A DNA stretch of 64,000 bases. It comes from Stropharia rugosoannulata (Eukaryota; Basidiomycota; Agaricomycetes; Agaricales; Strophariaceae). Within the stretch, counting starts at the first letter, position 1; each line of letters begins with the position of its first letter. Location of the stretch: the NCBI GenBank assembly GCA_028532985.1, contig JANCIK010000004.1, forward strand, positions 2,108,001 through 2,172,000. Reading direction: 5' to 3'. The notes beneath the pieces were generated by a model, which was given only the letters and a program-made list of their open reading frames with translations, searched no databases and was not told where the DNA came from. This document shows, one piece after another, positions 1 through 64,000 of the stretch. The position numbers and the translations under genes were made by a program.

Positions 1-1
1 T

Positions 2-3000
2 GATGTTACTGGCGCGCCTAGGAATCCTAATTGGATACCAATGGTACGCCCCCCTGACAGTGACGGCCCTCCTCGGGTCATGGCCTACATCGCTAGTCGA
101 TTGTCCACACTGTGTCCCACGATGAGATCTGATTTGATCAATCATCGTGACTTGCTCCTTGTATCCCTGTTTCAAGAGGGCTCTACTTTTAATTTGCTCA
201 ATGTCTATAACGATGAGCGTCACACCGCGGTTCGTCTTTTAGATGACCACAATTTTCCCGTTGACCTATGCTATATGGGCGGCGACTTCAACTGTCATTC
301 TAAGGAGTGGGACCCAAACGTCCCTCACCATAGAAGCGCCGCTGACCGACTGCTTGACGTGGCAGCCACGTTTTCTCTGAGCTTGGGTTGTTTTCGCAAC
401 CCTGGCCCTACATTCGTCTCGCGTAACGCTAGGCTCACCCCATCGGTCATCGACCAGATGTTTATCCCGTCCATTGACACCCTCACACACCTTGTGGAGA
501 GAGTGGAGGACCTAAAACTGGCCTCTGATCACTGCCCTTTAGCGGTGACACTGCCTTTACGCCTCACCATTTCTGAGCCTCTCAGAAAGTCCATCAAACC
601 AGGGTCGGAAGCCGAAGAGGCCTTCATCCTGGATATTATCGAATCGATTAGTGCGTTTGATAATGCCATTGACTCCCCGGCTCAGGTTGATGCGTGTGCT
701 TCTGCCATCGCTGACGCCTTTTCTACTGCATGGAATAAACATGCTGTAGAAGCCTGCATTGTTCTGCACTCCAAACCCTGGTGGGATTGGGGGTGCCAAG
801 ACGCTCTCGATTTGTATAAGTCCGACCATTCGGCTACAAATTGGAGGAAATTTCGCGCCAACACTCGACGCGCTAAACGTGTTTTCTTTGATGAACGCAT
901 CAAAGAGATATCTGAATCCAAGAAGTGCCCATGGGATCTCATGAATTGGATCCAACAGCGCAAAAACCCCCTGTGCGAGTCCATCCTCTATGATGGCTCC
1001 CCTTGTCATGACCTCCCTGACCTCTGGGATGCCCTTCATAACACGTACAATGTGGCCTCAGACCGTGTTTGTGACGTTTCTATCCTCGAAGAAATGGACC
1101 AAGTCCCTATTAGGGAATGGACCAACTTCTCCCAGCTGGAACTCACTGAAGCTCTCGCCTCGTGTTCCAACAACTCATCCCCTGGGCCTGACCATGTTAC
1201 GTGGCGGCACCTCAAAAGGATCATACGCAACGACTCTTGTCGCAGCGTCATCCTTTCCTTGGCCAATGGGTGCATTCGTGCGTCCCACTGGCCGAAACAT
1301 TTTAAGGAATCGGTTTCTGTGGTTATACCTAAACCCAATAAACCCTCCTACACTACTCCCAAGGATTTCAGGCCTATCGTGCTTCTGAACACCCTTGGTA
1401 AACTTCTCGAAAAGCTTCTCGCTAATCGCTTCCAGTTTGACATGATCAAACTCGACCTTGTTCACCCGAACCAGGTTGGCGGTATCTGCCAACGTTCTAC
1501 TGAAGACGCCGGAGTCTATCTTACCCACCTCGTTCGCGCAGGCTGGGCTAGAGGACTCAAAACTAGCGTGGTGGCTTTTGACATTGCGCAGTTCTTTCCG
1601 TTGCTCAACCATGATTTTCTGTTGGCGACCCTTGCTAGGCTTGGATTTCCTCTCATTGTGACGAAATTTTTCGCCTCCTATCTTGTAGACAGAGTTACCT
1701 CGTACCTCTGGAACAACTATTCCTCTGGACCGAAACAGGCAGATGTTGGGTGCGGCCAAGGCTCCGCTCTCTCTCCTGTACTGTCCTCTATTTATATCGC
1801 TCCTATCATGAAGATATACGACCTCCGGGCGGTCAATGTAGACACTACCCTCCTTTCTTTTGTTGACGATGGTACCCTGGTGACCCAATCGGGCAACCTT
1901 GGCACTAACAACATAATTCTCAAGGCTGGCTATGCCTACCTTGTTGATCTCTTCACTGCTGCTGGACTCCGTATGGAACATAACAAGTCCGAGCTCTTTC
2001 ACTTCTCTCGCTCGAGGGATGGCTTTAATCCTCCCCTGGACACTGGGTTTGCCCCGTTCACTGGAAATACCCCCCTCACCCCTAAGCCCATTTGGCGCTA
2101 CTTGGGTTTTTTCTTCGATCATGAGCTTAGGTTTCACGAACATGTCCGCTTCTATGCCACCAAGGCATTGACCACGGTGAAAGCCATGGGCATGCTTGGT
2201 AATTCTTCTAGAGGCCTGTCTCCCAAACAGAGACGCCTCCTCTATCGGTCCTGCGTCCTCCCCATCGCGACGTACGGCTACAAACTTTGGTATTACAAGT
2301 CTGCCCCTATGGAGGGCATCTTGAAGAACCTTACTAGCATGCAGCGCAGAGCAGCTGTATGGATCACTGGTGCCTTTCGCACCTCACCTACTGGGGGTGT
2401 TCAGGCCATTGCTGGCCTCATGCCCATCCACCTCCACTTGCAGAAACTCCGACTTCGGTCTGTATACCGCGTGGCTACTTGGTCGGACTCACATCCTACA
2501 AGATCCCTTCTAGCGGATCCTTATGCCAAGAGTAGTGCCCCGCACTACCATGCTTTATTTCGCATCCCTGAGCGCGTCCGCGACAAGCTCAGGGGTAGTA
2601 TCCCTGATATACAAATCGACCTTCCTTTCATGACTGAGACCTTTGATCCATGCGCAGACGAGGCTCAGCCAGGAAAGCGGCTCTTGGATTTATTTCCTAA
2701 CCGCATATACTTCCGTAGCAGGTCTGAGTATGTCCCTGTCGAGCACAAGGACATCTCTGACTTTGACGGTGACCTGGTCGCATATCACGAGTGGATTCGT
2801 CTCCACATCGAGAATGCACGCCATAAACATTATAACTCCATCCGGTCTAGTGCGGAGGAGAAACACAATGCAATCTTGATTGGCACGGACGCCTCTGTCC
2901 CTGCCAGCAAGCTGCACCAAGCCCTCGCGGGTGCGGTGCTCTACCAAAACGGCGAACGGATTGATGATGTCAAATACGTCGCTGGAAAGGTCCTCGCTCC

Positions 3001-3742
3001 TGATGCTGAGCTTGCGGCCATTCGTTATGCTATTGTCCGTGCTCTTCAACGTGACAACTGCACTAACATTCATCTGTTCACAGACTCTCTTGCCGCTGCT
3101 AAGAGAGCCTTGGATCCTTCCATTCACTCCGGCCAAGGTCACTCCTTGGCCGTTTGCCGCGCCCTTGGCGACTGGTTCTCTAAGGACCCGTCCCACTCTA
3201 TCACATTTGTCGATGTTCCATCCAAGTCTGAATGGGGCATTCATCATGAAGCTCACCTTTTGCTAAAGGCTCAACCCCGGGTACTTGGAAGGTACCAGGA
3301 TTCTTCTTTGGACAGCTGCCGCAAAGCAGTAGCTGACCAACAATTACGGGCCTGGCGTCAACTGTTCTTTCGAGACACAGATCACGCAGGACATAACTTC
3401 CTTCAGCTCGATTCCATCGACGGAGAACATCGTATCAAGCCATCTTACGCCAAGGGCGGATCGTGGCTCTCATCTTGTGGGGACTCCATTTCTCTCACAT
3501 CGCGCATGACCCGATGTCTACTAGGACATGCACCTATCGGAGTGTACTTTAAGCGCTTCAATATCAACGAAAAATTCTCCTGTGACTGTGGGGTCCTCCT
3601 CCAGACCAGGCAACACCTGTTTGAATGTCCCCTACTCAAACACTCACACGAAGGCGTTCCGACTTACCTCGCGACGCTTCTCAAATTCTTGCAAGACAAC
3701 CCTACTGTCTTTGCCAACTCTCCCCCTGCTGGGGTCGGATAA
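2..3742 (+). CDS. LINE ORF2 polyprotein: endonuclease / reverse transcriptase / RNase H (5' partial)
   Basis: The reading frame is open from the window edge; the first ATG inside is at 41, and comparison with LINE D (start 19599) shows that about 57 N-terminal residues lie upstream. In order it shows an APE-type endonuclease (GGDFNCHSKEW near nt 280, SDHCPL near nt 525), a reverse transcriptase (DIAQFFP, GCGQGSALSP, catalytic FVDD at about 1859-1870), an RNase H domain (GTDAS near 2881, DAELAA near 3002, FTDS near 3078) and a C-terminal zinc finger (CDCG...HLFEC near 3582-3630). The product would nick target DNA and copy its own mRNA at the nick. There is no frameshift or stop, so this copy may encode a working enzyme. 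Antisense ORFs inside it are codon-shadow artefacts. Confidence 0.93.
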   Translation, partial: DVTGAPRNPNWIPMVRPPDSDGPPRVMAYIASRLSTLCPTMRSDLINHRDLLLVSLFQEGSTFNLLNVYNDERHTAVRLLDDHNFPVDLCYMGGDFNCHSKEWDPNVPHHRSAADRLLDVAATFSLSLGCFRNPGPTFVSRNARLTPSVIDQMFIPSIDTLTHLVERVEDLKLASDHCPLAVTLPLRLTISEPLRKSIKPGSEAEEAFILDIIESISAFDNAIDSPAQVDACASAIADAFSTAWNKHAVEACIVLHSKPWWDWGCQDALDLYKSDHSATNWRKFRANTRRAKRVFFDERIKEISESKKCPWDLMNWIQQRKNPLCESILYDGSPCHDLPDLWDALHNTYNVASDRVCDVSILEEMDQVPIREWTNFSQLELTEALASCSNNSSPGPDHVTWRHLKRIIRNDSCRSVILSLANGCIRASHWPKHFKESVSVVIPKPNKPSYTTPKDFRPIVLLNTLGKLLEKLLANRFQFDMIKLDLVHPNQVGGICQRSTEDAGVYLTHLVRAGWARGLKTSVVAFDIAQFFPLLNHDFLLATLARLGFPLIVTKFFASYLVDRVTSYLWNNYSSGPKQADVGCGQGSALSPVLSSIYIAPIMKIYDLRAVNVDTTLLSFVDDGTLVTQSGNLGTNNIILKAGYAYLVDLFTAAGLRMEHNKSELFHFSRSRDGFNPPLDTGFAPFTGNTPLTPKPIWRYLGFFFDHELRFHEHVRFYATKALTTVKAMGMLGNSSRGLSPKQRRLLYRSCVLPIATYGYKLWYYKSAPMEGILKNLTSMQRRAAVWITGAFRTSPTGGVQAIAGLMPIHLHLQKLRLRSVYRVATWSDSHPTRSLLADPYAKSSAPHYHALFRIPERVRDKLRGSIPDIQIDLPFMTETFDPCADEAQPGKRLLDLFPNRIYFRSRSEYVPVEHKDISDFDGDLVAYHEWIRLHIENARHKHYNSIRSSAEEKHNAILIGTDASVPASKLHQALAGAVLYQNGERIDDVKYVAGKVLAPDAELAAIRYAIVRALQRDNCTNIHLFTDSLAAAKRALDPSIHSGQGHSLAVCRALGDWFSKDPSHSITFVDVPSKSEWGIHHEAHLLLKAQPRVLGRYQDSSLDSCRKAVADQQLRAWRQLFFRDTDHAGHNFLQLDSIDGEHRIKPSYAKGGSWLSSCGDSISLTSRMTRCLLGHAPIGVYFKRFNINEKFSCDCGVLLQTRQHLFECPLLKHSHEGVPTYLATLLKFLQDNPTVFANSPPAGVG

Positions 3743-4192
3743 CAGCCTTGGAGGCCTTGCAGTGATTGTGATGATTGCCAGTTTTGGTCAGCTTCGGCGT
3801 TAATGGCGTATGCCCCACCAGCCTGTCCCCCGTCCTTAAATGGTGCATGATGAGTGACTGTTGGGGCTTTCCAGGTCTCATCACCAGAAGGGGTTCGGAC
3901 AAAGCCTTTAGGTGCGGTATATGGTGAACCATACTGGGCGCTTCGGCCATCACAGAGTAAGGTGCCTCCTCTAGCTTTTCTGCCATGACGCGCTAGTTGG
4001 CGTGTCTCGGCCTTGTCTGATGCATTATGGGTTCGCTCATTCCATGCATTGCGTTTCACCCAGGGAGTATGTTTCCTCATATACTGTAGGTAGTATTCTG
4101 TGATGTAAATTACAGCACGGACTGTGTTCGGACACCGCGTAATAAATTGGCGCAAGCCATGATCACAAAAAAAAAAAAAAAAAAAAAAAAAA
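3743..4192 (+). other. LINE A 3' UTR and poly(A) tail
   Basis: These 424 nt between the ORF2 stop and the A-tract are conserved in all four LINE copies here, including the 380-bp stub at 39127. That fits recognition of the 3' end by the element's reverse transcriptase. The tail is 26 A residues at 4167-4192. Confidence 0.85.
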
Positions 4193-4219
4193 GAGTGGCA
4201 TGGCAAGAAACCTGATATG
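4193..4219 (+). other. 27-bp Copia integrase remnant between LINE A and Copia A
   Basis: The sequence ggcatggcaagaaacctgat matches the Copia B/C integrase region (compare 16808-16830) with one or two mismatches. It looks like a sliver of an older Copia element into which LINE A inserted on the left and Copia A on the right. Confidence 0.55.
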
Positions 4220-4422
4220 TGTTATATTACATAGGCAATCATCACCATCAGCAGTTAAGATTAGATAGTGCGGACTATAATTAGTTCGCTCCACATTTAG
4301 CTTAGTTCGCTTCTGGTAGTATATATAGCATGTACTAGTGTAGATGCGTCTTAATCAATTACCACTACCATCCCACCTGAGTTAGGGGCGCTCTCTGTGC
4401 CTATAAGCGTCTGCTTTTAATA
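4220..4422 (+). repeat. 5' LTR of Copia A (203 bp)
   Basis: It starts TGTTATATTACATAGG and ends CTTTTAATA, directly before the primer-binding site. It aligns throughout with the 204-bp LTRs of Copia B and C. The terminal CA is degraded to TA. Confidence 0.85.
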
Positions 4423-4434
4423 GGTTATGAGCCC
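4423..4434 (+). promoter_or_regulatory. Copia A primer-binding site (half-tRNA type)
   Basis: GGTTATGAGCCC lies flush against the LTR. It is complementary to the anticodon loop region of initiator tRNA-Met (CUCAUAACC core), as in the Drosophila copia element, which is primed by a cut half-tRNA rather than the usual 3' CCA end. Confidence 0.7.
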
Positions 4435-5190
4435 TGCGCTCTGAGCAGTCCCTACTCATTGCTACTCTCTCTTATTCTCACTCTCCTTTCACCTGGGTGG
4501 CTTGGTACTTAACCTAACACTCATTCGTGCTCGTTTCGCCTTGTTGTTTCACGAGCAGGACCGCCACGTCACGACCGTCGTTCTGGTACCACTCTCGTTC
4601 CGCCAGCTCAATTGGTCCTCGCGCAATTCGCTCTTTCTCTTTACAGGTCTACTGCACTCTCTTGGTTTCACCAGAGACTGCTTCAGCTTTGGGCTTCCCA
4701 GAGCTGTCCGCTCTTTTGCACTTTTAGGGCTTCCCTGATCGTTGCCCCACTCCGTTCTTTCGAGGATCCACTCTTCATACGTCCCCCTCGCTGCCTGCCG
4801 ACTGCCACGTCACTACGCTCCGTCGTTCTTCCGCAATCAACCGGTCTTCACCAGAGTGCTCAACTCCTCGAGTTAGGACCTCGAAATTTGTTCAGCTCAC
4901 TGCGACCTCGCATCGACATTGACTCCATCGCAACTCAGCATACCATTTCCTTCATTATTGATACATCGAGCCCCCAAGTCTCATTTTGATCAGTTGCATT
5001 GTTGTCGAGCAATTCACACTTTAGTACCCAAGTGCTCAACTCCTCGAGTTTGCAACTCCAATTTTGTCATCGTTGCCACACCCCGAGTTGGTCATCGTTA
5101 CCCCTATAACTTGGCAGTCCTAGGTTTCGCGTGTTCGACTATCGGTCCACCCACTCTCACGTCGATCGCATCTCTCATCGCTCCGCAATC
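4435..5190 (+). other. Copia A untranslated leader
   Basis: This is a 756-nt pyrimidine-rich leader with no conserved ORF. It contains two copies of GTGCTCAACTCCTCGAGTT (near 4856 and 5031), a motif also repeated in the leader and ORF of Copia B and C. Confidence 0.7.
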
Positions 5191-6734
5191 ATGTCTTCTT
5201 CATCAACACCTCAATTCCCCAAACTGAACTCTGTCAACTATCCATCATGGTCTGCATCCATGAAGGCCTGGCTTCGTTCTCATGGTGTTTGGCACATCGT
5301 TTCTGGTGAATCTACTAAACCCAGACTGTCCTCACCGCCTACTGCAGCTGAGGAGACTGCGCTTGAAGCATGGTTAACGAAATGGGACAAGGCAGCTGGT
5401 ATCATCTTCCTAGCAGTGGAGAATGACCAAATGATACATCTTAACAATGATTCTGACGATCCAGTCAAGATGTGGTCTGCACTCGCATCTGTGCACCTCC
5501 AGAAGCGTCCTGGTACACGCTTCAATGCCTATGACGACCTGTTCTCTATCAGGAAGCAGGAAGACGAGACCTTGCAGTCCTTGATGAACAGAGTGGACAC
5601 TGCCATTCGCAGGATCCAGGATTTGCGTCCTGACAAGTACAACCTCACCAACTTGGATGAAGAACTCACCTGCATGACGCTTATCTGTGCACTACCAGAT
5701 GAGTACAGCGCATTTGCGTCGTCTCTGTTGCTTCGAGACACTCTCAACAAGACTGTGCTGCAGCAGGCCTTTGTGACAGAGGAAGCACAATGTCGACATT
5801 GTGCTGCTGAAGCATCTGCTGTTGCACTTGCACTTGCTGCGCGCCAGAAAGCGGTCTCTGACTCGCCTACTGGCCTATGCACGTTTTGTGGGTTAGACAG
5901 ACACATGCAACCGACGTGCTTTCGATTTGAGCATGCACAGAAGGATGCAAGGTCGTCTGCACAACAGGGTGCATCGCAGAAGCAAGGGAAATCAAAGGGA
6001 AGAGGGAAGGGCAAGCAGAAGGCAAATGCTGCAAAGGAAGAAAGCGAATCAACTGAAGAGTTTGCTGGTTCTGCAAGTGCTCGCTCTTCTAATGACTCTG
6101 GCATTGACACTGACTATGAATGGCTTGCAGACACGGGCACTACTAGCCGCATGACGCCTCATCGAGAATGGATGTACGATTACAAGCCTCACGTCATCCC
6201 CATTCGTCTTGCAGACCATACTATAGTATACTCAGCTGGTATAGGGTCAGTTGTCATCCACCCGGTTGTTAATGGGAAGGAAGCGCCTTCTGTAGAGATA
6301 TCTCGCGTTTTACATGTACCATTGCTTAAGAATAATCTACTTGCTTGTTTATACCTCACCAAACACAAAGGCATGATTATGGAAGTTGATGACAGTACTA
6401 TGCACTTCAAGCGAAACGGCAAGACTCTGTTCACTGCAACAATTACTGCATCTCACAGTGGTATCCTGAATGCGCTCACGGAGCCTGCTACACAGTCTGC
6501 AAATGCAACATCGACTCTACCTCTGAATGCTGAGCTGTGGCATCGTCGTTGTGGACATCATAGCCATGCACACATCAACAAGCTGCTCTCAAAGGGTCTG
6601 GTCACTGGCATGCTCATAACGTCGAAAGAGCAACCAGATCCAATTTGCGAACCATGCTCAGCTGGCAAGATGACGTCTGGCACATTTCCGAGCTCAACTC
6701 ACAAATCGACCAAACTGCTGGAATTGGTGCATTC
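5191..6734 (+). CDS. Copia A Gag-protease polyprotein, truncated by LINE B
   Basis: ATG 5191 is chosen because the protein then starts like Copia B (TPQF.KL...NY..W...MKAWLRS). Residues 1-220 form a Copia-type Gag (UBN2/DUF4219-like). A CCHC zinc knuckle CTFCGLDRHMQPTC lies near residue 229, followed by a basic Lys/Gly-rich linker. The retropepsin motif LADTGTTS is near residue 311. The GAG pre-integrase HHCC domain starts near residue 448 (WHRRCGHHSHAH...CEPCSAGK). The frame then runs into the antisense 3' UTR of LINE B, so the last 180 or so codons of the apparent ORF (to 7260) are not Copia. Gag coats the RNA and the protease matures the polyprotein. Confidence 0.88.
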
Positions 6735-7181
6735 TTTTTTTTTTTTGTTTTTTTTTTGTGATCATGGCTTGCGCCAATTTATTACGCGGTGTCCGAACAC
6801 AGTCCGTGCTGTAATTTACATCACAGAATACTACCTACAGTATATGAGGAAACATACTCCCTGGGTGAAACGCAATGCATGGAATGAGCGAACCCATAAT
6901 GCATCAGACAAGGCCGAGACACGCCAACTAGCGCGTCATGGCAGAAAAGCTAGAGGAGGCACCTTACTCTGTGATGGCCGAAGCGCCCAGTATGGTTCAC
7001 CATATACCGCACCTAAAGGCTTTGTCCGAACCCCTTCTGGTGATGAGACCTGGAAAGCCCCAACAGTCACTCATCATGCACCATTTAAGGACGGGGGACA
7101 GGCTGGTGGGGCATACGCCATTAACGCCGAAGCTGACCAAAACTGGCAATCATCACAATCACTGCAAGGCCTCCAAGGCTG

Positions 7182-8607
7182 TTATCCGACCCCAGCAGGG
7201 GGAGAGTTGGCAAAGACAGTAGGGTTGTCTTGCAAGAATTTGAGAAGCGTCGCGAGGTAAGTCGGAACGCCTTCGTGTGAGTGTTTGAGTAGGGGACATT
7301 CAAACAGGTGTTGCCTGGTCTGGAGGAGGACCCCACAGTCACAGGAGAATTTTTCGTTGATATTGAAGCGCTTAAAGTACACTCCGATAGGTGCATGTCC
7401 TAGTAGACATCGGGTCATGCGCGATGTGAGAGAAATGGAGTCCCCACAAGATGAGAGCCACGATCCGCCCTTGGCGTAAGATGGCTTGATACGATGTTCT
7501 CCGTCGATGGAATCGAGCTGAAGGAAGTTATGTCCTGCGTGATCTGTGTCTCGAAAGAACAGTTGACGCCAGGCCCGTAATTGTTGGTCAGCTACTGCTT
7601 TGCGGCAGCTGTCCAAAGAAGAATCCTGGTACCTTCCAAGTACCCGGGGTTGAGCCTTTAGCAAAAGGTGAGCTTCATGATGAATGCCCCATTCAGACTT
7701 GGATGGAACATCGACAAATGTGATAGAGTGGGACGGGTCCTTAGAGAACCAGTCGCCAAGGGCGCGGCAAACGGCCAAGGAGTGACCTTGGCCGGAGTGA
7801 ATGGAAGGATCCAAGGCTCTCTTAGCAGCGGCAAGAGAGTCTGTGAACAGATGAATGTTAGTGCAGTTGTCACGTTGAAGAGCACGGACAATAGCATAAC
7901 GAATGGCCGCAAGCTCAGCATCAGGAGCGAGGACCTTTCCAGCGACGTATTTGACATCATCAATCCGTTCGCCGTTTTGGTAGAGCACCGCACCCGCGAG
8001 GGCTTGGTGCAGCTTGCTGGCAGGGACAGAGGCGTCCGTGCCAATCAAGATTGCATTGTGTTTCTCCTCCGCACTAGACCGGATGGAGTTATAATGTTTA
8101 TGGCGTGCATTCTCGATGTGGAGACGAATCCACTCGTGATATGCGACCAGGTCACCGTCAAAGTCAGAGATGTCCTTGTGCTCGACAGGGACATACTCAG
8201 ACCTGCTACGGAAGTATATGCGGTTAGGAAATAAATCCAAGAGCCGCTTTCCTGGCTGAGCCTCGTCTGCGCATGGATCAAAGGTCTCAGTCATGAAAGG
8301 AAGGTCGATTTGTATATCAGGGATACTACCCCTGAGCTTGTCGCGGACGCGCTCAGGGATGCGAAATAAAGCATGGTAGTGCGGGGCACTACTCTTGGCA
8401 TAAGGATCCGATAGAAGGGATCTTGTAGGATGTGAGTCCGACCAAGTAGCCACGCGGTAGACCGACCGAAGTCGAAGTTTACGGAGGTGGAGGTGAATGG
8501 GCATGAGTCCAGCGATAGCCTGAACGCCTCCCGTAGGGGAAGTGCGAAAAGCACACATGATCCATACAGCTGCTCGACGCTGCATGCTAGTGAGGTTTTT
8601 CAAGATG
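7182..8607 (-). pseudogene. LINE B ORF2, C-terminal part (thumb, RNase H, zinc finger)
   Basis: Read on the minus strand this equals the last 470 or so residues of LINE A ORF2, including RNase H and the C-terminal zinc finger. Only a few substitutions are visible, for example ITGAF to IMCAF near the cut. It is separated from its RT part by Copia B and cannot be translated as one protein. Confidence 0.9.
8603..8607. repeat. Target-site duplication AGATG of Copia B (left copy)
   Basis: AGATG at 8603-8607 is repeated at 13769-13773, directly outside the two LTRs. Removing Copia B and one copy restores the LINE sequence caagatgccctcc found at 2310 in LINE A (opposite strand). Confidence 0.93.
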
Positions 8608-8811
8608 TGTTGAAAGCAGACTGCTTACAGGCGCAGAGAGCGAACCTAACTCACACAGAGATGGTGGTGGTAAGAGATTAAGAGGCATCTACACTAGTAC
8701 ATGCCTTATATACTACCATAAGTGAGATTAACTATATATGGAGCGTACTAATTATAGTACGCGATATCTAATCTACTGCTGATGGTCAGTCCAATCCTAT
8801 GTAATCTAACA
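8608..8811 (-). repeat. 3' LTR of Copia B (204 bp)
   Basis: On the minus strand it runs from TGTTAGATTACATAGG to GCTTTCAACA, with TG...CA ends. Confidence 0.94.
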
Positions 8812-8824
8812 CTCCCCCGTGACC
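8812..8824 (-). promoter_or_regulatory. Copia B polypurine tract
   Basis: GGTCACGGGGGAG on the minus strand abuts the 3' LTR, the expected primer site for plus-strand DNA synthesis. Confidence 0.8.
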
Positions 8825-8853
8825 AAGGCAGTCTCTATACTACAGTATATACA

Positions 8854-11800
8854 CTATGGTCGAACTCCCATGTGAGAGCGACAGTAATCTACTTTCGCTG
8901 CAGAGAGCGATTTGGTGAGAATGTCAGCCACCTGTTGTGTTGTGGGTATAAACGAAGGTGTAATGACTCTGTTCTGTACAGCGTCGCGTAGCCAGTAGAA
9001 ACGAAGGTCGAGATGCTTCATGCGTCCATGGTGCTCTGGGTTCTTCGATACACTGATAGCGGACTGATTGTCAATGTGCAGGGTGGATGGAACCGGAATC
9101 GTGAAGCCAAACTCGCGAAGTATGTTGCACATCCAGGAGATCTCCTTGCCAGCCTCAACCGCAGCAACAAACTCAGCTTCAGTGGTAGAGAGCGTCACAA
9201 TGCTCTGCAATTTGCTAGACCAGCTAATTGCACCACCAGCCATGAGAACGACATATCCACCTGTAGAGCATCCAGTGTCCTTGCAGTCGCCGTGTGCAGC
9301 ATCACAGTAAGTTGTGAACAGATCTGTCCCAAGTGAACCAGAGTAAACCAGCTTGTACTCAAGTGTTCCTTTCAGATACTTGAACAAGTGCTTGACTGCT
9401 GTCCAATGCTGTGGTCCAGGATTGCTGTTAAAGCGTGCAAGGTAAGACACAGTGTGTGCAATGTCAGGACGTGTCATTGTGGCGAGATACTGAAGGGAAC
9501 CGATGGCGCTGAGGTAGGGAACGTTTCGCATGAACTTGATATCGTCAGAGCTGCTAGGTGCCATTGCACGAGTGAGGACAGTGCCAGCTGACATGGGAGT
9601 GGTGACAGGAATTGCATCTTGCATACTGTAACGTTCAAGCATGTCCAGAATGAACTGGCGCTGGTGAAGCGAAATCTTGCATTTGCTGCAATCCCTGGTA
9701 ATGCCAACACCTAGTAGAAACTCTGTCGCACCGAGATCCCTGCATTTGAAGCGTGCACTGAGTTGCTTCACAGCACGGTCAATGGATGAAGTCAATTTGG
9801 ATGCAAATGTGATGTCGTCAATGTAGATGGGCACAAAAATGCGAACTGTGCCATCTGAGTAGATGTACACTGACCTATCTGCTTCCACACGCTTGAAACC
9901 CATATCAGTGAGAACAGAGTGTAACTTCGTGTTCCACTGCCTAGCTGATTGCTTGAGACCGTAAAGCGACTTGTGCAACTTGCAGACCTTGTTTGGTGCG
10001 CCTTCGTGAAATCCCTCAGGCTGCAGCATGTAGATGTCCTCATCCAAGTCACCATTGGTGAATGCAGATGAAATGTCCACAGAGCGTAGCTCAAGGTCCT
10101 CTGCAGCTGCAATAGCCAGTATCATGCACAAGGTTGCTGGACAGAAGGTGGGAGCAAAGACTTCAGTGTAATCGACTCCAGGACACTGACTGTAGCCCTT
10201 TGCGACGATACGAGCCTTGTAGCGCTCCACAGTGCCATCTGCATGACGCTTGACCTTGAAGACCCAACCAGAACCAATAGCCTTTGCACCAGGTGGCAAG
10301 TCCACGATTTCCCAAGTGTTGTTCTGCAGCAGTGTGTTGTACTCTGCATTTGCTGTGTCTCGCCATCTGTCTGCATCGTCGCCCTTGAGTGCCTGCTTGT
10401 AGTTCTTGGGATCTGACACAGTAGCAGCACCAGCAAACTGAACCTCTTCCAAGCCTTCATCAACAGTGTAACTGTCGAGTTCATCATTATCGAGGTCGTC
10501 TGTCTCAGAAGGCGGTGTAGACGGCGAGAGGGGCACAGCAGCAGGTTTGACTTTCCACCATTCACCAGGAGGTCGAGATTCACGTGTAGTGCGTCTCAGA
10601 GGCTCAGTAACGACTTTGGGTTCCACAGGAATGGGAGGTGCAACAGTACGAGGCAGTTGGGGCACGTTTGGAGCAGAATGCTGATCTCGTCGAGTTGAGC
10701 ATGTTGGTGTTTTCGTCGATTGCGGAATGCGATGCAATGACTCCAACTTGGGTGTGGTACTCTCAGACTCGTCTTTCGACGCTCTATCCGATGGTACTTG
10801 ACTCGACTTGCTAGGACCAGCAGTTGGACCGGAATGCACATGCGATTTCCCAGAATGTGAATTAGGCAAAGTTGAGCACTTTGGTAAACTCAATGATTTC
10901 GCGTCAGTAGTCGGTTTCTGCGAGTTGGGAGTAGGTGCATCGTGTTCGTCGTCAGATGACGAGTCAGATGGTGCTGGTCCCGCCGAAGGAGGCGCAGTTG
11001 GTGTGTCCGAGTCATCAGTGTCCAAGTCAGGCACATAGGCAGCAGTTGAATCCCCCCCAGAATCTGGCACATCTGAGAAGTGTGAAGGCGTGCCCTTTGG
11101 AAACAGGTTGATTGGTGAAGTGACCTTCAAACCAGGAAAGCTGCGTTCATCAAAGATAGCACGTTCCGAGATCACATACTTCTTAGTGGACAGATTGTAG
11201 AACTGCCAGCCTTTGTAGCCTGTAGGATAATCGACGAAGATGCATTTCTCAACGTGTGGTTGTAGTGACTTGCGTTTGTCTCTCTGCACGAAGACGTATG
11301 CAGCACAACCAAAGACACGGAGATGGCTCATATCGGGTTTCTTGCCATGCCATGCAGTGTAGGGAACAGAGTCAGTCAGAGACGACGTAGGTAGCCTGTT
11401 CCACACGTGAATGTAAGCAAACACTGCAAGTCGCCAAAACGAGAGTGGGAGCTTTGCCTCTACTAGCATTGCAGTGACATGCTCAGCAATAGTACGATTG
11501 GCGCGTTCAGCAACACCATTCTGCTGAGGCCGATTGCGTGTGCTGTGGCGCCTGTGAATGCTGCATTGCTCCATAAACTGTATGAACTCGTTTGACATGT
11601 ATTCACCAGCCTTGTCATCCTGCATTGCCTTGATTTTCGCGTTCAGCTGATTCTCTGCATATGCCTTGTACACCTTGAATGCCTCAAATGCGTCCGACTT
11701 GCGCTTTAGGAACATGACAGCATGCAGGTGAGTGCAGTCGTCGATGAATGTGATCCAGTAGCGATGTCCCTCAGGTGTAGGCACTGAGAGCGGACCATGC

Positions 11801-12846
11801 AAGTCAGAATGCACCAATTCAAGTGGTTTCGTCGATTTGCGAGTTGAGCTCGGAAATGTGCCAGATGTCATCTTGCCAGCTAAGCATGGTTCGCAAATCG
11901 GATCTGGTTGCTCTTTCGACGTTACGAGCATGCCAGTGACCAGATCCTTTGAAAGCAGCTTGTTGATGTGTGCATGGCTGTGATGTCCGCAACGACGATG
12001 CCAGAGCTCTGCATTGAGGGGTAGAGTGGATGACGATGAAGCAGAGCATGCAGATTCGCAAATGGGACGTGTGAGACCATCCAGAATGGCAGAGTGCGAT
12101 GCATTGATAGTTGCAGTGAAGATGGTCTTGCCAGAGCGGTTGAAGTACATCTTCTTTGCATCAATCTCAATCAGGATGCCAGAGCGCTTGGTGAGGTACA
12201 GACATGCAAGCAGGTTGTTGCGCAACTTGGGGACATGCAGAACGCGTTTAATGACTACAGCGTCCGCTTTCTTGCCATTGATGACTGGATGGAACACCAC
12301 ATTGCCAACACCCTCAGAGTAGACGATAGAATCATCTGCAAGACAAATTGGAACACAGTGAGGTTTGTACTCCACAATCCAGTCTCGATGAGGCGTCATA
12401 TGGCTAGTTGCACCTGTATCTGCGAGCCAGTCGAAATCATTGCCTTGTGCATCACCCGTAGCAAGTGCAGACGCAAAACCTGCATGCTCGACGATTTGCG
12501 ATGTCTCCTTTGCTGGGGGCGAAGCAGAGTGTGCCATTTGACCAATAGCTGCCAGAGTTGACCACATGCTAACTGGGTCATGCAGAATGTGAGCCAAGTG
12601 TGATTTCAGCTCGTTCTGAACATGACTGTGGATGTAAACAGCAGCAGCAGTCAACTTGCTTGTCCATATGTCGTGTGCCTCGATCTCAGCCATAGACGGC
12701 GTGAGTGAGAGCACAGGACGCTTGCATTCACCAGTAACCAGACGCCATAGCTCCTGAGAGCGTAACCATGCTTTCATGTTGCAAGACCAGAGTTGGTAGT
12801 TGGCAGTGCTCAGTTTGTCAAACTGAGGTGTTGCAAAGAAACTCAT
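8854..12846 (-). CDS. Copia B polyprotein: reduced Gag, protease, integrase, RT, RNase H
   Basis: The single ORF has 1,330 residues. Residues 1-110 match the N-terminal half of Copia A Gag, but the second half with the zinc knuckle is missing and the protein passes straight to the protease (LADTGATS near 140). The GAG pre-integrase domain is near 280-325 and the integrase core near 345-510 (SDLHGP, FIDDC, ERANRT). A Ser/Pro-rich linker follows. The RT begins near 860 (NNTWEIVDLPPG) with catalytic YIDD near 1010. RNase H spans about 1180-1310. All catalytic motifs I can see are intact. With no nucleocapsid part it may depend on Gag from another element. Leader and protein are nearly identical to Copia C. 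Confidence 0.94.
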   Translation of the reverse strand: MSFFATPQFDKLSTANYQLWSCNMKAWLRSQELWRLVTGECKRPVLSLTPSMAEIEAHDIWTSKLTAAAVYIHSHVQNELKSHLAHILHDPVSMWSTLAAIGQMAHSASPPAKETSQIVEHAGFASALATGDAQGNDFDWLADTGATSHMTPHRDWIVEYKPHCVPICLADDSIVYSEGVGNVVFHPVINGKKADAVVIKRVLHVPKLRNNLLACLYLTKRSGILIEIDAKKMYFNRSGKTIFTATINASHSAILDGLTRPICESACSASSSSTLPLNAELWHRRCGHHSHAHINKLLSKDLVTGMLVTSKEQPDPICEPCLAGKMTSGTFPSSTRKSTKPLELVHSDLHGPLSVPTPEGHRYWITFIDDCTHLHAVMFLKRKSDAFEAFKVYKAYAENQLNAKIKAMQDDKAGEYMSNEFIQFMEQCSIHRRHSTRNRPQQNGVAERANRTIAEHVTAMLVEAKLPLSFWRLAVFAYIHVWNRLPTSSLTDSVPYTAWHGKKPDMSHLRVFGCAAYVFVQRDKRKSLQPHVEKCIFVDYPTGYKGWQFYNLSTKKYVISERAIFDERSFPGLKVTSPINLFPKGTPSHFSDVPDSGGDSTAAYVPDLDTDDSDTPTAPPSAGPAPSDSSSDDEHDAPTPNSQKPTTDAKSLSLPKCSTLPNSHSGKSHVHSGPTAGPSKSSQVPSDRASKDESESTTPKLESLHRIPQSTKTPTCSTRRDQHSAPNVPQLPRTVAPPIPVEPKVVTEPLRRTTRESRPPGEWWKVKPAAVPLSPSTPPSETDDLDNDELDSYTVDEGLEEVQFAGAATVSDPKNYKQALKGDDADRWRDTANAEYNTLLQNNTWEIVDLPPGAKAIGSGWVFKVKRHADGTVERYKARIVAKGYSQCPGVDYTEVFAPTFCPATLCMILAIAAAEDLELRSVDISSAFTNGDLDEDIYMLQPEGFHEGAPNKVCKLHKSLYGLKQSARQWNTKLHSVLTDMGFKRVEADRSVYIYSDGTVRIFVPIYIDDITFASKLTSSIDRAVKQLSARFKCRDLGATEFLLGVGITRDCSKCKISLHQRQFILDMLERYSMQDAIPVTTPMSAGTVLTRAMAPSSSDDIKFMRNVPYLSAIGSLQYLATMTRPDIAHTVSYLARFNSNPGPQHWTAVKHLFKYLKGTLEYKLVYSGSLGTDLFTTYCDAAHGDCKDTGCSTGGYVVLMAGGAISWSSKLQSIVTLSTTEAEFVAAVEAGKEISWMCNILREFGFTIPVPSTLHIDNQSAISVSKNPEHHGRMKHLDLRFYWLRDAVQNRVITPSFIPTTQQVADILTKSLSAAKVDYCRSHMGVRP

Positions 12847-13552
12847 GGTTGCAGGTGAAGCGAAGTGGTGAACGACGTGAAGTGGTATGAGGTGGTAGCT
12901 AAGAATGGCGCAAACGATGTGGCAAAGTTGCGAGACGAGCTGGGCTGAAATGCACGAGCAGTGGGCAGAACACTTGCAGTATCACAATTAGGCCGCGTTG
13001 AGCACTTGCAGTAAAACGTCGATTGCACGAGCAGCTGTGAACCGATTGACACGAGACTGTGTAAGAGGGTAGTTCAACACTGCGGAACGTGTGTGGTCGA
13101 GTTGTGCGAACGACGGTGACGCTGTGCTAGTGCAGTGAGCAAAACTGTTTCAGAGTGTCAATTGGGCGGAGTTGAGCACTCTGGTGAAGAACAGTGTATT
13201 GCGAGTGAACGGCTGATCGTGACGACCTGTGAGTGGGCAAGTGACGAGAGGCACGTGTAACGATGAGGTCCTCGAAAGAACCACGTGTTTCGACGATCAG
13301 GGAAGCCCGGGGAGCGAAGTCTCTGGTGAACACCAAGAGAGTTCTATTGACCTAAAACCAAAAGAAGCGGATTGCTCGATAACCGTGCAAGCTGGTGGAA
13401 CGCAGGTGGTACCAGTATGACGGTCGTGACGTGGCAGTCGTGCTCACGAAAAAACGAGGCAAAACGAACGACGATGAGTGTTAGGTTAAGTACCAAGCCA
13501 CTCAGTGGAGAAAGGACAGTAGAGAAGTGATGAGTAGGATGCTCAGAGTGCA
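12847..13552 (-). other. Copia B untranslated leader
   Basis: About 700 nt lie between the primer-binding site and the ATG. No ORF is conserved. It contains two copies of the GTGCTCAAC...AATTG motif (near 12987 and 13163 on the plus strand). Its sequence is almost identical to 14613-15316 in inverted orientation. Confidence 0.75.
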
Positions 13553-13564
13553 GTGCTCATAACC
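13553..13564 (-). promoter_or_regulatory. Copia B primer-binding site (half-tRNA type)
   Basis: GGTTATGAGCAC on the minus strand touches the 5' LTR with no spacer. It complements the anticodon loop of initiator tRNA-Met. Confidence 0.7.
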
Positions 13565-13768
13565 TGTTGAAAGCAGACTGCTTGTAGGCGCAGAGAGCAA
13601 ACCTAACTCACACAGAGATGATGGTGGTTAGAGATTAAGAGGCATCTACACTAGTACATGCCTTATATACTACCATAAGCGAGATTAACTATATATGGAG
13701 CGTACTAAATATAGTACGCGATATCTAATCTACTGCTGATGGTCAGTCCAATCCTATGTAATCTAACA
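13565..13768 (-). repeat. 5' LTR of Copia B (204 bp)
   Basis: By eye it is identical to the 5' LTR of Copia C (14397-14600, opposite orientation) and differs from its own 3' LTR at about 7 positions. Confidence 0.94.
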
Positions 13769-13773
13769 AGATG

Positions 13774-14396
13774 CCCTCCATAGGGGCAGACTTGTAATAC
13801 CAAAGTTTGTAGCCGTACGTCGCGATGGGGAGGACGCAGGACCGATAGAGGAGGCGTCTCTGTTTGGGAGACAAGCCTCTGGAAGAGTTACCAAGCATGC
13901 CCATGGCTTTCAACGTGGTCAATGCCTTGGTGGCATAAAAGTGAACGTGTTCGTGAAACCTAAGCTCACGATTGAAGAAAAACCCCAGATAGCGCCAAAT
14001 GGGCTTAGGGGTGAGAGGAGTGTTACCGGTGAACAGGGCGAAGCCAGTGTCCAGCAGGGGGTTAAAGCCATCCCTCGAACGAGAGAAGTGAAAGAGCTCG
14101 GACTTGTTATGTTCCATACGGAGTCCAGCAGCAGTGAAGAGATCAACAAGGTAGGCATAGCCAGCCTTGAGAATTATGTTGTTAGTGCCAAGGTTGCCCG
14201 ATTGGGTCACCAGGGTACCGTCATCAACAAAAGAAAGGAGGATGGTGTCTACATTGACCGCCCGGAGGTCATATATCTTCATGATAGGAGCGATATAAAT
14301 AGAGGACAGTACAGGAGAGAGAGCAGAGCCTTGGCCGCACCCAACATCTGCCTGTTTCGGTCCAGAGGAATAATTGTTCCAGAGGTACGATGTAAC
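13774..14396 (-). pseudogene. LINE B ORF2, reverse transcriptase part
   Basis: Minus-strand LINE sequence equal to LINE A about 1694-2316. It includes GCGQGSALSP and the catalytic FVDD. It joins the piece at 8607 across the Copia B insertion and is cut on the right by the Copia C LTR. Confidence 0.9.
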
Positions 14397-14600
14397 TGTT
14401 AGATTACATAGGATTGGACTGACCATCAGCAGTAGATTAGATATCGCGTACTATATTTAGTACGCTCCATATATAGTTAATCTCGCTTATGGTAGTATAT
14501 AAGGCATGTACTAGTGTAGATGCCTCTTAATCTCTAACCACCATCATCTCTGTGTGAGTTAGGTTTGCTCTCTGCGCCTACAAGCAGTCTGCTTTCAACA
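14397..14600 (+). repeat. 5' LTR of Copia C (204 bp)
   Basis: It runs from TGTTAGATTACATAGG to GCTTTCAACA. I see no difference from the reverse complement of 13565-13768. Confidence 0.94.
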
Positions 14601-14612
14601 GGTTATGAGCAC
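14601..14612 (+). promoter_or_regulatory. Copia C primer-binding site
   Basis: GGTTATGAGCAC is flush with the LTR, the same half-tRNA-type site as in Copia A, B and F. Confidence 0.7.
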
Positions 14613-15316
14613 TGCACTCTGAGCATCCTACTCATCACTTCTCTACTGTCCTTTCTCCACTGAGTGGCTTGGTACTTAACCTAACACTCATCGTCGTTCG
14701 TTTTGCCTCGTTTTTTCGTGAGCACGACTGCCACGTCACGACCGTCATACTGGTACCACCTGCGTTCCACCAGCTTGCACGGTTATCGAGCAATCCGCTT
14801 CTTTTGGTTTTAGGTCAATAGAACTCTCTTGGTGTTCACCAGAGACTTCGCTCCCCGGGCTTCCTGATCGTCGAAACACGTGGTTCTTTCGAGGACCTCA
14901 TCGTTACACGTGCCTCTCGTCACTTGCCCACTCACAGGTCGTCACGATCAGCCGTTCACTCGCAATACACTGTTCTTCACCAGAGTGCTCAACTCCGCCC
15001 AATTGACACTCTGAAACAGTTTTGCTCACTGCACTAGCACAGCGTCACCGTCGTTCGCACAACTCGACCACACACGTTCCGCAGTGTTGAACTACCCTCT
15101 TACACAGTCTCGTGTCAATCGGTTCACAGCTGCTCGTGCAATCGACGTTTTACTGCAAGTGCTCAACGCGCCTAATTGTGATACTGCAAGTGTTCTGCCC
15201 ACTGCTCGTGCATTTCAGCCCAGCTCGTCTCGCAACTTTGCCACATCGTTTGCGCCATTCTTAGCTACCACCTCATACCACTTCACGTCGTTCACCACTT
15301 CGCTTCACCTGCAACC
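14613..15316 (+). other. Copia C untranslated leader
   Basis: Non-coding leader, nearly identical to that of Copia B. The GTGCTCAAC motif occurs near 14987 and 15158. Confidence 0.75.
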
Positions 15317-18270
15317 ATGAGTTTTTGCAACACCTCAGTTTGACAAACTGAGCACTGCCAACTACCAACTCTGGTCTTGCAACATGAAAGCATGGTTACG
15401 CTCTCAGGAGCTATGGCGTCTGGTTACTGGTGAATGCAAGCGTCCTGTGCTCTCACTCACGCCGTCTATGGCTGAGATCGAGGCACACGACATATGGACA
15501 AGCAAGTTGACTGCTGCTGCTGTTTACATCCACAGTCATGTTCAGAACGAGCTGAAATCACACTTGGCTCACATTCTGCATGACCCAGTTAGCATGTGGT
15601 CAACTCTGGCAGCTATTGGTCAAATGGCACACTCTGCTTCGCCCCCAGCAAAGGAGACATCGCAAATCGTCGAGCATGCAGGTTTTGCGTCTGCACTTGC
15701 TACGGGTGATGCACAAGGCAATGATTTCGACTGGCTCGCAGATACAGGTGCAACTAGCCATATGACGCCTCATCGAGACTGGATTGTGGAGTACAAACCT
15801 CACTGTGTTCCAATTTGTCTTGCAGATGATTCTATCGTCTACTCTGAGGGTGTTGGCAATGTGGTGTTCCATCCAGTCATCAATGGCAAGAAAGCGGACG
15901 CTGTAGTCATTAAACGCGTTCTGCATGTCCCCAAGTTGCGCAACAACCTGCTTGCATGTCTGTACCTCACCAAGCGCTCTGGCATCCTGATTGAGATTGA
16001 TGCAAAGAAGATGTACTTCAACCGCTCTGGCAAGACCATCTTCACTGCAACTATCAATGCATCGCACTCTGCCATTCTGGATGGTCTCACACGTCCCATT
16101 TGCGAATCTGCATGCTCTGCTTCATCGTCATCCACTCTACCCCTCAATGCAGAGCTCTGGCATCGTCGTTGCGGACATCACAGCCATGCACACATCAACA
16201 AGCTGCTTTCAAAGGATCTGGTCACTGGCATGCTCGTAACGCCGAAAGAGCAACCAGATCCGATTTGCGAACCATGCTTAGCTGGCAAGATGACATCTGG
16301 CACATTTCGAGCTCAACTCGCAAATCGACGAAACCACTTGAATTGGTGCATTCTGACTTGCATGGTCCGCTCTCAGTGCCTACACCTGAGGGACATCGCT
16401 ACTGGATCACATTCATCGACGACTGCACTCACCTGCATGCTGTCATGTTCCTAAAGCGCAAGTCGGACGCATTTGAGGCATTCAAGGTGTACAAGGCATA
16501 TGCAGAGAATCAGCTGAACGCGAAAATCAAGGCAATGCAGGATGACAAGGCTGGTGAATACATGTCAAACGAGTTCATACAGTTTATGGAGCAATGCAGC
16601 ATTCACAGGCGCCACAGCACACGCAATCGGCCTCAGCAGAATGGTGTTGCTGAACGCGCCAATCGTACTATTGCTGAGCATGTCACTGCAATGCTAGTAG
16701 AGGCAAAGCTCCCACTCTCGTTTTGGCGACTTGCAGTGTTTGCTTACATTCACGTGTGGAACAGGCTACCTACGTCGTCTCTGACTGACTCTGTTCCTAC
16801 ACTGCATGGCATGGCAAGAAACCCGATATGAGCCATCTCCGTGTCTTTGGTTGTGCTGCATACGTCTTCGTGCAGAGAGACAAACGCAAGTCACTACAAC
16901 CACACGAGAAATGCATCTTCGTCGATTATCCTACAGGCTACAAAGGCTGGCAGTTCTACAATCTGTCCACTAAGAAGTATGTGATCTCGAACGTGCTATC
17001 TTTGATGAACGCAGCTTTCCTGGTTTGAAGGTCACTTCACCAATCAACCTGTTTCCAAAGGGCACGCCTTCACACTTCTCAGATGTGCCAGATTCTGGGG
17101 ATTCAACTGCTGCCTATGTGCCTGACTTGGACACTGATGACTCGACACACCAACTGCGCCTCCTTCGGCGGGACCAGCACCATCTGACTCGTCATCTGAC
17201 GACGAACACGATGCACCTACTCCCAACTCGCAGAAACCGACTACTGACGCGAAATCATTGAGTTTACCAAAGTGCTCAACTTTGCCTAATTCACATTCTG
17301 GGAAATCGCATGTGCATTCCGGTCCAACTGCTGGTCCTAGCAAGTCGAGTCAAGTACCATCGGATAGAGCGTCGAAAGACGAGTCTGAGAGTACCACACC
17401 CAAGTTGGAGTCATTGCATCGCATTCCGCAATCGACGAAAACACCAACATGCTCAACTCGACGAGATCAGCATTCTGCTCCAAACGTGCCCCAACTGCCT
17501 CGTACTGTTGCACCTCCCATTCCTGTGGAACCCAAAGTCGTTACTGAGCCTCTGAGACGCACTACACGTGAATCTCGACCTCCTGGTGAATGGTGGAAAG
17601 TCAAACCTGCTGCTGTGCCCCTCTCGCCGTCTACACCGCCTTCTGAGACAGACGACCTCGATAATGATGAACTCGACAGTTACACTGTTGATGAAGGCTT
17701 GGAAGAGGTTCAGTTTGCTGGTGCTGCTACTGTGTCAGATCCCAAGAACTACAAGCAGGCACTCAAGGGCGACGATGCAGACAGATGGCGAGACACAGCA
17801 AATGCAGAGTACAACACACTGCTGCAGAACAACACTTGGGAAATCGTGGACTTGCCACCTGGTGCAAAGGCTATTGGTTCTGGTTGGGTCTTCAAGGTCA
17901 AGCGTCATGCAGATGGCACTGTGGAGCGCTACAAGGCTCGTATCGTCGCAAAGGGCTACAGTCAGTGTCCTGGAGTCGATTACACTGAAGTCTTTGCTCC
18001 CACCTTCTGTCCAGCAACCTTGCGCATGATACTGGCTATTGCAGCTGCAGAGGACCTTGAGCTACACTCTGTGGACATTTCGTCTGCATTCACCAACGGT
18101 GACTTGGATGAGGACATCTACATGCTGCAGCCTGAGGGATTCCATGAAGGTGCACCAAACAAGGTCTGCAAGTTGCACAAGTTGCTTTACGGTCTCAAGC
18201 AATCAGCTAGGCAGTGGAACACGAAGTTGCATTCAGTTCTCACTGACATGGGTTTCAAGCATGTGGAAGC
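15317..18270 (+). pseudogene. Copia C polyprotein gene, left part, multiply frameshifted
   Basis: The ATG is at 15317, but a 2-nt loss just after it (TTTCTTT to TTTTT) breaks the frame at once. Further 1-3 nt losses relative to Copia B lie near 16308, 16798, 16904, 16990, 17100 and 17143, mostly within short runs of one base. Substitutions are almost absent up to about 18020, then become frequent. Protease (LADTGATS), integrase and the start of RT are recognisable in pieces. The frame that runs on past 18270 is LINE sequence. Confidence 0.9.
18257..18270. repeat. Target-site duplication of LINE D (left copy)
   Basis: AAGCATGTGGAAGC at 18257-18270 matches AAGCGTGTGGAAGC at 23084-23097 with one mismatch. 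The right copy directly follows the poly(A), as expected for target-primed reverse transcription. Confidence 0.88.
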
Positions 18271-19602
18271 GCTCCTTCTGCCCCCAACGCCCCTACTGCT
18301 CCGGCAGCAGAGGCCGAGGAGGGCGAGGAGTCCGACAACGCCGAGACCGCCGAGGCCCCCGTCCCTAAACGGACCCGGGCTGCTGCGCATTCTAACCCCC
18401 GGCCCTCCAAGCCGGTTTCTGCTTACCAGCAGCCCCCCAGACCGCCGGCCATCAATCTCTCGACCAAGCCGCGCAAATCTTACTCTGCTGCGGCCAAGTC
18501 CAGGCCCCTCCCTCCCAACGTCGGCAAGGGCCCTGCCGGGCTCGTGCAGCTCGCTCAGGCCCTCCCCAACGTTCCTGCTCGCCAGATCATCGAGATCCAG
18601 CAGCAAGCCTCTGGCTCCCAGCCCAAGCGTAAGCGAGGGATACCATCTTATACGGCCTCCGGTCCCACCCGGAAGCAGGCCTTCCTCACGTTTGCGGACC
18701 CCTCCGAGGGTCCGCAACCGCATAATCTAAGCCTAGACAAGCTCGTCGCTGAGGCTAATACGGTCTTCATCGCTGAGAAGTCCAAATTCCGGGTCCTTTC
18801 TGCCTCCGTTGCTTACGAAGGCTGGTCCCTTGCCACTAACGAAGTGCCCAACGCTCACGCGTTGGATGCTTTGTATTGGAGTTTTGAACCCATGTTCCGC
18901 TCGTCCCCGTGGGCCGGTAAGAAATATGTGGTTGACCTTCCCCAGTCGTGGTCTTATCTTAAGATCGTCGACATCCCTACATTTGCCTTGCCATTCACCA
19001 TGGTCAAGGTTATCCCCGAGGAGGTGGAGGCTGCTATGAAGCTGTCTCCACTTGCTCCAGATTTCAAGCTCCGGTCTTCAGTCCGGCTTGATAGAGTCTC
19101 GAAGGCCAGTTCCAACTCGACTGCCTACTTCGAAGTCTGGGATTCCCAACAGGGCTCCCGTGCGAAGCGCCTCATCGGGCGCACTATCATGTTCAAGGGC
19201 CAGGCCTGCCGTATCATGGCAGCCAAGGCTCGCGTCGGGGTCTCACTCTGCACTCGGTGCTATTGGTGGGGCCATCCTACTTCTGCATGCCGTGCGTTCC
19301 ACGTGCGATGCCCTCATTGCAGCGGTCCGCACGACACGGCTTCGCATCGCTTACTTTGTGGTCCCTGTAAGGGGAACCCCAAAGCAGATCCCCCCGTCAC
19401 TGCCACTCCCAAAGGAGAGGCATGTCCTCACCCGCCTCGGTGCCCTAATTGCAAGGGCGACCACAGCACTACTGATAGAAGGCATTGTCCCTTCTGGCGC
19501 CACTGTTACGATCACGAATGGATCGTAGCTAAATATGCTCAGGTATGCACGTCTGATGTGCGCCCTCGTAACCGTTCTAACACCCCCCATTCAGCTCAAT
19601 GA
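18271..19602 (+). CDS. LINE D ORF1 (Gag-like RNA-binding protein, 5' truncated)
   Basis: The frame is open from the insertion point, with no ATG at its start, so the N-terminus was lost by 5' truncation. The first 90 or so residues are rich in Ala, Pro and acidic residues. A globular middle region follows. Near the C-terminus are CCHC-like knuckles: CTRCYWWGHPTSAC (nt 19252-19293), CPHCSGPHDTASHRLLC and CPNCKGDHSTTDRRHC. Such ORF1 proteins bind the element RNA. The stop TGA at 19600-19602 overlaps the ORF2 ATG. The DNA encoding its N-terminal part is more GC-rich than the surrounding Copia. Confidence 0.85.
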   Translation, partial: APSAPNAPTAPAAEAEEGEESDNAETAEAPVPKRTRAAAHSNPRPSKPVSAYQQPPRPPAINLSTKPRKSYSAAAKSRPLPPNVGKGPAGLVQLAQALPNVPARQIIEIQQQASGSQPKRKRGIPSYTASGPTRKQAFLTFADPSEGPQPHNLSLDKLVAEANTVFIAEKSKFRVLSASVAYEGWSLATNEVPNAHALDALYWSFEPMFRSSPWAGKKYVVDLPQSWSYLKIVDIPTFALPFTMVKVIPEEVEAAMKLSPLAPDFKLRSSVRLDRVSKASSNSTAYFEVWDSQQGSRAKRLIGRTIMFKGQACRIMAAKARVGVSLCTRCYWWGHPTSACRAFHVRCPHCSGPHDTASHRLLCGPCKGNPKADPPVTATPKGEACPHPPRCPNCKGDHSTTDRRHCPFWRHCYDHEWIVAKYAQVCTSDVRPRNRSNTPHSAQ

Positions 19603-22600
19603 GAGGACCGGAGAGTCTTAGGGTCTTATCTTTCAATGTAGCGAAGAATTATTTGCTTATTGATGTACTTCTAAATCTATGCCACACCAAGTATGATTTA
19701 ATATTTATACAAGAACCTGCCTGGCAGACTGTAAGATCTGCTCCGTCGACGTCTAACCCAGACGGCGATGATGTTACTGGCGCGCCTAGGAATCCTAATT
19801 GGATACCAATGGTACGCCCCCCTGACAGTGACGGCCCTCCTCGGGTCATGGCCTACATCGCTAGTCGATTGTCCACACTGTGTCCCACGATGAGATCTGA
19901 TTTGATCAATCATCGTGACTTGCTCCTTGTATCCCTGTTTCAAGAGGGCTCTACTTTTAATTTGCTCAATGTCTATAACGATGAGCGTCACACCGCGGTT
20001 CGTCTTTTAGATGACCACAATTTTCCCGTTGACCTATGCTATATGGGCGGCGACTTCAACTGTCATTCTAAGGAGTGGGACCCAAACGTCCCTCACCATA
20101 GAAGCGCCGCTGACCGACTGCTTGACGTGGCAGCCACGTTTTCTCTGAGCTTGGGTTGTTTTAAACCCTGGCCCTACATTCGTCTCGCGTAACGCTAGGC
20201 TCACCCCATCGGTCATCGACCAGATGTTTATCCCGTCCATTGACACCCTCACACACCTTGTGGAGAGAGTGGAGGACCTAAAACTGGCCTCTGATCACTG
20301 CCCTTTAGCGGTGACACTGCCTTTACGCCTCACCATTTCTGAGCCTCTCAGAAAGTCCATCAAACCAGGGTCGGAAGCCGAAGAGGCCTTCATCCTGGAT
20401 ATTATCGAATCGATTAGTGCGTTTGATAATGCCATTGACTCCCCGGCTCAGGTTGATGCGTGTGCTTCTGCCATCGCTGACGCCTTTTCTACTGCATGGA
20501 ATAAACATGCTGTAGAAGCCTGCATTGTTCTGCACTCCAAACCCTGGTGGGATTGGGGTGCCAAGACGCTCTCGATTTGTATAAGTCCGACCATTCGGCT
20601 ACAAATTGGAGGAAATTCGCGCCAACACTCGACGCGCTAAACGTGTTTTCTTTGATGAACGCATCAAAGAGATATCTGAATCCAAGAAGTGCCCATGGGA
20701 TCTCATGAATTGGATCCAACAGCGCAAAAACCCCCTGTGCGAGTCCATCCTCTATGATGGCTCCCCTTGTCATGACCTCCCTGACCTCTGGGATGCCCTT
20801 CATAACACGTACAATGTGGCCTCAGACCGTGTTTGTGACGTTTCTATCCTCGAAGAAATGGACCAAGTCCCTATTAGGGAATGGACCAACTTCTCCCAGC
20901 TGGAACTCACTGAAGCTCTCGCCTCGTGTTCCAACAACTCATCCCCTGGGCCTGACCATGTTACGTGGCGGCACCTCAAAAGGATCATACGCAACGACTC
21001 TTGTCGCAGCGTCATCCTTTCCTTGGCCAATGGGTGCATTCGTGCGTCCCACTGGCCGAAACATTTTAAGGAATCGGTTTCTGTGGTTATACCTAAACCC
21101 AATAAACCCTCCTACACCACTCCCAAGGATTTCAGGCCTATTGTGCTTCTGAACACCCTTGGCAAACTTCTCGAAAAGCTTCTCGCTAATCGCTTCCAGT
21201 TTGATATGATCAAACTCGACCTTGTTCACCCGAACCAGTTTGGCGGTATCCGCCAACGTTCTACTGAAGACGCCGGAGTCTATCTCACCCACCTTGTTCG
21301 CGCAGGCTGGGCTAGAGGACTCAAAACTAGCGTGGTGGCCTTCGACATCGCGCAGTTCTTTCCGTCGCTCAACCATGAATTTTTGTTGGCGACCCTTGCT
21401 AGGCTTGGATTTCCTCACATTGTGACGAAGTTTTTTGCCTCCTACCTCGTAGACAGAGTTACCTCGTACCTCTGGAACAACTTTTCCTCTGGACCGAAAC
21501 AGGCAGACGTTGGGTGCGGCCAAGGCTCCGCTCTCTCTCCTGTACTGTCCTCTATTTATATCGCTCCTATCATGAAGATATACGACCTCCGGGCGGTCAA
21601 TGTAGATACCACCCTCCTTTCTTTTGTTGACGATGGTACCCTGGTGACCCAATCGGGCAACCTTGGCACTAACAACGTAATTCTCAAGGCTGGCTATGCC
21701 TACCTGGTCGATCTCTTTACTGCTGCTGGACTCCGTATGGAACATAACAAGTCCGAGCTCTTTCACTTCTCTCGTTCGAGGGATGGATTTAATCCTCCGC
21801 TGGACACTGGGTTCGCCCCGTTCAATGGAAATACCCCCCTCACCCCTAAGCCCATTTGGCGCTATCTGGGGTTCTTTTTCGATCGGGAGCTTAGGTTCCA
21901 CGAACACGTTCGTTTTTATGCCACCAAGGCATTGACCACGGTGAAAGCCATGGGCATGCTTGGTAATTCTGCTAGAGGCTTGTCTCCCAAACAGAGACGC
22001 CTCCTCTATCGGTCCTGCGTCCTCCCCATTGCGACGTACGGCTATAAACTCTGGTATTACAAGTCTGCCCCTATGGAGGGTATCTTGAAAAACCTTACTA
22101 GCATGCAGCGCAGAGCAGCTGTATGGATCACTGGTGCCTTTCGCACCTCACCAACTGGAGGCGTCCAGGCCATTGCTGGCCTCATGCCCATCCACCTCCA
22201 CTTGTGCAAACTTCAGCTTCGGTCAGTTTACCACGTGGCCACTTTGTCGGACTCACATCCTACAAGGTCCCTTTTATCGGACCCATATGCCAAGAATAGT
22301 GCTCCGCACTATCATGCTTTATTCCGCATCCCAGAGCGCGTCCATGACAAGCTCAGGGGTAGTATCCCTGATATTCAAATCGACCTTCCTTTCATGACTG
22401 AGACTTTCGATCCGTGCGCGGACGAGGCTCAGCCAGGAAAGCGGCTCTTGGATCTATTTCCTAACCGCATACATTTCCGTAGTAGGTCCGAGTATGTCCC
22501 TGTTGAACACAAGGATGTCTCCGACTTCGACGGCGACCTGGTTGCATATCACGAGTGGATTCGCCTCCACATCGAGAATGCACGCCATAAACATTATAAC

Positions 22601-22810
22601 TCCATTCGCTCTAGTGCGGAGGAGAAACATAACGCAATCTTGATTGGCATGGATGCATCGGTCCCTGCCAGCAAGCTGCACCAAGCCCTCGCGGGCGCGG
22701 TGCTTTACCAAAATGGCGCACGTATTGACGAGGTCAAATACGTTGCTGGAAAGGTCCTCGCTCCTGATGCTGAGCTTGCAGCCAAAGCCTTTAGGTGCGG
22801 TATATGGTGA
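19599..22810 (+). pseudogene. LINE D ORF2, frameshifted and internally deleted
   Basis: ATG 19599 gives an N-terminus (MRGPESLRVLSFNVAKNY) typical of an APE endonuclease, missing from copy A only because of the window edge. The frame breaks near 20162, 20559 and 20616, then runs open from about 20606 to 22810 with RT motifs (FVDD at about 21625-21636). At about 22783 the RNase H sequence jumps into the 3' UTR, losing about 881 bp relative to LINE A (3020-3900) and ending in a short novel tail AKAFRCGIW. Confidence 0.9.
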
Positions 22811-23052
22811 ACCATACTGGGCACTTCGGCCATCACAGAGTAAGGAGCCTCCTCTAGCTTTTCTGCCATGACGCGTTATTAGGCGTGTCTCGGCCTTGTC
22901 TGATGCATTATGGGCTCGCTCATTCCATGCATTGCGTTTCACCCGGGGAGTACGTTTCCTCATCTACTGTAGGTAGTAATCTGTGATGTAAATTACAGCG
23001 CGGACTGTGTTCGGACACCGCGTAATAAATTGGCGCTAGCCATGATTACAAA

Positions 23053-23083
<31 letters not shown>
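22811..23083 (+). other. LINE D 3' UTR remnant and poly(A)
   Basis: This is the distal half of the LINE 3' UTR, followed by an A-tract (23050-23083) broken by one G. Confidence 0.85.
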
Positions 23084-23084
<1 letters not shown>

Positions 23085-23097
23085 AGCGTGTGGAAGC

Positions 23098-23824
23098 AGA
23101 CAGGTCAGTGTACATCTACTCAGATGGCACAGTTCGCATTTTTGTGCCTATCTACATTGACAACATCACATTTGCATCCAAATCAACTTCATCCATTGAC
23201 CGTGCTGTGAAGCAACTCAGTGCATGCTTCAAATGCAGGGATCTTGGTGCAATGGAGTTTCTACTAGCTGTTGGCATTACCAGGGATTGCATCAAACACA
23301 AGATTTTGCTTCACCAGTGCCAGTTCATTCTGGACATGCTTGAACGTTACAGTATGCAAGATGCAATTCCTGTCACCACTCCCATGTCAGCTGGCACCTA
23401 GCAGTTCTGACGACATCGAGTTCATGCAAAATGTTCCCTACCTCAGCGCCATTGGTTCTCTCCAGTATCTCGCCACAATGACATGTCCTGACATCGCACA
23501 CACTGTGTCCTATCTTGCACGCTTCAACAGCAATCCTGGACCACAGCGCTGGACAGCAGTTAAGCACCTGTTCAAGTATCTGAAAGGAACACTTGAGTAC
23601 AAGTTGGTTTACTCTGGTTCACTTGGTACAGATCTGTTCACAACTTACTGTGATGCTGCACACGGTGATTGCAAGGACACTGGACACTCTACAGGTGGAT
23701 ACATCGTTCTCATGGCTGGTGGTGCAATTAGCTGGGCTAGCAAGTTGCAGAGCATTGTGACGCTCTCTACCACTGAAGCTGAGTTTGTTGCTGCAGTTGA
23801 AGCTGGCAAGGAGATCTCCTGGAT
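23098..23824 (+). pseudogene. Copia C polyprotein gene, right part (RT palm to RNase H)
   Basis: Continues the RT after LINE D. The catalytic YIDD of Copia B reads YIDN here (gacgac to gacaac), a CpG to CpA change. A 22-23 bp deletion between two TGGCAC repeats near 23397 shifts the frame. RNase H motifs follow to 23824. It is much more diverged from Copia B than the 14397-18020 part, mostly by C to T and G to A changes. Confidence 0.88.
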
Positions 23825-24534
23825 CACATAGGACAGTGGCTGGGTACCGTAGTATATGGGACTTCAGTAAACTATTAGTATACCGTAGATCACGGGCCCA
23901 TTTTCAACAAATGGCAACCTAGTATAATACCGTGATCTATGGGGCTAATGGCAACCTATCTTAGTACTGTGTTTCATGGGGCCATTTTCAACAAATGGCA
24001 TCCACATATATAGGTAATGTAAATCCGGCAGAAAAACAACTTATGGCAGCATTATATATATATTTTTTGAAGCAAATCTGGCAGAATTAGTGTGCAGAGC
24101 GAGATAATGGATTTTAGTTGTTGACTTTTAATATTTCCGCCGGTTTTTGAATATTTCCGCCGGTTAGATGGTATAGTATAAATTTAGTACTTTGTTGTCG
24201 CCGATTTGTGCATTTAAAATTATTTTTATGGATCAGTAGAATTCAAATACTTGATTACACTTTTTGTTTTATAAAAAAGTAGATACTGTATGGTTTGCAT
24301 TTTAAAAAATTTGATTGTGAAGTCCGGCAGCTAAAATTCCTATGGTGTATTTATTTGATGCACCAGGGTGCAGGCCTATAGAGGTACCAAGTTTCTGGTG
24401 GCCTCTGGGCATAATAAATGATTTTTACAAGTAGAAAAGATTGAAAGCCAGATTTATCAAGGATAAAGATTATTCATTTAATTGTGAGGTTTGTATGCCT
24501 CTGTAGACACTTTATAATGCACCTGGGCACCACC
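23825..24534 (+). repeat. Left 710-bp terminal inverted repeat
   Basis: It pairs with 26874-27583 along its whole length with only scattered differences. It contains the duplicated motif ATATTTCCGCCGGTT (near 24130-24165). Confidence 0.85.
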
Positions 24535-24804
24535 TTTAATTGATTGTGAGGTCCGGCAGATTTTTTACACATCTTGTAGTGCACCTGGCTGCTGTCTTGT
24601 ATGGCCAACAAATTTCCAGTGGCTTTTGAGCACAAAAATTGATTTTTACAAGTAGAAAAGATTGAAACATGGATTTACAAAGAATAAAGATTGTTTAATT
24701 AATTATCAGGTTCCCCAACCTCAAGACATGACTTGTAGTGCACCTGGCTGCTGCCTCAGGCTGCTAGACATTACCAATAGCAAGTTTTTGGAACCAGGTG
24801 AGTG
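24535..24804 (+). repeat. Left-arm subterminal repeats
   Basis: More copies of the ~165-bp unit follow the inverted repeat. Each is marked by TAGTGCACCTGGCTGCTG (near 24575 and 24735) and by TTTTTACAAGTAGAAAAGATTG. Confidence 0.7.
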
Positions 24805-25137
24805 CTTCGGGACACTCTCAACAAGACTATGCTGCAGCAGGCCTTTGTGACAGAGAAAGTGCAATGTTGACATTGTACTATTCAAGAATCTCACCAAGCT
24901 GCTCTCCAAATGTCTAGTCACTGGCATGCTCATAATGTTGAATGAGCATGCAGATCTAATTTGCAAAGCATGCTTGGCTCACAAGATGACATCTTGAATT
25001 GGTGCATTCTGACTTACATAGCCTACTCTCAGTGCCTAAGCCTAAGGGACACCACTACTGGATGACATGTATTGTAGACTGCACTCACCCACATACTGTC
25101 ATGTTCATGAAGCACAAGTCAGATGCATTTGATGCAT
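24805..25137 (+). pseudogene. Mosaic Copia fragment inside the foldback element
   Basis: About 330 bp resemble three separate blocks of the Copia A/B coding region joined together: late Gag (cttcgggacactctcaacaag), the pre-integrase domain (ctgctctccaaatgtctagtc) and the integrase start (ttggtgcattctgactta). The blocks are in order, but the DNA between them is missing. CpGs are largely lost, so the piece is old. Confidence 0.75.
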
Positions 25138-25186
25138 AGTAACATTCTTCTGCACAAAAAGATGGCTCTGTCAAACACTATCCCAC

Positions 25187-25765
25187 TGTTGGATTACTTC
25201 TTGACCCCCTTTGTTACAACTCAGACGATTAGTACACTATCCAACTCTTTTTCTTATCTTATCTCTTCCCCCTTTAATTACATAATCCCATCTCGTCATG
25301 AACCTCTTTGTACTCCTTCGCCTATAGCTCGCCCTTGACTCATGTCGAGAGACTCTGACTCACGTCAGAATGCTATACAGTCAGAGGATCATTGTCCTTT
25401 GACTCCCCATGACCCGCTGCTGACTCATAACCACTGTTATGAGTTACTTTATACCTCGGTAGCTACTATATGGAACGGTGGACGCTTGGAACCTTCGGCT
25501 CTTGCTAGGTACCTGACTCAATGTAGACTACAATTATGACTTAGATGTGTAGTATATAAACCCTGGTACAAGCTGGTGGTTTGGTAGTTAGTTCTCGTTG
25601 TATTCCTGTACTACTAGACCTAATACAACTGACCTTGTATTGGATCAATAGTGTGCATCAAGGAACGATCACGTTTATAGCTTAACTAGTAACAATCGCA
25701 TCTGCAACAGCCTTAGCCGCTGGTAGAAGCTCGTTGCATTATAGTTATGCTTCGTGAATGTAACA
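25187..25765 (+). repeat. Possible solo LTR
   Basis: The stretch starts TGTTGGATTAC, ends GAATGTAACA and has a TATA-like TATATAAA at 25553, all typical of a Copia-type LTR. No clear target duplication is seen. It lies between the two arms of the foldback element. Confidence 0.4.
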
Positions 25766-26039
25766 CCCTTCTTATTTATTTCCACATTCTTACGACATAT
25801 GCTGCATGGTCCAGTGATTCTTGCACAACTGTAGCTTTTGGTTCTGATTCAAATGTATTGTGCACACCTGTTGGAATTGCACCATTTTGATCAGTGCTCT
25901 GTAATAGTTCAGTACCATCATATGTCCTTCCTTAAACACTGCAGAAATGATGAATGACATCTACATAGATTGGATGTCTTCTGATGGCCACTGAGTGAAC
26001 ACTCACCTGGTTCTGAAAACTTGCTATTGGTAATGTCTG

Positions 26040-26873
26040 GCAGCCTGAGGCAGCAGCCAGGTGCACTACAAGATGTGTAAAAATCTGCCGGACCTCACAA
26101 TCAATTAAACAATCTTTACTTATTGTAAATCCAGGTTTTAATCTTTTATAACTATAAAAACAATTCTTTATGCCCAAAAGCCGCCGGAAACCTGTTGGCC
26201 ATACAATACGGCAGCTAGGTGCACTACAAGACGTCTAGAAAAGCTGCTGTACCTCATGATTAATTAAAAAATTGTTATCCTTCTTAAATCCAGCTTTCAA
26301 TCTTCTTTAATTGTAAAATTCTTTTTATACCCATAGGCTGCTGGAAATCTGTCGACTGTACAAGTACACAAACAAGTAGTACCCAAATGCACTATAATGT
26401 GTGTAAAAAAGCTGCAAGCCCTCACAGATAAGTAAACAATATTTATCTTTCATAAATCTAGATTTCAATCTTTTCTATTTGTAAAAATCATTTTTTGGGC
26501 CCAGAAGCCGCCGGAAACTTGTTGTATTTATAGGTTGGCAATGAGGTATTGAACAGGGGCACAATAAGGCGTGTAGAAAAGCTGCCGGACCTTAGAGTTA
26601 ATTAAACAATATTCATTCTTCATAAATCTGGGTTTTAATCTTTTCTGATTGTAAAAAATCATTTATTGTGTCCAGAGGCTCTTGAGGACTTGTTGGTAAT
26701 AAAATCTGGCAGCCAGGTGCACTGCAAGGCATGTATCAAAGCCACCAGACCTCACAATTAATTAAACAATCTTTATCATTCATAAATCTGGCTTTTAATC
26801 TTTTATAATCATAAAATTCATTTATTAGCCCAGAGGCTGCAAGAGACTTGTTACCTCTATATTCCGGCGGACT
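26040..26873 (-). repeat. Right-arm array of ~165-bp subterminal repeats
   Basis: Unit starts marked by GGTGCACTACAAG-like sequence lie near 26057, 26214, 26383, 26557 and 26715, continuing inside the inverted repeat at 26881 and 27049. Spacing is about 157-174 bp. Each unit carries CCGGACCTCACAATTAATT and AATCTTT.TCCTT.ATAAATC. The right arm has more units than the left. Confidence 0.75.
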
Positions 26874-27583
26874 GGTGGTGCCCAGGTGCATTATAAAGTG
26901 TCTACAGAGGCATACAAACCTCACAATTAAATGAATAATCTTTATCCTTGATAAATCTGGCTTTCAATCTTTTCTACTTGTAAAAATCATTTATTATGCC
27001 CAGAGGCCACCAGAAACTTGGTACCTCTATAGGCCTGCACCCTGGTGCATCAAATAAATACACCATAGGAATTTTAGCTGCCGGACTTCACAATCAAATT
27101 TTTTAAAATGCAAACCATACAGTATCTACTTTTTTATAAAACAAAAAGTGTAATCAAGTATTTGAATTCTACTGATCCATAAAAATAATTTTAAATGCAC
27201 AAATCGGCGACAACAAAGTACTAAATTTATACTATACCATCTAACCGGCGGAAATATTCAAAAACCGGCGGAAATATTAAAAGTCAACAACTAAAATCCA
27301 TTATCTCGCTCTGCACACTAATTCTGCCAGATTTGCTTCAAAAAATATATATATAATGCTGCCATAAGTTGTTTTTCTGCCGGATTTACATTACCTATAT
27401 ATGTGGATGCCATTTGTTGAAAATGGCCCCATGAAACATGGTACTAAGATAGGTTGCCATTAGCCCCATAGATCACAGTATTATACTAGGTTGCCATTTG
27501 TTGAAAATGGGCCTGTGATCTACGGTATACTAATAGTTTACTGAAGTCCCATATACTACAGTACCTTGACACTGTCCTATGTG

Positions 27584-28360
27584 CCCAATTGTAGTCAATG
27601 GGGCATAGCAAGCAGCTGGTTATATCATTATGCCACCCACAATCATTTCTGCACTTTACATTTAGCAAAGGATTTGGCTTATATTCTGCATTAAGCCATA
27701 ATGCAAGCTCTTCCTTGATTTGTCGAACATCATCACTACAAGCATCATTTGCACCTTTTTGTAACTATGTAGTATGCTCAATAGATGAACAAAAGAAATT
27801 AGGAGTACTATACCTGTATCAAATAAGAATCAATGTTGATATTTGGGTCTTCCATTGCCTTGGCAACCAAAGGCAATACCTGAATGAGAACTTTAGATGC
27901 TGAGAATCTCCTTTCTGTTCTTTAAGGATTTGTCAAGTGGTTGAACAGCAGAAGAATAAAAAAGCACATACTCCTCGCATCTCTGTAATATGTCTGGAGT
28001 CACCAGACCCTCTTCATTGTTTTCCACTTCATTAGCACTACATTCATCTGCAGCTTGTATGAGGTCTTCTAGCAAGTCATAGAGGGTCACAAGACACTGA
28101 ATTTCCTGCCCCATTGTAATAGTTGTCCTGAAAGTGTTTACAGTAACTTGTAAGTTATGAAGATAACTAGAGACTCAAATTTTGGAAGCATATGGTGGCC
28201 TTTTATTTTTCCTCTGAGAAAGTTCCTTCACTTCTTCTTGTGATGCAGCAAGACAACATTTGAGCCATGCAATTTCACTTCCTTTGCATTCCACTTCATT
28301 TTGAGCTGGAGATTTGTTGGAAGATATTGGAGTGACACTTGATTGAATAAATTAGCTAAG
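27584..28360 (-). pseudogene. DUF6698-like gene fragment
   Basis: Read on the minus strand, exon-like pieces give a coiled-coil segment (EIAWLKCCLAASQEEVKEL, 28160-28330), then MGQEIQCLVTLYDLLEDLI (28114 down), LPLVAKAMEDPNINIDSYLI, and after a GT-AG intron DDVRQIKEELALWLN...NDCGWHND...LLCPIDYNW. The last block resembles the DUF6698 family of agaricomycete proteins, whose function is unknown; I make this match from memory of the pattern. The gene is cut at 27584 by the foldback transposon, with at least one frame problem near 27893. Confidence 0.5.
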
Positions 28361-28812
28361 CCCTTTATCAACTATTTATGCTACTTAGCTGTTGACTCAG
28401 TCTCTTGGCTCAGTTTTTTATCAATTGGGTTTGATTCAAAGGTTTAGGTCCCAGATGCTCCAGATCCTGACTCCTACTGCCCCTGAAATAAGCGAGACAT
28501 AATGAGCTATGCAAGCACTATGACAGGAGTCAATTTGCTCAAATTTCGAAGTTGTGCAGACATCACAAAAATTCAAAGACTATGATGATAGGGATTCCAG
28601 CAAAGAGACAAAACAAATTCAATGAAATACTGCTCTTAAACAAAACAATCATAGTTTGATAGCAATATAATTGGGATATGTGCAAAATAAATTAGGGGAT
28701 ATAAATAATTGTGCATAAACAAAAGGACAAAAACATAATGATATATCTAGTACAAGTAATGAAACACACATGGCAGTGATTTAGTAGTCATGACAGTCAG
28801 TAGAGATGAGCT
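28361..28812. other. AT-rich spacer
   Basis: I see no convincing gene, repeat or RNA here. It lies between two decayed minus-strand genes. Confidence 0.5.
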
Positions 28813-30486
28813 CTAGACATGAGGGGTGAACTCAGTGGTAGAAATTACTTCCTGCACAAACATAAGTACACCAAGGACCCCTTGGAAATTGGCTATTGAG
28901 CAGAGCTCTGTGATTCTACCTTTGACTTGGACCTTATCAAGTACAGTTTTGAGCTTTGCAAAGGAACCAGTAGTATGTGCATCAAAGTTGGCTTGCTCCC
29001 ATACATCAATGTATTCTTGTGACACAAAAAGGAGGCAACTGCTCGAGATCAAGACCTTGTATGCTGGATGCATACTGTACCCCTTTCTCTTGATCAGATT
29101 TTGCAACTTGTGCGCCCTTTCCATATTTATCTTTTCAACCTTCTCTGTGTTGAAAGAGGACATCTGACTTCTCAAAACATGACCCAGTTGCTGTCTTAAC
29201 CAGTTGAGGACATCAAACTTTGAGGCACTTTCCACTGGGTTGTCAGCCAGATAAAAATAAAAATAAAAGTATAGGATGTCTAGAAGAGTTCAAAGGTGAA
29301 TGCAAGTTAATGACATATGATCCTGAATTTCAGTTATTACACAATGATACAAATAATGTTACATGGTATTACCTTGAAGGACAAGTACTTGTTTATGTCC
29401 TGTATGGAGACACTTGTCATGTCTAAGCACAGCGAGAGCTCAAGAATCTCTTCATCCTTGACAAGAATCTTGGCTTTGAGGTTGTCCACTTTGATTCATA
29501 GTGTGATTTTCTCCTGCTCCAAATTGTCAAGTCTCTCCTTTAGCCCATTAGTTCTCATTGTGACAGCTTCTTCCACCTCTGCCTTTAAGGCCTGTCTGAG
29601 CTCTTTAAGATACACAGAATCCTGAGCTGGCCCCTTATCCACATGCTTGGTTATTGCTACTGTTGTATCTGCATGCTCAGTTGTTGCTGCTGTTGTATCC
29701 ACTTGCACTGCTGTTGTCTCATTGTAGTGAGTAACAAGGCCATTGTACATAGTGACTAAGTTCCCAAACTCAGCTTTCATGGATTGCAGCTCATTACCAA
29801 GCTGAGTGTTTTGGGCCAAAAAAAAATTGATGAACCGCAACATGTTGTGTTCAAGGTGCAAGTTGCAGCCATAAAGATGTTGGATCTATATATTTTAGCA
29901 GATAATCAGTTATACAAGGAAGACTTGTTTGATAGAAGTTGAAGCTCATCATCACATCTTGGGTGGGAGGCTGCTGCTGCGGCACCGCACCTTGAGCACC
30001 AACCAAGTGAGCATTGATGGAATGATAACCTGAATGGCCCCATTGATATGATCCACTCGGAGTGGGAATTGGGACAAATGACACAGATGTAAAGTCAGGG
30101 GGATCCTGTAAATACAGACCTGCAAAGTTTGTTCTGGAAATGCTGTAGTAATGGTCAGGGATAGGTGTGGTATTGTGTGGGGGAACTGGAGTGGCTGGCT
30201 GGGTTAACACTAATATTGTGCCCTAGGTTTTGTTGTAGTAAGCACCTCCTGGCATGGGTGTGGTAGGACTAGGGACAAGGACTGGCCCTGTCAGCTGCAA
30301 ATGAGGGTCTTTAAGGGATGACTGGCTGCCCACCATAGTGAATGAATTATGGCCAGTAGAGTAGCCAGAACTTGAAAGCTGCTCTGATAGTTCATTGGAG
30401 CTGTCAGTATTGGCAAGGGAAGGATTGCTGTGAGCACTGCTTGGGATATTGCCAGTATCAACTGTTATAGGGCCGGGGTACAACAT
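28813..30486 (-). pseudogene. Spliced coiled-coil gene of unknown function
   Basis: Minus-strand exons: a Ser/Pro/Thr-rich N-terminal region (30486-30223), an in-frame TAG, a further Pro-rich block (30210 to about 29925), a coiled-coil block (29893-29370; NTQLGNELQSMKAEFGNLV, LKERLDNLEQEK) and a C-terminal helical domain (29292-28813; NWLRQQLGHVLRSQM). The junction 29370/29292 uses GTAATA and AACCCAG and keeps the frame. I do not recognise the family. The stop near 30220 may be a decay mutation. It could belong to a lost transposon. Confidence 0.5.
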
Positions 30487-31506
30487 TGCAAAGACTATGG
30501 CAAATCAAGTTGTACCTATATACTAGTAACTAATGTCTATATTTCTATGGCAATGCTAATTTTGAACAGTTCTTACTCTGTCAAACTACTCCTTTCTTTT
30601 GAAGTAATATCCAAAGAGTAAAGAATATAAAGGGTATGGATAAAGTTCATATGGTGGATATATATACACTGAAGTTGTTATAAGAATAGCAAAAAAAGGA
30701 CATGCAGATGTGTTAATCTATGTCCTCATAATGTGGATGAGCACTCACGGTATGGATGAAGGTTGGGAATTCATAAAGTCCAACTGTTGTATTTGGGCTT
30801 AGGGCAAGCTCTTGAGGGGCAGTATTGACCAAACAAATAAGATTTCTATCACCTCATACCGGTTCATAGCCATCTATTTATTCCCACAAGTCAAAAATCT
30901 CCCTCCATATTGTTGTCTTCATCAGACTTGTTGCTGCAGTTGGAATCATCATCCCCACAAGGCATATTAATATCTGTTTCTTCACTGTCCTGATGCCAGG
31001 GGTGCAAACATTGCCAGTTTTCTGCAATACATGCTATATTTTGCATATCCAACTGACTGTCCTCATGACCATTTCTGTCAATGGCTACTGTAGATTCTGG
31101 AGTTCTATGTTGTCCCTTATGGCCAATGCCATATCCCAAATACCTCATATACATATCTCAATCAACGAATCTGATAAATTGCATTAATTTAAATGGCAAA
31201 TTATTGAAAAGTGTGGTTCCACTCACATTCCCACATAATAGGTATTCCATTCAGTTGGGCTGGGTTCACTGACATTGGTCTGTTTGCTATCTTGAAAGGT
31301 TGGAATGAGATGACAGCCTCATAGTACACATGAGGGGTCTAAGAAGCCAAATGCGGACATGTCACTGTCAAGGGAAAATTGAACCTTAGGCAAACATGCT
31401 TGTAATCTTCTGGGCCCGCCATTACTACTGCACCTGTGCCGGCCCCTGCCCCTGCACCTGCCACCAAAGTGGCAAAGAAAAATACAAAGCTGGCAACCAG
31501 GGAGAA
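30487..31506. other. Mostly non-coding stretch with one short minus-strand ORF
   Basis: Apart from an 87-codon acidic minus-strand ORF (30891-31154, DSEETDINMPCGDDDSN), which could be an exon of a decayed gene, I see nothing recognisable. Confidence 0.4.
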
Positions 31507-31633
31507 CATCAGGAAAAACACTTTTTCAGAAAAAGTCTTTTAATTTTTTAAAAAGACTTAAAAAGACCCCAGGAGACCTGGGTCTCTAGGAGACTTTTAA
31601 AGCAAAGTCTCCAGGTATCAAACTTTTAAAGAC
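31507..31633 (-). mobile_element. Fragment of the AAAGACT-rich inverted-repeat element
   Basis: The reverse complement of about 48556-48684, one end of the 1.03-kb element at 47656, starting CAGGAAAAACACTTTTT. Only this end is present. It terminates Copia F in its RNase H region. Confidence 0.8.
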
Positions 31634-33764
31634 TTGTTGGACAGCATATGTGCAGTCTGCACAGTGTCCGGCAACCAAATACAGGAGGGTACCAACCAGA
31701 GACTGGTAAGGTAACTTAGCAAGGGCTGCACGGTCAGCAGCAGTGAACTTCAAGGGATCAGGGCAGTGGAGTTTGAGGCCTGGGTCCATGGGCACAGAGG
31801 CAGGGTGGGCATTGCTCTGACCAAACTGAGAGACAACACAGTCAATCAGTGCAGTCTAGGAGAGGGAAACAGTGCAGGCACTGCGATTGCAAGTGAAAGT
31901 GATGCCAACTATTTGGCAGACTTCTCCAAGATCTGATATGGTCCACAACTCTTTCATCTGTGCTTTAAAAGACTCGTTAAGGGACGGGGACGATGCAGTG
32001 GACAGAAAGTCATCGACATGGACAGCAGTGATGATGGTGCCGTTTGAATCAGTGCAGTAATAGATACAGGACTCACAAGAAAGATGTGTGAATCCCCACA
32101 AGAGCATGGCATCATTCATCATTTTATTCCAGATCTGCCCTGCCTGTTTCATACCATAGAGTCCTCTATGCAGTTTCCACACCCATGTTTCCTTGCCCTG
32201 TTCCTCAAAACCCCTGGGTTGCTCCATGTACTGTGTTTCATCTGTCGGAAGAAGACCATAAAGGAAGGCCGTTTTGATGTCGATTTGCTGTATGTCCTAG
32301 TCCAGTGTAGCAGCTATGTGTAGCAGAACACACCATGACTCCATGCAGACAGTGGGCGATGTGGTGGTGGTGTAATCCTTGCTGTAGATTTGCTCATAGC
32401 CTTTGAAGACGAAGCATACTTTGCAGCACTGCAAGGAGCCATTGGAGGAGTCAGTCTTGTTCTTCAGAACAGGCTTGCCTTTGTGAATGCAATTGCCAGC
32501 AGGCACCTCAGAGTGAGGGACCAATGTGTAGACACTGAGATCTCAGAGGGACTTGCATTTGTCCTCAAATGCTGCACACCACTCTGCAGCTTCGACAGGA
32601 TCATGTCATTGGGAGTCTTCCCAGTCCCGGGGTTCACTGTCTAGACTGAAGTAGCAGGGATCAATTGAGGAAGAGTCCACAACAGCAGAAAGGATGCAGT
32701 CAGTGTGTTCTGTGTCTGAAAGGTCGGGGTCATTGCATGTGGCATGCTGGAAAAGGGTGATCAGAGCATCAGTGGTAGCAGACTCGGACACACAAGTAGT
32801 GCCAGAATCAGCCAGAGAGGCACAGGCTGTGGAGTCAAGGAGAGCAGGGTCATTCCTCATTTTGTCAGTGCAGATGTCATCAAGGGTTTTGTGAGGCATG
32901 GACTCCAGTTGGCTCACTGGTGGTAACACAGGCAAGGGTGAGAATGAAGCTGCCTTAGCTGCCTGCTTTTGTGCATGCTGAGCAGCAGCATTAGCTTCAC
33001 TAGAAGCTATCTCTCAACAAACACAAGCCTCTTGGGACTCAGTGGCTGGTGATGTGGCTATACAGGCAGACTGCTGTGGCAGTGGTGGATCAACAGGGGC
33101 AGGAGTTGCAGTAGGTGATGGAGCAGCAGGGAGGACAGGAACAGTGGGCAGGGATGCTGAATTAGTACTAGGCAGTGGAGCCTCAGGAGCTGGCAGCAGT
33201 TTACAGTAGTCCTTGGGGAGACAGTCCTCTTCATCATCAGCAAAAGGTAAGGGGGTCAAGGATGTGCCCTGAACCACATCAGTCAGCATGGAAGTACTAG
33301 TGATAAGGTGTTCAGGGACTGTGGTGACCGGTGGTAATTCCTCATCGTGTTCAATGAACCGGACATGATATGAAGAGTACACTGTATGGGTAGTCCGGTC
33401 ATAGCATTGGTATGTTTTGGAGGTGATGTCATAGCCTACTAGCATGCATTCAACAGACCAAGCATATACCTTTGGGTTATGTCAATTGAGGATAAGGACA
33501 AAGCAACAACTGCCAATTTCGTGAAGATGAGAGTAATCAGGTGCATGTTGGTGCCAGGCCTCGAATGGGGAAATGTTATCAGGGAGGGACTTGACTGCCA
33601 TACAGTTATGTAGGTAAGCAGCAGTGAGGTAGAACTCAAGCCACATATCAGGGGGACACTTTGCATAAATATGCATAGTGCAGGCTTTTGCAAGCAGGGT
33701 GCAATGCAGGCATTCAACACGGCCATTATGTGCAGAGGTGTGAGCTGCTGTGAAGAGGAAGGAC
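31634..33764 (-). pseudogene. Copia F polyprotein, integrase end to reverse transcriptase
   Basis: Minus strand: end of the integrase core (TAAHTSAHNGRVE near 33730, then AYLHNCMAV), integrase C-terminal region (MLVGYDITSKTYQCYD, 33445 down), a long Pro/Ser linker, then RT (GLYGMKQAGQIWNKMM near 32150; catalytic VDDF near 32010). Several stops and frame changes separate the blocks, so this is a relic. Confidence 0.85.
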
Positions 33765-36741
33765 TATGGTGAGTTATTTGCACATTTATTCCCACATCCC
33801 CCCCTCTCCTGATTGGAGTCCGCCCCCTCCCTCTCAAAACACTTTAATCTCTGATTCCACCTGTAAAGCCCTCTAATTGAAGGTAACATACAGAGCTTCC
33901 ATTTTATGGAGTATAATTTGTATATTTTATTTATCTCATGTACCAATAATGCAATCACAATTTCACTACTTTATAAAATCAAACTTTTTTACTATTCTAA
34001 AGGTCTTGCTGATGATATAATCTTGTTAATAGCATATTCAACATGTATTAGTAATGTTACCCACATTGAATTGGCTTTATAAGGTTTGACACTTTGAGTG
34101 AGAGGGGGGAACAGTCGAGTGAGGGGGGGGGAACACTTGTGGGAAATTTAAATGATGGCACTGAATTTAAGAAAATGTGACTGTTTCTGGCCCATTTCTA
34201 TGAGTATAACAGTTTGGATAAATCAGAAAGATGTATACCATTATGTTTAAATACTGTACATAAGTTATAATCATAATACAATAAAATTCATCAGGAAAAT
34301 GACTTTTGTCCCCAGGGGCTTTGTATCTCCCTGGCACTGCCTTAGAGATCCTAAGGCAGCCAGGGCCCTTAGGTGCACTTAGGGCAAGGTCCCTCTGCAA
34401 ACAACCAGGTACAACTTTCCCAAGGCAATCCAGGGCAGCTCAAGGCATCCTAGGATCCACCAGATGTGCCTTGTATCATTCAAAGATGTTTATATATAAT
34501 GCCATTTAACAAGTACTATTCAAACTTCTTATAAAAAACAAGTTATATATTGACTCTAACTACACTAGATAATACAGTATTCATGTAGATACATATAATA
34601 CAACACAGTGATAGGGCGCTTATGAAGATGGTAATTCTGCTCGGAATAACACGTTCAGGGGCTCGTTAGAAAGCCTGAATTAATGCGAAGAAGCTCAAAA
34701 AAACTGCGACGCAATTGAAGAGGTTGTTCCCAACTTAGAGCAAAATTAGTCCAAGACAGGGAAGATAGAGGTGGACATGGCTACTCACAGGCATCCAGGA
34801 ATCTCAAAATTTGAGTAAGGAACACGTTCAAACCCCACATAAATGGTGAATAAACATGCCAAGTTGCGAAAGCCTTTGTTGAAAATTGAAGGAGGGAGAT
34901 GATATTCAACTCTGCAATAGTAGTCATATGGTCATTAGGGACATCGGATATTGAGGGCGTATCGGACGCCGTAAACTGGTCGATTAGTCGATACATATCT
35001 ATAGTAAAAGACTCCAAAAAGAATTAGCCAAAAATACGAACTGGAACCCAAGATATGAAGTACTTTACCTGGAGGAGGGAGGGGGAGGAGGAGCACATGG
35101 CGGATTTTTGGATTCTAAGCAACGATATATAGCGTTTGAGGGCTCGTTAGAAAGCTACAATCAAGGTGAGTTCATCATAGAATGAATTAAGGAGATTGGA
35201 GACGAACCTATGTCAGAATCAAAGAAATACCTCAAAACTCTGAAGTTGGACAACAACTTGAGGTGCAGGATGCTTGGTTGCCCCAAAAATTAAGCCGTCA
35301 CAGGAGCAAATAACTAATCTATTCTAGTAAGGTTTCCCAAAATTTGAAGTGCTCAGGATATCTAGAAGCACACCTATGAATTAATTTGTCCCACCTAGGG
35401 GAAAGGAGGAGATCTAGATTGAGGTCACCCTTAAACTCGTCAAATCATGCAATGAATGGTACTGTTGGATAGGTATCAATGAGACAAATCAGGAAATAGA
35501 GAAACCATACTGGTTGGCTGAGTATTGGCGAATATATGAGGAAAAATGCATCCTAAGGGCACTTGATACCTATAAGATAGTACTTGGAAAGTACAGGATG
35601 TATCACAGTGATCTTGGAGCCAGTTAGCAGAGGAATGAGAAGTTCTTGAAGGTCCAAAAGGAATTGAGGATATAGGTGGCCAGTGTCCGGAGTTATGGTA
35701 CTTTCAAGCAGAGGCAGTCCAGGGGCAGGAGGAGCACATCATGGTTGGATGGCTTCCAGGCATCGGAATCAATTGTTCAAGGGCTCTATAGAACGCCCTA
35801 ATGCCCAGGAGCTCATATGTAAAAAGAACAATGCAATAAACCCAACACATACCTTTAAAATTGATAAAAACATCGGAAATTGGGGGAAGGAGGGTAACAT
35901 AGCTGGTTCAGGCCTTCCAGACATCCAAATGCCTCAGTCTTGGGCTCGTTAGAATCGCTTAATTGTCCAAATTACGAATCTGGGGCGACCGAAGACTCGG
36001 AATAAACGGACAAGAAGGGAAATGGTGAACTGTTCCAATAGGGGTTTCCAGATGGTGCTAAGTTTGCGTGTTGAATACTGGTTTGTTAGGGATGTTCTTG
36101 GATGCATTAGAAGCGCATAAATGAGCTAAAGACGTACCAAAAGACTGCTTCATAATGCAGTCAACCGTTCCGATGATATACAGCAATCTCTATTGGAGCA
36201 GGCCCATTCCATGATCCATCCTTGTCTGCCCTTCTGACATAAATCCAAGCCCAGGTCAGGATCCAACAAGGTAGCAGCCACCAAGAACTGCCTGAGTAGA
36301 GTAGAGCCTAAGCATCCAAGTAAAGTTGGGTGAGGGAGGTGGGGAACATAAGAGTGAGGTGCAAGTGAACTTAGAGGACTTAGTTGACTTAGTGTGATAT
36401 TGGATAGGCTTACATAATCAAATTATCGGACTATTTGAAGTACTTGAATTGGCATGTCACCCACAGAATGTGTATCATTTTATTGTTTGAAAATCAACAA
36501 TGAAGGTGGGAAAAGTTGTTCAAGCTGGCTTTATTTCCCCATGTTGCATGAAAATTCAAAGCATGCCAGGGCATGCCAAGGCATCTCATGACGTCCTAAA
36601 GTAGTTAAAGGCCCCATCAATTGATGATCTGATCGCACTTTCCTAAAGTGCCCTCCGATCAAAAGTCTTTTTCGTGATGTTTCATGTTGTTGTGAGAGGG
36701 GGGGGGGGATGTGGGAATAAATGTGCAAATAACTCACCATA
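33765..36741. mobile_element. Inverted-repeat DNA transposon, 2,977 bp, inserted in Copia F
   Basis: Ends TATGGTGAGTTATTTGCACA and its inverse form a ~40-bp inverted repeat that runs into C-rich/G-rich tracts. It is flanked by a 7-bp duplication GAAGGAC (33758-33764 and 36742-36748). Removing it with one duplication rejoins the Copia F integrase frame exactly (VSFLFTAAHTSAHNGRVE). No transposase is visible; it is probably non-autonomous. Inside are degenerate copies of GGGCTCGTTAGAAAGC (near 34657, 35141, 35774, 35942). Confidence 0.85.
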
Positions 36742-38868
36742 GAAGGACACACTATGTTGTTTTAACCAGTCCATCATGGCATCGGTTTTCAGTTCCCCAT
36801 TATCCATATAGAATGTGCCTACTTTATCCTGAGTCAAGTTCTCTTGTTGTTGTGTCCATGCTTGTAGTTCAGATGTAGCATTATCCTTGTGCTGCAAAGG
36901 GACACTCCAGACATGAGAGGAATAGTCATCAATAATATTTATGGTGTAGTGGTATCCGCTACATGCTACTACAGCCTGAGGACCCTGGAGATCTACAAAC
37001 ACCTTCTCTAGTTGCCTTGTTGCTCTGTGTCCATCCCCCTCCTCCTGTTGTTTAGGTATGGGTGTCTTAGTCTGTTTGCCATGAATGCAAGCATCGCACT
37101 TAGGAGGGGTTATAGTAGCAATTGAAGGCAACATACCTAAGATGGTGCCCTTACAGGTCATGGATTGAATAATTCCATAGTTTGCATGTCCCATACAAAG
37201 GTGCCATTTGTGGGTGTTATGTACACAGGTGGTAGTGCTGAAAGCGGCATCAGGGCCAGTGGTACTTGCGGCTCCTGAGGCAATGGCCTTAATAGCATAC
37301 AAGCATGATGGCAGAAGCATCCCCTGGGCAACGAGATTCCAAGTAGCACAGTGAGTGAACCAGCAGCTTTTGTCATTAAAATGGGAGTCCAGCTGTGAGT
37401 CATGGGCCAGGGAACCAATGCTGAGCAGGCAAACAGATGCCTGAGGGACATATAAAACATCCTTGAGAAGTAGGAATGTTTCGTGGTCAATGGCAAGGCA
37501 TACATCACCAATCCCAGAAGCTTCAATGGCAGACCTGTTCACTCCCCTGATACAGTTGTTGATGGCAGGTTGAAGGTTGTAGAAATCATCATGCTCTGGG
37601 GAGATGTGGGATGATGCGGCTGTGTCTGTGTAGTAAGGATTATCAGTCATCAAGAGTGATATTGTGCTGTTGGGATTGTGGATTGTGGTTGTGACAAGGA
37701 TGTTGCCAATAGGTTGAACATCAGAGTTCCAATTGATTGAGGCGAAAGCATAATTGAGTCCTTCGACACCATCCATGTTCATTGTAAAATGGGCCTGATT
37801 AACAGTCAGCACTGATGGGAGTCTGGCAAAGGCAGCTGTATCAGTGATTGTGTGCTCGGTTTGAGAGGGGTCGTCTACATAGACTAGAAAGGCCTTCCTG
37901 TTGGCACCAACAGCAGTGGTAGCAATTTTTCCTGGTGCAGGCTTTGAGAAGGGAGTCGAGCCTTTTCCTTTGTTAGCAGGTTTCTTCCCAGTGTCCTTTG
38001 ACTTCTGTGCATGCGCTTCTTCAATGGTCTTCCCTGCCATTCCACCTCCAGCTTGGATACAGTACTTCTTGATGTGACAGGGCTTGCCACAGTTGTTGCA
38101 ATTGTCACTGGTGGCAGCTAAGGCAACAGAGACAGAGGGGGTGCTTTGCTTGCTTAAGTACAGCTGTTGATCACGCTCTAGATAAGATAGGAGGCTTGCA
38201 TATGTGAAGGGTGAGTCCTTGGATGCATTCTGCATGTCCCATTGGATGTTTGCCTGAACTTGCTCGAGTCCTGCTCCCATGTTCATCAGGCCTACGATGC
38301 ATGCAAAGGTGTCTTTGCTCAGACCTCCGGGCATTTCAAAAGCACGGAAAAGATCCTTTCCTTGAGTGCAAGCCGTAGCAAGCATATCTGGTCCACAAGC
38401 ATACACTTTGCCAACTATGTTTTGTATAAGTGCTGCCTGGCGAACAGGCCCTTCATTAACATGGCATGTTTCAAGGATTGTCCAGCAGTCTTGTGCAGTG
38501 AGTGATTCTTCGACAAGTTCTTGTTCCGTTTCAGTGCAGGCTTGGTGTAGGAATGAGAGTACAGTTAAGTCATTGCCGGCCCAGTTACAGAATGTGATAG
38601 GTTCATTATCTGGGTCAGGAGTGGTAGAGGCTGGTGCAGGGAGAATGTGCGATCTGAGTCAGCACATGCTGAGGTGATTCCTGATGCTGATCTTCCATGT
38701 GCACCAGTTGGCCTTCTCATGGTCAAGAAGTTTGCCAGCCCATGCTGCATGGAGGCGTGCGGGGAGCACAGAAGGGTGAGATGCATCAGTTGATACAGGC
38801 ATACTGTCTGAGAATTCTATTGCACTGAAGGATGATTCAGAAGGGTTTGGTTCGTCTTTAGTGGACAT
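36742..38868 (-). pseudogene. Copia F polyprotein: Gag, protease, integrase start
   Basis: ATG 38868 begins a Ser-rich Gag. A stop after about 70 codons and a break near 38410 interrupt it; the long frame 38406-36742 then carries a CCHC knuckle CNNCGKPCHIKKYC, a protease-like TDTAASSH (the usual DSG/DTG is DTA here), the pre-integrase domain (WHLCMGHANYGI...CDACIHGKQ) and the integrase start (VDLQGPQ, IIDDYS, FYMDNGE). It is continuous with 33764 once the inserted element is removed. Confidence 0.87.
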
Positions 38869-38993
38869 AAAAGATTAGGTGATGCCGAGGGCGTGCAAGA
38901 AGGGCTTTAGCAAGCAGGGTCGCAACAGAGAAGAGGCAAATAAGCAGCAGATGTTTGGGAGATATGTAACATGAGAGCTAGGTTCAATAGTCA

Positions 38994-39005
38994 GGGCTCA
39001 TAACC
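38994..39005 (-). promoter_or_regulatory. Copia F primer-binding site
   Basis: GGTTATGAGCCC on the minus strand directly follows an LTR end (CAATTTAACA). It is the same half-tRNA-Met type of site as in the unrelated Copia A-C, although this element's proteins are distant from theirs. Confidence 0.65.
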
Positions 39006-39126
39006 TGTTAAATTGAATATCCCTAGATCAATGTAAGTTACTGATGATCCCAAATGAGTATAACACAATGGTTAATTATAATTACCTAGATCAATGTAAG
39101 TTACTGATGATCTAGGTAATGTCATT
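39006..39126 (-). repeat. Copia F 5' LTR, part (rest beyond the LINE stub)
   Basis: The LTR boundary is TGTTAAATTG at 39006 (plus strand). The LINE stub 39127-39505 lies inside it; LTR-like sequence resumes at 39521. Its far end is not clear. Confidence 0.55.
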
Positions 39127-39505
39127 TTTTTTTCTTTCTTTTTTTGTAATCATGGCCTGAGCCAATTTATTATGCAGTGTCCGAACACAGTCCACACTGC
39201 GAAATACATCACAGAATACTACCTACAGTAGAGAGGGAAACATACTCCCCAGATGAGACATGATGCATGGAACAAGCAAGGCAAGTAATGCATCAGACAA
39301 GGCCCAGACACGCAAAAGTACATGTCATGGCAGAAAAGCTAGAGGAGACACCTTACTCTGTGATGGCCGAAGCACCCAGTATGGTTCACCATGCACTGCA
39401 CCTAAGGCTTTGTCCGAACCCCTTCTGGTGATGAGACCTGGAAAGCCACAACAGTCACTCATCATGCACCATTTAAGGACGGGGGACAGGCTGATGGGGT
39501 GCACA
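39127..39505 (-). mobile_element. LINE 3' stub with 15-bp target duplication
   Basis: A T-tract, then the reverse complement of the last ~380 bp of the LINE 3' UTR, without coding sequence. ATCTAGGTAATGTCA occurs on both sides (39112-39126 and 39506-39520). It is a severe 5' truncation of the family seen at 1-4192. Confidence 0.92.
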
Positions 39506-39520
39506 ATCTAGGTAATGTCA

Positions 39521-39784
39521 GTAATGTAGTCTGTAAGGTATGTTGTAAGTAACTCACCCCAAACAAGTATAACACAACAGTTGGGGTGACTGCTAATTCT
39601 ATGTAGTATTTATATTGTCCATCTTCCACTCTTACCCCTGTCTGTATGGCCAGTGTTAGGCCAATGTTCAAGCAACTGTGGCCACTGTCATGGCCATGGC
39701 CAAAGCATACTGCAGAGATCACTAATAAAAGCAAACAGCCATGCTTATATAGTGGCCTGTAAAGCAGTGCTCTCCAACAACCAG
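39521..39784. other. LTR-like remnant
   Basis: It shares AAGTATAACACAACAGTT with AGTATAACACAATGGTT at 39058, so it may be the rest of the Copia F LTR or a second copy. No gene seen. Confidence 0.35.
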
Positions 39785-40143
39785 GATTGGCACGACGACC
39801 GGCAGGCAACAACACCACTATCGAGCAGATGTGCAAACCATGCACACACAAGGACAAAAAACTCACATGGCTGCACTTCTATTTCAACCTGTTGAATGCT
39901 GATTTTGAGAGGGGACAAGATGGTGGGCCCCAAGAGCCCAGAGAGATGCTGTGGAAGAGGCTGTGCCCGCCACCGGTGTCCACATATGTTTACCCACTGC
40001 CAGCCCCCAACCCCAATGTCTTGGGGAGAAATTGTCTTCTCCCGTGCTACATTAGCCCTCTGACAGATTGAGCAGCACATTGTCTTTGTCACACACTGCT
40101 AGTCCATCAGATCAACCCAGGACATTGATCCTTCAACACAGCA
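39785..40143 (+). pseudogene. Plus-strand fragment of the KDZ-linked gene at 41401-43127
   Basis: It encodes GNNTTIEQMCKPCTHKDKK and RGQDGGPQEPREMLW...PAPNPNVLGRNCLLPCYISPL, closely matching the minus-strand gene at 42540-42170. It stops exactly where CACATAGGAC begins at 40144, so a transposon of that family inserted into this second copy of the gene. Confidence 0.8.
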
Positions 40144-41400
40144 CATAGGACAGTGGCTGGGTACTGTAGTACCGTAATCTATAGTAGTACAGTGAACTAT
40201 TATTATACCGTGGATCACAGAGTTATTTTGAGCTAATGAAAACCTAGTATATTACCATGCTACATGGGACTAATGGGAAGCTAGTATTTGACCATGAATT
40301 ACGGGGCCATTTTCAACAAATGGAATGGCCACTGGGGAGAACAACGACTGGCAATTAAAACAATTGGCCGCTAGTTTGTTCCACTAAATGTTGGATTTCG
40401 AACCGGCAACTGATCAAGATTTTGTCGTAATATTACAAAATTGTATCCATTGGCTGGTGAATGTCATTTAGGCTGGCGGTTTCATGTTTGGTACCTGGCT
40501 GCCTGTTCAATATTTAATTTGAAACTGGTGATCCATTGAATTTTATTATGATTGACCGGCAATTGGCAGAGACACAGCTGGCATCATTAGGTATCAACAC
40601 CGGCTGCCTGGTACAAATATGGCTGGCTGTTGTAAGCACAAATGCAACAGTGAATCACATGATCTTCTATGTGTATGATGGATTTGCCGGGGTTCTAAAA
40701 GAATGTACACCAGCAGTCAGACCGGCAGTTCTGCCTCATCAACTAGTGTTCATGTTTGGTAGGCCAGGCTGCATACAGTGAAATAACTAGTGTTTTATTC
40801 ACGCAAAGATACAGTCTGACCTAGTCTGAACAAACAGTGTTTAAATCTAGAACAAGGCCGGCGATTAGGCCAGCAGATGTCTCATTACAAAGGCAGATTA
40901 CCTCCTTTACAGTATATATACACTGTCACATATTGGGGTACATCTGCAATACTTGAGCAAGTCAAATGACTTACCTTCTACTGTCTGACTAATGGAGTAT
41001 GCTGAGACTGCCAGTGTGGCTGCTGGTGCCATTTGATCATTTTGTCTTCAAGCATGGAAGGCTCTAAGACATCAAGGCCAAATGCATACAGGCAAATTCC
41101 TAGCCCATTAACCTTGACTAACTGAGTTGTGGTTATGCTTAGTTTTTTGGTGAAAATCTACAATTGCAGATGTAACTGACTGAAAGCCTGCTTGGGGTAA
41201 TATAAACATGTTCAAAAAAATTCAATGAAATTAATCATACAAGTACATATGAATGCACAACTACATAAATAGAGCAAAAAAAACAAAACAAAAGAAGACA
41301 CAAGATGACCAAGGACGACCAGCAGTGCAATGCAATGGGACAAATTTGGTCAGCAAGATGCTCAGACCTGCGAGTCCACTTCCCCATCTGCATTGGTGTC
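40144..41400 (+). mobile_element. Left end of a KDZ-type transposon (terminal region)
   Basis: It starts CACATAGGACAGTGGCTGGG, the same terminus as the foldback element at 23825. The next 1.2 kb is non-coding, with repeated CCGGCAACTG/CCGGCAATTG-like motifs (near 40398, 40556, 40600, 40730) that may be subterminal binding sites. The matching right end is not in the window, probably because Gypsy G and later insertions split the element. Confidence 0.65.
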
Positions 41401-43127
41401 CTAGTCATCATAATCATCAGAATCGGAGCTTGAGTTGGGGTTCCAGGTGGAAGGAAGAGAGGTGCCTACTGAACTGTCGTTGTCATTGTCGAAATCAATG
41501 GGCATGTCTAATAATATTGTTCAAAACTACAGTTCAGTGTGGGTCAATGCACTTACTCATTGGTGGCAAGTCAGCATCATCACTGTGATCTTGCATGCAA
41601 TAATGATCCATGAGGGGCACAGCCGGCACATTCATGGGGGGGTTGTCTTCATCATCACTGCTGATCTCAATAATGGGTCTGGCAGCCACAGACATTGGCA
41701 GCTCATCTTCATCCTTGTCATCCTCGCCAGTGATCACAGTTGCCTGACTTGCAGGTATGTTCATAGGAGGGTCATCTTCATCTGATTTGCTATCTTCTGC
41801 TGTACTGCTTGACAGTGGCAGTGCAGTTTGGATTTCTGTGGCCAGCAGGACTGTCATCAGTGGCTCATCCTCTTCTTTGTCCACTTTGTCTGCTGGTACC
41901 TCCATTGGTGCATCATCCTCGTCTTCTAGTCTATTCCCCTACAGCACCTCCATGGGTGCATTGGACTTGTGTTCCAATGCTTCCCCTTCAGGCACCTCCA
42001 TGGGTGCATCATCCTCATTGTCAATGTCTTCACCCTCAGTCATAGGGGCATTGGCAGCCTAAGCCATTTCTGTGCTCTGCATGCCAGCTGCTGTATTCTG
42101 CTGGTGTTCCTCCTTTCAGCCATGCAGGTATTTCATCAATTCGTCCACTGATGCTGTTCTGTGTTGCAGGATCAATGTCCTGGGTTGATCTGATGGACTA
42201 GCAGTGTGTGACAAAGACAATGTGCTGCTCAATTGTGATGAGATCTGCTCTTCTGGCAGAGGGCTAATGTAGCACGGGAGAAGACAATTTCTCCCCAAGA
42301 CATTGGGGTTGGGGGCTGGCAGTGGGTAAACATATGTGGACACCGGTGGCGGGTGCAGCCTCTCCCACAGCATCTCTCTGGGCTCTTGGGGCCCACCATC
42401 CTGTCCCCTCTTGAATTCAGCCTTCAGCAGTTCAAAATAAAATGCAACCATGCGAGTTTTTTGTCCTTATGTGCGCATGGTTTGCACATCTGCTCGATAG
42501 TCATGTTGTTGCCTGCCAGTTGTCGTGCCAATCCTGGTATCTCCACATATGGCACCGGACTTCCTGGCAGATCAGGCATCAGGTTTGTTGCATCATAGAA
42601 ATCTAGCATGAATGTCAGGAGGATGTCGAAGTGATGCCAAATTGATGTGGCAGTGTCATTGTAATTGAGTAGTTCGTCAGCCGGCGCTAACCACCAGACT
42701 GGCATCATTTCTGTCATTGACAACAGGAGTTCGTCTTCACAGCACAAAAATTGGGGATCATATCCCGCTGGTAGCATGATGCCATCAGACTGCCGGGTGA
42801 TGCCATACCCATTGGAGGTGAGTTTGTCCAGCAGATACAGTTGGTACAGCCGGTAACCTTTCATGACACATGTCGAGATGTGTATCAATGTGAATTCCTG
42901 TATACAAAATCTTAATAGTATCAATGAATAGATTAATTAAAGCTTACAATCTCCTTCATTAGAAGGCAGGCATACGGGTTGCTGTGGCAAAGTTCCCTGC
43001 CTTCAATGGAGTAGTGCAATCTGCAGCAGATGCGGAACATGCACAGATATAGCAGCACATTGCACTGCACACTTTCAATATGTGCATCTTTGCTGAGCAT
43101 GGGGATAGAGCTGGCAAGGGAGGACAT
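41401..43127 (-). pseudogene. KDZ-element accessory gene with acidic PM repeats, three exons
   Basis: Exons complement(42948-43127), (41557-42897) and (41401-41507) join in phase with GT-AG introns. The first exon starts MSSLASSIPMLSKDAH. The middle has no family I recognise. The C-terminal third repeats (D/E)DDxPMxVP about seven times and includes IIEISSDDED, the form of a SUMO-interacting motif. A 1-nt loss near 42440 and in-frame stops near 42116, 42060 and 41940 show decay. A second copy of the middle part lies at 39785-40143. It probably travels with the KDZ transposon; its role is unknown. Confidence 0.65.
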
Positions 43128-43228
43128 AGTGGTTTTGAAGGGGTAATTTGGTTGTCAAGGGGGTAAAAATAAAGAGCAAGATCACTGCAGATGGGATGAT
43201 GGTAGATTGATAAGGTCACATGTATTGG

Positions 43229-44640
43229 TCAGGCCACATGATACCAATGGCTTATATAATTTACATGTGCTTTACTGAATCTGGTATCTGCCACCCTGCC
43301 TAATTCATTCCATAAATTGATCTGTGCTTGTGCATATGCTTGGAAGCCAAGTGGGTGGCATAGGAGTTGGCCAGCAGCATCATTCAATGTGTTATGGATG
43401 TGGCCAGCTGCCTCATCCCATACACACTGGCAGAGCTTCCACATATTAGCCATATGCACATAGAAGCGGACTGTCCAGTCCATTTCATGTTGGCAGAGTA
43501 GGACCTCCTCTTCCCAACACATCTTCTGTGCATGGGCATGTAGCCAATGAATATGATAGACTACATTTGTATTAGGTAAATGTTGCATGAATAAATATGA
43601 TACTCACAGTCATTAATTCTTTCCTGGTTCAGATTTCCATTGACTGCTGGCCCAATGTTGTGCTCCACCTGCCCAATCCAGGACATTCTTGCACTGCTGC
43701 CCCCTCGAGTATTTGGGTCTGTAATGGATGAACTAGTATTTGTATCAGCTTTTGACATGACTGGAAACTGTGCTTCAATGCTAGCCTGGTCATCTTCACA
43801 CCGGGCAAGACATAGCATGGACATTCTGTTCTCATTATATTTCTGCCAGTGTGTGCTGGTTGCTTGTGTGAGTAGCACAACACAATCTTGTGCACAAGTG
43901 TGGTGGGCGCCATCTGTTCTCCTAATGTCAAATGCATATAGCCAAGATTTCTGAATAATTTCTCCATGAATTGATTCTAATAAATCATCAGCATGAGCTT
44001 TCTTAATTTTCAGCTCTGTTTTCTGCAACCAGTAGAGAACAGATTTATCCTGGGCAGATGCACTGGCAGCTGTCATGAGCTCTTCAGTGATTTCAGAAGG
44101 GAATGCCATTAGCTGTCTCTCAGGGTCAGCATAACTAACTGCTTCATTCACAATCTTGCCCTCTTCATCAGTTTGTGCACCATCCAGGATGGGGACATCA
44201 TGTTCATCATTGAATGAATTCACAATATCAATGCCCATGATGTTGACTGCATTGCAAGCAAATTTGTCAAGCTGCTTGCAAAGTGTGTGCCAGCAGTGTA
44301 CCAGATCCTGATGCTGAGCCACAGTAGGATCTCGAGGCATACAGCAAACATGGGACTGCAATTCATTTCTAAATAATGAATAAATTGGCTGGTAATAATG
44401 ATTGATACTCACTGCAATTGCTCAGCTTGAATACCCTGTGAGAGCCATACAGCTTGACTGCCGGTGTCCCCATTTTTAATTTCATTCTCTGAAAGCTGCA
44501 CCTCAATTTCTTGCATGGTTGCAGCCTTCTGTACAGCCAGTTGATAAATGTCCATTGCTTCTGGCTCTTTATCTTGCTGGTGTTCAGCAGCCTCGATCTG
44601 TTCCAGCCATTCTGGGAGTTTATCTGCTGGCATACTTGCA
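43229..44640 (-). pseudogene. KDZ-type transposase, C-terminal region (N-terminus cut by Gypsy G)
   Basis: Exons complement(44413-44640), (43608-44368) and (43229-43560) join in phase through introns starting GTGAGT. The pattern KIKKAHADDLLESIHGEI...WQKYNENR, then MSWIG, then WLHAHAQKMCWEEEVLLCQHE...GFQAYAQAQ matches, as I recall it, the conserved C-terminal part of agaricomycete KDZ (Kyakuja-Dileera-Zisupton) transposases. The catalytic part would lie upstream (beyond 44641) and is replaced by the Gypsy G LTR. No stop is seen in the remaining exons. Confidence 0.65.
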
Positions 44641-44641
44641 G

Positions 44642-45852
44642 TGATGGGGCTGCTTTTTGGCTACGGGTGTAAACAGTCAGAAGGTCTGTTAGTGGGATAG
44701 CTGCATGCAGGAAACACAGAGAGACTAGAGTTGAGCCTGACTCATAGTCTATAGCTATCAGTGCACATCATGACTACAAGCACCTGTGCACACCTATTGT
44801 GAAAAGGATTGGACAGCAAACTGTACAGTTTTAAAAGTGCATAGTTTGGCCATCCATGTGAGCGATCAGGTGCATGCAGAACAGTTAAGCACCAGCCAAG
44901 TGCAGTGTGAGTACAGCTGAGCGAGTACCAAGGGTGGTGTGAAGGGCTGTGCAGACATCTCATGTATGTGCATTGCAAAGGCAGAATTTGCCTAAGTCCA
45001 CACATCATGTGACCGTGGCAGTGCGCATCAAAAGACACGCAAAAGACCAAGGGAACGAATGACATGCACGCAGCGAATGCCAAGGGGCTGGAACACTAAA
45101 GGGAAGCCTGGATGCAATGCACGGACCTTCGGCTGCATGTTGCTAGTATTTACTTTACCTTATCATTAGTACACATGCGTGCATCGCATATAAACCTGTA
45201 TCCTTGTCTATAGTAATTTAAGCAATTGTCTACCCACTAGATCTGTGTGCTGGGTTCTGTCCCAGGCCGTCAGCAGGTTGTGTTTAGCTTTTGTTAGGGT
45301 CTTAACTGTGAAGTATTTGTGAATTATAGAAGTTTTGGATAGCTTCTGGCCACTGGGTCATTTGAAGAGCTCAGTGAGGAGTCAGTACAACTGTGTACAG
45401 AAACTTGCACTGTAGTGTTCAGACTGTGAGACTGCACTGCCAGGTGAAAGACTTTGGAGAGTCTTGGATTTCTGGACTTTGGAGAGTCCGCACATTGAAC
45501 GAGGTCACCAGACCCTGAAGTGTGCTCAGCAAAGCCATTCGCTAAAAACAACTTATTTCATATATCATTTTGCCTAGCACATGCCTCTGGCAACTGGACT
45601 CTATCTGAGATTTACTAGAATTAAACCCCTCCTTACAAACAAACTTGCAGGCACTACTTGCTATTACAAAGACTAGAGGACATGAGGTGCGTGCATTGCA
45701 TGCCCAGAACGGGAACCAGGGCAGAGCATAGATTAAACTAGCCATTTAGTTGAGGGCATTTGCTTGATCTAAGGGATAGGATCTCGCTCTGCTAGGTGTG
45801 TGTGTGTGTTGTGTTTTGCAATTTCGAGTCTAGCTATGCAGTAGACCTCTCA
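44642..45852 (+). repeat. 5' LTR of Gypsy G (1,211 bp)
   Basis: It starts TGATGGGGCTGC and ends GTAGACCTCTCA. It aligns end to end with the inverted LTR at 53331-54544. Many CpGs of that LTR appear here as TpG or CpA. It is inserted in the KDZ gene. Confidence 0.9.
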
Positions 45853-45854
45853 TC

Positions 45855-45871
45855 TGGAGCCCACCGTGAGG
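45855..45871 (+). promoter_or_regulatory. Gypsy G primer-binding site
   Basis: TGGAGCCCACCGTGAGG lies 2 nt after the LTR, the usual position and TGG start for priming by the 3' CCA end of a tRNA. I cannot name the tRNA with certainty. Confidence 0.6.
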
Positions 45872-45952
45872 GCAAGGTTCAGAAATCTCATTTAGTGTTT
45901 CAGGAACTACAGCTTGCACCTATTACAATAAATTACAAAAATTTCAAATAAA

Positions 45953-47155
45953 ATGGGGACAAGTAACAAGCAAGGCAAATTTCCTGCACCTTCATCACTC
46001 ACCAAGCCAGAAGAAGCCAGACCATCCTTTGGAACAGTGCCTTCACGTGAGAGAACCACAAGGAGCAAGAAAGACACTGAGCTGGTAGAGCTGTTGGTCA
46101 TTACACCAATGCGAGATAGAAAAGCAAAGAAAAGAGTGAGGGAGGAAGTGCAGTTGCAGATCGAGACTCAGGGATTAGTGCAGCACACCCCAGGTGCGCT
46201 CACCGAAAGCAACTCGGAGTTAAGAGTAGGGACTAGTGGATTTTGGGGACCACCATCTGGCATCAAAACAGAAGACCAATTAGTGGACAGTGATATTACA
46301 CTCAAAACCGCACCATTTGGTACTTCTGATAGCCAAGCTACCCAAGACACCCCTCCTCCATTCTCGGAAGTATTTGGGACTGCTAAGACATCCGCGCAGC
46401 ACACGGCGGAAAATAGCGAAAGTGAGGCAGAGCGCGTAGCGAGAGATATATTTGGAGGAGACTTGTCAGATCTCTCAGAAAGCGAATGAAATACACCCCC
46501 ACAAGAATCAGAAACTATGCCTACAGATATGTCCATGCCAGTATGCGGTGCACATGGTGCACCAAGCTTCGATCCTGCTGCAGAGCACGATGAGCTGCTG
46601 AGGTACTTCGAGGACCTGGAGGATTGGTTTAAGCGCACAGAGGTGACGGAGGATGATGAGAAGAGAGGATATGTAATCAAATATGTACCCATGCAGACAG
46701 CAGAGGAGTGGAAGAATTTACCAGGTTATGATACCAAGGGGTATGTGGAGCTCAAGAAAATGATTCTCAATGAGTACCCGGAGGTGATCAGCATTCAGAC
46801 AGGGTCCATTGCACAGCTCAAGAAGCTCTGCAAGGAGAATCAGCACATCTCAGAGGAAGACCTCCAGGTGTTGCTGGACTTCAAGCGTGTGTTCTTGGCT
46901 GAGGCTGCTAAGCTCACGAAGGTGCCTACCCTGCTCGCGAATCATACCTTGATGACTTACTTCACCAATAGTCTCACTGCAGGGTTCAGGGATTGATTGT
47001 TTAATAAACTGGACATTGATTACACAACACGTGCATTGTTTGACAAGTTCTTAACTGAGTGCAATATACAGTTCACCACACCTACTGGGGTGACGGTAGA
47101 AGTGTGCAACAAGGACATGTACCTGCTCAAACAAGTAGCTGAGATGGCAGAACAT
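45953..47155 (+). pseudogene. Gypsy G Gag
   Basis: One frame from ATG 45953 with TGA stops at 46487 and 46994, both compatible with CGA to TGA decay. The N-terminal third is basic then acidic and disordered. The core (EHDELLRYFEDLEDWFKR ... YDTKGYVELKKMI) looks like a retrotransposon Gag capsid domain. It ends abruptly at the inversion junction near 47155. Confidence 0.75.
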
Positions 47156-47655
47156 CACATTGCTCTCCGTGAGGATCTCGAACGGCCTGCCCAAGAGCAC
47201 CTCATAAGCCGCTGCGCTGATGACATGCACTTGTAAGTACACTGTCAGCCCGTCAAACACAAATGGTACGTTGCACACTAAGCCCTTGGTGGATTCCACC
47301 TGCTTATTCATGCTCTGCATCCGTATAGTGAAGTCCAGGTCCCAACTAAGTCCTAAGTGCTCAGCAGTGTCCTGTGCCATTGACACAATCTGCGACCCAC
47401 TGTCGAGCAACATCTCCATGTGTCCCTTGCTGTTGATGAGGGGAAATACTGCCTTTAGATGGTGCAATTTGTGCACCACAATAAGTCCCTTAGGCTTTTC
47501 GCCTGGCTGCAGAGTCGAGACATACTGCTCGTACGGGTCTTCCATGATGATGGTCCCCGGTTGCAGTCCACTGCGCTCATCTGAGCAAGTAAGGAAAGTG
47601 GCCACTGGTAGCTCATCCATCTGCATAAACTCCTCTTCCTCTTCTTCTTCTGCAT
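47155..47655 (-). pseudogene. Gypsy protease fragment, inverted
   Basis: Minus-strand retropepsin: LLDSGSQIV near 47398 and LLGRPFEILTESN near 47190. An acidic stretch (EEEEEEEF) precedes it. On the left it meets the Gag of the opposite strand; on the right the AAAGACT-rich element cuts it. Confidence 0.82.
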
Positions 47656-48684
47656 CAGGAAAACCACTTTTTGGAAAAGAGACTTTTTGAGACACCCATG
47701 TGTCTCTTGGGAAATTTAGTGTCTTTTTGAGACATCAATATGTCTTTTGGTGAATTTTATGTCTTTTTTATACTTTTAAAGGTCTCCTAGAGACTTTAGG
47801 GAAATATGTAATTCTTCCAATGTCTTTTTAGGTCTTTTTATGTCTTTTAAAGTCTTTCAATTTTTTTAAGTATTTAAATGTATTGATGTAATTGCATAAA
47901 TCTTTTTATGTCTCTAAAAGATTGTAGAAATGTCTCATAAAGTGTATTAAAAAGCTACAAAAAGACTCAAAAATACATTTAAAGACATAAGAACCTGGGA
48001 AAAAATTAACTTATGAATAGCTATTGTCAACTATTACTTGTAATCTAAATTGTAGGTCTTATATAAAATACATCTGAACATGACTAAATTCAATGACTTG
48101 TGATGTAATAAATTAATGTAGTCTAGAGCTCTACCATCACATTTAACCTGCAGTGAGCCTATATACCCAGGCACATGGTGTAGGGGAAAGTATGCTGGTT
48201 TTAAGTCATGCATGAAGCTGTTGGTTCAATTCCTGGCAAATGCAAATTATTTCCACAACATAAGTTCCCCTTTCTATTGTACCCAAGTTAATGTGATGGT
48301 TTATTTGCCATTGTATGTCTATGTAATGTGCTGACTAATATAATTACTTCATGACAAATCTTAAGTACAATTTAAATATACCTAATTACAAATACAATCT
48401 ATTCTATATAGTAGTGATTTGGCTAAGATGAGGTCATATTTTTAATGTTTTTATCAAGCAAAAATGTAACATTAAAAGACATTTAGAGACATCTAGAGAC
48501 ATTATGAACACATAAAAAGACATTAAAGAGACTCCTAGAGACATAAAAAAGTCTTTAAAAGTTTGATACCTGGAGACTTTGCTTTAAAAGTCTCCTAGAG
48601 ACCCAGGTCTCCTGGGGTCTTATTAAGTCTTTTTGAGTCTTTTTAAAAAATTAAAAGACTTTTTTCAAAAAAGTGTTTTTCCTG
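47656..48684. mobile_element. AAAGACT-rich inverted-repeat element, 1,029 bp
   Basis: The ends CAGGAAAA...CACTTTTT and AAAAAGTGTTTTTCCTG are inverted. The body is very AT-rich with many repeats of AAAGACT/AGTCTTT and GAGACTTT, and no ORF. It is a MITE-like non-autonomous element. The right ~128 bp recur at 31507-31633. Target duplication is unclear (CAT/ATG only). Confidence 0.75.
48168..48240 (+). other. tRNA-like sequence with RNA polymerase III A and B boxes
   Basis: TGGTGTAGGGG (48176-48186) fits the A-box consensus and GGTTCAATTCC (48223-48233) the B box, at tRNA-like spacing. Arms do not pair well enough for a functional tRNA, so it is a tRNA relic or SINE head inside the AT-rich element. 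Confidence 0.35.
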
Positions 48685-48876
48685 ATGTTGGGTCCTACTG
48701 AGTGTTCAAAAGGCCTGGCATGTGGTAGGGAAATGGAATCTTGCATGGCCTTGTTTGTAGCCAAGGGCGGGACAAGGACAGGTCGTCCTGCGGCAAGTAA
48801 ATTTTCCTTGATCATCCCATCCTCCTGCATCTTCGACGCATACTTCCTCCTTCACGATCCATCCCGACTTGCTGCC

Positions 48877-49496
48877 ATGCCTCGCATTTCCGAAGACCAT
48901 GAAGACAAAGAGGAAGAGTATTCCAGCCATCACAGTGATGTTGATGTGGAGGCTGCAGAAGAATGTCCATCAGCCACACACAAGCGGGCATGCTCACCAG
49001 AACTAGATGAAGGCATGATATCTTTCTTTTTTCTTACTCACCAATAGCCAGGCATCATCCTGACTATTCTTTAGGATCTGATCACCATCCGGATACTTCT
49101 GCGAAAAATTTCAAGCGTTCTCAATGTGAGCATAAGCCATCCAAGAAGAAAGTAGCCATAGGTAAGTGCCTGCTTAACGTTGTATGACATTACTGATGAT
49201 GTATCGTGGTGTACTAGATGAAGACAGTGTCGAGTCTATGTTGAAAAAGATTTCCAAGTTGAAGAAAGAAGTCACACGTATTCACAAGTCAAAGTTGTTG
49301 AAAAACAAAAAGGACTCTGAAGGAGACAATGAGCCCAAAAACGAAGAGGCCTTGGAACCGGAGTATGCGGATGGATTCACCCCAGCAGTGAGTACAACAT
49401 CTATGTATGCAGTATGGCAGTCTCATAGTTTACAGTTCAAGCTTTTACTGGTCACTTCACGGTCCAGTTCAAAAGACTCAATTTCTGAGTCCAAGG
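48877..49496 (+). CDS. Spliced gene of unknown function, 3' truncated by Copia E
   Basis: ATG 48877. Exons 48877-49012, 49075-49161 and 49218-49387 join in phase: an acidic N-terminus (MPRISEDHEDKEEEY), then SDHHPDTSAKNFKRS, then a Lys-rich coiled segment (ESMLKKISKLKKEVTRIHK). The first intron has a GC donor (GCATGA), the second GTAAGT, and a third donor GTGAGT follows at 49388. The rest is removed by the Copia E LTR at 49497. It is a charged, probably nuclear protein; I do not recognise the family. Confidence 0.5.
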
Positions 49497-49890
49497 TGTA
49501 GAGAACTGAATACAAGTGAATACTGTGACCTCAGTGTATGGGAGAACAACTTTTATTTATGTACCTGAATACAAGTGAATACTGTGACCTGTATGCATAG
49601 TCAGATACTTGATAAGTAATGAATGAACAGGGAAATCACCTCAGCGTATGGGAGAACGACTGAGGTGTTCGAAAACGAGTGTAGGTATAAATAAATAGTC
49701 AGATCTCGGAAAGAGTATGCGAAGAACTTGCGTAGTATGATGTGCATTGAACAGTAAAGGAAGGAAAAGGTACAAAGTGTGAGTTGATAAATGAGAATGA
49801 TTGTGTGATGATGAAGTAGAAGAATGATACATAAGACGAAGACTGGTGCAATCACTGATGTACGAAAACGGAAAGTTATGTACTTCAACA
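49497..49890 (-). repeat. 3' LTR of Copia E (394 bp)
   Basis: On the minus strand it runs TGTTGAAGTACATAAC to TTCTCTACA. CTGAATACAAGTGAATACTG occurs twice (near 49505 and 49567), showing an internal duplication. Confidence 0.85.
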
Positions 49891-49897
49891 CGCCCCC

Positions 49898-52800
49898 TCA
49901 ATGCACAACAAGACCAAGGCGCTGAATGGAATCAATGAAAACTTGACGAGAAAGGGGTTTGGTTAGAATATCAGCAGGATTGGTACGACCAGGAGTGTGA
50001 ATAATAGCAAAAGTGCGGGATTTGATATGAGAGCGTACGAAATGATAACGAATGTCAATGTGTTTAGCCCGACTGTGTGAAGAATCGTTTTCGCAGAGGG
50101 AACGTGCGCCTTCATTGTCGGTGAATATCGACAGGGCTGAGGGACAGTCAATGTGAAGAAAGGTGAGTGAAGAGCGAAGCCAGATTCCTTCTTGAATGCA
50201 GCGCGTGATGGCGACATACTCAGACTCTGTAGAAGAGACGGCCACGCACGTTTGGGACTTTGAAGACCAGCTAATGGGCCCACCGGCCATGTACCAAACG
50301 AAGCCAGAGATAGATGCATGTGTTGATTTGTTGCCAGCCCAGTCAGCGTCAACATAGCAGGTAAGGGGAAGATCTTTATCCATGCCCCCATAGTGGAGAC
50401 GTAGAGAGCGCGTGCCAGCGAGGTAATGCCGGAGGAGGCGCTTTCCCGCAGCATAATGACAAGGTTGAGGCTTAGAGCAATGTTGAGAGAGCAACAAAAC
50501 AGCCACTGAGATATCAGGTCGAGAATAGTGCTGAAGGAAGAGGAGGGAACCGACAAGACGTTGAAAGGCATGAGTGAGGTTAGAAACAAAAGGATAGATG
50601 TCAGTGTCGTGGCCGAAAGGAAAGTTTGCGTCGAGTGGGGTTGAGACTGGGTTGCAATTAACTAAGCTGTATTCCTCGAGCAATGAATCTATGTATAAGC
50701 TTTGATGAAGCCATAGTTCAGATGTAGCAAGATCGCACTCAAATTGAACACCTAAAAACGACTTAACAGGCCCAAGGTCTTTGATGCCGAATGCCTTCCC
50801 AATTTCGCACTTGATGTGAGTAAGAAACATTTTCGAGTTGCAGCCTGCAAGGCCATTGTTGACGTGCATGGCAAGAATGCAGTGAACGGCTGATCCATTC
50901 CAGGTTTGACGAAAAATAAAAACGGCATGATTGAATTCAGAGTGTGTAAAACCCAGTTTGCGAAGTACTTCACAAAGTAGCAGATACCAGACGCATGATG
51001 CTTGTTTCAACCCATACAAGGATTTCTTTAGACGCCAAATCGAGGTCAACAAGGATGTTGCAGATACAAACCCAGGAGGCTGCTTCATATAAATTACTTT
51101 GGACAAATCGCCCCACAGAAAGGCACGAGTTGCATCGAAACAATCGAGCTGCCATCCCTGAGACACTGCATAGACTGCGATGAGACGAACACTGACTGAC
51201 TTAGCTACAGGCGCAAATGTGTCGGAGTAGTCAATCATGGGGATTTGTGAGAAACCTTGCGCAATGAGGCAACCTTTTGGGGAAGGAGGAGAGCCATCGT
51301 CGGCAAGTTTGAATTCAAACACCCATCTGTTGCCAATAGCATGTCGCCCGGCTGGTAAGTCCTCTTCCACGTAGACTCCCATCGATTTGAGCATAGACAG
51401 TTCCTTATTGACAACTGTCTTCCATACCTCGAAGTCAGAGCGTGCCATAGCCTCAGCATATGTAGCTGGCGGCACAGACATGTCATAAGTTGCGGAGGAT
51501 GGGTGACGACAAATGTCACTGCAAATTGATAGGAGGACGGTCTCGCAGAACGTGTCAGCATCACGCATGAGATACTCCTCTGCGTCGAGAGATAATGCAG
51601 AGAATTCGAGAGGGGCAGACTGATACAGAGGAGATGAGAACATGTCGGTGTTACATAGGCCAACAAATGGGTTTTCAGGATCATCAAGAGAGGCAGTGCT
51701 GACTGGAGGAGTGCGGTGCAAGGATTGTGAGGTGATGGAAGGAGATTTACTGCGAATACGTTCTCGATGCTCCTTTTGCGCCTTAATCAAGTTGTCCAGG
51801 AAAGCACCCTTCTCCGTGCGGTGGCGCTCACGAGATGAGGCTCGCACAGGACGAATGGGTTGGCTGTCAGATGGTGGGGACGGAGCAGAGGGAACTGACG
51901 ACAATTGAAGTGAAGAAGGAGTGGGTGGTTGAACAAGAATATCAGGAATTTCCGCAGGATTGCGGTCAAGAAGAGGTGTTTCAGACATCGGAATGGGTGC
52001 AAGATTTAGATCAGCTGATAGGCGAGCAAGAACAGACGGCAAGAAAGGAAGCAAGGTGAAATCTATTGGAGTTGCAGGTGGAGAATGAGCAGGTTTATAG
52101 GGTATATTTTCGTCGAAGATGACATTAGTTGAATCAAAGAAATGACCCGTTTTGATATCACGAACGCAATAGCCACGTCCACCAGGAGGATGGCCCATAA
52201 ATAGACACTCCACAGATTTGATACCGAGTTTGGATTGCTATTCCAAAGGAACATGAGTGAAGCAGCGTAGACCCCAGATGCATAAGTGAGTCAAGTTCGG
52301 CTTGCAACCGTGCATGAGTTCAAAAGGAGTGACACCTGTGGAAGATGAAACTGTGATGTTGACAAGATAGCAGGCAGTGAGAGCAGCTTTGCCCCAGTAG
52401 GTAAGAGGGAGCTGAGCCATGATCATCATGGCTAGCATGCGTTCTTGTAGGGTCCGCAGAATATGCTCGGCCTCGCCATTCATCCAGTGTTCTGTTTGCA
52501 GAGTAACATCCAGGAATATACCTTCCTCTGTGAGGTAACAACTGAATTCCGCCTTCCACTCTGGTCCACCATCGCATCGAAACTCCTTGATCTTTGCCCC
52601 GGTTTTCCTTTCCCACTTTGCCTGCATAATTTTGAAGGCCTCCAGTGTATGCACCGGTTCTCTGTCTGCAAGCAGCTGAACATTGATGATTTTCAGGTGA
52701 GAGTCTCAAAAGGCAACAAAATAGCGCTTATGATGCGGAGTTTGGACAGGGAAAGGACCGCAGATGTCACCTACAATACGCTCGAGAGGACCAGGACAAG

Positions 52801-53330
52801 GTTGAAGCATGTCGCTCTTAGGGTGCGGGTGGTTGACGTGTTTGGCAGTGATGCATGGCTCGCAAACTGAAAGAGAGCTATCATCTATTGACGAGGTGTG
52901 CTTGAGCGACTTGATTAAGAGGTGCGTCGTTCTTTCGCTGGGATGTCCAAACCGACAGTGCCACAGGTCAATTGTCTTGGCAAACATAGCAATCGAGGTT
53001 TCGCTGAGTTCCTTCACGAGCATGGAGCGCAAGAAAGCCGAGGGAATGAATTGTATCTGCAATACGAATAGACAATTTGACGTCATGGATCCTTCAGCAA
53101 AGGGAGTATTTGCTCGATAGAGAATGACACAACTGTCTTCCTCAAACGATGGTCTAATTTTAGCTCGGATAAGTTTGCCAAGAGATACCAAGTTGACTGC
53201 GCCAGACGGTGAGTGAAGACAGTTATTGAAACAAACGCGAATGGTTTGTCCATTGTAAGTGACATTAGCCATGCAGGTACCGCCCCCGTAAGTGACCAGT
53301 GTTCCAAGATTGGCCGTGGTGACATTCCGT
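49898..53330 (-). pseudogene. Copia E polyprotein: pre-integrase, integrase, RT, RNase H
   Basis: One frame throughout, with a TGA at 52706 and a TAG at 52238. Motifs: LWHCRFGHPSERTTH...CEPCITAKH (pre-integrase), GDICGPF, RCDGGPEW and NGEAEH (integrase D-D-E), DLPAGRHAIGNRWVF (RT start), LYGLKQAS, and RNase H (CYVDADWAGN, STESEYVA). The RT catalytic pair reads HVNNGL instead of HVDDGL; both changes are CpG to CpA. The final stop TGA is the first codon of the polypurine tract TGAGGGGGCG next to the LTR. RT would be dead. Confidence 0.9.
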
Positions 53331-54544
53331 TGAGAGGTCTACTGCGTAGCTAGACTCGAAATTGCGAAACACAACACACACACACACCCAGCGGAGCGAG
53401 ATCCTATCCCTTAGATCGAGCGAACGCCCTCAACTAAATGGCTAGTTTAATCTATGCTCTGCCCTGGTTCCCGTTCTGGGCATGCGATGCGCACACCTCG
53501 TGTCCTCTAGCCTTTGTAATAGCAAGTAGTGCCTGCAAGTTCATTTGTAAGGAGGGGTTTAATTCTAGTAAATCTCGGATAGAGTCTGGTTGCTAGTGGC
53601 GTGTGCTAGGCAAAATGATAAATGAAATAAGTTGTTTTAGCGAACGGCTTCGCTGCACGCACTTCCGGGTCCGGTGACCTCGTGCGATGCGCGGATTCTC
53701 CAAAGTCCAGAAATCCAAGACTCTCCAAAGTCTTTCACCCGGCGGTGCAGTCTCACAGTCTAAACACTACAGTGCGAGTTTCCGTACACGGTTGTACTGA
53801 CTCCTCACTGAGCTCTCCAAATGACCCAGTGGCCAGAAGCTATCCAAAACTCCTATGATTCACAAATACTTCACAGTTAAAACCCTAACAAAAGCTAAAC
53901 ACAACCTGCTGACGGCCTGGGACAGAACCCAGCACACAGATCTAGTGGGTAGACAATTGCTTGAATTACTATAGACAAGAATACAGGTTTATATGCGATG
54001 CGCGCATGTGTACTAATAATCAGGTAAAGTAAATACTAGCAACGTGCGGCCAAAGGTCCGTGCATCGCATCTGGGCTCCCCTTCTAATGTCCTGGTCCCT
54101 TGGCATTCACTGCGCGCATATCGTTTACTCCCTCGGGCTTTTGCGCGTCTTTTGATGCGCGCCGCCACGGTCACATGATGTGTGGACTTAGGCAAATTCT
54201 GCCTTTGCGATGCGCGCACATGGGATGCATGCACAGCCCTTCACACCGCCTTTGGTAACCGCTCAGCTGTACTCACACCGCACTTTGCTGGTGCTTAACC
54301 GTTCTATGCACACCTGATCGCTCGCACGGATGGCCAAACTATGCACTTTAGACTATGCAGCTCGCTGACCAATCCCTCTCGCGATACGGTGCGCGCAGGC
54401 GCTTATAGACATGATGCTTGTGCGCTGATAGCTACAGACTACGAGTCAGGCTCCACTCTAGTCCCTCTGTGTTTCCCGCGCGTAGCTATCCCATTAATGG
54501 AACTTCTGACTGTTTACACCCGTAGCCAAAAAGCAGCCCTGTCA
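53331..54544 (-). repeat. 3' LTR of Gypsy F (1,214 bp)
   Basis: On the minus strand it starts TGACAGGGCTGC and ends TAGACCTCTCA. It contains four TGCGCGCA palindromes (53999, 54111, 54211, 54390), all altered by C/T or G/A changes in the Gypsy G LTR. Confidence 0.92.
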
Positions 54545-54557
54545 TCTCCCCCCCACT
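54545..54557 (-). promoter_or_regulatory. Gypsy F polypurine tract
   Basis: AGTGGGGGGGAGA on the minus strand abuts the LTR and marks it as a 3' LTR. The same 13-mer occurs at 57533-57545. Confidence 0.8.
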
Positions 54558-55135
54558 AAAATCTTGACTGTCCTCAGTCAATTCCAGATGCATGCATCGC
54601 TCATGTAGTGACCGTCTACTAGTTTCCTTTCCTACTGTTTCTCGGCTTACTCAATACCCCCTTTTTGGGACCCACCCGAAGCACCATTCTGAGTCATTTC
54701 TCTATTTAGTTCCTTGATTTCCTCTTTTGGCATCCCCACGGAGTCCTTCTCAGACTAAGCGTCTTTAACCGCCACTTGCGCACTGATGCGCGCACCGCCC
54801 CTTTACACTACTTGCTGATCTGTTGCCGACCATGGTCCCCTCATTACCGTTTTCTGATCAGCCCTGAGTCATTGTCCTAATCAGACCCTCCCTTTTCCTG
54901 TTTTGGGCTCTGCTGTGCCTTCCTTCTGCGGCGCACTGTTCTAGTACATCGCCGGAAAGTTTATTCGACATACGCTCCTCGCCGTCTGGCTTCTCCCCTG
55001 CTCCAGAATTTTCCTTCGCTATCCCTTCAAACTTATATAAACCTCCTTGAATCCTTTTCAGCCCCTCTCTCCTATCATCCTTCACTTCCTGCCGCTTTCC
55101 TCTTCTATCTCACCGTGGCCTCTCATCGCGACTTC
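54558..55135 (+). promoter_or_regulatory. Promoter and 5' UTR of antisense gene 1
   Basis: No ORF. TATATAAA at 55034-55041 lies about 95 bp before the ATG, followed by a pyrimidine-rich stretch (55060-55115) typical of fungal promoters. One TGCGCGCA lies at 54787. Confidence 0.55.
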
Positions 55136-57124
55136 ATGGCTTTCCACAAACGCAGCACAAATCGCAAGCAGAAGACCGCCGTCCGCGAGCGCAAGATGTC
55201 TGACCACTTCCACTGCCTCCGTCCTGCCCTCGCACAATATAATACGTTGGAAGATTTGAGCGCACGCGGCGAGCTGTCGCCGACCGACACCGTTCAATTT
55301 CACTCGCTGTGCAAACAGTTCGGGTTCGCCCTCGAGCATCACCTTCTCGCTTTCCCCACCGACGCCTCTCATCATGCAGGCACACGCGAACTCATCCTGC
55401 TCCTCTCATTGCTCGCCTTCGAAGATGACAACCCCGTGTACGGCTGGGCTTCCTCCGATCCCACTCAGCGCACCATATGGTACACTGAGTCAGATCTTGA
55501 GCCAGTGAGTAATTATTTCTTCGTGCTGCTGCGCTGCGCTCACGCTTTCCCAGCTACCATCTTACAAGCGCGCGTTCCTCACCGCGTTCCCGTCTGCCTG
55601 GACCCCTGGGGCCGAGCCCGAGCCCCGCCTTCTCTACCTCCCTCCTGAGGTGAACAACCTTGACGTGGAGATGACCGGTCCAGAGACAGAGGCGGTGGGT
55701 CCCGCCGAGACGACACACGCGCCCCCTCCCGTGCAGTCTCGTGCTTCGTCCACCCCCCCACCGCCTTCTCCCTCTCCGGCGCCTCCTGCGCGTACGCCTG
55801 CTCCTGCCAAATGCAAGCGCGCCTCGCCTGTGCCCCTTTCGTCGTTACCAGTCCCTCCTGTGCCTAGAGCGAAGCGTACGCACCCCGCTACCACTACTCC
55901 CGGTAAGGTCTCTCTCTTTGATGGCCTCTCCCTTTTACTTGACGCGTTTCTAGTGGCACAGGAGGCTGTGGCGGGGCCTTCTTGTACGTGCGCATCTGCG
56001 CCCACCTCTTCCTCCTCTCGTGCGCGTACTCTCGTCGAGCCTTTGCTGCCCGCCTCAAGCGGACTGCCAGCGCTCTCGCGTCTCGAGGGCGTGGATTCTT
56101 CTAAGGTGGCATACGAGTCCACTTATCCTGTCTATAACCTGCTGCCTGGCGTCTATTCCGCCTCCCTTGCCTTGGCTGGCAAACCTCTTCCTTCCGCCAT
56201 TACTATGGCCCAACTTCCTTCTGAGAGTCAGTTAGACGCCGCAATTGTGGTACGTTCTCTCTTCTTTTTACTTTCTTTTTCTCCTTAGTAACTTATTCTC
56301 TTTTTATCCCTACAGCCTGGTTTTGCATGTTCCTCATGCGACTCTTCCCCTGGTACTTCCAAGTCGGCCCCCCATCAACTCTTCTGTCTCCTCCGCAGTC
56401 CTGGCAGGAAATGCGCGAAGTGCCGTCTCGATAGCCGTGGCCCTTGCATGCAGGCTATGACCGGAGCCGAATTGGACCGCGCTCTTGAGGGGTCGTCTGG
56501 TTGGTATTGGACCTCTCCCCGCGGTGTGCTCATTTTGATTCTTTTTGTCTTTTTTCTCCTTATCTTATTTTATTTTATTTAGAACTTCGCTCTGCCTTTG
56601 ACCGTCTCGAGGCATTTGGTCAGCAAGCGCGCGCTCTAGAGGAATCGCGTCGCGGCCTACAACGCCTGTACTTTGCTGAGCTAATTCAGCTGGTCCAGCT
56701 GGCCCAGGCCATGTCCGTCACCCTTCCCACTAACGTCATTATTGGCTCTCGTTTCACCGACTGTGAAACGTTCGACGCCCTGCGCTCGATGAACCTCGAG
56801 GCCCTTTGCGCTTCATACAATGTGCTTTGCCAGCCTCTTGACTCCGAGCAGCAGCTCAACTTTACTCCTCTGTCCTCTTTCTACAACCCCGAGCACCCTC
56901 GTCACGATCCCACCACTTTCGTGCCCGCACCTGTGCCATCTGTAGCCTCCAAGGTGCGCTCATCAACTTCCTCCAAGGCGAAGTCGTCCAAAGGGAAAGG
57001 GAAAGGGAAAGGCAAGGCCCCCGCTCGTCCCTACAAGTCTGCTCCTACGGTTGTTGATGACGCGAGCCCCGAGGCTTCTGCTGACGAAGAAGTTGGTGAC
57101 GGGGGCGATACTATGGAGGCCTAA
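55136..57124 (+). CDS. Antisense gene 1: 596-aa protein with Cys-cluster, four exons
   Basis: join(55136-55504, 55554-56249, 56316-56499, 56583-57124). All three introns are GT-AG (GTGAGT, GTACGT, GTTGGT) and every junction keeps the frame; no stop occurs. N-terminal 120 residues are helical (LEDLSARGELSPTDTVQFH; FALEHHLLAFP). A Pro/Ala/Ser-rich linker follows in exon 2. Exon 3 carries a zinc-binding-like cluster CSSCD...FC...KCAKCRLDSRGPC. Exon 4 is helical and ends in a Lys/Gly/Ser tail (SSKGKGKGKGKAPARP) and an acidic end. The family is unknown to me; the cluster could bind nucleic acid. It runs opposite to pol between pol and the 3' LTR. Confidence 0.75.
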
Positions 57125-57589
57125 GTCTTGCTGCGGGGCGCGCATTTTGGTGCTGGTTTTCTCTTACGTTTCCTTCTTGTTCCCTTCCTACTATTCTATC
57201 TAGCATATGTAGAATAGTTGTGTTTTATTATTATATGCTTTCAAATGATTTTCTTGTCTCCTTGTGTGATCTTAAGTTCTCTCTACTAGCCTGGTTTCTT
57301 TTGAGCGGCTACCAGTGCCATGCGCGCATATGACCAATGTCCACTTGCTTGTATCTGCCCATTAACTTCTGCTCCTGTCTTTCTACAGTGGGCGAGTATA
57401 AGTGCAATGCGCGCATATGAAAGACATGCATGTGTGTATGTGCCAGCCAGCTTTTACTTCTGCCCTGAGCTCTTGTTCTTCCTGCAGTATCTCCTTAAGC
57501 ACCTAGGTTTATCTCTGCTTGGCTAGGCCATCTCTCCCCCCCACTATAAATTCAACTGTCCCCAGTTGACAGATTCCCTGCCTTCTGCT
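57125..57589 (+). promoter_or_regulatory. Spacer between antisense genes 1 and 2, with promoter-like block
   Basis: TCTCCCCCCCACT (57533-57545) repeats the polypurine-tract complement beside the LTR, and the homology runs on for about 40 bp. Here it overlaps TATAAA (57545-57550), 40 bp before the ATG of gene 2. Two TGCGCGCA sites lie at 57321 and 57408. Confidence 0.5.
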
Positions 57590-58515
57590 ATGGCTCTCCG
57601 ATATCAGTGCACCGCCGTGGCTCGTCAATTTACCGTGTTATTGAGACAACTCGCCATTCATGCGGAGATCGCAGAGGACTGCAACAGCGGGCCTTTTCAC
57701 TTTCCTCTGCAATCTGCTCAGTCCATTGTGCGCGCACTGGTAAACCTCCCAAGTTCATACTAGCATTCCTTCTGCTAAATGTTCCCTTCCAGGATCATAT
57801 TACACTGCCTTTGCGCTTTATCGATTTCAATCGCCAATTCCTGTCTTTAGTCATGACGATCGTGTTTTACAAAGGCCGTGCTCAGCGCAGATTCAGTGAT
57901 GATCATTTCGATGCACGCATGCTCAGCAACGCTGCTCTTCACATTCTCGATCGGTACAGCCATCTTGGCATGCCTTTCCACAATCTCCCACCCTCGGAAC
58001 CAACAGGGACCGCCCTTTTAGACGTAGATCCCGACACTGCCCTTGTAGTAGATGATATTAGCTACGATTGAGCCCGTGCACGTTTCTGATGGATCGTTTA
58101 GTGATATATATGATCCCTCAATGAACCTGTCTTTTATCATCATGCCCTCCTTCGATACCGAAAGTAATCTCCTTCAACGCGCAAGGTCCGATCCTTCCTT
58201 CTTGCGCTTAGCTGCTCTACCCAAGCGGGCGCTAGCTGATATTCCGCTCGATGACCATGAGTGCGTCTGCCGCATCTACATACCTGTCACTCGCCTCGCA
58301 TCTCGCACTTGTGTGCTCAACTTCACTATAGCAAGCTCGTCCTGCGCTTGTGTGGTACTACTGATGCAGAGCGCTACGGCACCCTTCCTCACTCCGAACA
58401 CTTCCAACAACTCCACTATGCCGCCCAGGTCTTTTATCAGGAGGAATTCTTTCCTGTAGGCCTCTTCTTCTCATGCGCTGTGCTGACCCTGACAATCACT
58501 TCTTAGGATGTTTAA
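57590..58515 (+). CDS. Antisense gene 2: small spliced gene, probably frameshifted
   Basis: Exons 57590-57739 and 57793-58071 join in phase and give 142 residues (MALRYQCTAVARQFTVLLRQ...VVDDISYD). Coding-like sequence continues in other frames: PVHVSDGSFSDIYDPS...RLAALPKRALADIPLDDHE (58080-58290), then CAQLHYSKLVLRLCGTTDAE...YQEEFFP (58310-58455), and a GT-AG intron leads to a stop at 58513. So the original protein was probably near 300 aa with two frameshifts (mutation or sequence error), or there are introns I cannot place. No family recognised. Confidence 0.5.
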
Positions 58516-59014
58516 TTCCCGAACTGACACTCTGCTGTCTTTTCATTGATAACTATCTATACTCATAGCTAGCATCTATTTCTTGGTACATGTGTCATGA
58601 CCCTGTATTTGAAATAAGACTTGTCGGGTAACATTGTTATGCACTTTCGGCATCAATCCCAAAACAGACATCATTTCGCCAAACGGGGAAAGACCTGCAT
58701 CTCCCTTGATGCGCGCACTCTTTTGCTGCGATGCACGCATGATCTTCCCCCTTCTTCTCGTTGCTATATGGGCTCTTGTATTCAGGTCCCTTTCATCCCA
58801 CTCAATCTCCGTGAATGTAACGTCGGACAGGTGTAGCCCTGTACTATGACCCATCTGGATCTTTTCTTGAGTCCCTCTTTTCTTAACTCCTTGGGCCTGC
58901 TGCTCAGTCACCAGCTGTGTGCAGCACTGATCAACCCAGCGAATGCTATATAAGACGCTCGCCGTCTCTGTATGAGCGCATCGCACTTTATTCCTACTGT
59001 TCTCAACCACCACT
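58516..59014 (+). promoter_or_regulatory. Spacer and promoter of antisense gene 3
   Basis: TATATAAG at 58947-58954 lies 61 bp before the ATG, followed by CT-rich sequence and a CAACCACCACT start context. One TGCGCGCA lies at 58710. No gene seen. Confidence 0.5.
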
Positions 59015-60329
59015 ATGGCTACTACTCATGCTCCTCTTTTTAACTTTACTAATGTCAAGCATCAGCTCTCGCTGATCCAGGACATTCGTGGGTTGGCCTC
59101 TGCCACTCCTGCGAATTATACTGGCAGCTTGGAGCTGCTTGCTGCCGATCTGGTGCACACGTCGCGCTGTTCCTTTGTTGTATGCTACTGACTTCGGCTG
59201 GCACTATTGCAGAACCGCTGGCGCGACGCGCACGGCGGTATCACTCGCGTTATAAACAATAATGAAGCTATCGAGATCCTCAATGAGACTCGTGCCATAT
59301 ATACGTCGCTCGAGGCTGACCACCACGTTTGCTCCTTCTCCCCTGCCGCCAATGCATTTATCAACTTGCATGAACAAGTCCTCAAGGCCAAGGCTGCCGC
59401 TTCTCGTCAGCGCACCCATACCCCTACTGGGCCTGTGCGCTCATCTTCCTCTTCTAACCCTTTCTATACTTAAATCCCTTTGGTGCGTGCAGCGCAACGT
59501 TCGCGTTCTTACGCGTTCCGCAACTGCGGACCTTGAGACCGCCTCCGCGCCTGGAGGTACTACATCCCCTGACTCTGACGATGACAAGGTGTGGCTAACC
59601 TTAGTTTCTTTACCAGACATCACTAACATGCAACTTTACATGCTCCTCAAAAAGATGGCCCTCGACGATAAAGTTGAAGCTGCGACTGAGGGAGGTCCTC
59701 CCAGCAGGCAGCATACACCCGAGCCGAGTCCTAACAAGAAGCGCGCCGCGCCACCTGATACTCCCAAGCAGGTGTGTGTTTGATTCGTGTCTGCTGCGCG
59801 CACTTAGATTCTTATAGAAATACCAGCGCGAGTGCGGAGACACTCCTGGTTACTGCTCTCGTCCCCTTGGTCGAGGCATGACTTATCGTCAGACCGAGCT
59901 TCGTCGCTCATTCCGTGACGCCGCCGCAAGTGAGGCCTCTCCTAAGAAAGCCAGGCTGGGCTCAGAGGGTGTTCCTATGTTCCCCAACTCCCCTTTTATT
60001 ATGCAAGGTGCGTGCACCGCACCATTTTCTTACTGATCTCTTCTAACTATTCTCCTTCAGGCACTTCTCTCGTTTTGGACAACGACAAGGTCAATGCTTG
60101 TCTTGATGCCGCCGCTAACCTCCTTAAGGAACCCCTCAACACGGGTAACCCTTCCGAATTGGTGATGCGCCATCTCATTGGCGATTTACAGGCTGAGATC
60201 ATTTGTGATCTCCACAAGGTCGACTTCATCCTCAAGCGCCGTGCGCTCCTCGTCGAGCAGCTTGTCATCTTGCAGCGCAGCCTCGACGTTACTGGTGTTG
60301 CTGCCACCGAGGACAAACCTGCCCAGTAG
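59015..60329 (+). CDS. Antisense gene 3: 374-aa protein, five exons
   Basis: join(59015-59179, 59213-59434, 59493-59771, 59818-60007, 60061-60329). Four GT-AG introns of 33, 58, 46 and 53 nt; all junctions keep the frame and no stop occurs before 60327. N-terminal exons are helical (KHQLSLIQDIRGL; NEAIEILNETRAIYTSLEAD). The middle is Ser/Pro/Thr-rich with a basic patch (PSPNKKRAAPPDTP). The C-terminus is helical (CLDAAANLLKEPL; DLQAEIICDLHKVDFILKRR). Family unknown. It ends 127 bp from the pol stop, tail to tail with pol. Confidence 0.7.
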
Positions 60330-60455
60330 ATAGCCAGGCTCAAGGTGCGCTGCGCGCCTTAAAGGGGCGTCTGTAGCTAGCTCTCTTTGTGTTCCCCATC
60401 TTCTTTACCCAATATATTATATTGTGGTCGCTTTCTTCCTACGATGCTCGCATCC
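60330..60455. other. Spacer between antisense gene 3 and pol
   Basis: A short 3' to 3' intergenic stretch; nothing distinctive. Confidence 0.5.
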
Positions 60456-62789
60456 CTAAGTGTCTTCTTTGCCCCAGTCATCATCGTCTTCCTCATCTTC
60501 TTCCACTGTAAGCGCACCGCTACCCGAGGGTACACTGGGCTCATCAAAGATATAATCTTTGGGAATAGCTGGCTCGTAATCCGGTGCCTCTAACATTTTA
60601 GTGAGGTTCTCCTTGGTCTGATCAATTATATCATCCAAGCCGTCCGGTAAGCGCAGCTGCCTTCGTGCAAAGTAAGGAATGAGGCGGAACGCCGCCACCT
60701 TATCCTTCAACACAGAGCCATCCATCTCTGCCACTAAGTACGCTCCACCATCTTTTCGTGCGATAACGATGTAAGGCCCGTTCCATCGTGCAAGCATCTT
60801 ACGGTTCAGACTGGATTCTATGCCCGAGTTCCTCATTAGCACTACATCTCCTGGCTTAAACACATAGTCACGGATTTTAGCCGAGTGCTTCTTTTCAAAT
60901 GCCCTGATCGCATCTCTTTTCGTCTTTGATACTCGTGCGCGCATCTCCTCTACTGTGTCGCGATGTTTGGCTAGTGCGCGCACGCGATACCCTACTAACT
61001 CCTCCGTAGTCAGTACACGATCTGGTAGTTTCACCAGCCAAGTCGCTTCTGCTATGTCAAAGGGTAGTATGGGGTGCGCGCCTGTTACCATGAAGAATGG
61101 GGAACACCCGAATCCTCGTCGCACAGTGATACGATCAGCCCACAACACATGGTAGAAGAATCTACTCCAATGCTTATGCGTGCCTTCTGTCCCTCCACAC
61201 GCTTTCCACAACATCTGTCTTATGTCCCAATGAGGACGCTCTATTTTTCCATTCGCTTGCGAGTTGTACGCGGAAATAGTAATCCCTGTAATCCCATACT
61301 TCTTTTCTAAATACTTGAGCGCTGCGCAGAACGGTCCACCGTTATCTGTGATGATTTCTTGCAGACAGCCCCAACGGCAGATAATGTCCTTGAATATCCA
61401 CTGCGCTATCGCACGGGCATTCTCTTTCTTTAATGGCCGCCCTTCCGCCCATGAGCTCAGCGCACATCTTCCGTGCACTATGTAATTATACCCATTGGAG
61501 GCCGGGGACATGTGCATAGTGTCCGCGTGTAGTTGCTGGAAAATAGACGGCGTGTGTGTCTCAGTGCGTGGGATCTGGATGATTGTCTTCTGTCTTAACT
61601 GACAGACATGACATGTTTTCACATACCAGTAGACATCCCTTTCCAACTCCGGCCACCAGAAGCGCTCAGCTAGCAGTTTGTGCGTAGCGTACGCTCCTCT
61701 GTGCCCCAAGCTGTCATGCGCTGAGCGCAGCATGCGTGTCCGCTGCGCCTGATCTATCACCAACTTATGCGTGTCATCTATGGATCTCCGGTACATCCGC
61801 CCATCCTTGTCTAAGAAGAAGTTACGAGCATTCCTTGTAAAGTTCTGATATTCTCGCTCCGTCATGCCTTTAGGCCTAGTGGTTGGATTCTGCAACCAGT
61901 AGCGTATCGTCGGCAATTTCTCATCCATATCTTTTCCTGCAGACGTCCTGTTGCGCTCATCGTACTCTTCATCCTCCAGATCCTCTATTCTGGAGTCGGG
62001 TATCGCATGCGCTAATATGAATTTCTCTAAATACTTGCGCTGCGCGAGCGGCACACTCTCTTTCTGTATGAAGTCCCGCACAGCCCGCTTTTCTGCTTCC
62101 GTCTCTTCCCGTGCGCGCTCGAGCTCCTGCTGGAAACAGCCTATAGAGCGTGCTTCTGGTAACTTGCACGCAGTGGGACCTTCAAACAACTCGTTGAGTA
62201 GTCCTGTGTATAGATACCCGCCGCGATCATCAATCTGTTCTTTGAACTCCTCAAAGCCCAGGGGATCCAGGTCCTCTTCATAGACTTTCTCGTATTCGAG
62301 CAGTCCCACCTCCTGATCATCATCTTCTTCGGAGTGCGCATACGCCTCATCTCCCAGTTGCCCTTCTCTGCATGATAAACCATCTGCACCAAAAGTCTTT
62401 CCTGCAACATGTTTCAACTGGAAGTGATACATAAGTATTTTATCTATCCAGCGATTAATAGTTGCATTAGGACCCATGCCCAGATTATCCAACATGCCCT
62501 TCAAGTATTTGGCATCCGTTTCCACCACCAGCTTGCGCGCACTGATGAGCCAGTAATAACAGGCTTGTAGCGCACGTAAGAGTCCATACAACTCCTGCTT
62601 CGGCTGTGAGAAGCGCTGCTCACATTCTGTTAACAGTATTGATCCGAAGCGCGCATATACCCTCTTCTTCGAATCTTGTGGGTCCTGCTGGTAAATATAG
62701 AATCCTACTGCTCGCCATGATGGTCTACAGCCAAAGTAATCGGCCCTGGCAATGTGTAGTCCAGTGGTTTCACGCAATGTGCGTTGCAT
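60456..62789 (-). CDS. Gypsy F pol, RNase H and integrase
   Basis: Minus strand. RNase H comes first (FSQPKQELYGLLRAL, VVETDAKYLKGML). Then an integrase zinc finger (HDSLGHRGAYATH...CHVCQ near 61610-61710), the catalytic core D-D-E (HADTMH, ITDNGG, GKIERPH) and a GPY/F-type C-terminal module (ARWNGPYIVI). The tail is acidic. The apparent start at 62789 is only where this frame opens; the real N-terminus continues from the RT ORF through a 1-nt shift near 62715. Confidence 0.9.
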   Translation of the reverse strand: MQRTLRETTGLHIARADYFGCRPSWRAVGFYIYQQDPQDSKKRVYARFGSILLTECEQRFSQPKQELYGLLRALQACYYWLISARKLVVETDAKYLKGMLDNLGMGPNATINRWIDKILMYHFQLKHVAGKTFGADGLSCREGQLGDEAYAHSEEDDDQEVGLLEYEKVYEEDLDPLGFEEFKEQIDDRGGYLYTGLLNELFEGPTACKLPEARSIGCFQQELERAREETEAEKRAVRDFIQKESVPLAQRKYLEKFILAHAIPDSRIEDLEDEEYDERNRTSAGKDMDEKLPTIRYWLQNPTTRPKGMTEREYQNFTRNARNFFLDKDGRMYRRSIDDTHKLVIDQAQRTRMLRSAHDSLGHRGAYATHKLLAERFWWPELERDVYWYVKTCHVCQLRQKTIIQIPRTETHTPSIFQQLHADTMHMSPASNGYNYIVHGRCALSSWAEGRPLKKENARAIAQWIFKDIICRWGCLQEIITDNGGPFCAALKYLEKKYGITGITISAYNSQANGKIERPHWDIRQMLWKACGGTEGTHKHWSRFFYHVLWADRITVRRGFGCSPFFMVTGAHPILPFDIAEATWLVKLPDRVLTTEELVGYRVRALAKHRDTVEEMRARVSKTKRDAIRAFEKKHSAKIRDYVFKPGDVVLMRNSGIESSLNRKMLARWNGPYIVIARKDGGAYLVAEMDGSVLKDKVAAFRLIPYFARRQLRLPDGLDDIIDQTKENLTKMLEAPDYEPAIPKDYIFDEPSVPSGSGALTVEEDEEDDDDWGKEDT

Positions 62790-63645
62790 GCACCATCTTT
62801 TAGCGAGTCCATGCTAGCTTGCTGAGCGGGCCCCCACTCAAAGGGCTCTTTCCCACGCAATAGCCGCTGTATGTGCTCTGCGCGCTTCGCATAGTCTGAG
62901 ATGTAAATACGTAGCAGACCCATGGTACCCATGAATGCGCGCACATCACTGATATTCTTGCATGGTCCCCAATTGAGGATCGCATGCACTTTATCAGGTG
63001 CTGGCTTGCGCCCTTCGTATGTGCACAAGTGCCCCACCATTACTATCTCAGCCGCACACAGTATGGACTTCTTTCCACTAAATGTTCCTCCTGAGTACTT
63101 CATGTGCTGCACGATTCTGTTGACATTCAACATGTGTTCCCATACGAATCTCCTTATTCCCTTATTCTCTGGTATTGTCTCGTATCCTCCTCCTTCTAAC
63201 TCATAGCGCGTTTTAGGTCCCCTAATAGGTACATCATCTATGTAGGGTTCTGTAACTTCAGGTATCTCATCGCGTAATATATAGGCGACATCCTCATGAA
63301 AGATGGGCACGGAGTTCGTCCATCCCATAGGTAGGGTTACTAGGCGCAGCGCACCGAACGGCGTCTGGAATGTAGTCAGGTCTCTAGAGGACTCAGCTAG
63401 CAGCCGCTCATTGTACCCAACATACAAGTCCAGGATGCCGCCACATGCGCACCCCGCAAAGTGTTCTGCTAGACTCTCCGCGGCTGGAGGTAGTCCTGAA
63501 TGTGCAATGGTTACCGCATTTAACGGTTCAAGACTGTGCACAATTCTGAATGAGACCCTGTCTTTCTTAGTCACTGTAAACCAGCGCGACCGGTACGATG
63601 AGCTCGAGGGCTCATACGTTGACAGGCCTGCATTTATACCAAGGC
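62705..63645 (-). CDS. Gypsy F pol, reverse transcriptase (5' cut)
   Basis: Minus strand, from the LTR boundary at 63645: SSSYRSRWFTVTKKD, RIVHSLEPLNAVTI, LPMGWTNS and catalytic YIDD near 63236-63247, then the thumb and connection (AFMGTMGLLRIYI). The protease and Gag that should precede are absent because another LTR has inserted. The frame ends at ITLAVDHHGEQ, 1 nt out of phase with the RNase H frame. Confidence 0.9.
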
Positions 63646-64000
63646 TGTAAGTGGCCACAGCGGGCGGTTTGGGCTGAAGTGCAAGGGTACAGCAGAGCAG
63701 TGACTAGCCTGGTCAGCCGTCTCAGCGCTCAGCGCGTGCATCACAAATCATCACGCGTGTGCTCAGCAGGCGGTTGTGTGGGGTTCAGCGGACTGTACGG
63801 GCCATAAGTACACAGTTGAAGTACCCGGAGTAGCTGTCAGCAGAGCACATAACGGTTACTGTCGTCCCAGCGGAAGGCAGGAGTACAGCTGAGCAGAAAA
63901 TATCAAAGGCGACAAGCAGGACTGTGTGTAGACGGCGTCTCAAGGGGCTCAGCGGAACACATCACGAAGGCGAAATTTGCCTAAGTCCACTTGTCAGGTG
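63646..64000 (+). repeat. LTR of another Gypsy element (right end outside window)
   Basis: It starts TGTAAGTGGCCACAG where the RT frame of Gypsy F is cut. Parts match the LTRs of Gypsy F and G in the same orientation as G (GTACAGCTGAGC; AATTTGCCTAAGTCCAC), but the rest is diverged, so it is a related subfamily. Confidence 0.65.

Follow-up and report, generated by a model that had tools for sequence, protein, structure and literature searches.

An intron-bearing, four-gene antisense cassette as a probable fixed part of a giant Ty3/Gypsy retrotransposon family in Stropharia rugosoannulata

Results

Organization of the Gypsy element and of its antisense genes

The window, that is, the whole stretch of 64,000 nucleotides analysed here (Stropharia rugosoannulata, contig JANCIK010000004.1, positions 2,108,001 to 2,172,000), contains a Ty3/Gypsy element in which four plus-strand spliced genes with TATA boxes lie between the 3' LTR and pol, antisense to the latter. 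The features are the following:

53327..53330, no strand: left target duplication CCGT; the right side reads CCGC (one mismatch)
53331..54544, minus strand: 3' LTR of the Gypsy element (genome matches, TG..CA ends, LTR pair)
54545..54557, minus strand: PPT-A, polypurine tract AGTGGGGGGGAGA on the pol strand, also found in other copies
54564..54581, no strand: hairpin A, perfect 7-bp stem and 4-nt loop, beside PPT-A
55034..55039, plus strand: TATA box of gene 1, 102 nt before the ATG
55136..57124, plus strand: gene 1, 587 aa, five exons (55136-55504, 55554-55902, 55954-56249, 56316-56523, 56583-57124)
57533..57545, minus strand: PPT-B, internal copy of the polypurine tract, its 13-nt core being that of PPT-A
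57552..57569, no strand: hairpin B, 7-bp stem, beside PPT-B
57590..58071, plus strand: gene 2, 142 aa, two exons (57590-57739, 57793-58071), TATA box at -45
58142..58506, plus strand: remnant of gene 3, with about 174 nt deleted at about 58281, intron included
59015..60330, plus strand: gene 4, 365 or 343 aa, exons 59015-59152, 59213-59434, 59493-59771, 59818-60007 and 60061-60330
60456..63619, minus strand: 3' part of pol (RT, RNase H, integrase), as two ORFs in the window copy
63620..64000, minus strand: start of a nested related LTR of about 1.4 kb, lying in RT, flanked by ACGT duplications and extending past the window

The sequence at 53331-54544 had been predicted to be a 3' LTR with the element interior to its right; this was confirmed by the polypurine tract adjoining its right side, by matches throughout the genome and by the partner 5' LTR, which lies outside the window (C4:2177218-2178433) and differs from it by one substitution and two gap columns over 1214. 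On the plus strand, the LTR ends read TGAGAG...CTGTCA. At least 41 matches to this LTR were found in the 48-Mb genome (best 40 of 343 candidates scored), and the window element is one among dozens of copies.

Among six LTR-paired elements, five possess perfect 4-bp target duplications (GCGG, GCGG, GCGC, CCGG, and CCGA), the sixth being that of the window (CCGT/CCGC). Four of the six LTR pairs lack any substitution, and each of these four elements has its own 4-bp target duplication. The C6, C1, and C8 copies are about 15.9 kb long. The assignment to Ty3/Gypsy agrees with the paired TG..CA LTRs and short target duplications of the six pairs, with a putative primer-binding site (TCTGGAGCCCACCGCGAGGGG) after the 5' LTRs and the polypurine tract before the 3' LTRs, and with the order gag with zinc knuckle, protease, and RT-RNase H-integrase, as read in parts of copies C6 and C4. 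In these parts, Pfam retrieved the aspartyl protease, RNase H, and integrase H2C2 models; the zf-CCHC match in gag scored 19.3 bits, below the cut-off of 20.8, and no Pfam model was reached for the RT part, which we take to be such from its sequence. Pol does lie on the minus strand and ends at 60456, as predicted; the window copy is broken at 63619 by the nested LTR, while in the C6 copy pol falls within a single ORF of 1312 aa. Scans of viral and prokaryote contigs with pol retrieved no relative.

As for the antisense genes, the original prediction counted three of them with TATA boxes, two of which were expected to splice into products of 596 and 374 aa. Strand, splicing, and TATA boxes were borne out, but the genes are four, and the lengths are 587 aa for gene 1 and 365 or 343 aa for gene 4. 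The two values for gene 4 depend on a conserved, in-frame GT..AG segment of 66 nt (59589-59654); since subfamily B has a stop inside it, the sequence suggests that this segment may be a further intron, the product then being 343 aa. In other copies, gene 3 has two exons and encodes about 160 aa, and genes 1-4 of intact copies hold ten or eleven introns in all. In subfamily A, 18 loci were considered; among those with an identifiable start, the TATA box precedes gene 2 at -45/-46 in 16 out of 16 and gene 3 at -37/-38 in 15 out of 15.

Distribution of the cassette among the copies

The same layout was recovered in most copies of two subfamilies, A and B, whose pol products are 85-86% identical (two B copies examined). 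Among the matches listed, gene 3, counted when antisense and within 4 kb of a pol match, lies about 2 kb from pol at 44 of the 48 subfamily A pol matches that span 400 aa or more and at 20 of the 24 of subfamily B; a listed gene 3 is missing at 4/48 and 4/24, respectively, and gene 4 adjoins pol in four of these eight. Moreover, in 37 of the best 40 gene 4 DNA matches scored, pol lies no more than 600 bp away, on the side expected, and the two subfamily B copies examined harbor all four genes with order and orientation unchanged. These data, together with the independent 4-bp duplications, confirm the expectation that other insertions carry the cassette at the same site and in the same orientation.

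The possibility that the genes form an independent locus was only partly dismissed: of the 93 gene 3 places listed, 76 lie next to a pol match that is also listed, but 17 do not, and the latter may include truncated, interrupted, or independent copies.

Conservation of introns and reading frames and selection on the genes

The four introns of gene 1 are in place in 15 other copies (GT in 59/60 and AG in 60/60 sites), and the GT..AG intron of gene 2 is present in 17 out of 18 copies. Since the LTRs are identical and the target duplications are their own in four of the six LTR-paired elements, intron-bearing cassettes must have moved recently; two of the substitution-free copies, C6 (L037) and C1 (L032), retain all four gene 1 introns.

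In the 15 other copies, 47 of the 52 exon indels of gene 1 are divisible by three, many of them being shared by descent. The projected gene 1 frame is free of internal stops in 13 out of 16 copies, the window among them; stops occur in L038, L056, and L058, and frame-breaking indels in L037, L040, L049, and L056.

Within subfamily A, the dN/dS values of all four genes range between 0.04 and 0.36, as calculated by a simple method on tblastn segments, except for gene 4, for which exact gene models were used. Gene 1 gave 0.11-0.24 (20 copies, more than 500 codons), with L032 at 0.25 and L033 at 0.36; gene 2 gave 0.10-0.34, gene 3 0.04-0.25, and pol 0.14 and 0.17. The value for gene 4 is 0.117 (one pair); tblastn segments of this gene against C6 yielded 0.45 through intron read-through. 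According to these sequence comparisons, the cassette is evidently under purifying selection within subfamily A. Between A and B, gene 1 gave 0.29-0.41; no A-B value is given for genes 2-4 and pol because synonymous change is saturated. Even within A, the synonymous distance is near or above 1 for most gene 1 pairs.

Gene 1 as a module exchanged among elements

Gene 1, which adjoins the LTR, sits between two similar boxes, PPT-A with its hairpin and PPT-B with its hairpin. The stem of hairpin B differs from that of hairpin A by paired changes that preserve it. A hairpin was found at 35/35 matched PPT-A boxes and at 18/19 matched PPT-B boxes (L001-L060, overlapping loci being counted twice).

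Gene 1 is much more divergent than the neighbouring genes, and its identity is uncorrelated with that of gene 2 (Spearman 0.08; 105 non-independent pairs from 15 elements): L047 and L056 share 97% identity in gene 1 and only 89% in gene 2, while L036 and L047 share 97% in gene 2 and 66.5% in gene 1. Furthermore, the promoter and the body of gene 1 are separable among copies, and the right edge of the exchanged segment is located past the gene 1 stop and short of PPT-B itself. Judging from these comparisons, gene 1 is, in all appearance, a hypervariable module swapped among elements, and the exchange would most simply proceed through template switching between co-packaged RNAs. A divergence so far above that of the neighbours might also be produced by fast evolution of gene 1 under positive selection, without any swapping; this is highly improbable, since gene 1 taken as a whole has a low dN/dS and its excess divergence is synonymous (synonymous distance of 0.84-2.06 for gene 1 in most full-length copies vs. 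0.21-0.42 for gene 2), the relationships among gene 1 copies do not follow those of gene 2, and the promoter is separable from the body.

A third, more distant group

A third group, with pol 58-59% identical, was retrieved at seven places. Its pol-3' LTR region harbors a spliced antisense gene of five exons, with the same intron phases as gene 1 (0,1,0,1), and a further tract-plus-hairpin box. The first part of this region is 69-70% identical in four places, the remaining matches being 82-100% identical; both copies read are damaged, with a frameshift in L065 and a stop in L066. A homology suggested by eye was dropped for lack of significant similarity to genes 1-4: hmmsearch with the gene 1 profile gave -13.1 bits, with the best shuffle at 4.8 (340 of 500 shuffles reported), and a profile comparison, the frameshifted copy included, gave a probability of 2% and an E-value of 0.025. 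As neither was significant, no homology is claimed.

Search for known domains and homologs

None of the four proteins passed a Pfam cut-off, the best match being DIL for gene 1 (E 0.18). Exon 4 of gene 1 is Cys-rich and putatively zinc-binding. No solved structure matched the products of genes 1 and 4, and AlphaFold2 modelled exon 5 of gene 1 alone as one long helix with a mean pLDDT of 50.5. Of the protein candidates scored, 7991 for gene 1 and 7998 for gene 4, none was a homolog at E 0.001. In the same collection pol, used as a control, gave 1051 matches, so elements of this kind are included; nevertheless, the missing homologs say little, because the collection apparently holds unspliced predictions.

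Dispersed subfamily motifs

A dispersed short motif was noted in subfamily B (CAGCGGA) and, less distinctly, in subfamily A (TGCGCGCA). Enrichment is strong for the B motif; for the A motif it is clear against a first-order background and unexceptional by a second-order measure, and for that of the distant group it is weak and unexceptional by the second-order measure. In 30 kb of background flanks the B motif occurs 25 times, 21 of which beside the solo LTRs L024 and L030; L024 adjoins a subfamily B gene 1. A supposed lack of the A motif in gene 1 was not borne out: the motif is absent from gene 1 of the window and of L032, but occurs one to four times in that of the 13 other copies counted.

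Discussion

Retroelements are copied through RNA and are hence normally devoid of introns. The prediction of an antisense, intron-bearing cassette inside a Gypsy element is upheld by the family-wide layout, the conserved introns, and the purifying selection within A. The conservation of introns and reading frames over many copies argues for more than chance, and we consider it probable that the four-gene cassette is a fixed part of this giant Ty3/Gypsy family, located between pol and the 3' LTR. Each gene would have a TATA promoter of its own, driving a transcript that is spliced; the introns would be copied faithfully because the genomic RNA is the other strand, unspliced at these introns.

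As to function, the cassette proteins may serve the element as accessory factors that regulate its expression, packaging, or silencing, and gene 1, given its Cys-rich exon, may be the one that tells lineages apart, although we hold this only tentatively. It might be argued that the cassette is a passenger, made of captured host or foreign genes with no benefit to the element; captured genes are known in retroelements (parts of PMC7264820), and the four proteins have no known domains. Nonetheless, a passenger would decay, whereas these genes are under purifying selection within A and are kept in two subfamilies and in most listed copies, which makes this reading very unlikely. Even less credible is that the antisense transcripts act as RNA, for instance as double strands silencing or regulating the element, the frames being incidental: a regulatory role of antisense RNA has been discussed for elements of this sort (in the portions of PMC7264820 considered), but frame-preserving indels, conserved splice sites, and dN/dS values of 0.04-0.36 within A point to a protein function. 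A regulatory side effect of the antisense RNA alongside that function is possible.

A further scenario, concerning the origin more than the function, is that an ancestral Gypsy element received, in antisense, another mobile element, either a DNA transposon or a virus, which was then incorporated. The opposite strand and the genes' own promoters and introns are in line with it, and the internal PPT-B could be the trace of an ancient insertion or recombination; however, no transposase-like domain was found and no stand-alone copy was recognised, 17 of the 93 listed gene 3 places being without a listed pol, and we regard this origin as unlikely.

Going beyond accessory factors in general, one may imagine a self/non-self system, in which the proteins, chiefly that of gene 1, recognise the motif of their own subfamily and, for that subfamily only, relieve silencing or permit expression or packaging; gene 1 types would reassort freely, and the paired polypurine-tract hairpins would aid the exchange in reverse transcription. 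Discrete, reassorted gene 1 types would be expected because competing co-resident elements gain by exchanging specificity. We consider this proposal speculative and, in its entirety, rather improbable. The VANDAL transposons of Arabidopsis are DNA transposons with VANC anti-silencing proteins and dispersed family-specific motifs; by description, they may be likened to our elements in their transposon-borne proteins, accessory here only putatively, and in their motifs, for which the distant group offers weak and subfamily B strong enrichment, with A in between.

The closest known systems are the plant Ty3/Gypsy elements Grande, RIRE2, and Retand, which, according to the parts of PMC7264820 and PMC11963269 considered, carry additional ORFs, in antisense, in the region from pol to the 3' LTR. 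The antisense region of Retand spans 2.9-6.6 kb, compared with 5.9 kb here, at the same position, and family-wide retention and a proposed regulatory role are common to both, Grande also having its own promoter. The main texts of these two papers do not contain the word intron. By contrast, the elements described here have four genes with ten or eleven introns conserved in place, and a fungal rather than plant host; the four proteins gave no match to TRP28, the Retand marker, at E 1. Among fungi, Boty, a Gypsy element of Botrytis cinerea, has a single antisense gene, brtn (Zhao 2011, as cited in the parts of PMC7264820 and PMC8365987 considered), and other additional ORFs are mentioned for Botrytis elements (PMC8365987, in part); by description only, one antisense gene compares with four spliced genes. 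The original statement that no multi-gene spliced cassette had been described in a fungal Gypsy element thus agrees with the portions of the literature considered, although a single antisense gene was already known. HBZ of HTLV-1 and similar antisense genes of retroviruses (PMC11963269, in part) are also, by description, 3'-end genes expressed apart from the genomic RNA; HBZ is a single retroviral gene, whereas here a multi-gene block of a retrotransposon is concerned.

An antisense block of spliced genes, present in dozens of copies, recent insertions included, represents a standing way for a retroelement to retain introns. What is new with respect to the known single antisense ORFs is a maintained multi-gene block, whose four proteins, lacking known Pfam domains, appear to be under selection within subfamily A. 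Moreover, this family provides a clear example of genes exchanged as modules between retroelements that reside in one genome, with a possible bearing on silencing or competition among them.

Structure and insertions of the element

The 48 Mb genome (20 contigs, the window lying on contig C4), fungal to judge from its short introns and its elements, yielded at least 41 matches to the LTR at 53331-54544, with 40 of 343 candidates scored, so that copy numbers are lower bounds. Six same-strand LTR pairs were recognized, spaced 14.6-21.0 kb start to start. The LTR termini are TG..CA; directly next to the 3' LTR lies the polypurine tract AGTGGGGGGGAGA (pol strand), and next to the 5' LTR the primer site TCTGGAGCCCACCGCGAGGGG. 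Over 1213-1215 bp, four of the six pairs are free of substitutions, against one in the window pair and 15 in the pair on contig C2. The copy on contig C6, about 15.9 kb long, carries on the pol strand a 1312-aa pol ORF, a protease ORF and a gag region. Perfect 4-bp target duplications of the form NCGN flank five of the six pairs, the window's own pair being flanked by the imperfect CCGT/CCGC, and nine of ten solo LTRs (two of which apparently represent a single duplicated site); this suggests a CpG-centred insertion preference.

In the window copy, a related LTR flanked by ACGT duplications splits the reverse transcriptase at 63619. CAGCGGA, the motif typical of subfamily B (the second of two subfamilies, the window copy belonging to A), is visible in this LTR three times at 63700-64000. 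A truncated relative in opposite orientation lies at 44647-47154: its LTR matches 53331-54539 at 89% identity, and the gag fragment after that LTR matches the 5' end of the window's element at 97%. A Copia-type pol (RVT_2) occupies 49898-53272, immediately left of the Gypsy 3' LTR. The locus around the element is rearranged, since the element's right flank (L002) matches 48687-48008 inverted. In window positions 1-27000, direct and inverted repeats are densely nested, reaching 1.9 kb and 99% complementarity, and the first 1.1 kb recurs 19.8 kb away.

Gene models of the antisense cassette

The original prediction of an intron-bearing plus-strand cassette antisense to pol held, except for its count of three genes: four lie between 54545 and 60455, gene 3 being broken in the window.

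Cassette genes and nested LTR of the window copy
Gene 1, + strand: 5 exons, 587 aa
Gene 2, + strand: 2 exons, 142 aa
Gene 3, + strand: in other copies 2 exons encoding about 160 aa; in the window disrupted by the loss of about 174 nt near 58281
Gene 4, + strand: 5 or 6 exons, 365 or 343 aa
63620-64000 plus L061:1-1131 (beyond the window): nested LTR of about 1.4 kb, parts 72-87% identical to the element's own LTR

The two models of gene 4 differ by an in-frame GT..AG segment of 66 nt (59589-59654), identical in the window and C6 copies. Both subfamily B copies have an in-frame stop inside it, which favours an intron; a conserved retained intron or an alternative splice is possible.

TATA boxes precede all four genes in the window. 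Among 18 A loci tested, every gene 2 start that could be located (16) has the box at -45/-46, and every located gene 3 start (15) has it at -37/-38; the gene 1 start could be located at only two of these loci, each with a box at -102. The two B copies have boxes before genes 2-4, and none was found in them before gene 1.

Distribution of the cassette within the family

The list of A and B pol sequences, for which 96 of 305 candidates were scored, comprises matches no shorter than 400 aa; shorter matches, one decayed 68% match and a distant group at 58-59% were left out. For gene 3, all 136 candidates were scored and 150 of 186 matches listed. Among these listed matches, antisense gene 3 exon 2 lies within 4 kb on the 3' side of pol in 44 of 48 A and 20 of 24 B cases, at a median of about 2.0 kb, so that other copies do carry the cassette in the same place and orientation, as the original prediction required; gene 4 adjoins pol in four of the eight remaining. 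Conversely, of the 93 gene 3 places listed, 64 lie next to an A/B pol match of 400 aa or more and another 12 next to a pol that is shorter or decayed, while 17 have no listed pol match beside them. Pol lies within 600 bp of 37 of the 40 gene 4 DNA matches scored.

In the B copies L063 and L064 all four genes follow the window's order, with identities by aligned segment of 33-55% (gene 1), 51-75% (gene 2), 61-76% (gene 3), 52-78% (gene 4) and 85-86% (pol). Spliced alignment gave the same introns as in A for genes 2, 3 and 4. Gene 1 of L064 has an intron at the intron 1 position and a likely intron 2; that of L063 (L063:1709-3730) is without introns 1 and 2 and keeps introns 3 and 4. This loss of two neighbouring introns is precise, and copying from a spliced antisense mRNA would fit it.

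The distant group (L065-L067) belongs to the same lineage by its pol and likewise carries, near the 3' end, a spliced antisense gene. This gene has intron phases 0,1,0,1, varies in its first part and shares no detectable sequence similarity with genes 1-4.

In literature listings and abstracts we found no fungal multi-gene spliced cassette; their coverage, without most subscription papers, does not establish its absence in print.

Intron persistence, coding capacity and selection

The genomic RNA of LTR elements starts in the 5' LTR, on the pol strand. The cassette introns would be reverse-complemented on it, thus remaining unspliced and being copied. The C6 (L037) and C1 (L032) copies have identical LTRs and all four gene 1 introns, implying that the introns passed through a recent round of reverse transcription.

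In 15 other copies, with exon identities to the window of 64-95%, gene 1 introns (47-93 nt) begin with GT in 59 of 60 cases and end with AG in 60 of 60, and 47 of 52 exon indels are multiples of three, many shared by descent. Projected gene 1 frames lack an internal stop in 13 of 16 copies, window included. By a strict pattern, the gene 2 intron is present in 17 of 18 copies and that of gene 3 in 13 of 17.

Within A, dN/dS is 0.11-0.24 for gene 1 (20 copies exceeding 500 codons; L032 0.25, L033 0.36), 0.10-0.34 for gene 2, 0.04-0.25 for gene 3 (reference L043), 0.117 for gene 4 (exact models, one pair), and 0.14 and 0.17 for pol. A tblastn-based 0.45 for gene 4 was set aside because introns had been read through. 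Between A and B, synonymous change has reached saturation in genes 2-4 and pol; for gene 1, three B-type matches give 0.29-0.41. The pol-strand open frames across gene 1 (94-191 aa, of varying length) are taken as incidental.

Gene 1 as an exchanged module

Compared with the window, copies are 83-98% identical over the LTR and the first 56 nt inside. Identity drops to 43-59% across the adjoining 200 nt (12 of 14 copies), ranges from 42 to 91% along gene 1 when L032 and L033 are set aside, and recovers to about 84-98% across most of gene 2 and beyond. L034 and L037 join the window's promoter region to a different gene 1 body; L032 and L033 have the window's body with a different promoter. Identities of gene 1 (mean 0.73) and gene 2 (mean 0.92) are uncoupled (Spearman 0.08; 105 pairs, 15 elements), and synonymous distance is 0.84-2.06 for gene 1 (20 full-length copies, L032 and L033 excluded) versus 0.21-0.42 for gene 2 and 0.14-0.17 for pol. 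These data indicate that gene 1 exists as old, distinct types on a shared, younger backbone.

An exact second copy of the 13-nt tract core found at the 3' LTR lies at 57533-57545, in the interval separating gene 1 from gene 2. Each tract is followed by a 7-bp hairpin on the plus strand; paired changes at two positions distinguish the hairpins and leave the stem intact. In L001-L060 the hairpin occurs at 35 of 35 matched LTR-side boxes and 18 of 19 internal ones; L063 and L064 have both boxes with a slightly different tract, hairpin B of L063 containing one G-T pair. Speculatively, plus-strand DNA synthesis could begin at the internal tract, which would favour gene 1 exchange.

Candidate subfamily motifs

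The subfamily A motif TGCGCGCA occurs 14 times in the window, always inside 53331-63619, and 53 times in ten solo LTRs versus three in their 30 kb of flanks. CAGCGGA reaches 44 and 41 per 7.2 kb in subfamily B (first-order expectation about 1.4), with 40 of 47 and 40 of 46 on the pol strand in the first 9 kb of the B copies. Of its 25 occurrences in the same flanks, 21 lie next to two solo LTRs, and one of these two LTRs adjoins a B-type gene 1. Against a second-order background the B motif is still extreme and the A motif is not above control segments; the filter of this measure also removed the core of the A 8-mer.

In Arabidopsis, VANDAL transposons have the VANC system, which combines family-specific motifs with family-specific accessory genes. 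The element described here may pair such motifs with adjoining putative accessory genes, and by this analogy a recognition system is a speculative possibility. Judged from sequence, the antisense gene cassette with its conserved introns is real, family-wide and under selection.
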